DNA of 64,000 nt from Candidatus Phaeomarinobacter ectocarpi (lineage in GTDB: Bacteria; Pseudomonadota; Alphaproteobacteria; CGMCC-115125): NCBI RefSeq assembly GCF_000689395.1, contig NZ_HG966617.1, forward strand, positions 630,753 to 694,752. The letters run 5' to 3'. Both the position numbers and the translations under genes were made by a program. Shown here piece by piece: positions 1 through 64,000 of the stretch (positions are counted from its first letter, which is position 1; the number at the start of each line of letters is the position of its first letter). The notes beneath the pieces are model-generated. The model was not told the DNA's origin, searched no databases, and saw nothing but the letters and a program-made list of their open reading frames with translations.

Positions 1-888
1 AACTACATGCCCAAAGTCGGCAGCCGTGGGCTGGACATGATGTTCCGCACGGCAACAGTGCAGGTAAATCTCGATTTCTCGTCAGAAGCCGACATGGTGC
101 AGATGTACCGCATCTCGCTCGCGCTGCAGCCGATTGTGACGTCGATCTTTGCCAACTCGCCCTTCGTTGATGGCAAGCCCAACGGCGTGCTTTCCAACCG
201 CGCAAACGTCTGGCTCGATACCGACAAGCATCGCACAGGCATGTTGCCGTTCGTCTTCGAGGACGGGTTTGGCTTTGAGCAATATGTCGATTACGCCCTC
301 GATGTGCCGATGTATTTCGTCCATCGCAATGGCACGTATGTCGATGTCTCCGGCCAGTCCTTCCGTGACTTCATGCAGGGCAAGCTCAAGGGCCTTGAGG
401 GTGATCGCCCGTCGATGGACGACTGGGAAAACCACCTGACAACCATTTTTCCCGAAGCCCGCCTCAAGCGGTTCATTGAAATGCGCGGCGCTGACGGTGG
501 CCCCTGGCGGCGTCTGTGTGCGCTACCGGCTTTCTGGGTCGGACTGTTCTACGACAAGGCCTCTCAGGAAGCAGCCTTCGATCTGGTCAAGGACTGGACC
601 GAGGAAGAGCGCGAACAATTGCATCGCGATGTGCCGGTGCACGCACTCAACACCAGGTTCCGCGATCATACGGTGCTGGACATCGCCCGCGATGCATTGG
701 CGATTGCCAAGCAGGGCCTCAAGGCCCGCGCCCGAAGCGACGGCTTTGATGGCGACGAACGTGGCTTCCTGGCAGCCGTTGAAACCACGGTAGATAGCGG
801 CCGCACCCCGGCCGAAGAGATGCTCGATCTCTACAACGGCAAATGGCAGGGCAATCTCGACAATCTCTTTGCCGAGTATTCCTACTAG
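1..888 (+). CDS. gshA: Glutamate-cysteine ligase, C-terminal part (5' truncated by window edge)
   Basis: ATP-dependent ligation of glutamate and cysteine, the first step of glutathione synthesis, in the cytosol. The reading frame is already open at base 1 (Asn-Tyr before the first Met), so the true start lies outside the window; about 295 C-terminal residues are visible. They carry blocks typical of the plant/alphaproteobacterial GshA family: [60 protein letters not shown] and [12 protein letters not shown]. The end of the protein ([13 protein letters not shown]) also fits. The family often reads FRTCTVQ where this protein has FRTATVQ. Transcription is convergent with the next gene, 21 bp downstream. 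Identification is firm; only the N-terminus is missing. Confidence 0.95.
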
Positions 889-909
889 CCGCGCAGCAGT
901 ATTGCAGAC

Positions 910-1692
910 CTAGTCTTCGAACAGCCCCAGTTCTTCCATCCGGTCGAGGATGGAAATGGGTTTGCTGCTCAGCACTTCGTGGGCTTCGTCGTCCAGCGCG
1001 AAATTGATGGTCTCAAGCGCGTCGTCGCGGGCGACCAGCAGCTGCGCAATATCGTCCCTGAACAATCCAAAAAGATGGCTGAACCACTGGTTGGCCAGGG
1101 GGGCATCAAATGCGTCCGTGCAGGTGAGCCGGTCGAGCAACGGCAGGATGCTTTTGGCTGTCACCATGGCTTCGTCGGTCACCCAGCGATTGGTGGTGAA
1201 CAGCTCAATCGGCAGGCCGGTGGCATCCATGGTGATGGCGATGACGTGAAACAGATCATCGGCTTCCAGCGTCGTGGCGTCTTCATCGGCGGCGGAAATC
1301 GACTTTACGTCGCTCGCTGTATCCCCGGCCTTCAGAAAGATGTGAAAATGGCCGTGCTCATGTCCCGCACGGTGGCCGTGATAATAAATCTGCACACCGC
1401 TCCGGCTGTCGCGGGCGTCCCCCGGCGGGTAGTGCGTCCAGCTTTCAAAGGGAGCATCGTCGTCAAACGTGCCAATGGTCAGGGTGACGGGATTAAGTCC
1501 CTGTTCCGCCATCTGGGCACCGGCATCCACGAGGCCGAAGGCGGCGTCTGCCAACTCATCGGTGAGAGGGGCATCGACGCGCGTGTCACCGGGCGTATCA
1601 AGAATGGGAGCGGCCATGGGAGTGGTCAGGGTCATCAGCGTAAATCGGGATAATGAAAGTGTCCGAGCTGCCTGTGTCAGCAGCCCGGACAT
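910..1692 (-). CDS. Uncharacterised His-rich protein (DUF6969-like)
   Basis: About 260 residues, no signal peptide or membrane segment seen, so probably cytosolic. The middle holds a His-rich stretch: WTHYPPGDARD, then VQIYYHGHRAGHEHGHFHIF, a layout that could bind metal. I associate this pattern with an uncharacterised alphaproteobacterial family (I believe DUF6969), but could not search it. No function is known to me. The start is uncertain: the ATG at 1692 lies 9 bp after the stop of the upstream Cys-rich peptide gene (1702-2001), suggesting coupled translation; in-frame ATGs at 1635 and 1617 are alternatives and none has a strong ribosome site. The tight spacing suggests that the two genes form a unit. 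Confidence 0.6.
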   Translation of the reverse strand: MSGLLTQAARTLSLSRFTLMTLTTPMAAPILDTPGDTRVDAPLTDELADAAFGLVDAGAQMAEQGLNPVTLTIGTFDDDAPFESWTHYPPGDARDSRSGVQIYYHGHRAGHEHGHFHIFLKAGDTASDVKSISAADEDATTLEADDLFHVIAITMDATGLPIELFTTNRWVTDEAMVTAKSILPLLDRLTCTDAFDAPLANQWFSHLFGLFRDDIAQLLVARDDALETINFALDDEAHEVLSSKPISILDRMEELGLFED

Positions 1693-1701
1693 CTCAGTCA
1701 G

Positions 1702-2001
1702 CTACTGTGCTGCACCGCAAGGGCTGCATGGGTTGGCCTTGGCCGCACCGCATGGGCTGCACTTTGCTGCACCACATTTTGCTGCGGCACAGGGGCTGCA
1801 TGGGTTGGCCTTTGCACCAGCACATTTTGCACCAGCACATGGGCTGCAGGCAGATGTGCGCTTGGCACCACAGCCATAGGCACCACAGGCAGCAGACGCG
1901 GGCTGCGCAACAGCAACGGCTGCAGCCATCATGGCAGCAGAACCAAGAACGACAGATGCGCGGGACATACGGCGCGTCTTGGGCGTAGAGGATTTCGACA
2001 T
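1702..2001 (-). CDS. Secreted cysteine-rich repeat peptide (metal-binding or RiPP-precursor-like)
   Basis: Ninety-nine residues starting at ATG 2001, preceded by GAAGGAAAC. An upstream in-frame start at 2121 would add 40 residues without signal-peptide character, so I chose 2001. Residues 1-37 form a Sec signal peptide: basic start (KTRRMSR), hydrophobic core rich in Ala and Val, and cleavage after PASA. The 62-residue mature part is almost only Ala, Cys, Gly, Lys, Pro and Ser, with 12 cysteines in SPC, NPCSPC, AKC and AAKC units; AKANPCSPC occurs once in full and AKANPCSPC again near the end, showing internal duplication. Such peptides are either metal-binding proteins or precursors of Cys-modified exported peptides (bufferin-type, made by DUF692/MNIO enzymes). 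No DUF692 gene is visible here. Function is inferred only from composition. Confidence 0.7.
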   Translation of the reverse strand: MSKSSTPKTRRMSRASVVLGSAAMMAAAVAVAQPASAACGAYGCGAKRTSACSPCAGAKCAGAKANPCSPCAAAKCGAAKCSPCGAAKANPCSPCGAAQ

Positions 2002-2190
2002 GGGATGTTTCCTTCGATTGAACAATGTGAAGACCACGCCGAAACCGGTGTTGTGGATGGGCGGCCTTGCGGAAAATGTTGATCCGGTATGCGCCGCCCC
2101 GCAATTAACGCCTGCACACAAAACGGGTAGCGTCCTAGCAAACGCGTGAGGGTGCGTGAGGAATCTTAACGGCGGGAAGAAGCAAGAGGG

Positions 2191-2691
2191 ATGAAACGTA
2201 TTTTGATCCTCGGCCCCGGTGGCGCAGGCAAGTCAACGCTCGCCAGGAAGCTGGGCGAAAAACTCGACCTGCCCATCGTCCATCTGGACCAGCATTACTG
2301 GCAGCCCGATTGGACCCCGATGGAGGAAAGCCGGTGGCCAGAGGTGGTGGCTGACCTCACGGCCGGCGACCGCTGGGTCATGGACGGCAATTTTGGGGGC
2401 ACGCTGGACCTGCGTCTGCCCCGGGCTGATCTGGTCGTGTTTCTGGACGTTGGCCGCTGGCAAAGCCTGTGGGGCGCCTTCACCCGCGTCCTTAAACAAT
2501 CAGGTCAGGTGCGCAGCGACATGGCACCCGGCTGTCCCGAGCGCTTCGACGCCGAGTTCTTCATCTGGCTCTGGAATTTTCGCCGCGACACGAGGCCGGT
2601 GCTTGAAGAGGCCTTTGCTCGGCATCCACAAACGCCGATGGTGAGGCTGACGTCCCGCAGGGAAATCCAGCAATGGCTGGACGCCCTATAG
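2191..2691 (+). CDS. P-loop NTPase, adenylate-kinase-like / topology-modulation family
   Basis: A 166-residue cytosolic protein with a Walker A loop at residues 8-16 (GPGGAGKST) followed by ARKLGEKLDLPIVHLDQHYWQP, here read as a kinase-like substrate segment, and VMDGNFGGTLDLRLPRAD. These features place it in the small P-loop family often annotated as DNA topology modulation protein FlaR or as adenylate-kinase-like. The substrate is not known, and the topology name should not be taken literally. The gene is divergent from the Cys-rich peptide gene and stands alone. An AGAGGG sequence sits directly against the ATG, with GAAGAAG a little further upstream. Confidence 0.8.
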   Translation: MKRILILGPGGAGKSTLARKLGEKLDLPIVHLDQHYWQPDWTPMEESRWPEVVADLTAGDRWVMDGNFGGTLDLRLPRADLVVFLDVGRWQSLWGAFTRVLKQSGQVRSDMAPGCPERFDAEFFIWLWNFRRDTRPVLEEAFARHPQTPMVRLTSRREIQQWLDAL

Positions 2692-2715
2692 CGCCGGTCG
2701 GGGTGCGCTTGGCGG

Positions 2716-4140
2716 TTAAGCGGCCGTCCCGCCCACCGTCAGTGCTTCCATGTGCAGTGTTGGCTGGCCGACGCCGACGGGGACGCCCTGACCGGCCTTG
2801 CCGCAGGTGCCGATGCCGGTGTCCAGCTTCATGTCATTGCCGATGGCCTTGATGCGCGTCAGGGCGTCAGCGCCGTTGCCGATAAGAGTCGCACCCTTGA
2901 TCGGCGTCGTCACCTTGCCGTCTTCGATCATGTAAGCCTCGGTGCACGAGAACACGAACTTGCCGTTGGTGATGTCCACCTGACCGCCGCCAAAGTTTGT
3001 GGCGTAGATGCCTTTCTTCACGCCCGCGAGAATTTCGCCCGGGTCGCGATCACCTTCGGTCATGTAGGTGTTGGTCATGCGCGGCATCGGCTGGTGCGCA
3101 AAGCTTTCGCGGCGACCATTGCCGGTTGCCGCCACACCCATGAGGCGCGCATTGAGGCGGTCCTGCATGTAGCCCTTGAGAATGCCGTCTTCGATCAGCA
3201 CCGTGCGCGACGTCGGCGTACCTTCATCGTCCACGGTGAGCGACCCGCGCCGGTCGTCCAGCGTGCCATCGTCGACGACCGTGACGCCGGGAGAGGCCAC
3301 GCGCTCACCCATCAGCCCGGCAAAGGCACTCTGGCCCTTGCGGTTGAAGTCACCTTCAAGGCCATGGCCGATGGCTTCGTGCAGCAGGATGCCCGGCCAG
3401 CCCGGCCCAAGCACCACATCCATTTCACCCGCCGGGGCAGGCACCGCTTCGAGATTCACAAGCGCCTGACGCAGGGCTTCGTCAGCGCCCGCCTGCCAGC
3501 TCTGGGTCTCGATGAAGCGTGTGTAGTTTTCCCGGCCACCGGTGCCGAACGTGCCGGATTCCTGGCGGTCGCCGTCGCCCACCACAACGCTGACATTGAA
3601 ACGCACGAGAGGACGCACATCGCGCACGATCTGTCCGTCGGCACGCAGGATCATCACCGCCTGCCACTCGCCGGAAAGGGACGCAGACACCTGGCGTACG
3701 CGCGAATCCTTGGCACGGGCATAGGCATCGATTTCCTGCAGCAGCTTGACCTTCTCTTCAAAAGATGGGCCGCCCAGCGGATTGTCGTCGCCATACAGAT
3801 GCGCGTTTGTTGCCTGCGGTCCCGCCGCCATGGAGCCTGAGTGACCAGCCTTCACAGCCTGCACCGCATCCGCCGCCCGCTTGACGGCGGCTTCCGACAG
3901 GTCAGACGCATGGGCATAGCCCGTTGCTTCACCGGCCACACAGCGCAGGCCAAAACCCTGGCCCGTATCAAAGCTCGCGGTTTTCAGGCGCCCGTCATCA
4001 AAGGCCAGCGCCTCAGACTGGGTGTATTCCAGAAACAGCTCTCCATCGTCCGCGCCTGTCAGCGTGTCAGAGACGATCCGCGTCAGACGGTCAGGATCAA
4101 GACCGGCGCGGGTGAAGAAGAGTTCATCAGGAGTGGGCAT
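2716..4140 (-). CDS. tldD: Metalloprotease TldD
   Basis: TldD forms a heterodimeric zinc protease with TldE/PmbA; known roles include cleavage of peptide precursors such as microcin B17 and degradation of CcdA. The 474-residue protein has the family zinc motif HEAIGHGLEGD near residue 255, a glycine-rich block RGSLTVDDEGTPTSRTVLIE, and the C-terminal CGKAGQGVPVGVGQPTL. Length matches the family. In many alphaproteobacteria tldD lies divergently beside coxB; here a barstar gene and an unknown gene separate them. The partner gene (tldE/pmbA) is not in the window. Identification is firm. Confidence 0.95.
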   Translation of the reverse strand: MPTPDELFFTRAGLDPDRLTRIVSDTLTGADDGELFLEYTQSEALAFDDGRLKTASFDTGQGFGLRCVAGEATGYAHASDLSEAAVKRAADAVQAVKAGHSGSMAAGPQATNAHLYGDDNPLGGPSFEEKVKLLQEIDAYARAKDSRVRQVSASLSGEWQAVMILRADGQIVRDVRPLVRFNVSVVVGDGDRQESGTFGTGGRENYTRFIETQSWQAGADEALRQALVNLEAVPAPAGEMDVVLGPGWPGILLHEAIGHGLEGDFNRKGQSAFAGLMGERVASPGVTVVDDGTLDDRRGSLTVDDEGTPTSRTVLIEDGILKGYMQDRLNARLMGVAATGNGRRESFAHQPMPRMTNTYMTEGDRDPGEILAGVKKGIYATNFGGGQVDITNGKFVFSCTEAYMIEDGKVTTPIKGATLIGNGADALTRIKAIGNDMKLDTGIGTCGKAGQGVPVGVGQPTLHMEALTVGGTAA

Positions 4141-4197
4141 GGGGCCTCGTGGTGATTGATTTTTGGTTTGGGCAACAGACAGTTGTCGGCGGACGCG

Positions 4198-4509
4198 TCA
4201 TTCAAGGATCAATATCACATTACTATGTCGTTCACTGCCAGCGTTCCCGTGTTCAGATATGATTTCAACGATCGTATCGAAGGCGGTCGGCTCGTCATTC
4301 CTCCGCATTTCCGAACGGGACTTGCCTGAACTGGTCCAATGGATTGTGAACCGGTCGTCAGGGGTCCCAAAGCCACCTCGAAGCACGTCATTTAGAGCGT
4401 CAAGGTTTCGACTCCAAGATTCATTTGGAATGATGGTCCGCTCGAACTCGTCATAGAATTCAACTGTTGATCGAATTTTGTGGCCATCCAAAATGTATGT
4501 TCTGGTCAC
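4198..4509 (-). CDS. Barstar-family protein (ribonuclease inhibitor / immunity-like)
   Basis: A 103-residue protein with the barstar layout: an N-terminal strand TYILDGHKIRS, a helix with FYDEFERTI, then the hallmark SWSRNLDALNDVLRGG, followed by FTIHWTSSGKSR. Barstar proteins bind and block barnase-type ribonucleases, and related ones act as immunity proteins. No ribonuclease is recognisable here. It follows the unknown gene at 4527-4973 with a 17 bp gap and precedes tldD on the same strand. GC is near 48 percent by hand count, clearly below the 60 percent or more of its neighbours, which suggests recent transfer. The protein family is well supported; the target is unknown. Confidence 0.85.
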   Translation of the reverse strand: MTRTYILDGHKIRSTVEFYDEFERTIIPNESWSRNLDALNDVLRGGFGTPDDRFTIHWTSSGKSRSEMRRNDEPTAFDTIVEIISEHGNAGSERHSNVILILE

Positions 4510-4526
4510 TGAGGTCTCCGAAGGGC

Positions 4527-4973
4527 TTAAGGCATATCATCCAGCAGCGCCTGAACATTCGGGTGACGTGATCCCGGATCATTGGCCACAAGATCCTCAA
4601 TGGGGACCAGGCGGCCGGGCATGCCTGACAGGTCACAGGGCACATGCACCTTGGATGTGCGGTACATGGGCCACTGGGTGATCCGCAGCGTTTCGAGGTC
4701 CACCAGGAATACGCCGTTGATGCGGCCAAACCAGTTGTCCCAGTCGCTGAACTTCCAGCTCTGCCACCCCGAAGGTGGCGGCGCGGTGATGTCCGCGACC
4801 GATTGGGGGTGCGCCGCGCAAAAGCCGACAGCTGACCGACCGGGGTCGCGGGGGTCCAGATAGGGCGCTGCCATTTCAATGAGGGCAGGGGCTGAACCGC
4901 CGTCTTCTGCAATGTGAAGCCCCGCGGAAATTTTCCGCCCGTAGTGGAAATGGATGAGTGCCTCGTCGCGCAT
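4527..4973 (-). CDS. Hypothetical protein upstream of barstar
   Basis: A 148-residue soluble protein I do not recognise. I chose ATG 4973 because AGAAAGAG precedes it; a start at 5021 would add 16 basic residues. It has no signal peptide or membrane segment. Visible features are a Trp-rich middle (GWQSWKFSDWDNWFGRING) and a C-terminal segment VHVPCDLSGMPGRLVP. Composition is close to the chromosome average, unlike the following barstar gene. The 17 bp gap to barstar implies co-transcription, so it may be the partner of that inhibitor, but no catalytic motif of a barnase-like RNase is visible. That link is only a guess from position. Confidence 0.55.
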   Translation of the reverse strand: MRDEALIHFHYGRKISAGLHIAEDGGSAPALIEMAAPYLDPRDPGRSAVGFCAAHPQSVADITAPPPSGWQSWKFSDWDNWFGRINGVFLVDLETLRITQWPMYRTSKVHVPCDLSGMPGRLVPIEDLVANDPGSRHPNVQALLDDMP

Positions 4974-5436
4974 GCCGTCGCTCTTTCTGGTTGGCGTTCG
5001 CTTGCTGCGAATGCTTTGCATTTATACCCGACTAGACCTAGGGCACCAACGCCGCGGCACCAGTGCCAGCGTGCAAAAGGCCTAACATGCTGTTGTCACA
5101 GGCAAATCCGGCGCGCATTTGCTGCTCGGTTTGCGGGCAATCCGGCGGGCGGGAAAACCCCGCATTCAAGCCAAAAACGATACCGCGCGCCTATTTTGGG
5201 TCAAAGTGTCGCAAAAAGAAGCCGCGTACTCGCTACGTGCGCAAGCCACGCTATACTTATCGCTAGCCTACAGGGGTGGGATTCGCCTGTCGTTTGGTGC
5301 GCAAGGTTTCGTTTGCGTTACCGGCGCGACGTGCTAATCGTCCGCTCCTGCACGAAATGACCCTGTGTTTCCACGGGTCCTGCATCAAGAATTACGACCC
5401 GGATTATCACTGGGATTACGACTGGGGATGTCGAGC
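4974..5436. other. Intergenic region between the barstar islet and coxB
   Basis: About 460 bp between two divergent transcription units, so it should hold promoters in both directions. I see no supported gene; short open frames here lack ribosome sites and protein character. The last 80 bp hold a hairpin at 5359-5379: GACCC then GTG, paired with CAC then GGGTC around a TTTC loop, with one bulged T. Candidate promoter elements cannot be assigned with confidence. Confidence 0.5.
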
Positions 5437-6291
5437 ATGGCGACTTACTTGCCGAAGATTTTTATGGGCCTTGCCTTTCTGGCCGCGATGATCATCGCGG
5501 GGACTGCCGGCGCGGCGCAGCCTGAGCCCTGGCAGATGGGCTTTCAGCCGGCCGCCTCCCCGGTGATGGAAAGCATCAATTCCTTCCATAACTTCCTGCT
5601 CTGGATCATCACGGCGATTACGTTGTTCGTGCTGGCGCTGCTGCTCTATTGCATGGTGCGCTTCAATGCGAAGGCAAACCCCGTCCCGTCAAAGACTTCG
5701 CACAACACCACCATCGAAGTGCTCTGGACGGTAATCCCGGTCCTTATCCTCGTCGCAATTGCCATTCCGTCCTTCCGCCTGTTGTATCTTGAAGCGGTGG
5801 TGCCGGAGAGCGAAGTGACGATCAAGGCGACGGGCTACCAGTGGTACTGGGGATATTCGTACCCGGACAATGGCGACTTTGAGTATTTCGCCAACATGAT
5901 CGAAGAGCCTGATCTGGCGCCTGGTCAGCCGCGCCTGCTGGCAACGGACACGAAGGTCGTTGTGCCGGTGGATACAAATGTGCGCGTGATCGTTACGGCA
6001 GCGGACGTCATTCACAACTGGGCGATGCCTGCGTTCGGCGTGAAGATGGACGCTGTGCCCGGCCGCCTCAACGAAACATGGTTCAACGCTTCTGAGACCG
6101 GCATCTACTATGGCCAGTGCTCGGAGCTGTGCGGTGTCCGTCACGCCTTCATGCCCATCGAGGTGCATGTGGTGGAGAAGGACGACTTCAACGCCTGGGT
6201 TGCCAGCGCTGAAGAGGAATACGCCCTCAACGGCACCATTCCTGACTCACCGCTGGACCAACAGACACTTCTGGCTGACGCGCGCAACTAG
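5437..6291 (+). CDS. coxB: Cytochrome c oxidase subunit II
   Basis: The electron-entry subunit of aa3-type oxidase; its CuA centre takes electrons from cytochrome c on the periplasmic side. Using ATG 5437 (GGGG about 9 bp upstream) the protein has 284 residues; ATG 5428 three codons earlier is possible. It begins with a signal sequence (FMGLAFLAAMIIAGTAGAA) and has two transmembrane helices around residues 50-75 and 92-112. The CuA site is intact: CSELCGVRHAFM with C228, C232, H236 and M240, plus the upstream His in VIHNWAMPAFG. The aromatic patch YQWYWGYSYP is present. It is the first gene of the cox operon; coxA follows after 55 bp. Confidence 0.97.
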   Translation: MATYLPKIFMGLAFLAAMIIAGTAGAAQPEPWQMGFQPAASPVMESINSFHNFLLWIITAITLFVLALLLYCMVRFNAKANPVPSKTSHNTTIEVLWTVIPVLILVAIAIPSFRLLYLEAVVPESEVTIKATGYQWYWGYSYPDNGDFEYFANMIEEPDLAPGQPRLLATDTKVVVPVDTNVRVIVTAADVIHNWAMPAFGVKMDAVPGRLNETWFNASETGIYYGQCSELCGVRHAFMPIEVHVVEKDDFNAWVASAEEEYALNGTIPDSPLDQQTLLADARN

Positions 6292-6334
6292 CGCGGCGCT
6301 AATCCGACGATCGAAACACCACCTGCTCACTTAA

Positions 6335-7951
<1,617 letters not shown>

Positions 7952-7979
7952 GGCACGCAATCAAGGATGAAGCGCTGAT

Positions 7980-8954
7980 ATGAGCGACATCACCTATACG
8001 CAAAGCGGGGGCTCCAACGGGGCCTCCGTTTCTGCTTCCCAGCCAGCACCTGGCTATATGGAAGCTGACATCGCGGACTATTTCGCGCTGCTGAAGCCGC
8101 GCGTGATGTCGCTTGTCATCTTTACAGGCCTCGTCGGCATGATGATCGCCCCGGGCAGCATTCATCCGCTCACAGCATTCACGGCTCTGCTGTGCATCGC
8201 GGTTGGCGCGGGCGCATCCGGTGCACTCAACATGTGGTGGGATGCAGACATCGATGCGGTCATGGAGCGGACCGTCAATCGTCCGATTCCAAAGGGCGTT
8301 GTGTCCGCGCAGTCAGCTGCCGCATTCGGTGCAACACTGTCGGCCGCTTCCGTGTTCGTGATGGCAGCTCTTGTTGGATATCTCCCCGCGGCGCTGCTGG
8401 CCTTCACGATCATCTTCTACGTTGTCGTCTATACAATGTGGCTCAAGCGCGCGACATCGCAGAACATCGTTATCGGTGGTCTTGCCGGTGCGCTTCCCCC
8501 GGCCATTGGCTGGGCTTCGGTAACCGGGAGCCTTGCCGTCGAGCCGTTGGTTCTTGTGGCCATCATCTTCATGTGGACGCCACCCCATTTCTGGGCACTG
8601 GCCCTCGTGCGCAATGACGACTACACCCGCGCTGGCATTCCCATGCTGCCGGTGGTGGCCGGACCTGACGCGACACGCACGCAGATACTTCTCTACTCGC
8701 TGGTTCTTGTGCCGCTGGGGGCTGCCCCTCTGGTGCTTGGCTTTGGCGGCATCGTCTATGCTGTGGCGTCACTTGGTCTTGGCGCCGGGTTCCTGGCGCT
8801 GGCAGTCAATGTATGGCGACATCGCAGCGGCGACATCGCGAACACGTCAGCGATGCGGCTATTCGGCTTTTCAATCTTCTATCTTTTCGCACTTTTCGCG
8901 TCCCTTTTGATCGAGCGCATGGCGGGTCTTGCCGCCTTTGCGCCATGGATATAG
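7980..8954 (+). CDS. ctaB: Protoheme IX farnesyltransferase (heme O synthase)
   Basis: Transfers a farnesyl group from farnesyl diphosphate to heme b to make heme O, the precursor of heme A used by CoxA. The 324-residue integral membrane protein belongs to the UbiA prenyltransferase superfamily. The first Asp-rich motif is clear at about residues 84-103 ([19 protein letters not shown]), and a second conserved region follows at [19 protein letters not shown]. Several hydrophobic helices follow. It starts 28 bp after coxA with AAGGATGAAG upstream, so it is co-transcribed. Confidence 0.96.
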
Positions 8955-8966
8955 GGCACGCGAAGA

Positions 8967-9146
8967 ATGACTGACCATGAGGACAAGACGACCGAAACAA
9001 CGACGGTAACGCTCACCCCGGAGCAGCAGGCGCGCCTGCGCCGCCGCAACATCGCTGTCGCTTTGGGCCTCATCGCCATGGTGGGACTATTCTTCGCAAT
9101 GACTTTGGTCCGGCTCGGCGGTAACGTCGCAGACCGCACCTATTAG
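8967..9146 (+). CDS. coxF: Small CoxF-like membrane protein
   Basis: A 59-residue protein: a charged, Thr-rich start (TDHEDKTTETTTVTLTPEQQ), an Arg cluster (RLRRRN) and a single transmembrane helix (IAVALGLIAMVGLFFAMTLV) ending VADRTY. This size, position between ctaB and ctaG, and the pattern of basic patch plus single helix match the small CoxF protein of alphaproteobacterial oxidase operons. Its exact role in oxidase assembly is not established. It begins 12 bp after ctaB and ends 16 bp before ctaG. It is short enough to be missed by length cut-offs. Confidence 0.8.
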   Translation: MTDHEDKTTETTTVTLTPEQQARLRRRNIAVALGLIAMVGLFFAMTLVRLGGNVADRTY

Positions 9147-9162
9147 TGAAGAGGTGACTAAG

Positions 9163-9744
9163 ATGACGGCAACAGTTGCAAACAACCGGCTCGCCAAGCG
9201 CGAAAAGCAGATCGTCATGGCCTGCGCCATTGTGGTTGGTGGCATGGTCGGCATGGCCTACGCAGCCGTGCCCCTGTATGACCTGTTTTGCCGTGTGACC
9301 GGATATGGCGGCACCACCCAGGCGACATCTGAATTTTCTGATGTGATTCTGGATCGCGTCGTCACCGTGCGTTTTGACGCCAACACCAACCGCGACCTCG
9401 ACTGGGGCTTCAAGCCACAGCAGACCGCGACTGACATCAATGTGGGCGCAGACGGTCTGGCGTTCTACACCGCTGAAAACCGCTCCAATCGCCCCATTGT
9501 CGGCACCGCGACTTACAACGTCACACCTCAAAAGGCCGGCGTGTACTTCGCCAAGGTGGAGTGCTTCTGCTTCACCGAGCAGCTGCTGATGCCGGGCGAA
9601 AGCATCGACATGCCCGTTACATTCTTCGTTGATCCGGCCATTGCTGACGATCCGAACATGGACGACGTGTCGACCATCACGCTGTCATATACTTTCTACG
9701 AAAAAACGAATCCGACGACACAAATCACGGCCTCCGCTAACTAG
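9163..9744 (+). CDS. ctaG: Cytochrome c oxidase assembly protein CtaG (Cox11 family)
   Basis: Copper chaperone that helps build the CuB centre of subunit I. I chose ATG 9163 because AGAGG lies 8 bp upstream; GTG 9154 would add three residues. The 193-residue protein has one N-terminal transmembrane anchor (IVMACAIVVGGMVGMAYAAV) followed by PLYDLFCRVTGYGGTTQ, and the copper-binding VECFCFTEQ (C134, C136), all signatures of Cox11. The periplasmic domain follows the anchor. The stop codon lies inside a small hairpin (9732-9749). Confidence 0.95.
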   Translation: MTATVANNRLAKREKQIVMACAIVVGGMVGMAYAAVPLYDLFCRVTGYGGTTQATSEFSDVILDRVVTVRFDANTNRDLDWGFKPQQTATDINVGADGLAFYTAENRSNRPIVGTATYNVTPQKAGVYFAKVECFCFTEQLLMPGESIDMPVTFFVDPAIADDPNMDDVSTITLSYTFYEKTNPTTQITASAN

Positions 9745-9782
9745 CGGAGTACACAAATTGTCACCTCCGCTGACCAGCGGGG
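9732..9782 (+). other. Two tandem near-identical hairpins between ctaG and coxC
   Basis: First hairpin at 9732-9749: CTCCGCTA, two bases, TAGCGGAG, a perfect 8 bp stem that contains the ctaG stop codon. Second hairpin at 9765-9782: CTCCGCT, loop GACC, AGCGGGG, a 7 bp stem with one G-U pair. The two share the same core, so they arose by duplication. Neither is followed by a T-run, so they look more like RNA processing or stability elements than intrinsic terminators. Confidence 0.6.
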
Positions 9783-9854
9783 TAATTGGAACACCTGCCC
9801 CCAGTCATGTAGGCTGAGGGCAGACACGACTTTAAGAGCATCCGGGGACACGAC

Positions 9855-10709
9855 ATGGCCGACGCACACGCCAAAGAGCATGATTATCATCTGGTAGATC
9901 CCAGCCCGTGGCCGTTTGTCGGCTCAATCGGCGCCTTCATCATGATGGTGGGCGGTGTCGTCTACATGAAGCCGGACCCGGTTCTGGGTATGTCCGGCCC
10001 ATGGGTCTTCTACATTGGTCTCGCCATGGTGCTTTACACCATGGTTGGCTGGTGGCGCGACGTCACCAAGGAAGCTGAGCATCAGGGTCACCACACACCG
10101 GTTGTGCAGCTCCATCACCGCTACGGCATGGTGCTGTTTATTGCGTCTGAAGTGATGTTCTTCGTGGCCTGGTTCTGGGCCTATTTCGACGCGAGCCTGT
10201 TTACCGGCGAAGTGGCGCAATATGCCCGCGTTGAAGCAACGGGCGGTGTCTGGCCACCGGTCGGCATCGAAACGTTTGACCCGTTCCACCTACCGCTGAT
10301 GAACACGCTGGTATTGCTGACATCCGGCACGACAGTCACCTGGGCGCATCACGCGTTGCAGAACGGCGACCGTGAAGGCCTGAAATGGGGCCTTATCTGC
10401 ACCGTTGTGCTGGGCGTGCTCTTCTCTGCCCTTCAGGCCTACGAATACAGCCACGCAGCCTTCGGCTTCTCGGGCAACATTTACGGCGCAACCTTCTACA
10501 TGGCGACCGGTTTCCACGGCTTCCACGTGATCATCGGCACCATCTTCCTGGCCGTCTGCCTGTTCCGCGCTTATGCGGGCCACTTCACCGCGAAGCATCA
10601 CTTCGGGTTTGAGGCCGCAGCCTGGTACTGGCACTTCGTGGATGTGGTCTGGCTGTTCCTGTTCGCCGCCATTTATGTGTGGGGCGCGGGGACACCTGCG
10701 GCTCACTAG
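9855..10709 (+). CDS. coxC: Cytochrome c oxidase subunit III
   Basis: Core membrane subunit of the aa3 oxidase; it binds lipid and supports proton uptake and enzyme stability. The 284-residue protein has seven predicted helices. Typical blocks are [16 protein letters not shown] at the N-terminus, [52 protein letters not shown] and [18 protein letters not shown]. The gap from ctaG is 110 bp and holds the tandem hairpins, which could allow different expression of the subunits. Confidence 0.97.
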
Positions 10710-10725
10710 CGGGCCTACGACGCGC

Positions 10726-11127
10726 TTGAACAACTTTGAACGCGACAACAGCGCTCCAGCCGTCTCCCCCTTTGTGGCGGGACTGCTGGGGCGCTGTCCT
10801 CGTTGTGGCAGGGGAAACCTCTTCAACGGTTTCCTGACTGTCGCTGACCGCTGCCCGTCCTGCGATCTCGACTATGCCAAGGTGGATACAGGCGACGGGC
10901 CTGCGGTCTTCATCATTCTCGTGGCCGGCTTCTTCATTGTCGGCCTGGCGCTGATTGTGGAAGTCTCATACCAGCCGCCCTACTGGGTGCACGCCGTCAT
11001 CTTTCTGCCGTTGGCCTTGGGTGTGCCGCTTGGGCTGTTGCGCCCTTTCAAGGCCACCCTCATCGCCCTGCAGTTTCACAATCGAGCCCGTGAAGGACGA
11101 CAGGATATGGGAGACGATCCGTCATGA
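10726..11127 (+). CDS. DUF983 family membrane protein
   Basis: DUF983 proteins are found in many alphaproteobacterial oxidase operons; their role is unknown. The protein has the diagnostic zinc-ribbon-like LLGRCPRCGRGNLFNGFL, then CPSC, followed by DTGDGPAVFIILVAGFFIVG and a second hydrophobic helix. No ATG is available in a sensible place: TTG 10726 gives 133 residues and GTG 10774 would remove 16 of them. I favour TTG 10726, as a short leader before the zinc ribbon fits the family. The last codon overlaps the next gene by ATGA. Confidence 0.8.
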   Translation: MNNFERDNSAPAVSPFVAGLLGRCPRCGRGNLFNGFLTVADRCPSCDLDYAKVDTGDGPAVFIILVAGFFIVGLALIVEVSYQPPYWVHAVIFLPLALGVPLGLLRPFKATLIALQFHNRAREGRQDMGDDPS

Positions 11128-11849
11128 GTCTGCGTCCCATGCTGTGGCCCACGGTGTTTGCCGTTCCCGCCCTCATTGTCCTGATCCTGCTTGGCAACTG
11201 GCAGATGGAGCGCCTTGCGTGGAAGGAAGACCTTCTCGCCCAGATCGAGCAAGGCATGACAGCGGACCCGGTACCCCTGCCGCCCAGCGACACATGGGCA
11301 TCAATTGACCCGTCCATCCAGCGCTACGTCTCTGCCTCCGTCACCGGCGCTTTCGATCATGGCAACGAAGCGCATGTCTACATTTCGTCGCTGAGCGGAG
11401 AACCGGGATATCACGTCATTACGCCTCTGCAACTGTCCCAGGGTGGATGGCTCCTGGTTGACCGGGGCTTTGTGCCGATTTCAAAAAAGGCGGCAGATAC
11501 ACGGGCCGCCGGCCAGGTGACGGGCGAAGTGACAGTGCAGGGGGTGCTGGTGGTCCCCGATGAGGCCAATGCGTTCACCCCGGAGCCCGATCTCGTCAAA
11601 AATGTCTGGTATCACCGCCCCATTGACCGTCTTGCCGCCGAAGCGGGTATCTCACCGGTCTTTCCAATGCTGATGGATGCAGGCCCCTCATCCAATCCGG
11701 GTGGCCTCCCGGTAGGGGGGCAGACCCGACTTGAGCTCAAAAACCCGCATCTGGGCTATGCCCTGACCTGGTATGGCCTGGCTGCGACCCTGATCGGGGT
11801 CTGGCTGGCCTTCTTCTTTGCCGGCGGCCGGGCGGCGAAGGATGCATAG
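11124..11849 (+). CDS. SURF1 family oxidase assembly protein
   Basis: SURF1 helps insert heme A into subunit I. The 241-residue protein has the typical layout: N-terminal transmembrane helix (VFAVPALIVLILLGNWQMERL), a periplasmic domain containing PGYHVITPL and GWLLVDRGFVP, and a C-terminal helix (LTWYGLAATLIGVWLAFFF). NPHLGYALTWYGLA is a strong family signature. It overlaps DUF983 by four bases (ATGA), so translation is coupled. It is the last oxidase gene in this run. Confidence 0.94.
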   Translation: MSLRPMLWPTVFAVPALIVLILLGNWQMERLAWKEDLLAQIEQGMTADPVPLPPSDTWASIDPSIQRYVSASVTGAFDHGNEAHVYISSLSGEPGYHVITPLQLSQGGWLLVDRGFVPISKKAADTRAAGQVTGEVTVQGVLVVPDEANAFTPEPDLVKNVWYHRPIDRLAAEAGISPVFPMLMDAGPSSNPGGLPVGGQTRLELKNPHLGYALTWYGLAATLIGVWLAFFFAGGRAAKDA

Positions 11850-11949
11850 CAACTCGCTGATCCGGCCCTTGCCCCGATAAACCCCTGCGGCCTATGGTGC
11901 GCCGCTTTCAACCCCCGGCACACGACAAACCGCGGAACACGACAAACAC

Positions 11950-13344
11950 ATGCGTTACGTATCCACCAGAGGCGACGCGCCCATCCTTGATTTTGAGGAT
12001 GTGCTCCTCTCGGGCCTTGCCCGTGACGGCGGCCTCTATGTGCCGGAAACATGGCCCGCATTGAGCTCGGCGGACTTCGCTGATATGGCCGGCCGTCCGT
12101 ACACGGAAGTGGCTACCCGCATTGTAACGCCGTTCGCCCCATCCATTTCGCAAGCTGATGTGGCATCCATGGTGGATGCCGCTTACAGCACCTTCTCGCA
12201 TCCCGCCGTCGCGCCCCTGGCGCAGCTGGATGCCAATGAATTTTTGCTCGAGCTGTTCCATGGGCCGACGCTGGCCTTCAAGGATCTGGCGATGCAGCTG
12301 CTCGGTCAGCTTTTCTCCCACGTGCTGACCAAGCGCGGAGAGAAGGTCACGATTGTGGCCGCGACCTCCGGTGATACGGGCGGGGCAGCCATTGAAGCCT
12401 TCGCAGGTCTTGAAGCGGTTAACATCGTCGTCCTGCATCCCAAGGGCCGCGTCTCTGATGTACAGCGCCGCCAGATGACCACGGTGCAGGCATCCAACGT
12501 GCACAATGTGGCGCTGGACGGGAACTTTGATGATTGCCAGGCCATCGTCAAAGCCATGTTCAATGATCTTGATTTCCGCGACCGGGTGAAGCTCGCGGCC
12601 GTGAACTCCATCAACTGGTCCCGCATTCTGGCGCAGGTCGTATACTACGTGACCGCCGCCACAACCCTGGGCGCGCCTCACCGCAAAGTCTCGTTCTCCG
12701 TGCCGACCGGCAATTTCGGCGACATCTTTGCGGGCTATGTCGCCAAACGCATGGGCCTGCCCATCGACAAATTGATCGTTGCGACCAACATCAACGACAT
12801 TCTGGACCGCACCCTCAAGATGGGCAGCTACACCGTCGAAGGCGTCACGCCAACGGATGCGCCCTCCATGGACATTCAGGTCTCCAGCAATTTTGAGCGG
12901 TTGCTGTTTGAAGCCTATGGCCGTGACGCGTCCAAGGTGCGCGCCGCCATGGGCGCACTGACCCAGTCCGGCAGCTTTACCATTGATGATCCTGCCATCT
13001 CGGCCATCCGCAGCGACTTTGGGTCCGCGCGCGTCAGCAATGATGCCATGCACGCGACCATGCAGCAGGTATTCAAGTCCTTGGGAATGCAGATTGATCC
13101 GCATACGGCAGTCGGACTTGCCGCCGCGCGCGATACGCTGGACCCGACCGGGGCTCCAATGGTGACACTCGCAACCGCACACCCGGCCAAATTCCCGGCA
13201 GCGGTTGAAAAGGCCACAGGCCAACACCCAAGCCTACCGCCGCATTTGACCGATCTGTTCGACCGCGAGGAACACATGACGGCGATGCCCAATGATCTGC
13301 GCGAAATGCAACGCTTCGTCGAAGAAAAGATCGCCGCCTCATGA
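11950..13344 (+). CDS. thrC: Threonine synthase
   Basis: Pyridoxal-phosphate enzyme that converts O-phosphohomoserine to threonine. The 464-residue length fits the longer bacterial class. The PLP lysine is at position 111 in FHGPTLAFKDLAMQLLGQL, and the cofactor-binding VAATSGDTGGAAIEAF and SVPTGNFGDIFAGYVAKRM are visible. The N-terminus MRYVSTRGDAPILDFEDVLL is also typical. Homoserine kinase (21542-22507) elsewhere in the window supplies its substrate. The M16 peptidase gene downstream overlaps by four bases. Confidence 0.97.
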   Translation: MRYVSTRGDAPILDFEDVLLSGLARDGGLYVPETWPALSSADFADMAGRPYTEVATRIVTPFAPSISQADVASMVDAAYSTFSHPAVAPLAQLDANEFLLELFHGPTLAFKDLAMQLLGQLFSHVLTKRGEKVTIVAATSGDTGGAAIEAFAGLEAVNIVVLHPKGRVSDVQRRQMTTVQASNVHNVALDGNFDDCQAIVKAMFNDLDFRDRVKLAAVNSINWSRILAQVVYYVTAATTLGAPHRKVSFSVPTGNFGDIFAGYVAKRMGLPIDKLIVATNINDILDRTLKMGSYTVEGVTPTDAPSMDIQVSSNFERLLFEAYGRDASKVRAAMGALTQSGSFTIDDPAISAIRSDFGSARVSNDAMHATMQQVFKSLGMQIDPHTAVGLAAARDTLDPTGAPMVTLATAHPAKFPAAVEKATGQHPSLPPHLTDLFDREEHMTAMPNDLREMQRFVEEKIAAS

Positions 13345-14606
13345 CGGTGACCGTCTCGCATCTCGACAATGGACTGACCATCGTCACCGATGAGATGCCG
13401 CACATCAAAACGGCAGCTGTTGCCCTGACAGTGAATGCCGGTGCACGTCACGAAACGCCGGAGCAGCACGGCATCGCGCATATGCTTGAGCACATGGCGT
13501 TCAAGGGAACGACCACGCGCTCCGCCGCCGAAATTGTGGGTGCGATCGAACGCGTCGGCGGGTCGCTTAATGCAGCCACGTCCCATGAAAACACGGTCTA
13601 TGCGGCCCGCATTCTCGCCGAAGACGTGCCGCTGGCGATCACGTTGATTGCGGACATTCTTGAAAACTCCCGCCTTGAGGCGGATGAGCTTGCCCGCGAA
13701 CAGGGTGTTGTCCTGTCTGAAATCGGCGAAGCAGAAGACACGCCGGACGATCTGGTCTTCGAGATGATGTCTGAAGCAGCCTTCCCCGATCAGCCGCTGG
13801 GCCGACCGATCCTCGGCACCCGTGACAGCGTGCGCGCCATGACGGCAGACAGTATTCGCGGGTATCTCGCCTCCCACTACCGGCCCGGTGCCATGATCCT
13901 GAGTGCGGCCGGCGCCGTTGATCACACAACCATCGTGGCCCTCGCCGAAGAAGCTTTCCAGGCAAAGGGGTCAACCCCCGCCAGCGCCTTTGGCAAAGCC
14001 GCCTACACAGGCGGCACCACAGCCCGGGCCCGCGACCTGGATCAGACCCATCTGGTGCTTGGCTTTGAGGGTGCCGCAACCGGCAGCGATGACTTCTTTA
14101 CAGCGGACATCGCCTCCACCGTCCTTGGCGGCGGCATGTCGTCGCGACTGTTTCAGGAAGCCCGTGAAAAACGTGGCCTTTGCTATTCCATCTACGCCTA
14201 TAGCTGGGGCTTCGCTGAGACCGGCTTGTTTGGCGTGTATGCAGGCGCTGCGCCCACGGATGTGGAGGAGCTGGCCCGCGTCATTCATGGCGAGGTAGCT
14301 GACATGGCGGCGAGTGCCAATGAGGATGAGATCGCCGCAGCACGGGCCCAGTCAAAGGCCGGGCTGTTGATGAGCCTTGAAAACTGCGCCTCCCGCGCCG
14401 AACAGGTCGCCCGGCATCTGGTGGTCTTCGGCAAGGTTCTGTCTGCGGACGATCTGGTGGCCCGGCTCGATGCCGTGACCACGGATGATGTGCGCCAGTT
14501 CATGGGACGGCTTGCAACGCCGACGTCCTCCCCCACAGTCTCAATCGTGGGTCCAAATGCGTCTCTTGCCAGTGCGGATGGGTTCGCGGCACACTTTCAA
14601 TCGTAA
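13341..14606 (+). CDS. M16 family zinc peptidase (mitochondrial processing peptidase-like)
   Basis: A 421-residue M16B peptidase, the class ancestral to the mitochondrial processing peptidase. The inverted zinc motif HMLEH is at residues 47-51, and the downstream ligand region VVLSEIGEAEDTPDD is present, so the protein looks catalytically competent. The C-terminal half has the RFQ/SRLFQE-like segment MSSRLFQEAREKRGLCYSIYAY. It probably acts in the cytosol or periplasm; I see no signal peptide. Start ATG overlaps the thrC stop (ATGA). The thrC-M16 pairing is common in this class. The substrate is unknown. Confidence 0.93.
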   Translation: MTVTVSHLDNGLTIVTDEMPHIKTAAVALTVNAGARHETPEQHGIAHMLEHMAFKGTTTRSAAEIVGAIERVGGSLNAATSHENTVYAARILAEDVPLAITLIADILENSRLEADELAREQGVVLSEIGEAEDTPDDLVFEMMSEAAFPDQPLGRPILGTRDSVRAMTADSIRGYLASHYRPGAMILSAAGAVDHTTIVALAEEAFQAKGSTPASAFGKAAYTGGTTARARDLDQTHLVLGFEGAATGSDDFFTADIASTVLGGGMSSRLFQEAREKRGLCYSIYAYSWGFAETGLFGVYAGAAPTDVEELARVIHGEVADMAASANEDEIAAARAQSKAGLLMSLENCASRAEQVARHLVVFGKVLSADDLVARLDAVTTDDVRQFMGRLATPTSSPTVSIVGPNASLASADGFAAHFQS

Positions 14607-14642
14607 TGTCCACCAAACGAACAAGACCGCTCGATAGTTCCG

Positions 14643-15230
14643 ATGGCTCTTCTGCGCAACAATTCTGCAAGTGACGATGCTTATGTCGTAGAGGGTGACG
14701 GCGTGGTGCTGCGTCTGCCGCGCAACGCAGACTATGTGGAATGGGCGGAACTGCGCGCCCGCAGCCGGGCGTTCTTGACGCCGTGGGAGCCAACCTGGCC
14801 CGCTGATGATCTGACCCGCACCGCCTTTCGCAGACGCCTCAAGCGATACCAGCGCGATGTGCGCGATGATGAGGCCTATCCATTCTTCATTTTCTCCTCG
14901 CGCACCGGAAAACTGGTCGGCGGCTGCACCTTGTCGAATGTCCGCCGTGGCGTGGCGCAGACCTGTTCCCTTGGATACTGGATCGGCGAGCCGCACAAGC
15001 AGCAGGGCTACACGAGCGCTGCCGTCAAGGCGCTCATTCCCTTTGTCTTTGACCAGCTCAAGCTGCATCGGCTGGAAGCTGCCTGTCTGCCGACCAACGA
15101 ACCATCAAGCGCTTTGCTCAAATCCTGCGGCTTCACGCAGGAGGGCTTTGCCCGCAATTACCTGCGCATAGACGGCGCGTGGCGTGACCATCTGCTGTTT
15201 GCGATTCTCTCAACCGATCCGCGGACTTAA
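14643..15230 (+). CDS. GNAT acetyltransferase, RimJ/RimL-like
   Basis: A 195-residue GNAT enzyme of the ribosomal-protein N-acetyltransferase type. Blocks include VLRLPRNADYVEWAELRARS at the N-terminus, GGCTLSNVRRG, the acetyl-CoA site region SLGYWIGEPHKQQGYTSAAV, and LEAACLPTNEPSSALLKSCG near the end. These fit RimJ/RimL proteins, which acetylate N-termini of ribosomal proteins, but the true target may differ. It follows the M16 gene by 36 bp and is often found at this place in alphaproteobacteria. Confidence 0.9.
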   Translation: MALLRNNSASDDAYVVEGDGVVLRLPRNADYVEWAELRARSRAFLTPWEPTWPADDLTRTAFRRRLKRYQRDVRDDEAYPFFIFSSRTGKLVGGCTLSNVRRGVAQTCSLGYWIGEPHKQQGYTSAAVKALIPFVFDQLKLHRLEAACLPTNEPSSALLKSCGFTQEGFARNYLRIDGAWRDHLLFAILSTDPRT

Positions 15231-15464
15231 GACCGTATCGCACGCGGCAGAGTTCTTGTCAGAAGGCCGGGCAGGGGGCTACCAAGGTGGACCGGGACAA
15301 TGGTGGCGTAAGAGTGATTCGCCTTTCAGCGCCCGGGCACGAGATACACCGCCAACCGCGAGGCCTGATCCATCTTCAACCGCGACCAGACAGGCAGGCC
15401 CATATGCGAGCGCAAAGGCGCTGCATGGCGCCATGTACGACGGCATGCAGCGGTTGCAGCACTC

Positions 15465-18400
15465 ATGATGTCCATGGGCATGACGGGCTTGGCATCTTCA
15501 GGTGTCGCCCAGGTGCCAGAGACACAGCCGGCGGTTCCAGCGCAGACCTCGCCCCAGATAGAAGATCCCACCGCACCTGATCCGGCTTCCGGTTCGGCCG
15601 AGGCCACAAGCCAGGACCTCACAGACGAGTTGCCAGACAGCGCACCACGTAGTCTTCCGGTCGTGGTGATTGACCCCGCACAGCCCCATGTGGACATCAC
15701 ACCGGTGGTCCTGCACCTGCCCGCCGACCGCGAGGCGGCATTCCCGGGGCCCATTCCCCTGGTTCTGAGCGACGACGAAGTGGACTTCGCGCGCGTGTGG
15801 TCCGTCTTCGCCCTGCAAAATCCACTGGACGAGCCGCAGCAGCGCATCATTGCCATCGACAGATCAGCCCTGTGGTCATCCGGCATTGCACCAGTGCGCA
15901 GTGGTCTTACCGAGCTCGGCGTTTGGCGCATCATGCCGCTTGAATCAGTATCGCCAACGCAGATCATTTCAGGCAGTCAGGCAGGGCCAGCGCAGGCACG
16001 GTATCTCGTGACGCTGCCCCCGGCCTCCACCACCAGCTTTGCAATTCCCGTAGGCGCCTCGACCGCAACGCCTTTGCATATCTGGCAGCCGCAGGAACTG
16101 GCAGCAGCGGATGCAGCACAAGCAGCGTTTTCCGGGTTGATCCTCGGTGTCCTGGCCATCGCCTTTGCCTTCTTTGCAGCCCAATGGGGCCAGCAACTGT
16201 CCAATGAGTTCAAAGGTGTCAGAACCGGCGCTGCGACACCTGCTTATGGCGCAATCAAACTCGCCACCCTTCTGACGGGCGGGGCGCTTTTGTATGAACT
16301 GTCCGCACAGGGTTTCCTCGCCGCAGCCTTTGGGTGGTCCGCTGGGTGGGACGCTCGCATGGCCGGCGTCACGCTCGCACTGGCAACAGGCGCTGCTGCG
16401 CATGTATTGGCTGCGGAACGCATTCGCGCCCTGTCGCCGGATCGCGAAAGACTGGCGCGTCTGGCCGGGTGGGTGGCGCTTGGTGCGGCGCTGCTTGCCT
16501 TGGTAGCGCCCTCTGTCGGGCTGCCCTTCGTTCGACTCATGGCCTTTGCCGTGGCGCTGGGCGGTGTTGCAGCCCTCACCGCAGGCACCGGCAATGGCGA
16601 GAGTGGAGTGCCGCGCATCACACCGGCAGCAGGTGAACTACGCGCCGGCTGGGCCCTCATGGCGCTGGCTGCCGTGCTGGCAGCATTGGCGACGCAGGGC
16701 TTCCTGCCGCGCAGCCCGGCAGTGGAGATGATCATCCACGCACTTGCCGTGCTTGGCATCATGATCGTGGCCTATACGCTGGCAGGCCCTGCCACCATGG
16801 GGGCGGTGCGAACGGCGGCCCGTCGGTCCATGGCACTTGGCCAGACAGCAAGCAGTGCAGACCGTCGCGCGGACAGCCTCGCCATTGGCCGGGATACAGA
16901 TCCTCAGCTGCCTGACATCAATGCCATCCGTGCCGAGCAGCGCAACGCGCTGGCATTGGCCGGCTCAAGCGAAGCTGTGTGGGACCTCGATGTCACCACA
17001 GGTACGCTCTATGTGGACCCGTCCCTTGAGGCACATCTGGGCCTCGTGCCCGGGTCCCTGTGCGGCCGCCTTGAAACCTGGATGGCCCGCGTGGACCGCG
17101 ATGACCGCCGCAATGTCTCTCAGGTGCTTGATGAAAATGTTGAGCGTGGCAATGCCACGTTCACGCTGGAGATGCGCCTCACCCACGCCGACCCAACCCA
17201 GGGCAGCCGATGGCTGGAACTCTGCGCCACCTGCTTTGCAGGCGACAGCGGCGCCGCGCGTCGGTGCATCGGCACGGTCAAGGACGTCACCCAGCGCCGC
17301 GAAGAGCAGGCAGGCCTTGTGCGCGAGACCCTGCACGACCCGTTGACCGGCCTCGCCAATCGTCCGCTCTTCACAGACCGGCTGCACCGCGCCTGCCTGC
17401 GCGCCCAGGGAAGCCACGAGCGTATCGCGCTTATTCTGGCGGATCTGGATCGGTTCAAATCCATAAATGAAAGTCTCGGCCACGCCGCCGCAGATACTGT
17501 CCTGTCCGCGCTGGCGCAGCGGCTCAAGGCATTGATTGCGCCCGAAGACACATTGGCGCGCATCGACGGGGATACCTTCGCCATGCTGGTGGCCGGATGG
17601 TCTGACGAAACCGGCCCCGCCGAAATTGCCCAGCTTGTGCGCGAAACCGTTTCGCAACCGCTGGAGGTGTCCGGCCGGGAAATTTTCCCGACGGCCAGTG
17701 TCGGCTTCACGATCCGGGAACCGCACCATGACAGCGGCGAAGTGCTCCTCGGCGAAGCTGACCTCGCCTTGCGCCTCGCCAAGCGGCAGGGCAATGCCGT
17801 GCAGCCGTTCCACCCCAATATGCGTCCGGCGGATGATGAACTGGCCACCGAGAGCGGCCTGCGTCGGGCCCTTGAGCGGGGCGAAATTCATCTCGTCTAC
17901 CAGCCCATTGTTGACCTCGCATCGGGACGCCTGGCAGGCTTTGAAGCCCTGATCCGCTGGCAGCATCCAGAGCGCGGTCTGATCTCGCCGGATGAGTTTG
18001 TGCCCCTCGCCGAGCGCACCGGCCTCATCATTGATCTGGGTGCGCACGTGCTTGAGCGTGCCGCAAATGATCTGGCCATCTGGCAAAAGGACTTCCCGCA
18101 GGACCCGCCGATCTTCTCGAGCGTCAATGTGTCGAGCCGCCAGTTGCTCAGTGATCTGCCTGCTGCGGTCTCGACGCTCCTTGGCCAGACAGCGCTCCCG
18201 CCATCGTCCCTGCGCCTTGAGGTCACAGAGTCGCTGGTGATGGATGACCCGGATCAGGCGGCAGAGATACTCGCCGCCCTGAAGCAGACCGGTGTGAAGC
18301 TCGCGCTTGATGATTTCGGCACAGGCTACTCATCGTTGAGCTACCTGCAGCGCTTCCCGTTCGACGTGGTGAAAATCGACAAGAGTTTTGTTCAGGCCAT

Positions 18401-18611
18401 GGGCACCGACACAGATCAGGACGCCATCGTCCGCTCCGTCCTGACGCTCGCCGAAGACCTGAAACTGGATGTGGTAGCGGAAGGCGTCGAGGACGACGCG
18501 GCCCGCGCAAGCCTGCAGGCTCTGGGCTGCACCTATGGTCAGGGATTCTTCTTTGGCCAGCCCATGGAAGCCGGGGACGCCCACGACTTCATCGCGCGGC
18601 ATACCGGCTAG
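15465..18611 (+). CDS. Membrane PAS-GGDEF-EAL protein, likely c-di-GMP phosphodiesterase
   Basis: A 1048-residue signalling protein. Order of parts: a hydrophobic start that may be a signal segment, a periplasmic domain (to about residue 210), some seven transmembrane helices (about 214-446), a PAS domain (about 496-612), a GGDEF domain and an EAL domain. The GGDEF signature is degenerate (RIDGDTFA near 699 instead of GGDEF), so cyclase activity is doubtful. The EAL domain keeps GFEALIRWQHPERG (near 827), TESLVMDD, LDDFGTGYSSLSYLQRFP and the DFG-like region, so phosphodiesterase activity is likely. The ribosome site before ATG 15465 is weak, and in-frame hydrophobic residues continue upstream, so the N-terminus is uncertain. 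The signal sensed is unknown. Confidence 0.9.
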   Translation: MMSMGMTGLASSGVAQVPETQPAVPAQTSPQIEDPTAPDPASGSAEATSQDLTDELPDSAPRSLPVVVIDPAQPHVDITPVVLHLPADREAAFPGPIPLVLSDDEVDFARVWSVFALQNPLDEPQQRIIAIDRSALWSSGIAPVRSGLTELGVWRIMPLESVSPTQIISGSQAGPAQARYLVTLPPASTTSFAIPVGASTATPLHIWQPQELAAADAAQAAFSGLILGVLAIAFAFFAAQWGQQLSNEFKGVRTGAATPAYGAIKLATLLTGGALLYELSAQGFLAAAFGWSAGWDARMAGVTLALATGAAAHVLAAERIRALSPDRERLARLAGWVALGAALLALVAPSVGLPFVRLMAFAVALGGVAALTAGTGNGESGVPRITPAAGELRAGWALMALAAVLAALATQGFLPRSPAVEMIIHALAVLGIMIVAYTLAGPATMGAVRTAARRSMALGQTASSADRRADSLAIGRDTDPQLPDINAIRAEQRNALALAGSSEAVWDLDVTTGTLYVDPSLEAHLGLVPGSLCGRLETWMARVDRDDRRNVSQVLDENVERGNATFTLEMRLTHADPTQGSRWLELCATCFAGDSGAARRCIGTVKDVTQRREEQAGLVRETLHDPLTGLANRPLFTDRLHRACLRAQGSHERIALILADLDRFKSINESLGHAAADTVLSALAQRLKALIAPEDTLARIDGDTFAMLVAGWSDETGPAEIAQLVRETVSQPLEVSGREIFPTASVGFTIREPHHDSGEVLLGEADLALRLAKRQGNAVQPFHPNMRPADDELATESGLRRALERGEIHLVYQPIVDLASGRLAGFEALIRWQHPERGLISPDEFVPLAERTGLIIDLGAHVLERAANDLAIWQKDFPQDPPIFSSVNVSSRQLLSDLPAAVSTLLGQTALPPSSLRLEVTESLVMDDPDQAAEILAALKQTGVKLALDDFGTGYSSLSYLQRFPFDVVKIDKSFVQAMGTDTDQDAIVRSVLTLAEDLKLDVVAEGVEDDAARASLQALGCTYGQGFFFGQPMEAGDAHDFIARHTG

Positions 18612-18624
18612 TCAGCGAAGTGGA

Positions 18625-19236
18625 TCAGGCGTGTCCTGTTTCACCTGACAGCAGGGACGGGTCAACGCCGAGTGTCGCCAGGGCCTGTGTCCATTTGGAC
18701 CCGATGTCCGGGGCAAAAATGATGTCCGGCTGCGCATCACTCACCAGCCAGCCATTCGCCTTTATTTCGGCTTCAAGCTGTCCGGCTTCCCAGCCGGCGT
18801 AACCAAGCGCCACCAGCTTGTCGTGTGGTCCGTCGCCGTCAGCAATCGCCCGGATCACATCTGTCGTGGCCGTCAGCCGCACGCCATTGCCGACCTGAAT
18901 GGTGGAATTCGCGCCGTCATATTCCGGTGAGTGCAGCACAAACCCGCGCCCGCCATCGACCGGCCCCCCGGCCAGAATGGGAATGGACGGTACGGTCCGC
19001 CGATCGGTCTCGATTGAAAGCTGCTCCATCAAGTCAACAAACGTAATCTGGTCAGACGGCTTGTTGATCACCAGCCCCATGGCGCCTTCGGCACTGTGCG
19101 AGCACATGTAAATCACCGTGCGTGCAAAGCGGCTGTCCTCCATGGAGGGCATGGCGATGAGAAACCGGCCCTGCAGGGAGCCTGTCAGGCCAGCCTCGCC
19201 CGGCTGCGGAACGAATGGATCGTCGCTGAAACTCAT
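18625..19236 (-). CDS. YqgE/AlgH family protein
   Basis: A 203-residue protein of the UPF0301 (YqgE/AlgH) family, widespread and of unknown molecular function; AlgH was linked to alginate regulation in Pseudomonas. Family blocks: LQGRFLIAMPSMEDSRFART near the N-terminus, YMCSHSAEGAMGLVINKP, LAGGPVDGGRGFVLHS and LGYAGWEAGQLEAEIKANGW. It ends 13 bp after, and convergent with, the EAL gene and is divergent from the DsbD-like gene upstream at 19401. Confidence 0.93.
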   Translation of the reverse strand: MSFSDDPFVPQPGEAGLTGSLQGRFLIAMPSMEDSRFARTVIYMCSHSAEGAMGLVINKPSDQITFVDLMEQLSIETDRRTVPSIPILAGGPVDGGRGFVLHSPEYDGANSTIQVGNGVRLTATTDVIRAIADGDGPHDKLVALGYAGWEAGQLEAEIKANGWLVSDAQPDIIFAPDIGSKWTQALATLGVDPSLLSGETGHA

Positions 19237-19400
19237 GCGATTACATTACCTGCTGGGGCTCAAGCTGCAAAAACCTCCGTCGTTTTGGCGTTAACGCAGC
19301 GTGACGGACCATGGCTGGCTCTGGTGTTCACGCAAGGGTGACCACAGCAACACGGCCAATTGGGTTGGTGTTCAGGTTTCCGCGCTAATATGGCGTCATT

Positions 19401-20387
19401 ATGCAGCTTGGTGTTTTCAATATTGCGCTTCCAGCCGCCGCAGCCCTTGGCATCCTTGCCAGTGCCGCGCCGCATACGCCTGCGTCGGCTCAATCCAGCC
19501 TGTTCGGGGAGAGGTTTGCGTCGAGCCGGGCAGAACCTGGCGCAAGTGCGTGGGACAAGGCGCTGACCTCCCGGCTGAGACTGATTGCCGCCCGGACGAG
19601 CGCAACGCTTTTGCCGGGCGAGGAAGCACTGCTAGCCGGTGTCGAGATAACCCTCGACCCAAAATGGAAAACCTACTGGAGCAGCCCCGGCGACACCGGC
19701 ATTGCGCCCCTGTTCAGCTTTGAACGCTCGGTCAATGTGGCATCTGTTGATGTGACCTATCCCATGCCGGAGCGGTTCGATTATCCCGGCGACATCAGCT
19801 TCGGGTACGAAACGCAGGTCGTGTTTCCCCTGACCGTGACCCCCGATGACCCCTCTCAGCCCGTCGAACTGATGGCCGACGTGGTGTATGGCGCATGCGA
19901 GGAGCTATGCATTCCCGTAGAGGCGCAGGCAGCGCTTTCCTTTCCAGCAGCATCGGGTGATGGGACAGGCGCCGCCAGCCAGTTTGCCGGCCTGCTTGCA
20001 GACTGGCGCAGCCGCGTCCCGGCAGAACATGACGCGACGCTCACGTCCGTGTCCGCCACGATGACAGATCAGGCGACTGTTCTGGAAATCGTGGTGGCCG
20101 CACCCTCGGACTTCACGGACCCCGTCCTGATCGCAGAGCCCACGGGCGGTGAGGGCCGCGTCTATCTGGGCAGCCCGACGCGCACTCTGGATGAAGGGCA
20201 GGCCAGCTTTGTTTTCCCGGTCAAAACCCGGCGCAAACATGCGGGCCTTGAAGCTGGCGTGGCATTCACCATCACCCTGGGTGATGAAACCGCAAACGGC
20301 ACGTCATGGGCGCAGCAGTTTGCGTATTCCCTGCCGCCTGCCAAATCCCAAGACAGGGATGCTGATAGCGACACGTCCGCATATTAG
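19401..20387 (+). CDS. Secreted protein with DsbD N-terminal-like (DsbD-alpha) domain
   Basis: A 328-residue exported protein with a signal peptide (LPAAAALGILASAAPHTPASA). The body shows LLPGEEALLAGVEITLDPKWKTYW and YGACEELCIPVEAQ, with a Cys pair near residues 166 and 170. This is the pattern of the N-terminal, thiol-exchanging domain of DsbD/ScsB, here without the membrane and thioredoxin domains. It probably passes electrons to a periplasmic partner, perhaps in cytochrome or copper-protein maturation. The partner is not in the window. A peroxiredoxin gene follows after 100 bp. Confidence 0.85.
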   Translation: MQLGVFNIALPAAAALGILASAAPHTPASAQSSLFGERFASSRAEPGASAWDKALTSRLRLIAARTSATLLPGEEALLAGVEITLDPKWKTYWSSPGDTGIAPLFSFERSVNVASVDVTYPMPERFDYPGDISFGYETQVVFPLTVTPDDPSQPVELMADVVYGACEELCIPVEAQAALSFPAASGDGTGAASQFAGLLADWRSRVPAEHDATLTSVSATMTDQATVLEIVVAAPSDFTDPVLIAEPTGGEGRVYLGSPTRTLDEGQASFVFPVKTRRKHAGLEAGVAFTITLGDETANGTSWAQQFAYSLPPAKSQDRDADSDTSAY

Positions 20388-20487
20388 GCTAGCCTTTTTG
20401 GTCGCCTGTGGGCTTTAATGCCGCTCGATATCAAATCTCATTTTCCAGCAGGCGCGCCGTGGGTGCGCAGTTCAAGGGAGCCCTCAA

Positions 20488-20973
20488 ATGGCCATCAGTG
20501 TTGGCGATCGTATTCCAGACGCAACTCTCACCGTCATGTCAGAAAACGGCCCGACGCCGCTGACAACCAGCGACATTTTCGGCGGCAAGAAGGTTGTGGT
20601 TTTTGCTCTTCCCGGTGCTTTCACGCCGACATGCTCCAACCAGCATCTGCCAGGCTTCGTTCAGCATGCGGACGACATCAAGGCAAAGGGCGTCGATGAC
20701 ATCATCTGCCTGTCCGTCAACGATGCGTTCGTCATGGATGCGTGGGGCAAGCAGCAGTCTGCTGACGGCAAGATCACCATGGTCGGCGACGGCAATGGTG
20801 ACCTGACAAAAGCCATGGGCCTTGATTTTGACGGCTCCGGCTTCGGCATGGGCACCCGCTCCCTGCGCTATTCCATGCTCGTGGAAGACGGCGTGGTGAA
20901 GTCCCTCAATCAGGAAGCAAACCCCGGCGAGGCCAAGGCGTCCGGCGCCGAAACCATGATGGGCCAGCTTTAG
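20488..20973 (+). CDS. Peroxiredoxin, Prx5-like
   Basis: A 161-residue thiol peroxidase that reduces hydrogen peroxide and organic hydroperoxides. The peroxidatic cysteine is C49 in PGAFTPTCSNQHLPGF, the exact Prx5-type motif. The length is normal. A second conserved region is GKITMVGDGNGDLTKAMGLD. GGGAG sits about 7 bp before the ATG. A convergent neighbour (rnhA) follows, separated by a repeat element. Confidence 0.94.
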   Translation: MAISVGDRIPDATLTVMSENGPTPLTTSDIFGGKKVVVFALPGAFTPTCSNQHLPGFVQHADDIKAKGVDDIICLSVNDAFVMDAWGKQQSADGKITMVGDGNGDLTKAMGLDFDGSGFGMGTRSLRYSMLVEDGVVKSLNQEANPGEAKASGAETMMGQL

Positions 20974-20987
20974 CCTGATGACAGTGC

Positions 20988-21082
20988 TGCATGGATCCCC
21001 CGGTCAAGCCGGGGGATGGCGCGTCGATGTGGGGTAAAATTCCTGAATTGAATCGCCATTGTCTGGTTTAACCGGACAATCC
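20988..21082. repeat. Composite palindromic element, copy 1
   Basis: Two palindromes about 36 bp apart. Part A (20988-21021) centres on CCCCCGGTCAAGCCGGGGG inside TGCATGGAT...GATGGCG. Part B (21058-21080) is ATTGTCTGGTTTAACCGGACAAT (described in pieces: ATTGTCTGGTTT then AACCGGACAAT). The same A-spacer-B order and spacing occur at 29773-29864 (reversed) and 62036-62128. It lies between the convergent peroxiredoxin and rnhA genes. No coding role is seen here. Confidence 0.85.
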
Positions 21083-21107
21083 AATGCACGCCGACCAATC
21101 GAAAGAT

Positions 21108-21542
21108 CTATCGATAGGCCTCAAGCCCACCGCGCGCCAATTCATCGGCACGTTCGTTCTGCGGGTGGCCCGCATGGCCTTTGACCCAATGCCACTCAAC
21201 CGTGTGACGGGAAGCGGCTTCTTCAAGCCGTTGCCACAAATCCGCATTCTTGACTGGCTTCTTGGCCGCCGTGCGCCAGCCGTTTTTCTTCCAGCCGTGA
21301 ATCCACTTGGTGATGCCGTCGCGCACATAGGTGGAGTCCGTGTGCAGATGCACTTCGACAGGCCGTTTCATGGTCTCAAGCGCCATGATGGCCGCCATCA
21401 GCTCCATGCGGTTGTTGGTGGTGTCGGCCTCGCCGCCGGAGATTTCCCGCTCATTCTCGCCAGAGGTCAGAATGGCACCCCAGCCGCCGGGCCCCGGATT
21501 GCCCGAGCACGCACCATCCGTATACACATCAACGCGAGTCAT
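21108..21542 (-). CDS. rnhA: Ribonuclease HI
   Basis: Degrades the RNA strand of RNA-DNA hybrids. The 144-residue protein has all active-site residues: D9 ([17 protein letters not shown]), E47 (NNRMELMAA), D69 (HLHTDSTYV), H123 ([12 protein letters not shown]) and D133 (ERADELA). Its ATG shares one base with the thrB stop codon, so translation is coupled. The ispH-thrB-rnhA order is a common alphaproteobacterial arrangement. Confidence 0.97.
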
Positions 21543-22507
21543 CAGCCGCCATATCCATAATCTGCTGCACTTACCGCATGTTGGTGGAAGCGCAGACGCT
21601 TCAAATACTCACGCGGGTCTTTTGGTTTCACCAGCGCGTCCTGAGGTCCATCCAGCCAGTCCACCAGACGTGTCAGCAGGAACCGCAAGGAAGCCCCGCG
21701 GGCCAGCAATGGCAATGCCTGTGCCTCTTCTTCTTCGAGGCTGCGCACCTTGTTGTACCCGGACAAAAGTGCCCGTCCCTTGGTGACATTGAAACTGTCG
21801 TCGGCTTCAAAGCACCAGGCATTGAGACAGATCGCTATGTCATAGGCATAGGCATCCGTGCAGGCGAAGTAGAAGTCGATAAGGCCGGACAATTCTCCAC
21901 CTATGAAGAACACATTGTCGGGAAACAGATCCGCATGGATGACACCGCGTGGCAGATCCTTGGGCCAGCGTGACGCCATGAGCTCGAGCTCATCCGCAAT
22001 AAGCGTGCCCAGTCCTTCGCTCACCGTATCCGCGCGCGCACCGGCCTGATCCGCCAGCGCAGACCAGCCCTCGACGGAAAGCGCGTTCGGCCGCGTCATC
22101 GAAAAATCAGCACCCGCCTCATGCATCTGTGCCAGCGCCATGCCTACCTGCCCGCAATGGGCTGCCTGCGGTCGCTTGACATCCATGCCCTCAAGGAAGG
22201 TCACCATGGCCGCCGGACGGTCTGCCAGCCGGTGCAGGACAGAGCCGTCGCGGGCGTGGACAGGGACCGGGCATGACAGGCCGTGCGCTGCCAGGTGCTC
22301 CATCAGACCGAGAAAGAAGGGGAGGTCGCTTTCGGAGGTGCGCTTTTCATACAGCGTCAGAATGAAGGGCGACTTTGTCGTGTGCAGCAGGAAGTTGGAG
22401 TTCTCCACACCTTCCGCGATGCCCTTGGCAGATTGCAGCGTGCCGATGTCGTAGCGCGCCACGAAATCGGTCAGCTCTTCGTCAGAAATCTCTGTGTAAA
22501 CCGCCAT
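21542..22507 (-). CDS. thrB: Homoserine kinase (ThrB, choline-kinase-like type)
   Basis: Phosphorylates homoserine, giving the substrate of ThrC. The 321-residue protein has the aminoglycoside/choline-kinase fold: N-terminal [20 protein letters not shown], then [16 protein letters not shown], the catalytic loop [13 protein letters not shown] and metal-binding [20 protein letters not shown]. These are the marks of the ThrB class found in alphaproteobacteria and Pseudomonas, unlike the GHMP-type enzyme. It sits between ispH and rnhA. Confidence 0.95.
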
Positions 22508-22557
22508 GGGCCTTGGTATCAGCCCGACCGGTCCGGAAGCAACAGGCGTTGTGCAGG

Positions 22558-23541
22558 TTAGGCGATCAGGGCCCGTGGCAGTTTGAAGATCACGTCCTCA
22601 GACGACACCGTCACTTCTTCTACCTGCACCGTAAAGCGCTTGGCGGCTTCATCAATGACACCCTGCACAAGTGATTCTGGTGCGGACGCCCCGGCTGTCA
22701 GACCAATGCAAAATGAACCGCCTTTGTTGGCCACAGCCGCCTCAAGCGCAGGCCAATCCACTTCGCCTGACTTTTGCACCAGCTGTGCCTGCGGGCACCC
22801 GGCCTTTTCGGCAACTTCCACCAGACGCACGGAGTTTGATGAGTTGGGCGCGCCGACAACAAACATCATGTCGCAGCCTTCAGCGATGGCCTTGACGGCC
22901 GCCTGCCGATTGGTTGTCGCGTAGCAGATATCATTCTTGTGCGGCCCGCGTATGGCGGGGAAGCGGCGCGTCAACGCATTGACGATCTCAACCGTGTCGT
23001 CCAGCGACAGCGTCGTCTGCGTCACATAGGCAAGCTTGGCCGGGTCCGGAGCGTCTACCGTGTTGGCGTCTTCCACGGTCTCCACAAGCGTGATGGCCCC
23101 ATCCGGCAACTGCCCCAGTGTGCCTTCAACTTCTGGATGGCCCTCATGGCCGATCATCAGAATATGCCGGCCTTCGTCGTGGTGCCGGTTGGCCTCCACA
23201 TGCACCTTGGACACAAGCGGGCAGGTGGCATCGAGATAAAACATGCCGCGCGACTCAGCATCTGCGGGCACGGCCTTGGGCACACCATGTGCGGAAAAGA
23301 TCACCGGACGGGTCGAATCCTCGATCTCGCTCAGTTCTTCAACAAACACAGCACCTTTGGTTTCCAGTCCCTCGACCACGTGACGGTTATGCACAATCTC
23401 GTGGCGCACATAGACAGGCGCTCCGTATTTTTCGATCGCGCGCTCTACCATAAGGATGGCGCGATCAACGCCTGCACAAAAGCCGCGAGGGGCCGCAAGG
23501 CGGATCGACAGCAGGGGAGCCTGAGGTGCTGGGTCTGTCAC
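22558..23541 (-). CDS. ispH: 4-hydroxy-3-methylbut-2-enyl diphosphate reductase
   Basis: Last step of the MEP pathway, making isopentenyl and dimethylallyl diphosphate; a [4Fe-4S] enzyme. The three cluster cysteines are visible: C22 in [13 protein letters not shown], one in [12 protein letters not shown], and one in [11 protein letters not shown]. The His residues of the substrate pocket are in [12 protein letters not shown] and [12 protein letters not shown]. The length of 327 residues is normal. IspE of the same pathway is at 53285-54169. Confidence 0.97.
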
Positions 23542-23687
23542 GCAACGTCTTTCTATTGCCGGTTAACGGGCGCTTGGCTACTGTTCGCCTCCCGCCGCCG
23601 CATGGGACATGTTGATGGACACCATCAGCACGTCGTGGGGCGTAAGTGAGGCACCCGGGTCCCCAAGTCAAGGTATCGAATCGACGC

Positions 23688-24290
23688 ATGGCCGACACAC
23701 GAAACCCTAAGAAGAACATGGGCTTAACTTCTGTTCGTTCGCCCATTATACGCAGCGGAGCGCGTGCTGGATTTGTCGCCGCATTGGCTTTGATCGTGGC
23801 TGGCTGCGGCTGGTGGAGCGGCGAAGCACGCAAGCAGGAACGGCTCCGGGGTTGCCCAAATGCGGGCATTTTGACCGACGCCGAGCGGCTGACGGAATAT
23901 CGCGAAGGCTCCGGCCGGGACATTACCGATGTCGCATACACCTGGGAGCTGCTCGATGCGGTGGCTGATTGCAGCTATAGCGGCACCACAATCGACGTGG
24001 ATTACGCCCTGAGCATGAGTGTCAGCGTTGGCCCCGCCGCAACCAGAAGCGCTGTATCGGCCCCCATTTTTGTGGCGGTGACGCGCGCCGGTGAAACGGT
24101 GCTGCAGAAAACCACCTTCGAGGCCGAAGTGGAATTTGAACCGGGCCAGCGGGTCGCGGTGTACACACGGACCTTCGAGGGCCTCGAATTTGAGGTCGGC
24201 GAAGACAATGGTGGGCTGTACGACATTGTGCTGGGCTTCCAGCTCACCCCGGCCCAGGTCGACGAAAATCGCGCGCGGTCCCGGTACTAG
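23688..24290 (+). CDS. Hypothetical lipoprotein
   Basis: A 200-residue protein I do not recognise. It has a signal peptide with a lipobox: hydrophobic AALALIVAGC, so Cys is the lipidated residue. The remainder (TEYREGSGRDITDVAYTWEL and VQ-less beta-rich segments such as SVSVGPAATRSAVSAPIFVA) is polar and probably periplasmic. I chose ATG 23688; ATG 23718 is also possible and has AAGAAG close upstream. It is divergent from ispH and lies upstream of the glycine riboswitch. No function can be given. Confidence 0.7.
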   Translation: MADTRNPKKNMGLTSVRSPIIRSGARAGFVAALALIVAGCGWWSGEARKQERLRGCPNAGILTDAERLTEYREGSGRDITDVAYTWELLDAVADCSYSGTTIDVDYALSMSVSVGPAATRSAVSAPIFVAVTRAGETVLQKTTFEAEVEFEPGQRVAVYTRTFEGLEFEVGEDNGGLYDIVLGFQLTPAQVDENRARSRY

Positions 24291-24433
24291 CTGCGATTCC
24301 CGGCGGTCTCGCCGTTTATTCAGAGGCGTTAAGGCCACACAATCTGGCTGATCTGCAGGGGAATGGCCTTGGCGGACCGGCGTCGATTGACTCTTGACCC
24401 ACCCCACCTATCATCGCGCCTGTCAGTCGAACC

Positions 24434-24680
24434 TGCGCGGGAGAGTCTGACGGCATGTGTGTCCTTGAGGGATGGGCAGGCCATCGGCGCCGAAGGAGCA
24501 ACCGCCCCGGAAACTCTCAGGCACCAGGGACCGCGTGGGGATGACACTCTGGAAAGCAGCAGGCGGGATGTGTCCCGATTGCTCACCGAAGGAGTAAGCC
24601 CGCCACTGAGGCCCCCCAGACCATCGGGGACATTGCTTCGGGCAGGGTGAATCTCTCAGGTTTTCGACAGAGGGGGCGCT
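24434..24680 (+). promoter_or_regulatory. Tandem glycine riboswitch upstream of gcvT
   Basis: Two consecutive aptamers. Aptamer 1 (about 24436-24535): GGGAGAG at the 5' arm, then CGCCGAAGGAGCAA, and AACTCTCAGGCACCAGGGAC. Aptamer 2 (about 24541-24680): CACTCTGG arm, then CACCGAAGGAGTAAGC, and ATCTCTCAGG followed by GACAGAGGGGG. The order of the conserved boxes is that of known glycine riboswitches, and it lies ahead of gcvT, which needs glycine-induced expression. The downstream hairpin at 24711-24724, GGAGG-CGGA-CCTCC, may be part of the output switch. It explains most of the gap 24291-24748. Confidence 0.93.
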
Positions 24681-24748
24681 TGCCGCAAGGGCTGCAAAAC
24701 AGCACAGGCGGGAGGCGGACCTCCGACTCTGGCGAAAGCAAATCCCAA

Positions 24749-25882
24749 TTGGCTGACAGCTCACACGAAACACTGCAAAAAACCGCCTTGCATGCGCTGC
24801 ATGTGGAGCTTGGCGCCAAAATGGTGCCCTTCGCCGGGTACGACATGCCAGTGCAATATCCGCTGGGCGTTCTGGGCGAACATCTGCATACCCGCACCAA
24901 GGCCGGGCTGTTTGACGTGTCTCACATGGGGCAGGCCTATCTCATCGGTCCTGACCACGAGACCACGGCCAAAGCCTTTGAGGCGCTTGTTCCAGGCGAC
25001 ATCGTCGGTCTCGCCCCCGGTCAGCAGCGCTACACGATTTTGCTCAACGCCGATGGCGGCATCATTGATGACCTTATGGTCACCCGCCCACTGGACCCGG
25101 CGCGCGAAGGACATCTGTTCATTGTCGTGAACGCTTCGCGCAAGGCGATTGATTTTCCCCATATCCGCGCTGCACTGCCTGCAAACGTGACCCTCGAAAC
25201 CCTCGACACCCGCGCCCTGGTGGCCCTTCAAGGCCCCGGAGCCGTGGACGTGTTCGCCAAGCACTGCCCCGCGGTCGCTGATCTGGTGTTCATGACGGCG
25301 ACCCATGCCACGTTTGACGGCATGGATGTCCATGTCAGCCGCTCCGGCTACACAGGCGAAGATGGCGTTGAAGTGTCGGTTGCCCCGGAAGACGCGGAGA
25401 CGTTTGTGCGGTCCCTGCTGGCCCATGACGAGGTCGAACCCATTGGCCTTGGCGCACGCGACAGCCTACGCCTCGAAGCGGGGCTTTGCCTGTATGGCAA
25501 CGACATCGACGAAACAACATCTCCCATTGAAGCCAGCATTGCCTGGACCATTCCCAAACATCGCCGCGAGGCAGGGGATTTTCCCGGAGCCGCGCGCATC
25601 CTCAAGGAACTTGCCGACGGCACGACCCGCAAGCGCGTCGGCATTCTGCCGGACGGCAAGGCACCTGCCCGTGGTCACACGGAAATTCAGGTGGATGGGG
25701 CGACCGTTGGCGAAATCACTTCCGGCGGCTTTGGCCCCACGGCAGACGGCCCCGTGGCCATGGGCTATGTGGCCCGCGAGCACGCCAAGGCCGGCACTGA
25801 ACTCGACCTCATCGTGCGCGGCAAGCCGCGCGCTGCGAAGGTGGCCAAGCTGCCTTTCGCCCCGCATCGCTACGCAAAATAA
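24749..25882 (+). CDS. gcvT: Aminomethyltransferase (glycine cleavage system T protein)
   Basis: Transfers the methylene group of glycine to tetrahydrofolate. The 377-residue protein starts LADSSHETLQKTALHALHVE if TTG 24749 is used; conserved blocks include MVPFAGYDMPVQYPLG, FDVSHMGQ, SRSGYTGEDG and GARDSLRLEAGLCLYGND. An ATG at 24647 would place 34 extra residues inside the riboswitch, which is not credible. TTG 24749 has a weak ribosome site (GGCGAAAG about 14 bp upstream). First gene of gcvT-H-PA-PB. Confidence 0.95.
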   Translation: MADSSHETLQKTALHALHVELGAKMVPFAGYDMPVQYPLGVLGEHLHTRTKAGLFDVSHMGQAYLIGPDHETTAKAFEALVPGDIVGLAPGQQRYTILLNADGGIIDDLMVTRPLDPAREGHLFIVVNASRKAIDFPHIRAALPANVTLETLDTRALVALQGPGAVDVFAKHCPAVADLVFMTATHATFDGMDVHVSRSGYTGEDGVEVSVAPEDAETFVRSLLAHDEVEPIGLGARDSLRLEAGLCLYGNDIDETTSPIEASIAWTIPKHRREAGDFPGAARILKELADGTTRKRVGILPDGKAPARGHTEIQVDGATVGEITSGGFGPTADGPVAMGYVAREHAKAGTELDLIVRGKPRAAKVAKLPFAPHRYAK

Positions 25883-25912
25883 TCACACGGATTGATCGCA
25901 AGGACTTCACCA

Positions 25913-26290
25913 ATGGCTGACACGAAATACACCAAAGACCATGAATGGGTGCGCGTAGACGGCGACACCGCAACCGTCGGCATCACTGACTACGCGCAGG
26001 AACAGCTGGGCGACGTGGTCTATGTGGAACTGCCTGACATCGGCAAGAGCGTTGGCGTTGGCGATGAAGCTGCCGTCGTTGAATCGGTGAAAGCCGCTTC
26101 TGAAGTATACGCGCCGATTTCCGGTGAAGTCGTTGAGGTGAACGAAGCTCTGGCGGATGCCCCCAACGGCGTCAACGAAGACGCTGCAGGTGCCGGCTGG
26201 TTCGTGAAGCTCAAACTCTCAGACGCCTCAGAGCTTGAAAAGCTGATGTCTGAAGACGAATACAAAACCTATCTGGCGGAGCTCGACTGA
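25913..26290 (+). CDS. gcvH: Glycine cleavage system H protein
   Basis: Lipoyl carrier protein that shuttles the aminomethyl group between the P, T and L proteins. The 125-residue protein has the lipoylation site K60 in [36 protein letters not shown] is a typical start. I chose ATG 25913 because AAGGA lies 9 bp upstream. It begins 30 bp after gcvT and shares one base with gcvPA. Confidence 0.97.
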
Positions 26291-27651
26291 TGCGCTATTT
26301 GCCCCTGACCCCAGATGATCGCCAGCAGATGCTTGGTGTCATCGGTGCCAAGTCCATGGATGACCTGTTTGTGGATGTGCCCGAAGCGGCCCGTCCTGCA
26401 AACGGCAAGTTTGACGAGGCTTTCGACCTGCCGCCACATCAAGGCGAGCTGGAAGTGGACCGTGCGCTCTCGGCCATGGCTGCCAAGAACACTTCCGCAG
26501 GGAGCGTCCCGTTCTTTGTTGGGGCAGGGGCCTACAAGCACCACGTGCCAGCCTCTGTGGATCATCTGATCCAGCGCTCGGAGTTTCTGACCTCTTACAC
26601 GCCCTATCAGCCCGAGATCTCCCAGGGCACGCTCCAGTACCTGTTCGAATTCCAAACGCAGGTGGCTTTGCTGACAGGCATGGATGTGGCGAACGCCTCC
26701 ATGTATGATGGCTCGACGGCCTGTAGCGAAGCCGTACAGATGGCGCACCGTGTCACCCGCCGTAACAAGGCGGTGCTGTCAGGAAATCTGCACCCCCACT
26801 ATCGGGCGGTGATTGAAACCACATCCAAGTTTGCCGGCGATGCCGTTGAGGCGCTTGAAGCCAATGTGTCTGGCAAAGAAGACATCGCGTCCCAGATTGA
26901 CGGCGACACATCCTGCGTCGTCGTTCAGTACCCGGATTTCTTCGGACTTATTGGTGACCTGGCCGACATTGCAGCCGCAGCGCACGCACAGGGCGCATTG
27001 CTGATTGTCGCAATCCCCGAAATCGTTTCCATGGGCGCGCTACGCACGCCCGGAGACATGGGCGCCGACATTGTGGTGGCCGAAGGCCAGTCCATCGGCA
27101 ACGCCCTCAATTATGGTGGTCCCTATGTGGGCCTGTTCGCCACCCGCCAGAAATATGTGCGCCAGATGCCTGGTCGTCTGTGCGGTGAAACCGAAGATGT
27201 CGACGGCAAGCGGGGCTATGTGCTGACGCTGTCCACCCGCGAGCAGCATATCCGCCGCGAAAAGGCGACCAGCAACATCTGCACGAACTCCGGCCTGTGC
27301 TGCCTTGCCTTCACCATTCACCTGGCCCTGCTGGGGGAGAAAGGCTTCACACGCCTTGCAGCCCTCAACCACGAAAGCGCATGCAAGCTGGCAGGTGCTC
27401 TGGAGGCTGTGTCCGGTGTCGAGCTTCTGACACCCGCGTTTTTCAATGAATTCACAATCCGCACGCCAAAGCCGGCTGCGGAGGTCATTGAGGCACTGGC
27501 GGATAAGGGCGTTCTAGGCGGCGTGCCAGCCTCACGTTTGATGCCAGGCAATGACGCTGTCAGCGACCTCATCATTGTTGCGGCAACCGAAGTGAACACA
27601 GATCAGGATCGTGCCGCCTACGCGGCAGCGCTGACGGAGGTGCTGTCATGA
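26290..27651 (+). CDS. gcvPA: Glycine dehydrogenase (decarboxylating) subunit 1
   Basis: N-terminal half of the two-subunit P protein, which decarboxylates glycine with PLP. The 453-residue protein starts [19 protein letters not shown] and carries [38 protein letters not shown] and [13 protein letters not shown], all typical. Its ATG overlaps the gcvH stop, and its stop overlaps gcvPB (ATGA), so the subunits are made together. Confidence 0.97.
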
Positions 27652-29165
27652 GCGAGAAAACAACTTTCACCGGCCATCGTGGTCTCGACCACGAAGAACA
27701 GCTGATTTTCGAACGCGGCCGTGATGCGGCCTGTGGCGTTGACCTGCCTGCACCTGACAGTGTGGCAACGCGGCTGGGTGGCATGGAGCGCAACGGAAGC
27801 GTCGGACTACCCGGTCTCTCCGAGCCGGAAGTCGTGCGCCACTTCGTGCGCCTGTCCCAGAAGAACTACGCCATTGATGCGGGCTTCTATCCGCTTGGCT
27901 CGTGCACCATGAAGCACAATCCACGCCTCAACGAAAAGATGGCGCGGCTGCCCGGCTTCTCGGATGTGCATCCGCTGCAGCCCACCTCCACCGTGCCCGG
28001 CGCGCTTGAACTGATGAGCGAACTGGCCCGCTGGCTGATGGAACTGACAGGCATGCCTGCGGTTGCCATGTCGCCAAAAGCAGGCGCCCATGGTGAACTG
28101 TGCGGCCTCATGGCCATTCGTGCGGCCCTCGAGGCGCGCGGCGAAGCAGGAACCCGTACCCGCGTGCTGGTGCCTGAAAGTGCCCACGGCACCAACCCGG
28201 CAACTGCTGCGGCGTGTGGCTTTACGGTGGATGCCATTCCCGCGACGGAAGATGGCCGTGTGGACCTTGCAGCGTTTGAAGCCAAGCTTGGTGATGACGT
28301 TGCAGGCATCATGCTCACCAATCCCAATACCTGCGGCCTGTTCGAGCGCGACATCCGCAAGATTGCAGACGCTGTGCATGAGCATGGTGGCTACTTCTAC
28401 TGTGACGGCGCCAACTTCAACGCCATCGTCGGCCGGGTGAAACCCGGTGACCTTGGCGTCGATGCCATGCACATCAACCTGCACAAGACATTCTCCACGC
28501 CCCACGGCGGCGGCGGTCCCGGCGCGGGCCCGGTTGTGCTCTCAGAAGCATTGGCGCCCTTCGCGCCGCTTCCCTACGTCACCAGCACCGGCGGCGAATT
28601 GAAGCTGGTGGAAGACGAGCAATCGTCAGATGCAGACCCCTTCGGCCGCATGGTTGCCTTCCATGGCCAGATGGGCATGTTCGTGCGTGCCCTGTCCTAC
28701 ATGATGAGCCACGGCTCGGATGGTTTGCGGCAGGTGGCGGAAGATGCGGTGCTCAACGCCAACTACGTGCTGGCTTCCTTGAAGGATGTCATGACGGCAA
28801 GTTTCGAAGGGCCGTGCATGCATGAAGCCCTGTTTGATGATCGCTTCCTCAAGGGGACCGGTGTCGAAACCCTCGATTTTGCCAAGGCAATGATCGACGA
28901 GGGCTACCACCCCATGACGGTCTATTTCCCGCTCGTGGTCCATGGCGCGATGCTCATCGAACCGACAGAAACCGAATCCAAGGAAACCCTGGACGAGTTC
29001 ATTGGCTGCATGGCGGATCTCGCCAGGTCAGCCAAGGCAGGAGACAAGGCACGTTTTGAAAACGCGCCCGAACTCACGCCCCGTCGCCGCCTCGATGAAA
29101 CCACGGCAGCCCGCAAGCCGGTCCTTCGCTGGACACCACCGGCTCCGGCACAGGCGGCTGAGTAA
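27648..29165 (+). CDS. gcvPB: Glycine dehydrogenase (decarboxylating) subunit 2
   Basis: C-terminal half of the P protein. The 505-residue protein carries the PLP lysine near residue 280 in [17 protein letters not shown]. Other family blocks are [47 protein letters not shown] and [11 protein letters not shown]. It is the last gene of the gcv operon; a hairpin terminator follows at 29180-29218. Confidence 0.97.
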
Positions 29166-29179
29166 ACTCACGACATGAG

Positions 29180-29218
29180 AATCGGCGTAGGGTCGGAAAA
29201 TGACCCACGCCGATTTTC
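29180..29218 (+). terminator. Hairpin after gcvPB, overlapping the start of the next gene
   Basis: The stem is AATCGGCGT (29180-29188), a bulged A, GGGTC (29190-29194), loop GGAAAAT, GACCC (29202-29206), ACGCCGATT (29207-29215), then TTCTC. The total is 14 paired bases. The T-rich 3' end fits a terminator of the gcv operon, but the ATG of the next gene (29200) lies in the loop, so it may also control that gene's translation. Confidence 0.65.
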
Positions 29219-29787
29219 TCGCCCTCATCCGTCAAAACCCTATCAATGCGGCCATTCTGGATCGTATGCCGTCACTTGACCTGACGGATGCGTGGCTCGT
29301 CTCCGGCAGCCTGTTCCAGGCCGCCTGGAACAGCCTCACAGGCCGACCTCTCAGCCATGGGGTCAAGGACTACGACATCTTCTATTTTGACCCGAACACC
29401 TCCTGGGAGGCGGAAGACGCGCAGATAAAACGTGTCGGCAAGGTGTTTGCGGATCTTGGCGCGGATATCGAGCTGCGCAATCAGGCCCGCGTCCACCTTT
29501 GGTACAAGCACCATTTCGGCGACATCGATTACCCGCCGCTGATGACCTCCTGCGAAGGCATTGATCGCTTTCTGGCCATCGCCTGCAAGGTTGGTGTGTC
29601 TCTGGATGGGCGCGAGCGCATCTACGCGCCTGATGGCCTGGAGGACATCTACAATCTGCACTTGCGACCAAACCCCTGCGCCAATTTTTCGGCAGAGCAC
29701 TACGCCACCAAGACGGCCCGGTGGCTCGAAAACTGGCCGGAGTTGACAGTAGAGCCCGCAGATCTGCCGTCTGGATTGTCCGGTTAA
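29200..29787 (+). CDS. Nucleotidyltransferase-like protein (COG3575/DUF925-type)
   Basis: A 195-residue cytosolic protein. The fold's acidic motif is visible: SGSLFQAAWNSLTGRP, then GVKDYDIFYFDPNTSWEAED, a DxD pattern of a nucleotidyltransferase-like family, and RVHLWYKHHFGDIDYPPL. I relate it to the COG3575 (DUF925) family, whose function is unknown. The last residues SGLSG and the TAA stop come from the palindromic element copy 2 (29773-29797), so the original C-terminus may have been different. The start codon is in the loop of the gcv hairpin. Confidence 0.8.
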   Translation: MTHADFLALIRQNPINAAILDRMPSLDLTDAWLVSGSLFQAAWNSLTGRPLSHGVKDYDIFYFDPNTSWEAEDAQIKRVGKVFADLGADIELRNQARVHLWYKHHFGDIDYPPLMTSCEGIDRFLAIACKVGVSLDGRERIYAPDGLEDIYNLHLRPNPCANFSAEHYATKTARWLENWPELTVEPADLPSGLSG

Positions 29788-29864
29788 ACCGGACAATGGC
29801 GGAGAGCGGGGAAGGCATTGGCAACACACACGCCATCCCACGGCTTGACCGGGGGATCCATGCA
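29773..29864. repeat. Composite palindromic element, copy 2 (reverse orientation)
   Basis: Part B (29775-29797, ATTGTCCGGTT then AAACCGGACAAT) followed by 33 bp and part A (29831-29864, CCACGGCTTGACCGGGGG then ATCCATGCA). Read on the minus strand it gives the same A-spacer-B order as the other copies. It overlaps the 3' end of the nucleotidyltransferase gene and provides its stop codon. Confidence 0.85.
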
Positions 29865-29890
29865 GCCTTGCCCCTTCGACAAGTGCATAC

Positions 29891-29920
29891 AAAAAAGCCC
29901 CGCCGGAGAGGGCAGGGCTT
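29891..29920 (-). terminator. Rho-independent terminator of the F0 operon
   Basis: On the minus strand: AAGCCCTGCC, loop CTCTCC, GGCGGGGCTT, then TTTT. This is a 10 bp stem with one G-U pair followed by a T-run, located 22 bp after the atpF stop. Confidence 0.85.
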
Positions 29921-29942
29921 CTTCGAGTGATGTACCAGATGC

Positions 29943-30437
29943 CTAGACGAGGCGCTGGCGCACCTGATCAAGGCTCTGATTGATCAGGGCATCCTGCCGG
30001 GCGTCATCGCTTGTGTCAGCCAGAACCTTGGCCGCAGCAGCAACCGCAACTTCCGTTGCCGCGTCGCGCACTTCCTTGGAAGCCTGCGCTTCGGCCATGG
30101 CAATCTTCTGCTCGGCTAGGGCTGTGCGGCGTGCAACCTGCTCATCCAGCTTCTGCTTGGTTTCAGCGGCCAGGCGCTCTGCTTCATGACGGGCCTGGGA
30201 AACGATTTCCTGCGCCTCTTCTTCCGCGTCACGCTGCTTGCGCTGGTACTGGGCCAGCAGGGCCTGCGCTTCTTCGCGCAGCTTGCGGGCTTCTTCCAGC
30301 TCGGTCTTGATGCCTTCAGCGCGGGCATCAAGGGCCTTGGTGATCTGCCCCCATACGCCGAAATACAGCAGCATGCCGACAAAGCACACAAAAGAGAGCG
30401 CGGTGAGGAATGTGCTGTCAGTCAAAAGTGAAAACAT
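29943..30437 (-). CDS. atpF: F0F1 ATP synthase subunit b
   Basis: Part of the peripheral stalk of ATP synthase. The 164-residue protein has one N-terminal membrane helix (FLTALSFVCFVGMLLYFGVW) and a long charged coiled coil rich in Ala, Glu, Arg and Lys (KTELEEARKLREEAQALLAQ). In this class the peripheral stalk uses two different b subunits; this is the second one, in the usual last position of the F0 operon. Confidence 0.93.
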   Translation of the reverse strand: MFSLLTDSTFLTALSFVCFVGMLLYFGVWGQITKALDARAEGIKTELEEARKLREEAQALLAQYQRKQRDAEEEAQEIVSQARHEAERLAAETKQKLDEQVARRTALAEQKIAMAEAQASKEVRDAATEVAVAAAAKVLADTSDDARQDALINQSLDQVRQRLV

Positions 30438-30449
30438 ATTGCTCGCTCC

Positions 30450-31079
30450 CTATCGGTTCAGTTCTGCATCAACCGCTTGCGCGACCTTTGCAGCATCAAC
30501 ACCGGTGACACCCAGCTGTGCAACAACGGCCTGGGCAACATCAGCAGCAATGCCGCGAACATTCCCCATGGCTTCTGTCTTGGTCGCGGTAATCCGTTCC
30601 TCGGCTGCTTCCAGCTTCTGGTCCAGTTCCGCTTCCAGCTTGTCACGCAGGGCGTCGGTTTCCTTGCCCAGATCATCACGGGTCTCAGACGCAATCTGAT
30701 GAGCCTTGGCGCGGGCATCCGCCAGCGCTGTCTCATAGCCTTCAATGGCTGCGTCTGTTTCCGATTTGAGCTGGGCCGCCTGGTCCAGATCATCGGCGAT
30801 GCGGTCACGACGCGCCTCCAGCGCCTGCGCCACACGTGGCAGAGCCACGCGGGACATCAGGAGGTAGAGAACACCAAACGTGATCGCCAGCCAGATGAGC
30901 TGCGGCGCGTAGGTCGAAAAGTCGAGCTGCGGCATGCCGCCGGATTGCGCGTCATCCTGCGCAATGCCCAGTTCAGCTTCTGCCTGTTCGCCGATCACAA
31001 GCACACTCGTGTCATCAGTCGCGACCTGCGCGACAATGATTGGCGTGTGATAGCTTTCGGTCATGGACGTATCCGCCAT
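30450..31079 (-). CDS. atpG: F0F1 ATP synthase subunit b'
   Basis: Second peripheral stalk subunit, which pairs with b as a heterodimer. Using ATG 31079 (GGAAAGG about 8-10 bp upstream) it has 209 residues; GTG 31100 would add seven. One membrane helix (LIWLAITFGVLYLLMSRVAL) is preceded by an unusually long N-terminal segment of about 60 residues (rich in Thr, Asp and Glu, including VLVIGEQAEAELG) and followed by a long coiled coil. The stalk helix is otherwise typical of b'. The symbol follows the usual alphaproteobacterial use and may also be written atpX or atpF2. Confidence 0.9.
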   Translation of the reverse strand: MADTSMTESYHTPIIVAQVATDDTSVLVIGEQAEAELGIAQDDAQSGGMPQLDFSTYAPQLIWLAITFGVLYLLMSRVALPRVAQALEARRDRIADDLDQAAQLKSETDAAIEGYETALADARAKAHQIASETRDDLGKETDALRDKLEAELDQKLEAAEERITATKTEAMGNVRGIAADVAQAVVAQLGVTGVDAAKVAQAVDAELNR

Positions 31080-31132
31080 GCTCTTTGACCTTTCCGTCAC
31101 CTGATCTTCTGCAAGTCTGTGGTTAGACAGAC

Positions 31133-31360
31133 TTAAACAACGAAGAGCAGCATCATGGCGACGACGAGGCCGAAGAGGCCCGTTGCTTCTGCAAGAGCAA
31201 AGCCGAGCAGCAGGTTAGGGAACTGGCCCTGAGCCGCAGCCGGGTTGCGCAGAGCGCCGGCAAGGTAGTTACCGAAGATGTTACCGATACCAAGGCCGGC
31301 ACCAGCAAGGGCGATGCAGGCAATGCCGGCACCAATGTATTTCGCTGCTTCAGCTTCCAT
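31133..31360 (-). CDS. atpE: F0F1 ATP synthase subunit c
   Basis: Forms the proton-driven rotor ring. The 75-residue hairpin protein has two transmembrane helices joined by the polar loop RNPAAAQGQ, and the proton-binding carboxylate E58 in FALAEATGLFG. The Gly-rich first helix (AGAGLGIGNIFGNYLAG) fits ring packing. Confidence 0.97.
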   Translation of the reverse strand: MEAEAAKYIGAGIACIALAGAGLGIGNIFGNYLAGALRNPAAAQGQFPNLLLGFALAEATGLFGLVVAMMLLFVV

Positions 31361-31441
31361 GTCGAAGTCTCCTTAGAAGTGTTGCCGATGGCCTTGAGTG
31401 GCTACCGGTAAAGTCAAACCAGAATGAGTGACGCCCGCCGA

Positions 31442-32200
31442 TCAGTGATGAACGTGGAGGGCATCGTTGAGATAGATGCAGGTAAGGATGGCGAACACAT
31501 AGGCCTGCAGGAAGGCAACCAGCACTTCCAGACCTGTGAAAGCCACCATAAAGGCGAAGGGTGCCCAGCCGCCCCAGGCGCCGAGCATGATGGCAAACCC
31601 GGCAAACACTTTGAGCATGGTGTGTCCGGCCAGCATGTTGGCGAACAGACGCACCGAAAGGCTCAGGGGCCGGGTGAGATAGGAAATCATTTCAATGACG
31701 GTGATCAGCGGCAGCAGCACAATCGGCACGCCGGAGGGCACAAACAGCTTGAACCAGCCAAGACCGTGCTTGAATAGGCCCAGCAGCGTGATGCCGCCGA
31801 TAACCACCAGCGCCATCGCGAAGGTCACAGCGATGTGGCTTGTCACCGTGAAGGAGTAGGGCAGCAGGCCAAACATGTTGGCAAAGAGGATGAACATGAA
31901 AAGCGAGAAAATGAACGGGAAGAAAGGCTGGCCTTCATTGCCGGTGTTCTGCCGCAGCATGTTCGCTACGAATTCGTAGGAGAGTTCGGCCATCGACTGC
32001 CAGCGGCCGGGAACCAGCGCGCGGGAGGAGACGGACATGATCATGAAAATCGAGATGGCGGAGACAGCCAGCACCATCCACATGGCGGAGTTGGTGAAAG
32101 ACGCATCAAATCCGAAAAGCTCGATCGGCAGCAGCCGGACGATCTCATACTGATGCATGGGATCTACAGGAAACGCACCCGGTTCAGCTGGAGCAGCCAT
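31442..32200 (-). CDS. atpB: F0F1 ATP synthase subunit a
   Basis: Stator channel subunit of ATP synthase. The 252-residue protein has five to six membrane helices. The key Arg is near residue 183 in LSLSVRLFANMLAGHTMLKV, and helix blocks such as LFMFILFANMFGLLPYSFTV are typical. It follows atpI and precedes atpE. Confidence 0.97.
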   Translation of the reverse strand: MAAPAEPGAFPVDPMHQYEIVRLLPIELFGFDASFTNSAMWMVLAVSAISIFMIMSVSSRALVPGRWQSMAELSYEFVANMLRQNTGNEGQPFFPFIFSLFMFILFANMFGLLPYSFTVTSHIAVTFAMALVVIGGITLLGLFKHGLGWFKLFVPSGVPIVLLPLITVIEMISYLTRPLSLSVRLFANMLAGHTMLKVFAGFAIMLGAWGGWAPFAFMVAFTGLEVLVAFLQAYVFAILTCIYLNDALHVHH

Positions 32201-32240
32201 TTTTGCCTCTTAACCCACATTTGCCACGACGTATCGCGGC

Positions 32241-32537
32241 TCAATCTTCACTCGCCTGTTTGTTCATCTCGGTGGCCGCTCGAACCGCGTTCAAAATGCC
32301 CGCGGCAACGCCCAGAAAGAAAAACAACAACAACAACCAGGGCGCCGTCCCCAGCCAATAGTCCAACCACCAACCGATAAAGCCGCCGACCACAACCCCT
32401 ACAACCATCTCCGAAGAGAGGCGAAAGGCCTGACCAAAGGCCGACTGCCGGTTCTGCGGCTCAGTCTGTTCCCGACGCTTGCGCGCTTGCGACAGGCGGC
32501 GATCGAAATCCTCTCGGCTCTCATCTGGGTCAGTCAT
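32241..32537 (-). CDS. atpI: ATP synthase protein I
   Basis: A 98-residue membrane protein with two helices (VVGVVVGGFIGWWLDYWLG and LLLLFFFLGVAAGILNAV) after a charged N-terminus (REDFDRRLSQARKRREQTE). The family helps assemble the c-ring or takes part in magnesium transport. Its place as the first gene of the F0 operon is usual. Confidence 0.9.
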   Translation of the reverse strand: MTDPDESREDFDRRLSQARKRREQTEPQNRQSAFGQAFRLSSEMVVGVVVGGFIGWWLDYWLGTAPWLLLLFFFLGVAAGILNAVRAATEMNKQASED

Positions 32538-32955
32538 CGGTCTGCCTGTCCTGCAAGGGCCGCGCGTCTATCGATCAAAATGATCGCTTCACACTGCCGT
32601 GCCAATTCCCCGCAAGGTATGCAGCTGCTCTGGCAAGATGCCTAAGCTGCTCAATTCCTTGAGAAAAATGCCTTGATGACCTGCCTTGACTGTTGTGAGG
32701 AGCCAAAGGCACCCCGAAACCACTCGAATGAGCAAAAGGGATTTCCCGCCGCAAACGGTAAAACACACCGCAATCGGGCTTGAAGTCGGGCGCACCATAG
32801 TTTCGCCCTTAACCTCTGTCAAGCAACGCTAGGAGGGGTTTAAGTCATTGTTTTTAAAGAGGAAAAAAGGCGTCGTCAAAGAGTCGCAGGCCGGTTCGGC
32901 GGGCATTTCTTTCGCGATGCAGCAACACGGGTCGTTTTGACCCTGTTTGAGTCTC
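32538..32955. other. Intergenic region upstream of atpI
   Basis: About 420 bp, of lower GC than the flanking genes. It should hold the promoter of the F0 operon on the minus strand. I see no supported gene: the one longer open frame (32589-32822, minus) has no similarity I recognise and lacks coding character. No clear terminator or repeat is visible. Confidence 0.5.
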
Positions 32956-33408
32956 TCAGGAGCCGGATTCGCAGTACTGTTTCACTGCGTCCAGATCAGG
33001 TGCCAGAGCTTTTTCGATGGCCCCCATCAGCAGCGGTAGCCCAAGGCGCGCCTTTATCGAATTTGGCGTTGCATCCAGTGTCCAGATTAACTCAGACCCG
33101 CCAGACTTGCCTTTGCCCTTTGCGGTTACCTCAAACCCGGCATCCCAGGTGGCGCCGCCAGCCTCAGAGACGATGCGCACCCATTCTGCCGGTTCATATT
33201 CGAGCACCTCGAAAACCGTCGACCGTTCCTTGCCGCCGATGTCGCGGAAGATGCGCCACTGACTTCCGGATCCTGTCTCGTTATCGGTCAGGCACTCAGC
33301 TGCCGTGATGGTTGGAATGGCTTCAGCGAATTCGCCCAAATGCGCCACCGTCTCAAACACGCGTTGTGCCGGGCTCTTTATGGCCTTTGTCATTTCAATG
33401 GACGGCAT
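32956..33408 (-). CDS. SRPBCC family protein
   Basis: A 150-residue protein of the SRPBCC (START/polyketide-cyclase-like) fold, which makes a hydrophobic pocket for a small ligand. Visible blocks are PAQRVFETVAHLGEFAEAIP at the start, WRIFRDIGGKERSTVFEVLE, and the C-terminal helix ALAPDLDAVKQYCES. There is no signal peptide. The ligand is unknown. It precedes the unknown protein and smc region only by position. Confidence 0.82.
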   Translation of the reverse strand: MPSIEMTKAIKSPAQRVFETVAHLGEFAEAIPTITAAECLTDNETGSGSQWRIFRDIGGKERSTVFEVLEYEPAEWVRIVSEAGGATWDAGFEVTAKGKGKSGGSELIWTLDATPNSIKARLGLPLLMGAIEKALAPDLDAVKQYCESGS

Positions 33409-33438
33409 GTTGTTTCCCCCTCCCAGTTTTTATTTTGT

Positions 33439-33771
33439 CTAGCCAGCGAGCGCGGCAAATTCCTTGTTGAGCGCGCGTTTGAGTTTGGGTGCAAATTTAT
33501 GCACCCACTCAGGCTCGCTATGCCGGATCATCAGCCAGAGCAGTTCCTTGACGTCCCAGTAGGTGGCGTCAATCAGGCCGCGTTCCTTGGCGTCACGCTT
33601 GAAATGCCAGTGGACGGAGCCCGGGTATTTCTTCCGCGAGTACCCACCGATATGGGAAATGTACATGCCCGCTGCCTCGGACGCGCGCTCAACCGCAGCC
33701 ATGATCTGATCGCGGCTGAGACCGGTCGGCAGGTCCACATACACGTTGTCGGATTTTTTCTCCTTGGCCAT
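33439..33771 (-). CDS. Hypothetical protein, small basic
   Basis: A 110-residue soluble protein I do not recognise. I chose ATG 33771 because GGAGGG lies just upstream; ATG 33792 would add seven residues. The sequence is rich in Lys and Arg, starting KEKKSDNVYVDLPTGLSRD and containing HIGGYSRKKYPGSVHWHFKR and ELLWLMIRHSEPEW. No DNA-binding fold can be shown. It stands alone between the SRPBCC gene and smc. Confidence 0.6.
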   Translation of the reverse strand: MAKEKKSDNVYVDLPTGLSRDQIMAAVERASEAAGMYISHIGGYSRKKYPGSVHWHFKRDAKERGLIDATYWDVKELLWLMIRHSEPEWVHKFAPKLKRALNKEFAALAG

Positions 33772-33846
33772 GCCACCCTCCGTCGTTTTCACGAGCGTGA
33801 CAGGCTTTAAGAGGCCTCGTCCAGTGCGATTTTCGACAGTTCCAAA

Positions 33847-36800
33847 CTACACCGCGTCGCGGATGGCTTCCGCACCTGCAAGGTCAACAGACACCAGCTG
33901 ACTCACACCCGGCTCCGCCATGGTGACGCCAAACAGGCGGTCCATGTGGGCCATGGTGTAGGGGTGGTGGGTGATGACCAGGAACCGCGTATCCGTCTCG
34001 CCGCGCATGTCGTTCAGCAATTTGCAAAACCGCTCGACGTTTGCATCATCAAGCGGCGCGTCCACTTCGTCGAGCACGCAGATCGGTGAGGGGTTCGTCA
34101 GGAACACCGCAAAGATCAGCGACATCGCCGTCAGCGCCTGCTCGCCCCCAGACAGAAGCGACAAGGTGGTCAGGCGCTTGCCGGGCGGACGGGCAAAGAT
34201 TTCAAGGCCGGCCTCAAGCGGATCATCGGACTCAACGAGTTCCAGATGCGCCGTGCCGCCGCCAAAGAGGCGGGTGAACAGGCGGGTGAAGTTCTCATTC
34301 ACCGTGCCGAATGCATCCAGCAGCCGCTGGCGGCCTTCCTTGTTCAGGCTGCCAATGCCCTGACGCAGTTTCGCAATCGCCTGTTCCAGGTCACCGCGCT
34401 CAATCAGCATGGAATCGAGCTGTTCCTGTGCTTCACGGGATTCTTCTTCAGCCCGCAGATTGACCGCGCCCATATTCTCCCGCTCGCGCTTGTAGCGTTC
34501 GAGTTTGCGCTCAACATCTTCCAGCGGCGGCAGCGCTTCATCATCCTTGATCTCGCCGGCCGCAAGCACCTGTGCCGGCGCACATTCAAATGCATCGTGA
34601 ATGAGCCGGGCAGCCTCCGCCACCTGATTGCGCGCGCCTTCCAGCATCGCGTCGATGCGGGCACGGGTTTCACGCGCTTCGCTCAGGGTGTCGGTCGCTT
34701 CCTTGTTGGCCTTGTCAGCGTCCGACAGTTCCTTCTCAGCCACGGCCAGCGCGTCGGCGGCTTCCTGGCGGGTCTTTTCAGATTCTGACAGGCGGTCCAT
34801 CAGCGCCTTGGCTTTTTCCTCAACCTGCGCGGGCACCTGCTCCAGGTCAGCGCGTTCGGCCTTTGTCGATGTCTGGCGTTCTTCCAGCGTCTTGATCTGG
34901 GCATTTGCTGTTTCAAGACGGCTCTGCCAGCGGTTGCGTTCGTGCTCGATAGCGCCAAGCCGCAGCGTGCGGGCCTGCGCTTCACGGGCAAGACCATCAA
35001 ACGCGGCGCGGGCCAGACTTGTTTCCTGACGCAGCGTCTGAACTTCAGCGCGCAACGCTTCAAACGCTGCGCGCTTTTCATCTTCTGCGGGAAGCTCAGC
35101 TGCTTCCGCGTTCACAGCTTCAAGAGCTGCGCCTGTTTCTTCAATGTCAGCCGCTGTGCGTGCAAGCCCGTCATCAACAGCCGCAAGCCGGGTAATCTGA
35201 GCGGACGCTGCTTTCTCTGCAGCCGCAAGCGCGTCCTGTGCTGCCGTCAATGCACCCTGCGCAGCTTTCCATTCGGTCCGCACAGCACTCTCTCTGGTCG
35301 CTGCGTCACGTACGGCCTGCTTCGTTGCCTCATGTGCTTCTGAAAGCCGCTTGGTTTCAGCGCGCGCGGCTTCAAGCTCTGCATCCAGATCCGCAAGGCG
35401 GTTGCGCTGCGCCAGCCGTTGCGCTGCCGCCGTCGGGGCATCGGCTGCAGCCGTGTACCCATCCCAGCGCCACAGATCGCCTTCCTTGGAAACAAGTCGC
35501 TGACCCGGTGCCAGCTGACCCTGGAGGCGACGGCCAAGCGCCTGATCCACCAGACCCACATGGGACAGACGCCGCTGCAGGGCAGCCGGCCCGTCAACAT
35601 AGGTCGAAAGTGGTTCCGCACCGTCCGGCAGCGAATGCGGCTGGTCGATGGCGGGCAGGGTGTGCCAGTGCACAGGGGCTGCTTCATCTGCCGGCTGTTC
35701 AATGTCTTCGCCAAGGGCTGACCCGAGAGCCGCTTCGAAGCCCGGACGCACTGAAACGCTGTCGATCAGCGGCGGCCACAAATCCCCGTCAGCGACCCGA
35801 AGCAGGTCTGCCAGTGCTGATGCTTCTGCTTCCAGTTTGCCAAGGCGCTGCTGCGCACCTGAAAGCGGGGCACGGGCCTGTTCTTCAGCAGCCGTTGCGT
35901 CTGCGCGGGCGCGCTCAGCATCCTGGGCTGCAGCCTCAGCGGTTGCGACGGCTTCCCGAGATTGGTCAACGCCTGCACGGCGTCCGGCCATGGCGGCTTG
36001 CACATCCGAAGACCGCGCAATTTCTTCGCGTTCGGACGCCAGCGTGCTGCGTGTTGCATTGAGTTTTTCAAGCCGCGCACGGGTTTCGTTGATGCGCCGC
36101 GTCAGACCCTGACGGCGGGCCGCAAGATCAGCCAATTCGCGCGACAGGGTTTCAACGCCGGTTTCTTTCTGCGACAAGGCTTCGGAGAGCTGTGTGACTT
36201 TTGCCTGCGCAGTCTCGCGGGCCTCGTCGGACCCTTCATCCGCCTTTTTCAGCTCGGCTTCTTCAGCATTGAGCGTCGTCAGGCTTTCATTGGTGTCGGT
36301 GATGCCATCGCGCTCGCGCACAAGGTCCGCCTCGATCTGGCGCAGCTGCGCGTCCAGCCGTTCAATGGCCTGTTCTGCCTGGCGCGCTTCGTTCGCGAGC
36401 TGGTCACGCTCAACGGTCAGGCGGTGATAGGCCGCGGCCGCACGGGCTTCGGTGTCGCGAAGGTCTGGCAGCTTCTCGCCTGCTTCAAACTGAAGACGAG
36501 ACGTGCGGGCTGTTTCTTCCGTCGCAGCCGCCACCGCGCGATCAGCTTCCTGCAGGCCCAGCACATGGGTCTTTTCAATTTCGGACGCCGCATGATGACG
36601 CAGATGCAGCGACATGGCTTCGGCCCGGCGAATGTCCTTTGAGACATTGCGGAAACGAGTGGCCTGCCGCGCCTGACGCTTCAGGCTCTGCAGCTGGGTT
36701 TCAATCTGCGCGGTGACATCATCCAGCCGTTCAAGATTGGTTTCAGCCTGGCGCAGACGCAGTTCAGCTTCGTGGCGGCGCGAATGAAGGCCTGAAATGC

Positions 36801-37305
36801 CGGCGGCTTCTTCAAGGATCTGCCGCCGGGCTGTTGGCTTGGCGCCGATGAGTTTGCCGATCTGGCCTTGTTGAACGAGGGCGGGGGAGTGTGCGCCGGT
36901 GGACGCATCAGCAAAGAAGGTCTGCACGTCGCGGGCGCGCGAGTCAGACCCGTTGATGCGGTAGGCCGACCCCATCTCACGCTCAATGCGGCGCGAGATT
37001 TCGATCTCGTCAGCGTCGTTATAGGCAGCGGGTGCCGTGCGCTCCGCATTGTCGATGGACAGCACCACCTCGGCCATGTTGCGGGCAGGTCGGCCCGACG
37101 TGCCGGAGAAGATCACGTCGTCCATGCCGGTTGCGCGCATGGATTTGTATGAGCTTTCGCCCATCACCCAGCGCAGCGCCTCCAGCAGATTGGACTTGCC
37201 GCACCCATTGGGACCAACAACGCCGGTCAGCCCTTGCTCGATCACGAGCTCGGTGGGTTCAACAAAGGATTTAAAGCCGGTTAGGCGGAGGCGGCTAAGC
37301 TTCAA
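33847..37305 (-). CDS. smc: Chromosome segregation ATPase SMC
   Basis: Condensin-type ATPase that organises the chromosome. The 1152-residue protein has the N-terminal Walker A GPNGCGKS at residues 31-38, long coiled coils rich in Ala, Glu, Arg and Gln, a globular hinge in the middle (about residues 500-640), and the C-terminal ABC signature LSGGEQALTAMSLIFAVF followed by ICVLDEVDAPLDDANVERF. The length is normal. No break is seen. It lies with dsbA and dciA in a common alphaproteobacterial order. Partners ScpA and ScpB are not in the window. Confidence 0.98.
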   Translation of the reverse strand: MKLSRLRLTGFKSFVEPTELVIEQGLTGVVGPNGCGKSNLLEALRWVMGESSYKSMRATGMDDVIFSGTSGRPARNMAEVVLSIDNAERTAPAAYNDADEIEISRRIEREMGSAYRINGSDSRARDVQTFFADASTGAHSPALVQQGQIGKLIGAKPTARRQILEEAAGISGLHSRRHEAELRLRQAETNLERLDDVTAQIETQLQSLKRQARQATRFRNVSKDIRRAEAMSLHLRHHAASEIEKTHVLGLQEADRAVAAATEETARTSRLQFEAGEKLPDLRDTEARAAAAYHRLTVERDQLANEARQAEQAIERLDAQLRQIEADLVRERDGITDTNESLTTLNAEEAELKKADEGSDEARETAQAKVTQLSEALSQKETGVETLSRELADLAARRQGLTRRINETRARLEKLNATRSTLASEREEIARSSDVQAAMAGRRAGVDQSREAVATAEAAAQDAERARADATAAEEQARAPLSGAQQRLGKLEAEASALADLLRVADGDLWPPLIDSVSVRPGFEAALGSALGEDIEQPADEAAPVHWHTLPAIDQPHSLPDGAEPLSTYVDGPAALQRRLSHVGLVDQALGRRLQGQLAPGQRLVSKEGDLWRWDGYTAAADAPTAAAQRLAQRNRLADLDAELEAARAETKRLSEAHEATKQAVRDAATRESAVRTEWKAAQGALTAAQDALAAAEKAASAQITRLAAVDDGLARTAADIEETGAALEAVNAEAAELPAEDEKRAAFEALRAEVQTLRQETSLARAAFDGLAREAQARTLRLGAIEHERNRWQSRLETANAQIKTLEERQTSTKAERADLEQVPAQVEEKAKALMDRLSESEKTRQEAADALAVAEKELSDADKANKEATDTLSEARETRARIDAMLEGARNQVAEAARLIHDAFECAPAQVLAAGEIKDDEALPPLEDVERKLERYKRERENMGAVNLRAEEESREAQEQLDSMLIERGDLEQAIAKLRQGIGSLNKEGRQRLLDAFGTVNENFTRLFTRLFGGGTAHLELVESDDPLEAGLEIFARPPGKRLTTLSLLSGGEQALTAMSLIFAVFLTNPSPICVLDEVDAPLDDANVERFCKLLNDMRGETDTRFLVITHHPYTMAHMDRLFGVTMAEPGVSQLVSVDLAGAEAIRDAV

Positions 37306-37417
37306 TTGACTGTCTCACCCCAACAAAGGGGCGTCCCCGGACCGGCAGGAATGTCGCTGATAGCGAACAGACCTGCCTATTAAAGGTTTGCTAACCCTTT
37401 TGATCCGCCGATTCGGC

Positions 37418-38119
37418 TTACCCCGGCAACTGGTTTGTGATGATCTCTTCCAGCTGGGCCCAGGGCAGGTTGCCGTTGATTTTCTCGTCACCGACGAAAA
37501 TCGTAGGTGTGGCCTGCACTTGCAGGGTTTCCTGCGCGTGCTTCTGCACCTCACGGAGGCCATCAAGAACCTCCTGATCGGTCATGCAGGCTTCAAACTG
37601 AGAAGCCGAAATGCCGCCCTGGCGCGCAATTGCCTGAAGGGCAGAGCGCGGGTCCTGCACAAAGGCCCACTGCTGCTGACGGGCAAACAGGACGTCTGCA
37701 AACTGCAGCGCTTTGTCCGTTGCCACGCAGCGCGTCAGCATGGAGGCCGCCGTGGCCACCGGATCCAGTGGGTATTCGCGGAAAATGTAAAAGACCTTGC
37801 CGGTCTCGATGTACTGCTCTTTGAGGGGCGGCAGGTTTACGGCGTGGAAGGCCGCACAGTGTCCACAGGTGTAGGACGCATATTCAACCAGGGTCAGTGG
37901 CGCATCCGGATCGCCCAATGTGATTTCGCCCAGCGGATGCTCATAAGCGAGCGCCGGATTGACGACACTGCTGCCACCCGCTGCTGATCCATCGCCCGCG
38001 TCGCCGCACGCTGCAAGGCCAAGAGCCGCAGCCAGCACCGTTGCCTGAGCAATCCTGGCACCAAAGCCGCGCCGGGTAAGGGCAGGCATCTTGAAGGATG
38101 TGGAAGTGGGCAGGGACAT
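37418..38119 (-). CDS. DsbA-family thiol oxidoreductase, predicted Tat lipoprotein
   Basis: A 233-residue periplasmic protein with a thioredoxin fold. The active site is C85-G-H-C88 in LVEYASYTCGHCAAFH. A TRRGFGARI sequence at residues 15-23 resembles a Tat signal, and the hydrophobic stretch ends in the lipobox AAC (C38), so it looks like a Tat-exported lipoprotein. It matches the DsbA/DSBA-like group next to smc in alphaproteobacteria. It probably acts in disulfide formation; the substrate is not known. ATG 38089 (MPALTRRGFG) is an alternative start. Confidence 0.9.
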   Translation of the reverse strand: MSLPTSTSFKMPALTRRGFGARIAQATVLAAALGLAACGDAGDGSAAGGSSVVNPALAYEHPLGEITLGDPDAPLTLVEYASYTCGHCAAFHAVNLPPLKEQYIETGKVFYIFREYPLDPVATAASMLTRCVATDKALQFADVLFARQQQWAFVQDPRSALQAIARQGGISASQFEACMTDQEVLDGLREVQKHAQETLQVQATPTIFVGDEKINGNLPWAQLEEIITNQLPG

Positions 38120-38166
38120 GCGGGTCTCTCCAATGATTGGGCGTCTAAAGGGTGTGTGCGGGCCGG

Positions 38167-38685
38167 TTACTCGGCAACCGCCTGTTCAAGGCGGGCCAAT
38201 GCCTGAGCAAGGTCCGGGTCTTCAATGTCGTAATGCGGTTTGATATCTGGCCGGGGCGCAGGGGGGGATGCGCCAAACAGGCCACCCGTCGATGCGGTTT
38301 GCGGTTTGGGTTTATCGGCAGGCTTGGGCAACGGCCCTTGCACCAGCTTTAGCCGCGCCACCATGGGGCGGCCGTAAAATCCATTGATCTTGTCGATGAT
38401 CTGTGGCGCCAGATGCTGCATCTCAAGGGCAGCGGCCCCGGCGACGCGCACTGTCAGGGTGCTGCCGCCGGATGCGCCCTTTTGCGGCCGCGACAGGCGC
38501 TCGGGCGAGGTCAGCCGTGCCATTTGCGGGCCGACAATCTCCTGCCAGCGCGTCAGCACGTGGTCATCCGCAAAGCCGAACTTGGTGAAAGCCTTGCGCG
38601 TCAGCCCGTCCAGCCGCGTGCCCAGCCGCTCAAAGGTGAGCCGCTGGCGGGGAATAGACCGGGGAATAGGACGCAATGGAGACAT
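38167..38685 (-). CDS. dciA: DciA family protein (DUF721)
   Basis: DciA-type proteins help load the replicative helicase DnaB in bacteria that lack DnaC. The 172-residue protein has the domain in the first two thirds: WQEIVGPQMARLTSPERLSR, then LTVRVAGAAALEMQHLAPQI and INGFYGRPMVARLKLVQGPL. The C-terminal tail is Pro-rich. It lies between dsbA and mutY in the usual order. Confidence 0.88.
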   Translation of the reverse strand: MSPLRPIPRSIPRQRLTFERLGTRLDGLTRKAFTKFGFADDHVLTRWQEIVGPQMARLTSPERLSRPQKGASGGSTLTVRVAGAAALEMQHLAPQIIDKINGFYGRPMVARLKLVQGPLPKPADKPKPQTASTGGLFGASPPAPRPDIKPHYDIEDPDLAQALARLEQAVAE

Positions 38686-38839
38686 GACACACAGATATTC
38701 AACATTATGAGAGCACAGGCTAGACGCCGTGATCGCTCATGCTAAGTGTCGAACGAGACGCTGGCGATCACAAAAGCGTGGGTCATTCCGACGCTACAGG
38801 CCAGCTTGGCGCACAATTCAGGCATCCCAGTGGCAATCG

Positions 38840-41241
<2,402 letters not shown>

Positions 41242-41253
<12 letters not shown>

Positions 41254-41871
41254 AACATCTAGCGCCATGCGGGCGCGAACCGGGGCAAAACTTTTTCTGT
41301 GAAGCGGGGTTATCCCCAGCTTGTTAAGCGCTGTTTGGTGGGCCGCGGTGCCATATCCCTTGTGGCGGGCAAAGCCGTATCCCGGATATTCCGCATCCGC
41401 CGCCACCATTATGGCGTCCCGATAGGTCTTGGCGATGATTGATGCAGCAGCAACGGAGAGCGACCGACCGTCTCCCTTGATCACCGCCTGAGCAGGGCAG
41501 CCAACGTCCGGTGCATCGCGCCCGTCAATCAGCGCGAAGGAAGGTGGGGACGGGAGGTCGGCAACCGCCCGCGCCATGGCCAGAAACGTGGCCTGGCGAA
41601 TGTTCAGCTCATCAATTTCCTGCGGATCCGCAATGCCCACTCCCACGAGGGATGAAGCGCGTATGTGGCCAGCAAGGTCATTGCGTCTTTGAGCAGTGAG
41701 TTTCTTTGAGTCATTCAATCCCTCCGGAACACCAGATGTGGGAAGGATGACGGCAGATGCAACCACCGGCCCCGCCCATGGACCACGCCCTGCTTCGTCA
41801 ATGCCGCACACCGGAGAAATGCCGCACGCGGCTTCAAGGGAGAAATCGGGTCCCGGGGTGCTCTTACTCAT
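41242..41871 (-). CDS. rnhB: Ribonuclease HII
   Basis: Removes single ribonucleotides from DNA. With ATG 41871 it has 209 residues; this start overlaps the stop of the upstream FGE-like gene by 8 bases. Active-site blocks are VCGIDEAGRGPWAGPVVASA near the start, FALIDGRDAP and SVAAASIIAKTYRDAIM, with the DEAGRGPWAGP signature intact. A longer start at 41946 adds unlike residues. It lies just upstream of ccrM on the same strand. Confidence 0.95.
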
Positions 41872-42736
41872 GAGGCAATTCCCGCACCACCCGGAAGCCG
41901 ACGATGGATTGTCGTGCGTGCGGCGGCAGATTGTAACGGGTCCCAAGCCTCACGGGTCCCGGCGGGTCGGTCCACGAATGGCCGCGCAGGGCATAGGTCT
42001 CGCAGTTCTCGTGGGTTTGAGCCGTGCCATCCATCGGCAAATCCGCGTAGCCACCATTGTGGCAGTCAGCGACCCACTCCCATACATTGCCGATCATGTC
42101 GAAAAGACCAAACTCGTTCGCTGCGAAACTGGCCACCGGCGAGGTGTGCAAAAAGCCGTCGTCACAATGCTCCGCGACTTTCGCGACTTTGTTCTTGGCT
42201 GTCAGGTCATTGACATTGCCATGAGCGCACAAAGCTTCAGATGGTCGGTCGAGAGCTGACGGGCCCGCTGCGCGAACCCACTCAGCCTCTGTCGGCAAAC
42301 GATGGACCTGCCCGGTCATTGTGGACAGCCACGCAAGATAAGCCATGGCGTCGTCCCGTGACACGCATGTCACCGGATGTTGGTCCGATTGGGCAAACCC
42401 CGGCGCTTGCCAGTTGGCTGTGCCGTCCATGGCCCAGCCATCAGGCGTCAGGGTCCAGCAGCCCCAGGCGATTTCGTGGTTCGTGGCATGCACGAAGGCT
42501 GCGAACTGCCCGCGCGTCACCGGCGTTGTGCCAAAGGCAATGTCCGATTTGATAACAACCTGGCGCGTGGGGACCTCATCGCGGCCTGCCGCCACATCCT
42601 GATTATCCGCACCCATGACCACAGGGCCCGCCGGCACAATCTGAGTTGTCGGCCAGTCATCGCCAGTGCCGGAGGCAAATGCACTCCATCCGGACAGGAG
42701 CAAAATCAGCGTGGAAAATATCAGACGGCAAATCAT
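41864..42736 (-). CDS. Secreted FGE/SUMF1-domain protein without the catalytic Cys pair
   Basis: A 290-residue exported protein with a signal peptide (ICRLIFSTLILLLSGWSAFA). The body has the formylglycine-generating enzyme (SUMF1) fold: TPVTRGQFAAFV, RLPTEAEWVRAA, NEFGLFDMIGNVWEWVADC and the C-terminal IVGFRVVRE. True sulfatase-activating enzymes have a Cys pair in the RGGSW-to-GFR region, but here that segment (YALRGHSWTDPPGPVRLGTR and following) contains none. So it probably does not make formylglycine, and may act on another target or be structural. ATG 42736 fits the signal peptide; GTG 42745 and GTG 42742 are alternatives. Confidence 0.85.
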   Translation of the reverse strand: MICRLIFSTLILLLSGWSAFASGTGDDWPTTQIVPAGPVVMGADNQDVAAGRDEVPTRQVVIKSDIAFGTTPVTRGQFAAFVHATNHEIAWGCWTLTPDGWAMDGTANWQAPGFAQSDQHPVTCVSRDDAMAYLAWLSTMTGQVHRLPTEAEWVRAAGPSALDRPSEALCAHGNVNDLTAKNKVAKVAEHCDDGFLHTSPVASFAANEFGLFDMIGNVWEWVADCHNGGYADLPMDGTAQTHENCETYALRGHSWTDPPGPVRLGTRYNLPPHARQSIVGFRVVRELPHE

Positions 42737-42803
42737 AGGCACCACAAAGCCTGCGGAAGCGGCCCCGTGTCAAACCACCTGTCAAACCACGACGGGACGG
42801 TAC

Positions 42804-44144
42804 CTAGAGAAGCGCCAGTTGCTTCGGTCCCGCATTGGGGGCCTCAAACAGATCCGTGCGCAGCGGCAACCGCTGGCGAGACAGACCATGACGCTCCATG
42901 GCCAGCGCAAAGCGGCGTGAAATCGTCCAGGCGTAGGGGCCGCCGCCGGTCATGCGTTTGCCCCACTCCGCGTCATAGTCTTTGCCACCGCGCATATCGC
43001 GGACGATCTTCATCACCCGTTTGGCACGATGCGGCGTTACATCTGCCAGCCACTCCGCAAACAGATCCTTGATCTCAAGGGGCAGCCGCAACATCACATA
43101 GCCCGCCTCCCGCGCGCCCATGCGGGCAACGGCCTTGAGGATGGATTCAATCTCATGGTCATTGAGGGCGGGAATAACCGGCGCCACCATGACACCTGTG
43201 GGAATGCCCGCTTCGGAGAGCTGACGAATGGCATCAAGCCGCCGTCCCGGCGTTGAGGCGCGCGGTTCCATCGCCCGCGCCAGCTTGCCGTCCAGAGTTG
43301 TGACGGAGAGCGCAACTTTCACAAGCCCGTCCCGCGCCATCTCGCTCAATATGTCGATGTCGCGGGTGACCATGGCGGACTTGGTGACAATGCCGACAGG
43401 GTGCTTGTGCTCAGCAAGCACTTCAAGAACCTGCCGCGTGATCCGGCGCTCGCGCTCAATTGGCTGATACGGGTCCGTATTTGTGCCAATGGCAATCGTG
43501 CGCGGCTCATAGCCGGACTTGGACAACTCACGCCGCAGCAGCTTGGCGGCATTGGGTTTGGCAAACAGCTTGCTCTCGAAGTCGAGCCCGGCCGACAGCC
43601 CCATATAGGCGTGGGTCGGTCGCGCAAAGCAGTAGACACAGCCATGCTCACACCCCCGATAGGGGTTGATCGACCGGTCGAAGGAAATGTCCGGTGACTG
43701 GTTGCGCGTGATGATGGTCCGGGCCGCTTCGTCGCTGACGTGGGTCCGCAAAGGCTTTTCGTCCTCTGCGATGTCCCATCCATCGTCAAACGCCTCCGCG
43801 GCCCGGTGCTCATAGCGCCCCGAGCGATTGGAACGCGCGCCGCGACCTTTGCGTGCTTCGTGCAGTCTTCCCGTTTTGGGGGAAGGAAGACTGCTGCCCG
43901 GCCCGAAATCGGGGCGCGAGACGGGGCCTGGGGCAGGGCGTATCTCCCCATCCGCATCACCGGGCATCAAAGCGCGTGTCTGTGGCTGACCGGATTGGGG
44001 GGCGGTCAGGGGAAACACGGGCATGGTCGCAGCGCGCGCTGTCTCGTTGGCCTGATGCGGTGGGATATCTGAGGCCGGGTCTGCCGCCCCGGCCTCCCGC
44101 CGCAAGCCAAATTCAATAATCTCTTGGTGCGCTGTTCTGTTCAT
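42804..44144 (-). CDS. PA0069-family radical SAM protein
   Basis: A 446-residue enzyme of the radical SAM superfamily, related to the spore photoproduct lyase-like group. The [4Fe-4S] motif is CEHGCVYCFARPTHAYMG (C-x3-C-x2-C). Other blocks are SPDISFDRSINPYRG, IAIGTNTDPYQPIER, VGIVTKSAMVTRDIDIL and VMVAPVIPALNDHEIESIL. The reaction is not known. A Pro-rich N-terminus of about 120 residues precedes the core. The start is uncertain: ATG 44144 gives this length, ATG 44186 is also open, and neither has a strong ribosome site. Confidence 0.9.
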   Translation of the reverse strand: MNRTAHQEIIEFGLRREAGAADPASDIPPHQANETARAATMPVFPLTAPQSGQPQTRALMPGDADGEIRPAPGPVSRPDFGPGSSLPSPKTGRLHEARKGRGARSNRSGRYEHRAAEAFDDGWDIAEDEKPLRTHVSDEAARTIITRNQSPDISFDRSINPYRGCEHGCVYCFARPTHAYMGLSAGLDFESKLFAKPNAAKLLRRELSKSGYEPRTIAIGTNTDPYQPIERERRITRQVLEVLAEHKHPVGIVTKSAMVTRDIDILSEMARDGLVKVALSVTTLDGKLARAMEPRASTPGRRLDAIRQLSEAGIPTGVMVAPVIPALNDHEIESILKAVARMGAREAGYVMLRLPLEIKDLFAEWLADVTPHRAKRVMKIVRDMRGGKDYDAEWGKRMTGGGPYAWTISRRFALAMERHGLSRQRLPLRTDLFEAPNAGPKQLALL

Positions 44145-44244
44145 GTGAGGAATATAATCACAACAAAAAGAACAAGACAAGAACATTTAGGTTAACGCCA
44201 AGCGCCCTTCGCAGGCGCAGCAAAACCACGCTAAAGTCCGCCGC

Positions 44245-44946
44245 ATGCTGAGCGTCGTGATTCCAACTTTGAACGCTGAAAAGTCACTCACCCGGGTGCT
44301 GGCGGCGCTGATCCGCCCGACCGTCCGTGGGCTGATCAAGGACGTGGTCATTGTCGATGGCGGCTCTACAGATGGCACCGAACGCATTGCTGAAACATCG
44401 GGTGCGAAATTCGTGAGCGCGCCCAAAGGCCGGGGCACCCAGCTGGCGGCCGGGGCGCAGGCGGCGCGCGGCGAGTGGCTGTTGTTCCTCCACGCTGACA
44501 CGGTGCTGCAGCCCGGCTGGGAAGAAGAAGTGGAAACACTTCTTGAGCGGCTGGAAAAGCGAGGCGAAAAAGGCCTCGATTTCGCAGCCGTCTTCAAATT
44601 TGCATTGGACGACTTTTCTCTGTGGGCGCGCATGCTCGAAGGTATTGTCTCGTGGCGCTGCCGCCTCTTTGGTCTGCCTTATGGCGACCAGGGCCTGATG
44701 GTCTCTCGCAGACTGTATGACCAGCTCGGCGGCTATCGCCCCTTGCAGATCATGGAAGACGTTGACCTGGTCCGCCGCATTGGCCGCCGCCGTCTTGTTT
44801 TCCTGCGGTCACCCGCCGTCACCAGCCCCGAGCACTATTTGAATGACGGCTATATCGCCCGCTCATCCAGAAACGCTCTATGCCTGATGCTTTACTATTT
44901 GGGCGTAAACCCCGACCGCATCGCCCGCGTCTACTCGCGGCGCTAG
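44245..44946 (+). CDS. TIGR04283-family glycosyltransferase
   Basis: A 233-residue GT2-type glycosyltransferase. The nucleotide-sugar binding region is VVIPTLNAEKSLTRVLAAL, and the DxD-like acidic region is LLFLHADTVLQPGWEEEVE. YGDQGLMVSRRLYDQLGGY and MEDVDLVRRIGRR follow. The TIGR04283 family is a companion of TIGR04282 and is named for proposed arsenosugar biosynthesis. Such a role is not shown here. The acceptor is unknown. Confidence 0.85.
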   Translation: MLSVVIPTLNAEKSLTRVLAALIRPTVRGLIKDVVIVDGGSTDGTERIAETSGAKFVSAPKGRGTQLAAGAQAARGEWLLFLHADTVLQPGWEEEVETLLERLEKRGEKGLDFAAVFKFALDDFSLWARMLEGIVSWRCRLFGLPYGDQGLMVSRRLYDQLGGYRPLQIMEDVDLVRRIGRRRLVFLRSPAVTSPEHYLNDGYIARSSRNALCLMLYYLGVNPDRIARVYSRR

Positions 44947-45048
44947 ATCATTAGCGACAAGATGCCACTTTCTCAGATTTCCCCTGGGACATTACGGTCG
45001 ATGGCAGCTCTGTCAGGATTGCTACATCCCCCAAAGGGAGCGTCGACC

Positions 45049-45426
45049 ATGAACACTTTCCTTGCCATTGCGGCAGGCCTCAGCTTGTTCAATCTGGCCC
45101 TTCATTTTTTCATGGGCGGCAGGTCAATTGCCCGTCCATTGCTCAATGATCAGAACCTTACAACCGAGGTCAAATACGTTCTCTACTACTGCTGGCACCT
45201 CGTCACTCTTGCTATTGCGCTGCAGGCCGGACTGTTTGTCGTTGCTATGCTTTACCCGGCAATGCCGGAGACAAACGCTCTGATCATTGTTGGGACTCTC
45301 TTTGCGGCCAGCTTTGCGGTGCTCGGCATTCTCATGGCCCCCGCCCTTAAAATTTCCTACAGCGTGCTGCCCCAAGGGTGGTTGTTTGTGCCCGTCGCGA
45401 TGTGCGGTGTGGTAGGTCTTACCTGA
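45049..45426 (+). CDS. Small integral membrane protein
   Basis: A 125-residue protein I do not recognise, with about four transmembrane helices (AIAAGLSLFNLALHFFMGG, YCWHLVTLAIALQAGLFVV, LIIVGTLFAASFAVLGILM, LPQGWLFVPVAMCGVVGL). I chose ATG 45049 because GGGAG lies about 8 bp upstream; a start at 44962 would add a non-hydrophobic leader. It lies between the two glycosyltransferase-like genes in the same direction. Confidence 0.65.
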   Translation: MNTFLAIAAGLSLFNLALHFFMGGRSIARPLLNDQNLTTEVKYVLYYCWHLVTLAIALQAGLFVVAMLYPAMPETNALIIVGTLFAASFAVLGILMAPALKISYSVLPQGWLFVPVAMCGVVGLT

Positions 45427-45472
45427 TCTTCTCACCCAGACACGACCGAACCGGCCTCGGACCATTCGCACG

Positions 45473-46069
45473 ATGCAAAACACCCTCGCCATCATGGCCA
45501 AAGCACCTGCCATGGGCCGGGTTAAGACACGCCTGGCAAAGGATGTTGGTCCGGTTGAAGCGACGCGTTTCTATCGTGTGGCCCTCGCCCGCTTGATCCG
45601 CAGGCTAGCAGCCGACCCACGCTGGCAAACCGTCGTTGCAGCAAGCCCTGATATGCAGGCGCTCCCAGATCAACGATGGCTGCAAAACGCAGATGCGGTC
45701 GTGCCGCAGGGTGAAGGTGACCTTGGCGCGCGCATGCAGCGCGTCTTTGATACGGCTCCCAAAGGGCCGGTGGTCATCATCGGCAGCGACATCCCCGACA
45801 TCTCTGCTCGTCACATAGCGCAGGCGTTCAAGGCCCTCGGCAACAATGATGCCGTCATGGGCCCGTCCGTAGACGGAGGGTATTGGCTCATTGGCCAGAA
45901 GCGCATGCCGAAAGTGCTGATGCCGTTTGAGAATGTGGAATGGTCAAGCGGTCGCGAATGCGATCAGACAGTTGCTAATTTTGCCACGGCCCGCGTGTCG
46001 ATGCTCAATGAGTTGTCTGATGTGGACAGCGGTGCAGACTTAGCCCAGTGGCGTGGGCGCTGCGGCTAG
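45473..46069 (+). CDS. TIGR04282-family glycosyltransferase-like protein
   Basis: A 198-residue protein of the GT-A-like TIGR04282 family, named for arsenosugar biosynthesis. Blocks are LAIMAKAPAMGRVKTRLAKD at the N-terminus, VVAASPDMQALPDQRWLQNA, VVIIGSDIPDISARHI and MGPSVDGGYWLIGQKRMPK. It often pairs with TIGR04283, as here. No arsenic methyltransferase or ArsS gene is visible, so the name should be read with care. A repeat-containing intergenic region follows. Confidence 0.85.
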   Translation: MQNTLAIMAKAPAMGRVKTRLAKDVGPVEATRFYRVALARLIRRLAADPRWQTVVAASPDMQALPDQRWLQNADAVVPQGEGDLGARMQRVFDTAPKGPVVIIGSDIPDISARHIAQAFKALGNNDAVMGPSVDGGYWLIGQKRMPKVLMPFENVEWSSGRECDQTVANFATARVSMLNELSDVDSGADLAQWRGRCG

Positions 46070-46087
46070 GAGCCAATGCGAGTTGAA

Positions 46088-46153
46088 CCCGGATCAAGTC
46101 CGGGGTAATCGGATTTTGATGAAAACAGGCCGTATCCCCGGACTTGATCCGGG
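46088..46153. repeat. Inverted repeat between convergent genes
   Basis: Arm 1 (46088-46105) CCCGGATCAAGTCCGGGG and arm 2 (46136-46153) CCCCGGACTTGATCCGGG are perfect inverses over 18 bp, 30 bp apart. Each arm is itself a palindrome (CCCGGA, loop TCAAG, TCCGGG). Location between two converging genes suits a bidirectional terminator, but no T-run follows. The GATCAAGTCC class recalls common alphaproteobacterial intergenic repeats and differs from the composite element elsewhere in the window. Confidence 0.8.
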
Positions 46154-46175
46154 GTCCACTCGCCTTGCAACAAGC

Positions 46176-47981
46176 CTAAAGCCGTGAAGCGTTCTGCACC
46201 GTGGCACCCGCACGCTCAATTGGCGCGTAGACAGGCCAGCCGCCAGCAGCTGCCTGGTCGAGGGACGGTGAGGGCTGACCAAGGCGCAGGCGATAAAGCC
46301 AGAGATTGGTCATGATGCGTTCCACATAGCCGCGGGTTTCAGCTGCCGGGATGCTTTCAATGAAAGTCAGCGGGTCCTGTGCGTCTTCGCCGATCTGCTT
46401 CGTCCAGCGAATGAGATTGCCCGGCCCGGCATTGTAGGCGACGGCCATCTGGAACAGGTTTCCATAAGGCTCGCTGTAGCCCATGAGTTCCTGCAGATAG
46501 GTCTGGCCCAGTGCCAGATTGTGCTCGGGATCATTCAGGCGGTCACGGTTGCCGCGTTTGTATGTGGAATCCTTGGTGATGTGATAGGCCGTGCCCGGCA
46601 TGATCTGCATCAGACCCGCAGCGCCCGCATGGCTGCTCGCGCCGGTGATGAAACGGCTCTCCTGCCGCGCAACGGCGAGCAGCAGGGCACGGTCAACTTC
46701 ATACCCGCCTTCAGGCGTAATGTCGGGTACCGGGAACAACGCCGCACCAATCGGCTGCGGGCTTGCAAGAGCCACCGCAAGCTGTGTGGCCGGAAGGTTG
46801 AGGTCGCGGGCAAGCGTGGCAAGCGCGATATCAAGCGACGGATCAAGACGGCCATGGGCGCGCCGCAGTTCGGCTTCCGCCACGTCCTGCTTGCCGATCT
46901 GGGCAAGTGCAGCGCCACGGCGCACCTGCTCGATTGCCAGCAGGGCTGTGCGGCTCGTCGCATCAATTGCAGGATCTGACCACGTCACACGCGGTTCACG
47001 GCCAAGCTGCCGCTGGGCAAGCAGCCCGTAAAACGTCATGCCGGTGCCCGCGGCAATTTCAAGCTGGGTCACCGCCTTGGCCGGTTCGCGAATGGCAAAG
47101 TAGGAACGCGCCGCCCAGAACGCAGCCGCAGAGCGTGTCCAGTCCGAAACGCTGATATTGCCTGCCAGCGCTTCAAAATGCCCTGCTGCAACATCCGGCT
47201 TGTCCATGCGCCAGGCGGAAAGCCCCGCATACCAGTCCGCCAGCGGCGCGTCTTCACGATGCGACGCTGCAATGGCTGATGCGAGATCGAAGGCTTTGTT
47301 GATCTTGCCTTCAACATAATAGGACCACGCGATCCGCGCCTTGATGGCCGCGCGTTCATCCGCACCCAGACGGTTGCGGACCTTTGATGAGTCGAGAAGT
47401 TGCAGCGCCTGCGTTGGCCGTTCGCGGGAAATCAGCGAACGCACTTTTCTTGAAATCGTACGTCCATAGCCTGTCCGGCCTTCAGCGCTGGACCCGGACA
47501 CCGCATAGACCGAGTGATACGCCGTTGGTCTGAACGCGCGTCGCACCGGCCGAACCGGCACGCTGGCACCACCACGCCGCTTCATGGCGAGTTTGTGAAT
47601 CTTGTTGGCACCTGGGTGGTCCGCATATTTCGCGAGCCACGACCGCAGCTCGGAATATTTCGACCGATAGGCTGTGGGGTGCATGTAGCGCTGATGCAGC
47701 ACATGGCCCATCAGCACTTTGTCTGTGAGTTGGCCAATCAGGATATCTGCCTGTTTGAGGTCACCGCGCTCCTGAACCTGGAAAATCTGGATATACCGGG
47801 CGCGATCTTCTTCAGAGAGAACCGCAACCGGTTCACCTGCATGAACGCGGCCGGCCATCGCCGTCACGAAAAGCGTAATGGCAAGGAGCAGGACACCGGA
47901 CAGCATCCAGAAACGCGCGCGGGCATCTGCCTCACGGTCAACCTGAATGGCCACAGCAGTCTGAGATTTTCGGCTTGGCAT
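46176..47981 (-). CDS. Lytic transglycosylase (Slt70-like)
   Basis: Cleaves peptidoglycan glycan strands in the periplasm. The 601-residue protein begins with a membrane or signal segment (MLSGVLLLAITLFVTAMAG) and a large helical N-terminal part with repeats. The C-terminal SLT domain shows ALLLAVARQESRFITGASSH (catalytic Glu near 437) and AAGLMQIMPGTAYHITKD, then YNAGPGNLIRW. I chose ATG 47981 (G-run just upstream); GTG 47996 would add five residues. Confidence 0.92.
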   Translation of the reverse strand: MPSRKSQTAVAIQVDREADARARFWMLSGVLLLAITLFVTAMAGRVHAGEPVAVLSEEDRARYIQIFQVQERGDLKQADILIGQLTDKVLMGHVLHQRYMHPTAYRSKYSELRSWLAKYADHPGANKIHKLAMKRRGGASVPVRPVRRAFRPTAYHSVYAVSGSSAEGRTGYGRTISRKVRSLISRERPTQALQLLDSSKVRNRLGADERAAIKARIAWSYYVEGKINKAFDLASAIAASHREDAPLADWYAGLSAWRMDKPDVAAGHFEALAGNISVSDWTRSAAAFWAARSYFAIREPAKAVTQLEIAAGTGMTFYGLLAQRQLGREPRVTWSDPAIDATSRTALLAIEQVRRGAALAQIGKQDVAEAELRRAHGRLDPSLDIALATLARDLNLPATQLAVALASPQPIGAALFPVPDITPEGGYEVDRALLLAVARQESRFITGASSHAGAAGLMQIMPGTAYHITKDSTYKRGNRDRLNDPEHNLALGQTYLQELMGYSEPYGNLFQMAVAYNAGPGNLIRWTKQIGEDAQDPLTFIESIPAAETRGYVERIMTNLWLYRLRLGQPSPSLDQAAAGGWPVYAPIERAGATVQNASRL

Positions 47982-48113
47982 GCGGCCCCCCGGCACGTTG
48001 CCCGATCTTGAGTGACACCCGTAAACGCAGGTGCCCTGTATCAGTTCAGGATTAATCTAACGGTCAGCCCGTAAGGATGCGAGTCTCGTGCCATCGCGAC
48101 AGTTAATGCGCAT

Positions 48114-48965
48114 CTAGAGGCCAAGCTCGGCCATCTTGTCCTTGAGGCTCAACAGATCACGCCACGCGAGACGCTTTTGTGCCGGCTGGCGCAGCAGATA
48201 GGCAGGATGCAGCATCGCAATGGCCGGCATCGTCTGCCCGGCTGGCCCGCCAATGGCAGCAGGATCAAAATCTTTCCATTGGCCGCGCAGGCGGGTGATT
48301 CCCGTTTTGGTGCCAAAAAGCTCTTTTGCAGACACGCCACCGATGCAGACCAGCACTTTTGGCCCCACAAGCTCGATATGCCGAAGAATGAACGGCAGGC
48401 ACATGGCGGTCTCGGCCGGCGTCGGCGTGCGATTCCCCGGTGGCCGCCAGGGCAGCACATTGGAAATATAGACGGTTTCACGGCTGAGACCGATTGACGC
48501 GAGCATCCGGTCCAAAAGTTGTCCCGAGCGCCCCACGAATGGCAGCCCCTGAATATCCTCGTCGCGCCCGGGCGCTTCGCCCACAAGCATGATTTTCGCC
48601 TGCGGATTGCCGTCCGCAAAGACCAGGTTCTTGGCGGTGGCTTTCAGCGGGCAGCCGGCGAAGCCCGCCATGGCGTTACGCAGGTCATCCAGATTTGACG
48701 CCGCGGCAGCAAGGGCACGCGCGTCATCAATGGCGGCCTTGTCGTCAGCGAGTTCCGCCTGGGGCGCTTGCGGCCTGATGGGCTGTTTGGCGCCGGGCAG
48801 GGGCGGTTTTCCACCATTTGATACTCTTGGCTCCGGCTCTGGCACAGCTGCCAGTCGGTCGATGGGCTCATCGCCGATGGCCTCATCCGCGCCTGCTTCC
48901 ACAAACCAGCGCAGCAGGTCGGCCAGCTCGGTATGCTCGTCAGCGGATGTGGAAAGATCGCTCAT
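48114..48965 (-). CDS. Uracil-DNA glycosylase, family 4-like
   Basis: Removes uracil from DNA. The 283-residue protein has a Pro-rich N-terminus of about 80 residues and then the UDG core: [74 protein letters not shown] and [20 protein letters not shown] and HPAYLLR are the family motifs. Fe-S Cys in the first block appear partly replaced (FAGC rather than C..C), as in other alphaproteobacterial members. Confidence 0.93.
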
Positions 48966-49261
48966 GGGCGCTAGTTTTAAGGGGGCAGGGGCCGCGAGTC
49001 ACACCTGCATTCGCCAATTCGTCTTAATGGGGGGCATCAAGTGCCCTGCGATGAGGGGTGCTACCGTTTTCTGCGGTCTTGTTTGCCCCGCTTGACCGCA
49101 AAAGGGGCTTGGCCCCATAAACGCGGTCCGTCATGCCGGGTATGGCGGAAATCCGCGATTGATTAGAACAATTTATGCCAGCCACCCGGCATCTGGTTTC
49201 CGTTGCGGCCATGTGAAGACCGGGCCAAGACCGGACACGAAATTCGACCTAGGAGGTTCTT
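48966..49261. other. Intergenic region before etfQO
   Basis: About 296 bp between divergent genes. It holds a nested hairpin at 49095-49127: outer ACCGC and GCGGT, inner GGGGC and GCCCC around TTG. The AGGAGG ribosome site of the next gene is at 49251-49256. No gene is seen. Confidence 0.5.
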
Positions 49262-50998
49262 GTGTCAGACGCCCTCAAGCCCGACGCCCTCAAGAAGGCC
49301 AGCGAAGTCAACGCGACGCAGGGGTTCATTTTGCACCCCGAGCAGCGCGAAGCCATGGAATACGACGTGGTGATCGTCGGAGCCGGCCCTGCCGGTCTGT
49401 CCGCTGCGATCCGCCTCAAGCAGCAGGCCGCTGAACACGACTTTGAAATCTCCGTCTGCGTGCTGGAAAAGGGCGCGGAAGTCGGCGCGCACATCCTCTC
49501 AGGCGCGGTGATCGATCCCGTCGGCCTTGATGAGCTGATTCCCGACTGGCGTGACGATGAAACCTGCCCGGTGAAAACCGAAGTAAAAGCAGACCATTTC
49601 ATGGTGCTTGGACCATCCGGTTCGATCCGCCTGCCGAACTTCATGATGCCGCCGTTGATGAACAATCACGGCAACTACATTGCAAGCCTTGGCAACACCT
49701 GTAAGTGGCTGGCTGAAAAGGCAGAAGCCTTGGGCGTTGAAATCTATCCGGGCTTTGCCGCAGCGGAAGTACTCTACAACGATGATGGCTCCGTCAAAGG
49801 CGTGGCCACCGGTGACATGGGCGTTGGCAAGAACGGCGAACCAAAAGACGGCTACATGCCCGGCATGGAGCTGCTCGGCAAATACACCTTCTTTGCTGAA
49901 GGTGTGCGCGGGTCCCTCTCCAAGCACGTGATCCGCAACTACAATCTGGATGCAGACAGCGAGCCGCAGAAATTTGGCATAGGCATCAAGGAAGTCTGGG
50001 AAATCGATCCGGCCAAGCACAAGAAGGGGCTGGTGCAGCACTCCTTCGGCTGGCCGCTTGGCATCAAGACCGGTGGTGGCTCATTCCTTTATCACTTCGA
50101 CGAAAACCTGGTGGCTGTCGGCTTCGTGGTTCACCTGAACTACTCGAACCCCTACCTCTCACCATTTGACGAGTTCCAGCGATTCAAGACGCACCCGACC
50201 ATTCGCCCGACCTTCGAAGGCGGCAAGCGCCTGAGCTATGGCGCGCGTGCGATTACCGAAGGTGGGTTCCAGTCTGTACCCAAACTGTCCTTCCCCGGCG
50301 GCGTGCTGGTCGGCTGTTCTGCCGGCTTCGTCAACGTGCCGCGCATCAAGGGCAGCCACAACGCCATGGCGACGGGCATGATGGCCGCAGACAGCGCCTT
50401 TGAAGCCATTCGCGATGGCCGCGCAGCGGACGAGCTCACCACCTATCAGGCAGCGTACGAAACCAGCCACGTGGCCAAGGACCTCAAGCGCGTGCGCAAC
50501 GTCAAGCCGCTGTGGTCCAAGTTTGGCACGCTGATCGGCATCGGTCTTGGCGGCATTGATATGTGGATGAACAATCTGGGCATCGGCCTGCCGTTCACCC
50601 TCAAGCACGGCAAGACGGACGCGGCGTCGTTGAAGCCTGCGGCCAAGTTCAAGCCAATCAATTATCCAAAGCCGGACGGCGAAGTCTCTTTCGACAAGCT
50701 TTCGTCAGTGTTCCTGTCTTCCACAAACCACGAGGAAGACCAGCCGGCTCACCTGACCCTTGGCGATCCCAGCATCCCCATCGAAACCAACCTGCCCACA
50801 TGGGCGGAGCCCGCGCAGCGTTACTGCCCGGCAGGTGTGTATGAAGTTGTCAGCAATGACGACGGCAGCAACCCCCGGTTCCAGATCAATGCTCAGAACT
50901 GTGTTCACTGCAAAACCTGTGACATCAAGGACCCCAGCCAGAACATCAACTGGGTTGTGCCGGAAGGTGGCGGCGGGCCGATCTACGTCAACATGTAA
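49262..50998 (+). CDS. Electron transfer flavoprotein-ubiquinone oxidoreductase
   Basis: Carries electrons from ETF (fatty acid and amino acid breakdown) to ubiquinone. The start is GTG 49262, supported by AGGAGG five bases upstream; no ATG fits. The 578-residue protein has an FAD-binding VIVGAGPAGLSAAIRLKQQA near the start, a membrane-surface region with LSFPGGVLVGCSAGFVNVPR, and the C-terminal [4Fe-4S] segment CPAGVYEV followed by NAQNCVHCKTCDIKDPSQNI. The C-terminus ends PIYVNM, as in homologues. ETF itself is not in the window. Confidence 0.95.
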   Translation: MSDALKPDALKKASEVNATQGFILHPEQREAMEYDVVIVGAGPAGLSAAIRLKQQAAEHDFEISVCVLEKGAEVGAHILSGAVIDPVGLDELIPDWRDDETCPVKTEVKADHFMVLGPSGSIRLPNFMMPPLMNNHGNYIASLGNTCKWLAEKAEALGVEIYPGFAAAEVLYNDDGSVKGVATGDMGVGKNGEPKDGYMPGMELLGKYTFFAEGVRGSLSKHVIRNYNLDADSEPQKFGIGIKEVWEIDPAKHKKGLVQHSFGWPLGIKTGGGSFLYHFDENLVAVGFVVHLNYSNPYLSPFDEFQRFKTHPTIRPTFEGGKRLSYGARAITEGGFQSVPKLSFPGGVLVGCSAGFVNVPRIKGSHNAMATGMMAADSAFEAIRDGRAADELTTYQAAYETSHVAKDLKRVRNVKPLWSKFGTLIGIGLGGIDMWMNNLGIGLPFTLKHGKTDAASLKPAAKFKPINYPKPDGEVSFDKLSSVFLSSTNHEEDQPAHLTLGDPSIPIETNLPTWAEPAQRYCPAGVYEVVSNDDGSNPRFQINAQNCVHCKTCDIKDPSQNINWVVPEGGGGPIYVNM

Positions 50999-51143
50999 AT
51001 AAATGGGCTTCAAACCCCACATGTGGATTTGATGGGCGTATTTACGCCCGCTCGGCTATGGTGCGTGTTCGCATGTGGCTAGGCAGGTGGAGCGTTTGAT
51101 CGTGCAATTGGTTCTAAATCGTCCCGGAATATTGCGGCCTGAT

Positions 51144-52910
51144 ATGGCGCGCATTGCCGCTATTGGTCTGGCCGCAAGCCTGCTTGCTGGCTGTGCTGGC
51201 TTCGGCGGCATTGATCCCCGCGACTTTGATACCAGCACTGTCGGCAAGAACCTTCGGGTTGATGGCGCCGGTCGTAATGTTGAAAGCAAGCTTGGCAACT
51301 ATCTGGCCGCGCGCCATGCCACCAATCTGCGTGACCGTGATGCGGCAGCCGTGTTCTACGATCAGGTGCTTTCCGAAGATCCATCCAATGATGTGATTCT
51401 GGATCGTGCTTTTTTGCTGCAGCTGACGGCGGGCAATATCTCCCGTGCGGGCACCCTGGCTGAAAAAGTCATCGCCCAGGACCCCGGCGACCGCACGGCG
51501 CGACTGGTGCTCGGCGTTCAGGATATCAAGGCGGGCAGGTTCGCCGGTGCCCGTGGAAACTTTGACAGCGCCGCCGCAGGCCCCTTCACCCGCTTGGTGT
51601 CGGGACTGCTGACCGCCTGGACCTATGTGGGCGAAGGCAACTATCCCAAAGCATTTGAAAGCCTGTCGCTGGAAGAAAATGGCCCCGGTCACACCCTCTT
51701 CAGCGCCTATCACACGGCCCTGATTGCTGATCTGGCAGGCGACAAGGTCAGTGCTCGCGAAGCCTATGAGACGGCCATGTCATCGTCCGGCGGTGGCTCC
51801 GTGCGCATCGTTGACGCCTATGGGCGTTTTCTGGAGCGCAACGGCCAGGCTGACGATGCCATCGTGATCTATTCAGGCTATCTGGCCCTGTCGCCATCGC
51901 ACCCGATTATCAGCGACGCGCTGGCACGGGCACGCCGCGGGGATGACCCGGGACTGCTGGTGACATCAACCCGCGCAGGCGCCGCTGAAGCGCTCTATGG
52001 AATTGGCAGTGCCCTGTCGCGCGATCAGGGTGTGGATGTGTCCATTCTCTATCTGCAGCTTGCCTTGTACATGGATGGCAATCTTGACGTGGCGCAGGTG
52101 TTGCTGGCCGAGCTGCTGTCCAACTCTGGTGATCTCTCAGCCGCCGCCGAGACCTATGACGACGTCTCGTCCAGTTCTTCGCTTGCAACCACAGCCCGTA
52201 TTGAACGCGCCTTGCTGCTCGACCGGATCGGCCGCACGGATGATGCCATTGATGCCCTGTCGTCACTTGGTGAAAGGTCAACCGACGCTGCAAATGCGGA
52301 TGTCGCCATTGCATTGGCTGACCTCTACCGGTCGACGGAGCGGTTTGACAGGGCGGAAGCCGGGTACAGCCGCGCGCTGGACCTGCTGAAGTCAGAATCC
52401 AGCCGACTTTGGACGCTGTACTACGCACGCGGCGTCGCCCGTGAACGGCAAGGTAAATGGGACGGAGCCGAAGCTGACTTCATGAAAGCGCTGGAGCTCG
52501 AACCGGACCAACCCTACGTCCTCAACTACCTGGCCTATTCGTGGCTGGAGCAGGACATAAATCTCGAACAGGCGCTGGAGATGATTCAAAAGGCCGTCGA
52601 TCAGCGGCCCAATGACGGCTTCATCGTCGATAGCCTCGGCTGGGCCTTCTACCAGATGGGCCGCTACGAGGAAGCCGTTGAACAGCTGGAACGCGCCGTC
52701 GAACTTGATCCCAATGACGCGACCATCAACGACCATCTGGGCGACGCGTTCTGGAAGGTTGGACGGCGGACAGAGGCACGCTTCCAATGGCAGCACGCTC
52801 TGGAAAATGATCCTGAAGAGGATGTCGCACTGCGTATTGCACGCAAACTGGAAAAAGGTCTCGAAGCGGTTGAAGCAGCCGAGGCTGCAACGCCTGCTGC
52901 GGGCTCCTGA
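51144..52910 (+). CDS. TPR-repeat lipoprotein
   Basis: A protein of about 588 residues with a lipoprotein signal: ARIAAIGLAASLLAGC. The rest is mostly helical with TPR-like repeats, clearest near the C-terminus: ALELEPDQPYVLNYLAYSWL, ALEMIQKAVDQRPNDGFIVD, YQMGRYEEAVEQLERAVELD and AIN-like DHLGDAFWKVGRRTEARFQW. TPRs act in protein binding, and periplasmic family members are known in envelope assembly. The partner is unknown. The start is uncertain: ATG 51144 fits the lipoprotein signal but lacks a ribosome site, while GTG 51102 has GGTGGAG upstream. Confidence 0.85.
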   Translation: MARIAAIGLAASLLAGCAGFGGIDPRDFDTSTVGKNLRVDGAGRNVESKLGNYLAARHATNLRDRDAAAVFYDQVLSEDPSNDVILDRAFLLQLTAGNISRAGTLAEKVIAQDPGDRTARLVLGVQDIKAGRFAGARGNFDSAAAGPFTRLVSGLLTAWTYVGEGNYPKAFESLSLEENGPGHTLFSAYHTALIADLAGDKVSAREAYETAMSSSGGGSVRIVDAYGRFLERNGQADDAIVIYSGYLALSPSHPIISDALARARRGDDPGLLVTSTRAGAAEALYGIGSALSRDQGVDVSILYLQLALYMDGNLDVAQVLLAELLSNSGDLSAAAETYDDVSSSSSLATTARIERALLLDRIGRTDDAIDALSSLGERSTDAANADVAIALADLYRSTERFDRAEAGYSRALDLLKSESSRLWTLYYARGVARERQGKWDGAEADFMKALELEPDQPYVLNYLAYSWLEQDINLEQALEMIQKAVDQRPNDGFIVDSLGWAFYQMGRYEEAVEQLERAVELDPNDATINDHLGDAFWKVGRRTEARFQWQHALENDPEEDVALRIARKLEKGLEAVEAAEAATPAAGS

Positions 52911-52928
52911 CGAAGCATCGGCATTACG

Positions 52929-53288
52929 ATGACCGGCAAGGAATTCAACGCCTATTGCAAGAGCCTGAAGGCCACTACGCATGTTGTGCAGTGGGGCAAT
53001 GCCCATGTGTGGAAAGTAGGTGGCAAGGTCTTCGCCATTGGTCGATGGGAAGACAAGGAACCCGCCTTCACATTCAAGGTGACGGATATTGGCTTTGAGG
53101 TTCTGCCGCAGCAGCCCGGCGTCAGGCCCGCACCCTACATGGCGTCCCGTGGCCTCAAATGGGTGCAGCATTATGAGAGCCCGGGACTGAGCGACAATGA
53201 ACTCAAGGACTACATCAAGCAGTCCTACGACATGATTGTGGCTGCCCTTTCCAAGAAGAAACAAAAAGAGCTGGGTCTGCTCCCGTGA
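52929..53288 (+). CDS. MmcQ/YjbR family protein
   Basis: A 119-residue protein with the YjbR/MmcQ fold, often called DNA-binding, though the true role is unclear. It contains CKSLKATTHVVQWGNAHVWK, KVFAIGRWEDKEPAFTFKV and YMASRGLKWVQHYESPGLSD. It begins 19 bp after the TPR gene and overlaps ispE by four bases (GTGA), so it is in the same unit. Confidence 0.9.
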   Translation: MTGKEFNAYCKSLKATTHVVQWGNAHVWKVGGKVFAIGRWEDKEPAFTFKVTDIGFEVLPQQPGVRPAPYMASRGLKWVQHYESPGLSDNELKDYIKQSYDMIVAALSKKKQKELGLLP

Positions 53289-54169
53289 GCACCATCACCG
53301 AATTCGCACCCGCAAAGATCAACCTCACACTTCACGTGCTGGGCAAGCGCCCGGACGGGTATCACTTGCTTGAAAGTCTCGTGGTTTTTGCAGGCACGGG
53401 AGATACGTTGACGGTGGAAGCCGCTGACGATCTTTCGTTTCATGTCACAGGCCCCAATGCGGCGGCCCTGGCGGATACGCCGGATGCTGACAATCTGGTC
53501 TTGAAGGCGGCCCGCTTGCTGGGCGCAGCCCGTTTGTCGGATACAGGGAGGGGTCGTTGCGCGAAGATAACCCTCGACAAGCGCCTGCCTGTAGCTGCCG
53601 GTATCGGCGGTGGGTCAGCGGATTGCGCGGCTGCGATGCGGGCGCTCAATACCCTGTGGGACCTTGGTCATGACGCCGCCACGCTTGGCGCACTTGGGCT
53701 TGAACTGGGCGCCGACGTGCCCGTTTGTGTTCAGGCACCGCGTCCATGTGTGATGTCCGGCATTGGCGAAAAGATAGCCCGCGCACCTTCCATGCCGGAT
53801 CTGTGGTGTGTGCTCGTCAATCCCGGCGTGCCGGTGGCAACAGGTCCCGTGTTCAAAGCCCTGAATGCGCAGCCGACCACCGCTGAAAGCGATACGTTCT
53901 GGCCAGGTGGATTTACCGATGCCAAGGCCGCCGCACGCTTCATGAGGACCTGCCGCAACGATCTGGAGCCACCTGCCCGCAATCTGGTGTCCGAAGTGGG
54001 CGAAACCGTCCGTGCGATTGCCGCAACGAAGGACTGCCTCATGGCACGCATGTCAGGCTCAGGCGCAACGTGCTTTGGTTTGTATGCGGATGAAGACGCT
54101 GCAACACGTGCTGCCACGGCGCTCAGGCGCGAGGGCTGGTGGGTTGAGGCGGCTCATATTCTGAGCTGA
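53285..54169 (+). CDS. ispE: 4-diphosphocytidyl-2-C-methyl-D-erythritol kinase
   Basis: Phosphorylates CDP-ME in the MEP isoprenoid pathway. The 294-residue GHMP kinase has the ATP loop PVAAGIGGGSADCAAAMRAL and the substrate-binding start APAKINLTLHVLGKRPDGYH. SGSGATCFGLYAD near the end is typical. The start is GTG (53285), overlapping the YjbR stop. IspH is at 22558-23541. Confidence 0.95.
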   Translation: MSTITEFAPAKINLTLHVLGKRPDGYHLLESLVVFAGTGDTLTVEAADDLSFHVTGPNAAALADTPDADNLVLKAARLLGAARLSDTGRGRCAKITLDKRLPVAAGIGGGSADCAAAMRALNTLWDLGHDAATLGALGLELGADVPVCVQAPRPCVMSGIGEKIARAPSMPDLWCVLVNPGVPVATGPVFKALNAQPTTAESDTFWPGGFTDAKAAARFMRTCRNDLEPPARNLVSEVGETVRAIAATKDCLMARMSGSGATCFGLYADEDAATRAATALRREGWWVEAAHILS

Positions 54170-54175
54170 CGCGGT

Positions 54176-54688
54176 CTATTTCTGACGCCGACGCAGGATG
54201 TTCATTTTGGCGTCCTGCAGCGGCACCACGCGGCCGTCTTCTGTCGTGAGGGCAATGGACAGTTTTTCTCCCGTCGCAGCGTCTACAACGTCAATCGGCG
54301 GCGTGTCGTCACGCAGATATCTGTCCCCCCAGTCCATCAGAGCCACCAACACAATGACCGCCTCCATGCCCTGATCCGTCATCCGGTACTCATGACGCGT
54401 CCGGCTCGCACCCTCTCTGTAAGGGTGTCGCGACAAAAGCTCTGCAGCCACCATCCTGTCCAGACGCTGGCTCAGGGCGGCGCGGGGGATGCCCAGATCC
54501 GCCCGCAGATCTTCAAACCGGGTCACCCCATACAAGGCCTCACGCAAGATGAGCAGCGTCCACCGATCCCCGAAGAGGTCGGTGGCCCGCGCCATGCCGC
54601 AATCATCCATGGCGACCGGTGTCTGGACCACACGGGGGCGAGGGGGCGTGTCGGACGGTGAATCGGGTTTGCTATCTGAGTTTGACAT
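54176..54688 (-). CDS. HxlR-family transcriptional regulator
   Basis: A 170-residue winged-helix regulator. The family core is CGMARATDLFGDRWTLLILR, then ALYGVTRFEDLRADLGIPRA (recognition region), LSQRLDRMVAAELLSRHPYR and YRMTDQGMEAVIVLVALMDW. Several repeats of a GAACTNAGATAA site overlap its own start and the divergent promoter (54673-54740), which suggests self-control and control of the membrane gene opposite. The signal is unknown. Confidence 0.9.
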   Translation of the reverse strand: MSNSDSKPDSPSDTPPRPRVVQTPVAMDDCGMARATDLFGDRWTLLILREALYGVTRFEDLRADLGIPRAALSQRLDRMVAAELLSRHPYREGASRTRHEYRMTDQGMEAVIVLVALMDWGDRYLRDDTPPIDVVDAATGEKLSIALTTEDGRVVPLQDAKMNILRRRQK

Positions 54689-54740
54689 ATGAACTTAGAT
54701 AACCTATCCCGAACTGAGTTCAAAAAACGAATTCAGATAA
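54673..54740. promoter_or_regulatory. Predicted HxlR operator array
   Basis: Three related sites: reversed TATCTGAGTTT at 54673-54683, GAACTTAGATAA at 54691-54702 and GAATTCAGATAA at 54729-54740, giving a consensus GAA[CT]T[CT]AGATAA. The first two form an inverted repeat with one mismatch. A separate perfect palindrome GAACTGAGTTC is at 54711-54721. The array overlaps the HxlR start and lies ahead of the divergent gene. The link to HxlR is inferred from position and symmetry. Confidence 0.55.
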
Positions 54741-54807
54741 TGGATAGTCAGACATAAGCTTTCTCGCGCTTGTTTTCATCTTCAAGATTCTCGTCACCGG
54801 CCTTCTG

Positions 54808-55140
54808 GTGGGTGTGCCGTTCCTGTTTCTGCCGACAAGCCGCATAAGCGCGTCCACCGGCTATGGCGAAGCCGCAGCGCCACTCTTCAGGCTGTATGGC
54901 GTCGCAATTTTTGCGCTGCTGATTGGCTATGGGTACGGCTTCTGGCTGCTGGGTCAGGGCGTGTTCCCGTGGGGCATCATCGCAATGGGCCTGCTCTCCA
55001 ACGGCGGCGGCGCGGCAGTGCTGTTTGCAACAGGCGCATGGCGCCGCAGCAAGACAATCGCTTACTTCATCTCAAGCGTGGCCGTTGCGTTGGTGATAGC
55101 AGCCCTCGCACCTGACATGGCCGTCGCACCGCTCTGGTAG
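54808..55140 (+). CDS. Small membrane protein divergent from HxlR; start unclear
   Basis: About 110 residues from GTG 54808, with three or four membrane helices (GVAIFALLIGYGYGFWLLG, WGIIAMGLLSNGGGAAVLF, TIAYFISSVAVALVIAALA). I do not recognise it. Upstream in frame the hydrophobic stretch continues for about 18 residues, from a TAG at 54745, so the real N-terminus is probably near 54754, where GGATAG precedes an ATA codon instead of ATG. GTG 54808 cuts a helix in half. It is likely the gene controlled by the HxlR regulator. Confidence 0.6.
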   Translation: MGVPFLFLPTSRISASTGYGEAAAPLFRLYGVAIFALLIGYGYGFWLLGQGVFPWGIIAMGLLSNGGGAAVLFATGAWRRSKTIAYFISSVAVALVIAALAPDMAVAPLW

Positions 55141-55201
55141 CGGCATCGTCCAGGAGCAAGATGCGCGGTGGGCTGTGACGTGTGGTGCTAGGAGCTGCGC
55201 C

Positions 55202-56221
55202 CTAGTAACTACGGTTGACGCAGAAATGCACAAGGCTGATCAGCACATCGCGCATGTCGCTTTCCGGGAAGATCGCCAGCGCATCACAGGCGATGGCCCC
55301 GTAGTGGCGGGCCCGGCCGATGGTGTCATCAAGGCACCCATGGGATTCCATGATGGCAATGGCCTGTTCCATGTCGCCGTCGTTCTGGTCGCCGTCACGC
55401 AGGGTACGTTCCCAGAACTGGCGTTCGTCAGCCGTGCCCCGGCGATATGCCAGAACCACCGGCAGCGTCAGCTTGCCTTCGCGGAAGTCGTCGCCAACGG
55501 TCTTGCCCAACGTCGCCTGACGGCCAGAGTAATCAAGCGCATCATCCACAAGCTGGAAAGCGATGCCCAGATTGCGTCCGTATGAAGAAAGCGCAGCCTG
55601 CTCGGAGTCGGGCCGGTCAGCAATCACCGCACCCACTTCGGTCGCCGCTGCAAACAGCGCTGCCGTCTTGGCGTTGACCACCTGCAGATAGGCATCTTCC
55701 GTTGTGCGCGTGTCTTTTGTTGTGGCCAGCTGCAGCACTTCACCTTCCGCAATGACGCAGGCAGACGTGGAGAGAATATCCAGCGCCTTGAGGGAGCCGA
55801 CTTCCACCATCATCTTGAACGCGCGGCCAAGCAAAAAGTCGCCAACCAGAACACTCGCCTGATTGCCCCAGATCTTGCGCGCCGCTTCCTTGCCGCGCCG
55901 CAGATCGCTTTCATCCACCACGTCGTCGTGCAGCAGTGTTGCCGTGTGCATCAGCTCAACGGCCGCCGCTAGCTTCACATGGTCCGTACCCTGATAGCCA
56001 ACGATGCTGGCAGCCGCGAGGGTCATCATCGGGCGCAAGCGCTTGCCGCCGCTCTCCACAATGTGACCGGCAAGCTCTGGAACCATCTCGACCTGAGACG
56101 CCAGCCGCGACAGGATGAGGTCTGTCACCCGATCCATGTCAGCGCCGACAAGCTCCGTCAGGCGTTCAACGGCATCGCTGCCTTCGCCACGGTCACTTTC
56201 AAGAGGAACAACTACGCCCAT
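55202..56221 (-). CDS. Polyprenyl diphosphate synthase (octaprenyl-like)
   Basis: Builds the long isoprenoid chain of ubiquinone from isopentenyl diphosphate. Starting at ATG 56221 the protein has 339 residues; longer in-frame starts to 56323 add unlike sequence. Both Asp-rich motifs are present: LLHDDVVDESDLRRG (near 101) and FQLVDDALDYSGR (near 226), plus SGGKRLRPMMTLAAAS and LGKTVGDDFREGKLTLPVVL. IspB-type octaprenyl or decaprenyl product length cannot be told from sequence. Confidence 0.93.
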   Translation of the reverse strand: MGVVVPLESDRGEGSDAVERLTELVGADMDRVTDLILSRLASQVEMVPELAGHIVESGGKRLRPMMTLAAASIVGYQGTDHVKLAAAVELMHTATLLHDDVVDESDLRRGKEAARKIWGNQASVLVGDFLLGRAFKMMVEVGSLKALDILSTSACVIAEGEVLQLATTKDTRTTEDAYLQVVNAKTAALFAAATEVGAVIADRPDSEQAALSSYGRNLGIAFQLVDDALDYSGRQATLGKTVGDDFREGKLTLPVVLAYRRGTADERQFWERTLRDGDQNDGDMEQAIAIMESHGCLDDTIGRARHYGAIACDALAIFPESDMRDVLISLVHFCVNRSY

Positions 56222-56397
56222 GCCTTCAACGCCCTTACTGAAGGACGCTCCTTCGCGTGATAAGGTGGGCAAGGTAAAGTCATGACCCAGCCCGTTAATG
56301 CGAAGTCTAAGTGCGGTGCACAACCGGTCAAGTCAACTCCCGTGCGGCCCGCTGCCGCGCATTCCACATCTGCAATTGGGACATTGTTTCACACGTC

Positions 56398-56631
56398 ATG
56401 ATCGAACTTTTGCGCACAAATGACCCGGTTCTTGTCTCTTTTGCTGAGGCTTTGATGCGTGACGCGGGCCTTCGGTTCAGCGTTCTCGACGTCCATATGA
56501 GCATCATCGAAGGCTCGCTGGGCATTTTGCCGCGCCGTCTGGCCGTCCATGAGGACGATGTGGCGGCTGCGCGCAGCCTCCTTGTGGATGCCGGCATCGA
56601 CGTGCCGCCGGTGGGGGAGAGCCGCTGGTGA
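56398..56631 (+). CDS. DUF2007 family protein
   Basis: A 77-residue soluble protein with MIELLRTNDPVLVSFAEALM, LRFSVLDVHMSIIEGSLGIL and PRRLAVHEDDVAAARSLLVD. This is the DUF2007 (putative signal-transducing, PII-like) pattern; its role is unknown. I chose ATG 56398 as longer starts add poor sequence. It overlaps the next gene by GTGA and is divergent from the polyprenyl synthase. Confidence 0.85.
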   Translation: MIELLRTNDPVLVSFAEALMRDAGLRFSVLDVHMSIIEGSLGILPRRLAVHEDDVAAARSLLVDAGIDVPPVGESRW

Positions 56632-57419
56632 CGGACGCTGAAATTACAAAAGCAGATATTGAAACTTCCGACGATGATTTCCTCAGCGGCCAGATCAAGT
56701 GCCTGCAGCCGCGCAATGGCTTCAGGGCTGGCGTCGATACCGTAATGCTGGCCGCTGCCTGTCCGGCCAAGGAAGGCGAGCGGGTTCTGGAGCTTGGCTG
56801 TGGTCCCGGCGTGGCAGCGCTTTGCCTTACCTCACGCACCGGGGCCCACGTATTGGGCATCGAGATCGAAGATGAGGCCCTCGACCTTGCCCGCCGCAAT
56901 GCGGAACGCAACGAGCTGGCCGACGCTGTGAAGTTTGTCCGGGCTGACGTCACCGCCAAGGGCAGTGAGCTTGAAGCGCTGGGTCTGGAACCTGAAAGCT
57001 GCGACCACGCCATCGCCAACCCACCATTCCTGACCGAAGGTGAAGCGACACCGCCGCCCGGTGACGTCCGTGCGCGGGCTTTTTCAGGCCCCGCTGACCT
57101 GCTGGCCGCGTGGGTGAAATGTGCGACGCGCATGGTCAAACCCGGCGGCACGCTCACCTTTGTGCACCGGGCCGACAAGCTGGCGGATCTGTTAGCGGCC
57201 CTCGAAGGCCGGGCAGGGGGCACCAAGATTTTCCCGCTCTGGCCCGCGCCGCGCAGCACCGGCAAGGCCGCCACCCGGGTTCTCGTGCAGGCCACCAAGG
57301 GCAGCCGGGCCCCGCTTGAAATCCTGCCCGGGCTTGAACTGCATGGGCGCGGTGGCCTGATTGCCGATAAAGCGTGGGATATCCTCAGAAAAGGCAGGGA
57401 AATCAACATCTCCGGCTAA
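56628..57419 (+). CDS. TrmN6-like adenine-N6 methyltransferase
   Basis: A 263-residue SAM-dependent methyltransferase. The SAM site is VLELGCGPGVAALCLTSRTG and the catalytic motif NPPF is near residue 130 in DHAIANPPFLTEGEATPPP. FRAGVDTVMLAAACPA is typical of the tRNA1(Val) A37 N6-methylase (TrmN6) group. The tRNA target is inferred by similarity. Start is GTG 56628, overlapping the DUF2007 stop. Confidence 0.88.
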   Translation: MTDAEITKADIETSDDDFLSGQIKCLQPRNGFRAGVDTVMLAAACPAKEGERVLELGCGPGVAALCLTSRTGAHVLGIEIEDEALDLARRNAERNELADAVKFVRADVTAKGSELEALGLEPESCDHAIANPPFLTEGEATPPPGDVRARAFSGPADLLAAWVKCATRMVKPGGTLTFVHRADKLADLLAALEGRAGGTKIFPLWPAPRSTGKAATRVLVQATKGSRAPLEILPGLELHGRGGLIADKAWDILRKGREINISG

Positions 57420-57444
57420 CTTGTGCAGTCCCGCTGGAATGCCT

Positions 57445-58368
57445 ATGTCTCACCCCATGGGAATAAAAGACAATCTGCGCGGCTTGCGCGACCAGCCCCT
57501 CATTGGCCCGCTGGCAAAAAAGCTCTTCAGTGAACCCGAGCCCCTGGTCCATGTGGTGCGCCTCAATGGTGTCATCGGCGGCCAGTCGAGCCCGTTCAAT
57601 CCAAGCCTGTCGCTGACATCTGTTGCAGCTGACCTTGAGGCAGCTTTTGCGGACAAATCCGTCAAGGCAGTGGCCCTGGCCATCAACTCGCCCGGCGGCT
57701 CACCGGTTCAGTCCGCGCTGATCATGAAGCGCGTGCGGGCGCTGTCCGCTGAAAAGGAAATCCCGGTCTTTGCCTTTATCGAAGATGTCGGCGCGTCCGG
57801 CGGCTACATGCTGGCGCTGGCCGGTGATGAAATCTACGCAGATGAAAATTCCGTCGTGGGGTCCATCGGCGTCGTGTCGGCAGGCTTTGGCTTCAAACAG
57901 CTGATTGACCGGGTCGGCGTTGAGCGCCGCGTCTATACGGCAGGCGAAAGCAAGGCGATGCTGGACCCGTTTCAGGCCGAAGACCCCAAGGATGTGGAGC
58001 ACCTCAAGAGCCTGCAGGCCGAAGTGCATGAAAGCTTCAAGCAGATGGTCCGCGACCGCCGCGAGGGTAAGCTCACGGCACCTGAGAGCGACCTGTTCAC
58101 CGGCTCGTTCTGGACCGGTGCCAAGGCGCAGACCTTAGGGTTGATTGACGGTCTGGGCGACATGCGCGCCATTTTGAAGGACAAATTCGGCGAAAAGACC
58201 AAGCTGAAGCTGGTGCACACCTCCGGTGGCCTGTTCCGGCGCAACAAGAATGCGGCCGGGGTCTCTCACACCGCCTCACCTTCGTCATTGTCGCTGGATA
58301 CAAATCTGGTCGAGAATGGCCTGAGCGCGCTGGAAACCCGCGCCCTGTGGTCTCGCTTCGGCCTTTAG
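57445..58368 (+). CDS. S49 family serine peptidase (SppA/SohB-like)
   Basis: A signal-peptide-peptidase-like enzyme of about 307 residues. The nucleophile Ser lies near 118 in EDVGASGGYMLALAGDEIYA and the Lys near 170 in TAGESKAMLDPFQAEDP; SPGGSPVQSALIMKRVRAL and SVVGSIGVVSAGFGF also fit. I saw no signal peptide, unlike many SppA. ATG 57445 was chosen for GGA six bases upstream; ATG 57439 is equally possible. Confidence 0.92.
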   Translation: MSHPMGIKDNLRGLRDQPLIGPLAKKLFSEPEPLVHVVRLNGVIGGQSSPFNPSLSLTSVAADLEAAFADKSVKAVALAINSPGGSPVQSALIMKRVRALSAEKEIPVFAFIEDVGASGGYMLALAGDEIYADENSVVGSIGVVSAGFGFKQLIDRVGVERRVYTAGESKAMLDPFQAEDPKDVEHLKSLQAEVHESFKQMVRDRREGKLTAPESDLFTGSFWTGAKAQTLGLIDGLGDMRAILKDKFGEKTKLKLVHTSGGLFRRNKNAAGVSHTASPSSLSLDTNLVENGLSALETRALWSRFGL

Positions 58369-58404
58369 GGAAGAAACTGAAGACGTAATGAGAGGGACAA
58401 TCTC

Positions 58405-58611
58405 ATGGGGAACATGATTCTCACCGCCCTGCTGGTGGTCGCAGCCTATGCGGCCTGGAAGACCCTGCGGGACAAGGGCCTTGGCCGCCGCTCCTCCGTG
58501 GAGGAAGCCGCCCGCAAGGCCACCGAGCATATGGCCGGAAAATCAGACGCGCAGACCCTTGAAGCAGGCCGGGACGGCGTCTATCGCCCAAAGGACAAAA
58601 CCGCCCGTTAA
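58405..58611 (+). CDS. Small single-helix membrane protein
   Basis: A 68-residue protein with one membrane helix at the start (MILTALLVVAAYAAWKTL) and a charged tail (RRSSVEEAARKATEHMAGKS). I do not recognise it. GAGAGGG lies before the ATG. It follows the S49 gene by 36 bp and may belong to that unit. A short 6 bp hairpin (58623-58638) follows. Confidence 0.6.
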   Translation: MGNMILTALLVVAAYAAWKTLRDKGLGRRSSVEEAARKATEHMAGKSDAQTLEAGRDGVYRPKDKTAR

Positions 58612-58780
58612 GTCCGAGCAACAGCCTCCCGCGAGGCTCTCCTTGACCCCACCGGACCCACGCGGCTAGGTTCCGGCGCGCCCGGGATGAATGGCAGTTT
58701 CATTGTCGATTCTGTGTAATTCGTCCCGCTCGCGTTTTGGCCGCGTTTTGAACCCATTCCGGTAAAGCACACCCGCCTCC

Positions 58781-59686
58781 ATGACCGCGTCACGGCCCAA
58801 GGCCGACACATCTTTTCAGGGCCTGATCCTGACCCTCCAGCGCTTCTGGGCGGAGCAGGGCTGCGTGCTGCTGCAACCCTATGACATGGAGATGGGCGCG
58901 GGCACATTGCACCCGGCGACCATCCTGCGGGCCCTTGGCCCCAAGCCGTGGAACGCCGCCTACGTGCAGCCGTCGCGCCGCCCCACCGATGGCCGCTATG
59001 GCGAGAACCCGAACCGTTTTCAGCACTATTATCAGTTTCAGGTGATCCTGAAGCCCAGCCCTGACAATATCCAGGAGCTGTATCTGCAAAGCCTGTACGC
59101 GCTGGGCATCGATCCCAAGCTGCACGACATCCGCTTTGTGGAAGACGACTGGGAAAACCCCACCGTCGGTGCCTGGGGCCTTGGCTGGGAAGTCTGGTGT
59201 GACGGCATGGAAGTGTCGCAGTTCACATACTTCCAGCAGGTCGGCGGCATCGAAGTCGAGATGGTGTCGGGCGAGCTGACTTACGGGCTTGAGCGCCTCG
59301 CCATGTATGTGCAGGGTGTCGATAACGGCTTTGAGCTGGATTTCAACGGCGCTGACGGCGACAAGAAAGTCACTTACGGCGACGTGTTCCATCAGGCGGA
59401 AGTTGAATACTCGCACCACAACTTCAACGCGGCCGACACCGAAACACTCTTTGCTCAGTTCGATCAGGCCGAGCGCGAATGCCAGAACCTGCTCAACCAT
59501 GAGCCAGCGCTGCCGCTACCTGCCTACGATCAGGTCCTCAAGGCCTCGCACCGGTTCAACCTGCTGGATGCCCGTGGCGTCATCTCTGTCACCGAGCGGC
59601 AGGCCTATATCGGCCGCGTGCGCAATTTGGCCAAGGGTTGCAGCGAAGCCTATCTGAAGACCCAGCTTGAGGCCTCTGATGCCTGA
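58781..59686 (+). CDS. glyQ: Glycyl-tRNA synthetase alpha subunit
   Basis: Catalytic (aminoacylation) subunit of the heterotetrameric glycyl-tRNA synthetase. The 301-residue protein starts [20 protein letters not shown] after a short leader and has [57 protein letters not shown] and [19 protein letters not shown]. It ends eight bases inside glyS. Confidence 0.97.
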
Positions 59687-62000
59687 AGCACTCATTGAAA
59701 TTTTCTGCGAAGAAATTCCCGCCCGCATGCAAAAGCGCGCAGCGGAAGATCTGCAGCGCATGATCACCGGTGATCTTGTGGAAGCTGGCGTCACCTATGA
59801 GTGGGCACGTATCCACTATGGCCCGCGCCGCCTGATGCTCGCGCTTGGTGGTTTGCCGGGTGCAGCACCCGACCGCAAGGAAGAACGCAAAGGCCCCCGC
59901 GTTGGTGCGCCTGAAAAAGCGCTTGAAGGCTTCCTGAAGTCTGCCGGGCTTTCCAGCGTGGATGAGTGCGAGCAGCAGGAAGACAAGAAAGGCGCGTTCT
60001 ACGTCGCCGTGATTGAAAAGCCGGGCCGTCCGGTGCCGGACCTGCTGGCGGACATCATTCCCGACACTGTTCGAAAATTCCCCTGGCCCAAATCCATGCG
60101 TTGGGGCACCGGCACATTGCGCTGGGTGCGCCCGCTGCATTCCATCGTCTGCACGTTTGATGGCGAGGTCGTGCCGTTTGAAGTGGACGGCATCAAGAGC
60201 GGCAACACCACCTACGGCCATCGCTTCATGGCGCCGGACCCCATCAAGGTGCACCGGCTGGAAGACTATGAAGTCAGCCTTGATCGCGCCAAGGTGATGG
60301 TCGACGCAGAGCTCCGTATGCAGAGCATTCTGGCCGACGCCAAGACCCTGTGTCAGGCGCAGGGCCTTGAACTGGTCGAAGACGACGCCCTGCTGGCAGA
60401 AGTCGCAGGCCTTGTGGAGTGGCCCGTCCCACTTCTGGGCACGTTTGATGAAAGTTTCCTGGACGTGCCGCCGGAAGTGCTCACCAGCACCATGCGCACC
60501 AACCAGAAATATTTCGCCGTGCGCGATGCCGCCACCGGCAAGATGGCCGCCAAGTTTGTCTGCGTCGCCAATGTGGAAGCCGAAGACGGCGGCAAAGCGA
60601 TAGCCGACGGCAATGGCCGCGTCCTCCGCGCCCGTTTCTCCGACGCCCGTTTCTTCTGGGACGAAGACAAGAAACGCACCCTCGACAGCCGCATCGAAGA
60701 TCTCAAGAAAGTGGTCTTCCACGCCAAGCTCGGCACGGTGCATGACAAGTCTGAGCGCGTGGCCAAGCTCGCTCGCGAACTGGCTCCTAAGGTTGGTGCT
60801 GACCCGGACAAGGCCGAACGTGCCGCGCACCTGTCAAAGGCCGACCTCAGCACCGGCATGGTGTACGAGTTTCCGGACCTGCAGGGCATCATGGGCCGCT
60901 ACTACGCCCTCGAAGATGGTGAAGATGCAGAAGTTGCAGATGCCGTGCGGGACCACTACGCGCCGCAAGGCCCGAATGACGACGTGCCGACGGCCCCTGT
61001 TTCCGTCGCTGTAGCTCTAGCTGACAAGTTAGATGTTCTGACTGGCTTTTGGGCGATCGATGAAAAACCAACTGGCTCAAAGGATCCATTTGCGCTGCGC
61101 CGAGCCGCTCTTGGCGTGGTGCGGCTTGTATTGGAAAACAAGGTCAGGACGGGCCTAGAGGGCATCTTCAATGTTGCTTGTTTCCATTGGTTTGAGAGCT
61201 TTCAGAGACAAGCGCATGTGCGGTCGACGCTCAGTGTTGAAGATGAAAAGCACATTGAGTTTGCGCGAAGGTGGGCCGCCGACAATAGCTCTCTTGATAT
61301 ATCTGTTATCGGTAATTCGAATGTCGTTCGGGTTTTGATGAACAGCATGGAAAACTGGCAGGTTGGCGGCGCGCGGACCTTCGTTTTCGATGAAGTGTTA
61401 AATGTTGATACGAACTATGTTTGGGCCGCAATCGAGCCTCATGTGCTGTTCGAACTTCAGCACCTTCGGGAGTTTTCAGATGATCTCCTCTCCTTCTTTG
61501 CCGACCGCCTGAAGTTCTACCTGCGTGATCATGGTGCCCGTCACGACCTCGTCGACGCTGTCTTTGCCATGGAAGGTCGTGACGACCTCTGGCTCATCGT
61601 TCAGCGCGTCAATGCGCTGTCTGATTTCCTGGCGACCGACGACGGCGCCAACCTGCTGGCGGGCTACAAGCGGGCAGCCAACATTCTGCGCATCGAAGAA
61701 AAGAAGACCGGTGCTGTCTCCGGCGCGGCCAGTACCGAGCTGTTTGCCGAAAAAGCCGAAAGTGATCTGTACGCCGCCATTGATGCAGCGACCGGCATCG
61801 CCCGCGAGGCCGTGGCGAAGGAAGATTTCGCCGGGGCCATGGCGGCACTGGCAAAGCTGCGCGGTCCTGTCGATCTGTTTTTCGATGATGTCACCGTCAA
61901 CGCAGACGACCCCGCATTGCGCGAAAACCGTTTGAAGCTGCTCGCGCAGATCCGCGACGCGCTGCACACGGTCGCAGACTTTTCCAAGGTAGAGGGCTGA
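59679..62000 (+). CDS. glyS: Glycyl-tRNA synthetase beta subunit with an internal insertion
   Basis: tRNA-binding subunit of glycyl-tRNA synthetase. Starting at ATG 59679 the protein has 773 residues, longer than the roughly 690-700 usual in this class. Conserved parts: [66 protein letters not shown] and [15 protein letters not shown]. Between [11 protein letters not shown] and [19 protein letters not shown] are about 105 extra residues (about 490-597) that I cannot match. From about 61010 to 61490 GC falls to roughly 48 percent and codon use changes, even in the conserved part, so this tract looks imported. The frame is intact. Confidence 0.93.
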
Positions 62001-62003
62001 GCC

Positions 62004-62225
62004 ATGGCTGACATCATTGAGTTTGCGGCAATGCCCATGGATCCACCGGTCAAGCCGGAGGATGGCGTGATAAAATGGGTCCACCATCAAACACCTGCCG
62101 CCATTGTCCGGTTTAACCGGACAATCCAGACAACGGCAGCGCCACGCAATGCCAAGGCAGCAGAGCCGCGCAAACCGCTCCTCTTCATTCATAATCTCAA
62201 ATCACACCGCAAGACAGGCGAGTAA
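62004..62225 (+). CDS. Small ORF between glyS and ppdK containing a palindromic element in frame
   Basis: A 73-residue frame with a good ribosome site (GAGGG eight bases before ATG 62004). It begins MADIIEFAAMP, then reads across the composite element as DPPVKPEDGVIKWVH and AAIVRFNRTIQTT, and ends PLLFIHNLKSHRKTGE, two bases before ppdK. The outer parts look like a small basic protein; the inner part is the element. Whether it is translated is unknown. The DPPVKPED stretch is typical of this type of repeat when read as protein. Confidence 0.45.
   Translation: MADIIEFAAMPMDPPVKPEDGVIKWVHHQTPAAIVRFNRTIQTTAAPRNAKAAEPRKPLLFIHNLKSHRKTGE
62036..62128. repeat. Composite palindromic element, copy 3
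   Basis: Part A (62036-62067, ATGGATCCACCGGTCAAG then CCGGAGGATGGCG) and part B (62103-62125, ATTGTCCGGTTT then AACCGGACAAT), 35 bp apart. About 93 nt, a multiple of three, so the small frame across it stays open. Confidence 0.85.
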
Positions 62226-62227
62226 CC

Positions 62228-64000
<1,773 letters not shown>

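Follow-up and report, generated by a model that had tools for sequence, protein, structure and literature searches.

A cysteine-repeat exported peptide and its DUF6969 neighbour: a conserved gene pair outside the bufferin clusters in Candidatus Phaeomarinobacter ectocarpi

The stretch of 64,000 nucleotides of the Candidatus Phaeomarinobacter ectocarpi genome analyzed here (the window) carries a gene for a small, Cys-rich exported peptide that is followed on the same strand by a gene left uncharacterised in the initial annotation. This arrangement raises the question of whether the two genes belong together and, if so, whether the second one takes the place that MNIO (DUF692) enzymes hold beside the Cys-containing precursors of bufferins.

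The peptide gene, the DUF6969 gene and the hairpin between them

The peptide, which reads MSKSSTPKTRRMSRASVVLGSAAMMAAAVAVAQPASA followed by ACGAYGCGAKRTSACSPCAGAKCAGAKANPCSPCAAAKCGAAKCSPCGAAKANPCSPCGAAQ, starts with basic residues that lead through a hydrophobic stretch to ASA, i.e., a Sec-type signal as judged by rule and by eye, in agreement with the clean Sec signal described initially. The 62 residues after ASA contain 12 Cys and include six [SN]PC and three AKC units, and the composition count bears out the earlier description in this respect as well. No Pfam or NCBIfam model matched the peptide. In the six-frame open stretches of the GC-rich window, at least 12 Cys are reached by 55 of 40,845 overlapping 62-residue segments; such open frames are not rare here, and the Cys count by itself is weak evidence for a peptide gene. 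The coding case therefore depends on conservation: the reading frame is preserved in two congeneric species, with in-frame gains and losses of repeat units and with changes mostly at third positions.

The product of the second gene is a member of DUF6969 (E = 2.8e-51; cut-off, 27 bits; profile positions 6 to 201 of 201) and has no obvious signal peptide. DUF6969 has no known function, and the window protein keeps the invariant residues of the family. The tight His cluster noted at the outset in this protein is a conserved feature of DUF6969 and not mere composition, since His86, His88, His96, His98, and His130 (numbering from position 1635) are invariant across 36 homologues. The structure was predicted twice (pLDDT of 85 and 92, pTM of 0.84 and 0.90). 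Foldseek searches with the predicted structures returned no match below an E value of 0.1 (PDB twice, viral models once), and the DUF6969 profile gave one chance-level match only against PDB sequences; in the Pfam, PDB-sequence, and Foldseek comparisons, the family resembles no known enzyme by sequence or predicted fold. A literature search on DUF6969 found no paper naming the family.

The spacing of 9 bp given initially for the two genes rests on the first ATG of the open frame, at position 1692, and is probably wrong. The window positions that match the DUF6969 start of the relatives are 1635 and 1617, one of which is probably the start of the gene. In one congener, no in-frame start exists upstream of the corresponding MSMAAP sequence; thus, from the starts in three congeneric species, the gap is likely 66 to 84 nt. 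The terminator-like hairpin in this region has folding z-scores of -4.9 in the window and of -5.1 and -6.5 in two relatives. Its stem is retained despite base changes in two relatives, and a T-rich run follows the hairpin in three species. A terminator scan flags the hairpin, yet shuffled sequence also yields about one site per shuffle. The hairpin may act as a leaky terminator or as a processing signal.

Table 1. Coordinates of the gene pair, of other genes in the window, and of the bufferin-1 cluster in the same genome
Feature	Position	Strand	Basis
DUF6969 gene	910..1635 (open frame to 1692)	-	PF22308, 174.4 bits; probable start, from relatives
Fifth invariant His of DUF6969, His130	1246..1248	-	Alignments of 36 and 28 homologues
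YYHGHRAGHEHGHFH motif in DUF6969, HxH and GHFH invariant in the family	1342..1386	-	Alignments of 36 and 28 homologues
Terminator-like hairpin, 13-bp stem, then CTTTCATT	1660..1691	-	Folding z = -4.9, terminator scan, conservation
Cys-rich exported peptide, 99 aa, 12 Cys	1702..2001	-	ORF, composition, conservation in two congeneric species
Mature Cys-rich part, 62 residues, SPC/NPC/AKC units	1705..1890	-	Composition
Predicted Sec signal region, residues 1 to 37, ending ASA	1891..2001	-	Rule and eye
Glutamate-cysteine ligase, C-terminal part, cut by the window edge	1..888	+	
TldD/PmbA metallopeptidase	2716..4140	-	
Barstar-family gene	4198..4509	-	PF01337, E = 5.2e-12
164-aa ORF	4527..5021	-	No Pfam or NCBIfam match
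Secreted SUMF1/FGE-like gene	41864..42745	-	PF03781
Complete bufferin-1 cluster, same genome (DUF2282, MNIO BufB, DUF2063, DoxX)	L070 6693-9282		

Distribution of the repeats, DUF6969, and MNIO

A sample of 190 genomes of alphaproteobacteria, in which most families have a single genome, was searched with two strict DNA patterns, [N/S]PC[N/S]PC[A/G]A and [N/S]PC[A/G]AK[N/S]PC, which together match 20 genomes, with zero matches for the reversed control patterns. A loose pattern, PC-x4-PC-x4-PC, was dropped as too noisy in GC-rich genomes, and a tblastn-style scan of genome contigs gave one relative only. DUF6969 is present in 39 of the 190 genomes, i.e., in 19/20 genomes with [N/S]PC repeats versus 20/170 others (Fisher p = 1.9e-14, uncorrected for phylogeny). 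The sole repeat genome without DUF6969 (G124) has its repeat proteins on a contig of 4,229 bp that stops at a SUMF1-like gene; eight other loci have such a gene immediately ahead of DUF6969, and the contig ends where DUF6969 would be expected. Where both are present, at least one repeat locus lies no more than about 8 kb from DUF6969 in 16 of the 19 genomes. In the other three (G028, G082, and G126), the repeat peptides are all unlinked and DUF6969 is nevertheless present, which fits a single partner serving several peptides. The pairing of the Cys-repeat peptide with DUF6969 is strongly supported by these data; the gene pair proposed in the initial annotation is upheld by co-occurrence and by linkage across families, and homologues of the peptide have a consistent neighbour.

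Chance or shared ancestry as the only source of the pairing is already strongly disfavoured, and we give this explanation the least credence of those considered. It draws on the abundance of Cys-rich frames in GC-rich DNA and on the lack of a phylogenetic correction in the Fisher test; however, the contrast in DUF6969 frequency was obtained over mostly different families, a sampling that limits the kinship problem, and pairs also occur in Burkholderia, Skermanella, Sinorhizobium, and a second, phylum-wide sample. Of 16 further genomes with DUF6969 in that separate sample, 9 encode a Cys-rich protein near it, in most cases right beside DUF6969. A CGAKC peptide is directly upstream of DUF6969 on a Burkholderia glumae plasmid, an NPCAAK peptide is directly downstream on a Skermanella mucosa plasmid, and an APCAAG peptide is directly upstream on a Sinorhizobium meliloti Rm41 plasmid, on which DUF6969 is split over two frames in the record. 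Three species of the window's genus carry the peptide together with DUF6969, whereas one complete congeneric genome lacks both and retains the flanking gshA (glutamate-cysteine ligase) and tldD genes.

Reading of the flanks of further DUF6969 genes revealed Cys-rich proteins with GACGAC, CSGC, CAAGC, and CGAKC repeats. With these types counted, a Cys-rich neighbour within 8 kb is found in 23/39 DUF6969 genomes (in one of them without an evident signal) and a Cys-rich protein anywhere in the genome in 26/39. The patterns and flank scans used gave no such protein in 13/39, so either some were missed or DUF6969 also has further partners. The repeats vary by lineage, and no single modification motif is evident. 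On the B. glumae plasmid, genes annotated for arsenosugar biosynthesis come after the pair (L168 4064-8595). At four loci (L206 and L213 to L215), unlinked repeat peptides lie upstream of a histidine-kinase-like gene, and at the latter three they also adjoin pyridine nucleotide-disulphide oxidoreductase-like and VTT-like genes, families that were confirmed for L213.

The window genome has a single MNIO gene (PF05114), about 1.89 Mb from the peptide, which confirms that no DUF692 enzyme is next to it, as first noted. This MNIO exceeds the BufB cut-off and is clustered with a DUF2282 precursor, DUF2063, and DoxX. None of MNIO, DUF2063, and DoxX adjoins the peptide, the neighbours of which are DUF6969, a P-loop kinase-like gene, TldD, and glutamate-cysteine ligase, and the peptide matched none of the DUF2282, BufA2, and HvfA models. 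Among the 190 genomes, 74 have MNIO, with no association with the repeats (8/20 against 66/170, p = 1.0) or with DUF6969 (18/39 against 56/151, p = 0.36); the repeats thus track DUF6969 and not MNIO. Because the MNIO of this genome sits in its own complete bufferin cluster and MNIO genes across the 190 genomes show no association with the repeats, the peptide is outside any bufferin cluster. MNIO was rejected as the partner of the peptide on genome context and statistics. That the distant bufferin MNIO modifies the peptide in trans is very improbable: one MNIO does exist, but a DUF2282 precursor, DUF2063, and DoxX of its own accompany it, and 12 of the 20 repeat genomes have no MNIO.

The initial annotation had proposed a metal-handling or peptide-modifying system distinct from those of DUF692. 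The distinctness is well supported and now extends to independence of MNIO across genomes, whereas the role proposed for the pair stays conditional; of the combination that had been listed as speaking against the proposal, namely a separate DUF692 gene that has a precursor of its own together with an unmodified mass of this peptide, the first half is present in the genome. As in the bufferin/MNIO systems (PMC12452194), a Cys-containing precursor with a Sec signal lies beside its partner gene, and several precursors per genome are possible; unlike in those systems, the partner is DUF6969, for which no relation to known folds was detected. The pair would work like a bufferin-type system, yet without MNIO, a precursor of the bufferin family, DUF2063, or DoxX.

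Fusions to cytochromes and SUMF1/FGE-like neighbours

In many loci, the repeats form the N-terminal part of a cytochrome P460 protein (PF16694, E = 3.6e-9 and 1.9e-8; confirmed by score in two of the long repeat-P460-like proteins scanned), and outside the alphaproteobacterial sample they are joined to cytochrome c domains of the SoxA/TsdA type. Long proteins in which NPC or GAC repeats with dozens of Cys are joined to a cytochrome P460-like domain were seen at eight loci. Cytochrome P460 is a haem protein known from nitrogen-oxide chemistry, and its fusion to the repeats is a new setting for it; literature searches on the repeat motif and on cytochrome P460 with Cys-rich proteins found nothing.

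In eight related loci, the gene immediately upstream of DUF6969 encodes a secreted SUMF1/FGE-like protein (PF03781, E = 4.3e-45), whereas in the window no such gene is adjacent. The secreted member found elsewhere in the window (Table 1) is approximately 30 percent identical to the DUF6969-linked ones. For bufferins, fusions with Cytochrom_C and FGE-sulfatase domains have been reported, and formylglycine-generating enzymes are cuproenzymes according to the same authors (PMC12452194). The fusion of the present repeats to cytochrome c and the FGE-like gene next door in relatives are similar in this respect, and by analogy a function related to copper, or one of a similar kind, may be supposed.

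These fusions, together with small cytochrome c genes near DUF6969, also bear on an explanation in which DUF6969 and the SUMF1-like gene mature cytochrome P460 or cytochrome c proteins, which the Cys repeats merely happen to extend. We consider this improbable: many loci contain free repeat peptides only, and a scan of the window genome for PF16694 gave no match, although the controls of that scan gave none either.

Proposed action of DUF6969 on the peptide

We propose a small two-gene system, with DUF6969 as the cytosolic partner dedicated to the exported Cys-repeat peptide. We attach about an even chance to the proposition that, ahead of export, this partner either matures the peptide or supplies it with metal. 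The peptide would be synthesized with its Sec signal, and DUF6969 would recognize the precursor before export and act on it via the predicted metal site formed by the invariant histidines. The action would most likely be a modification of the Cys repeats (maturation) or else the loading of metal onto them, after which the peptide would reach the periplasm, where its thiols could bind copper or another soft metal. In the fused versions, the repeats would remain attached to the cytochrome P460 or cytochrome c domains. With the hairpin on the 3' side of its gene, the peptide would be produced in larger amounts than DUF6969. Maturation appears preferable to simple metal loading because the co-inheritance is strict and the layout resembles that of precursor-maturase pairs; on the other hand, the invariant histidines may bind metal without catalysis.

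The latter point, together with the absence of an enzyme family match for DUF6969, leads to the main alternative, less likely than the preferred reading, in which the peptide is an unmodified, exported metal binder of the metallothionein type. DUF6969 would then bind metal as a chaperone, sensor, or insertase and would assist the peptide or its synthesis with no covalent change. Cys-rich peptides bind soft metals in general, which counts for this explanation, as does the occurrence of some unlinked repeat peptides beside the oxidoreductase and VTT-domain genes. Nothing decisive stands against it, but such strict co-inheritance with the repeat proteins is more than a chaperone alone would require. 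A high Cys content is typical of metallothioneins and copper storage proteins. The peptide resembles them in being Cys-rich and a probable binder of soft metal, and differs from them in its export, (N/S)PC-type repeats, dedicated partner gene, and lack of a Pfam match.

With regard to the preferred maturation by DUF6969, the family is a strong candidate partner of a new type, one that processes peptides or handles metal. Such a role would give a widespread Pfam family of unknown function a testable activity and would provide Cys-rich exported peptides with a dedicated partner other than MNIO, so that the bufferin-type strategy would reach genomes without MNIO. The predicted fold has no solved counterpart, and DUF6969, if an enzyme, would represent a new class. 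More tentatively, this class may consist of metal-dependent peptide-modifying enzymes with a previously unseen fold, which would act on the Cys repeats of Sec-exported peptides and of cytochrome-fused domains and thereby form a second route, unrelated to MNIO, to periplasmic thiol metallophores.

Other genes lie near the pair in the window (Table 1). The truncated glutamate-cysteine ligase gene is a thiol-related neighbour, and the Barstar-family gene and the 164-aa ORF lie on the minus strand beyond the TldD/PmbA metallopeptidase gene. TldD/E proteins process some RiPPs; the TldD of the window is probably a housekeeping protein because the congener that lacks the pair has this gene at the same place.
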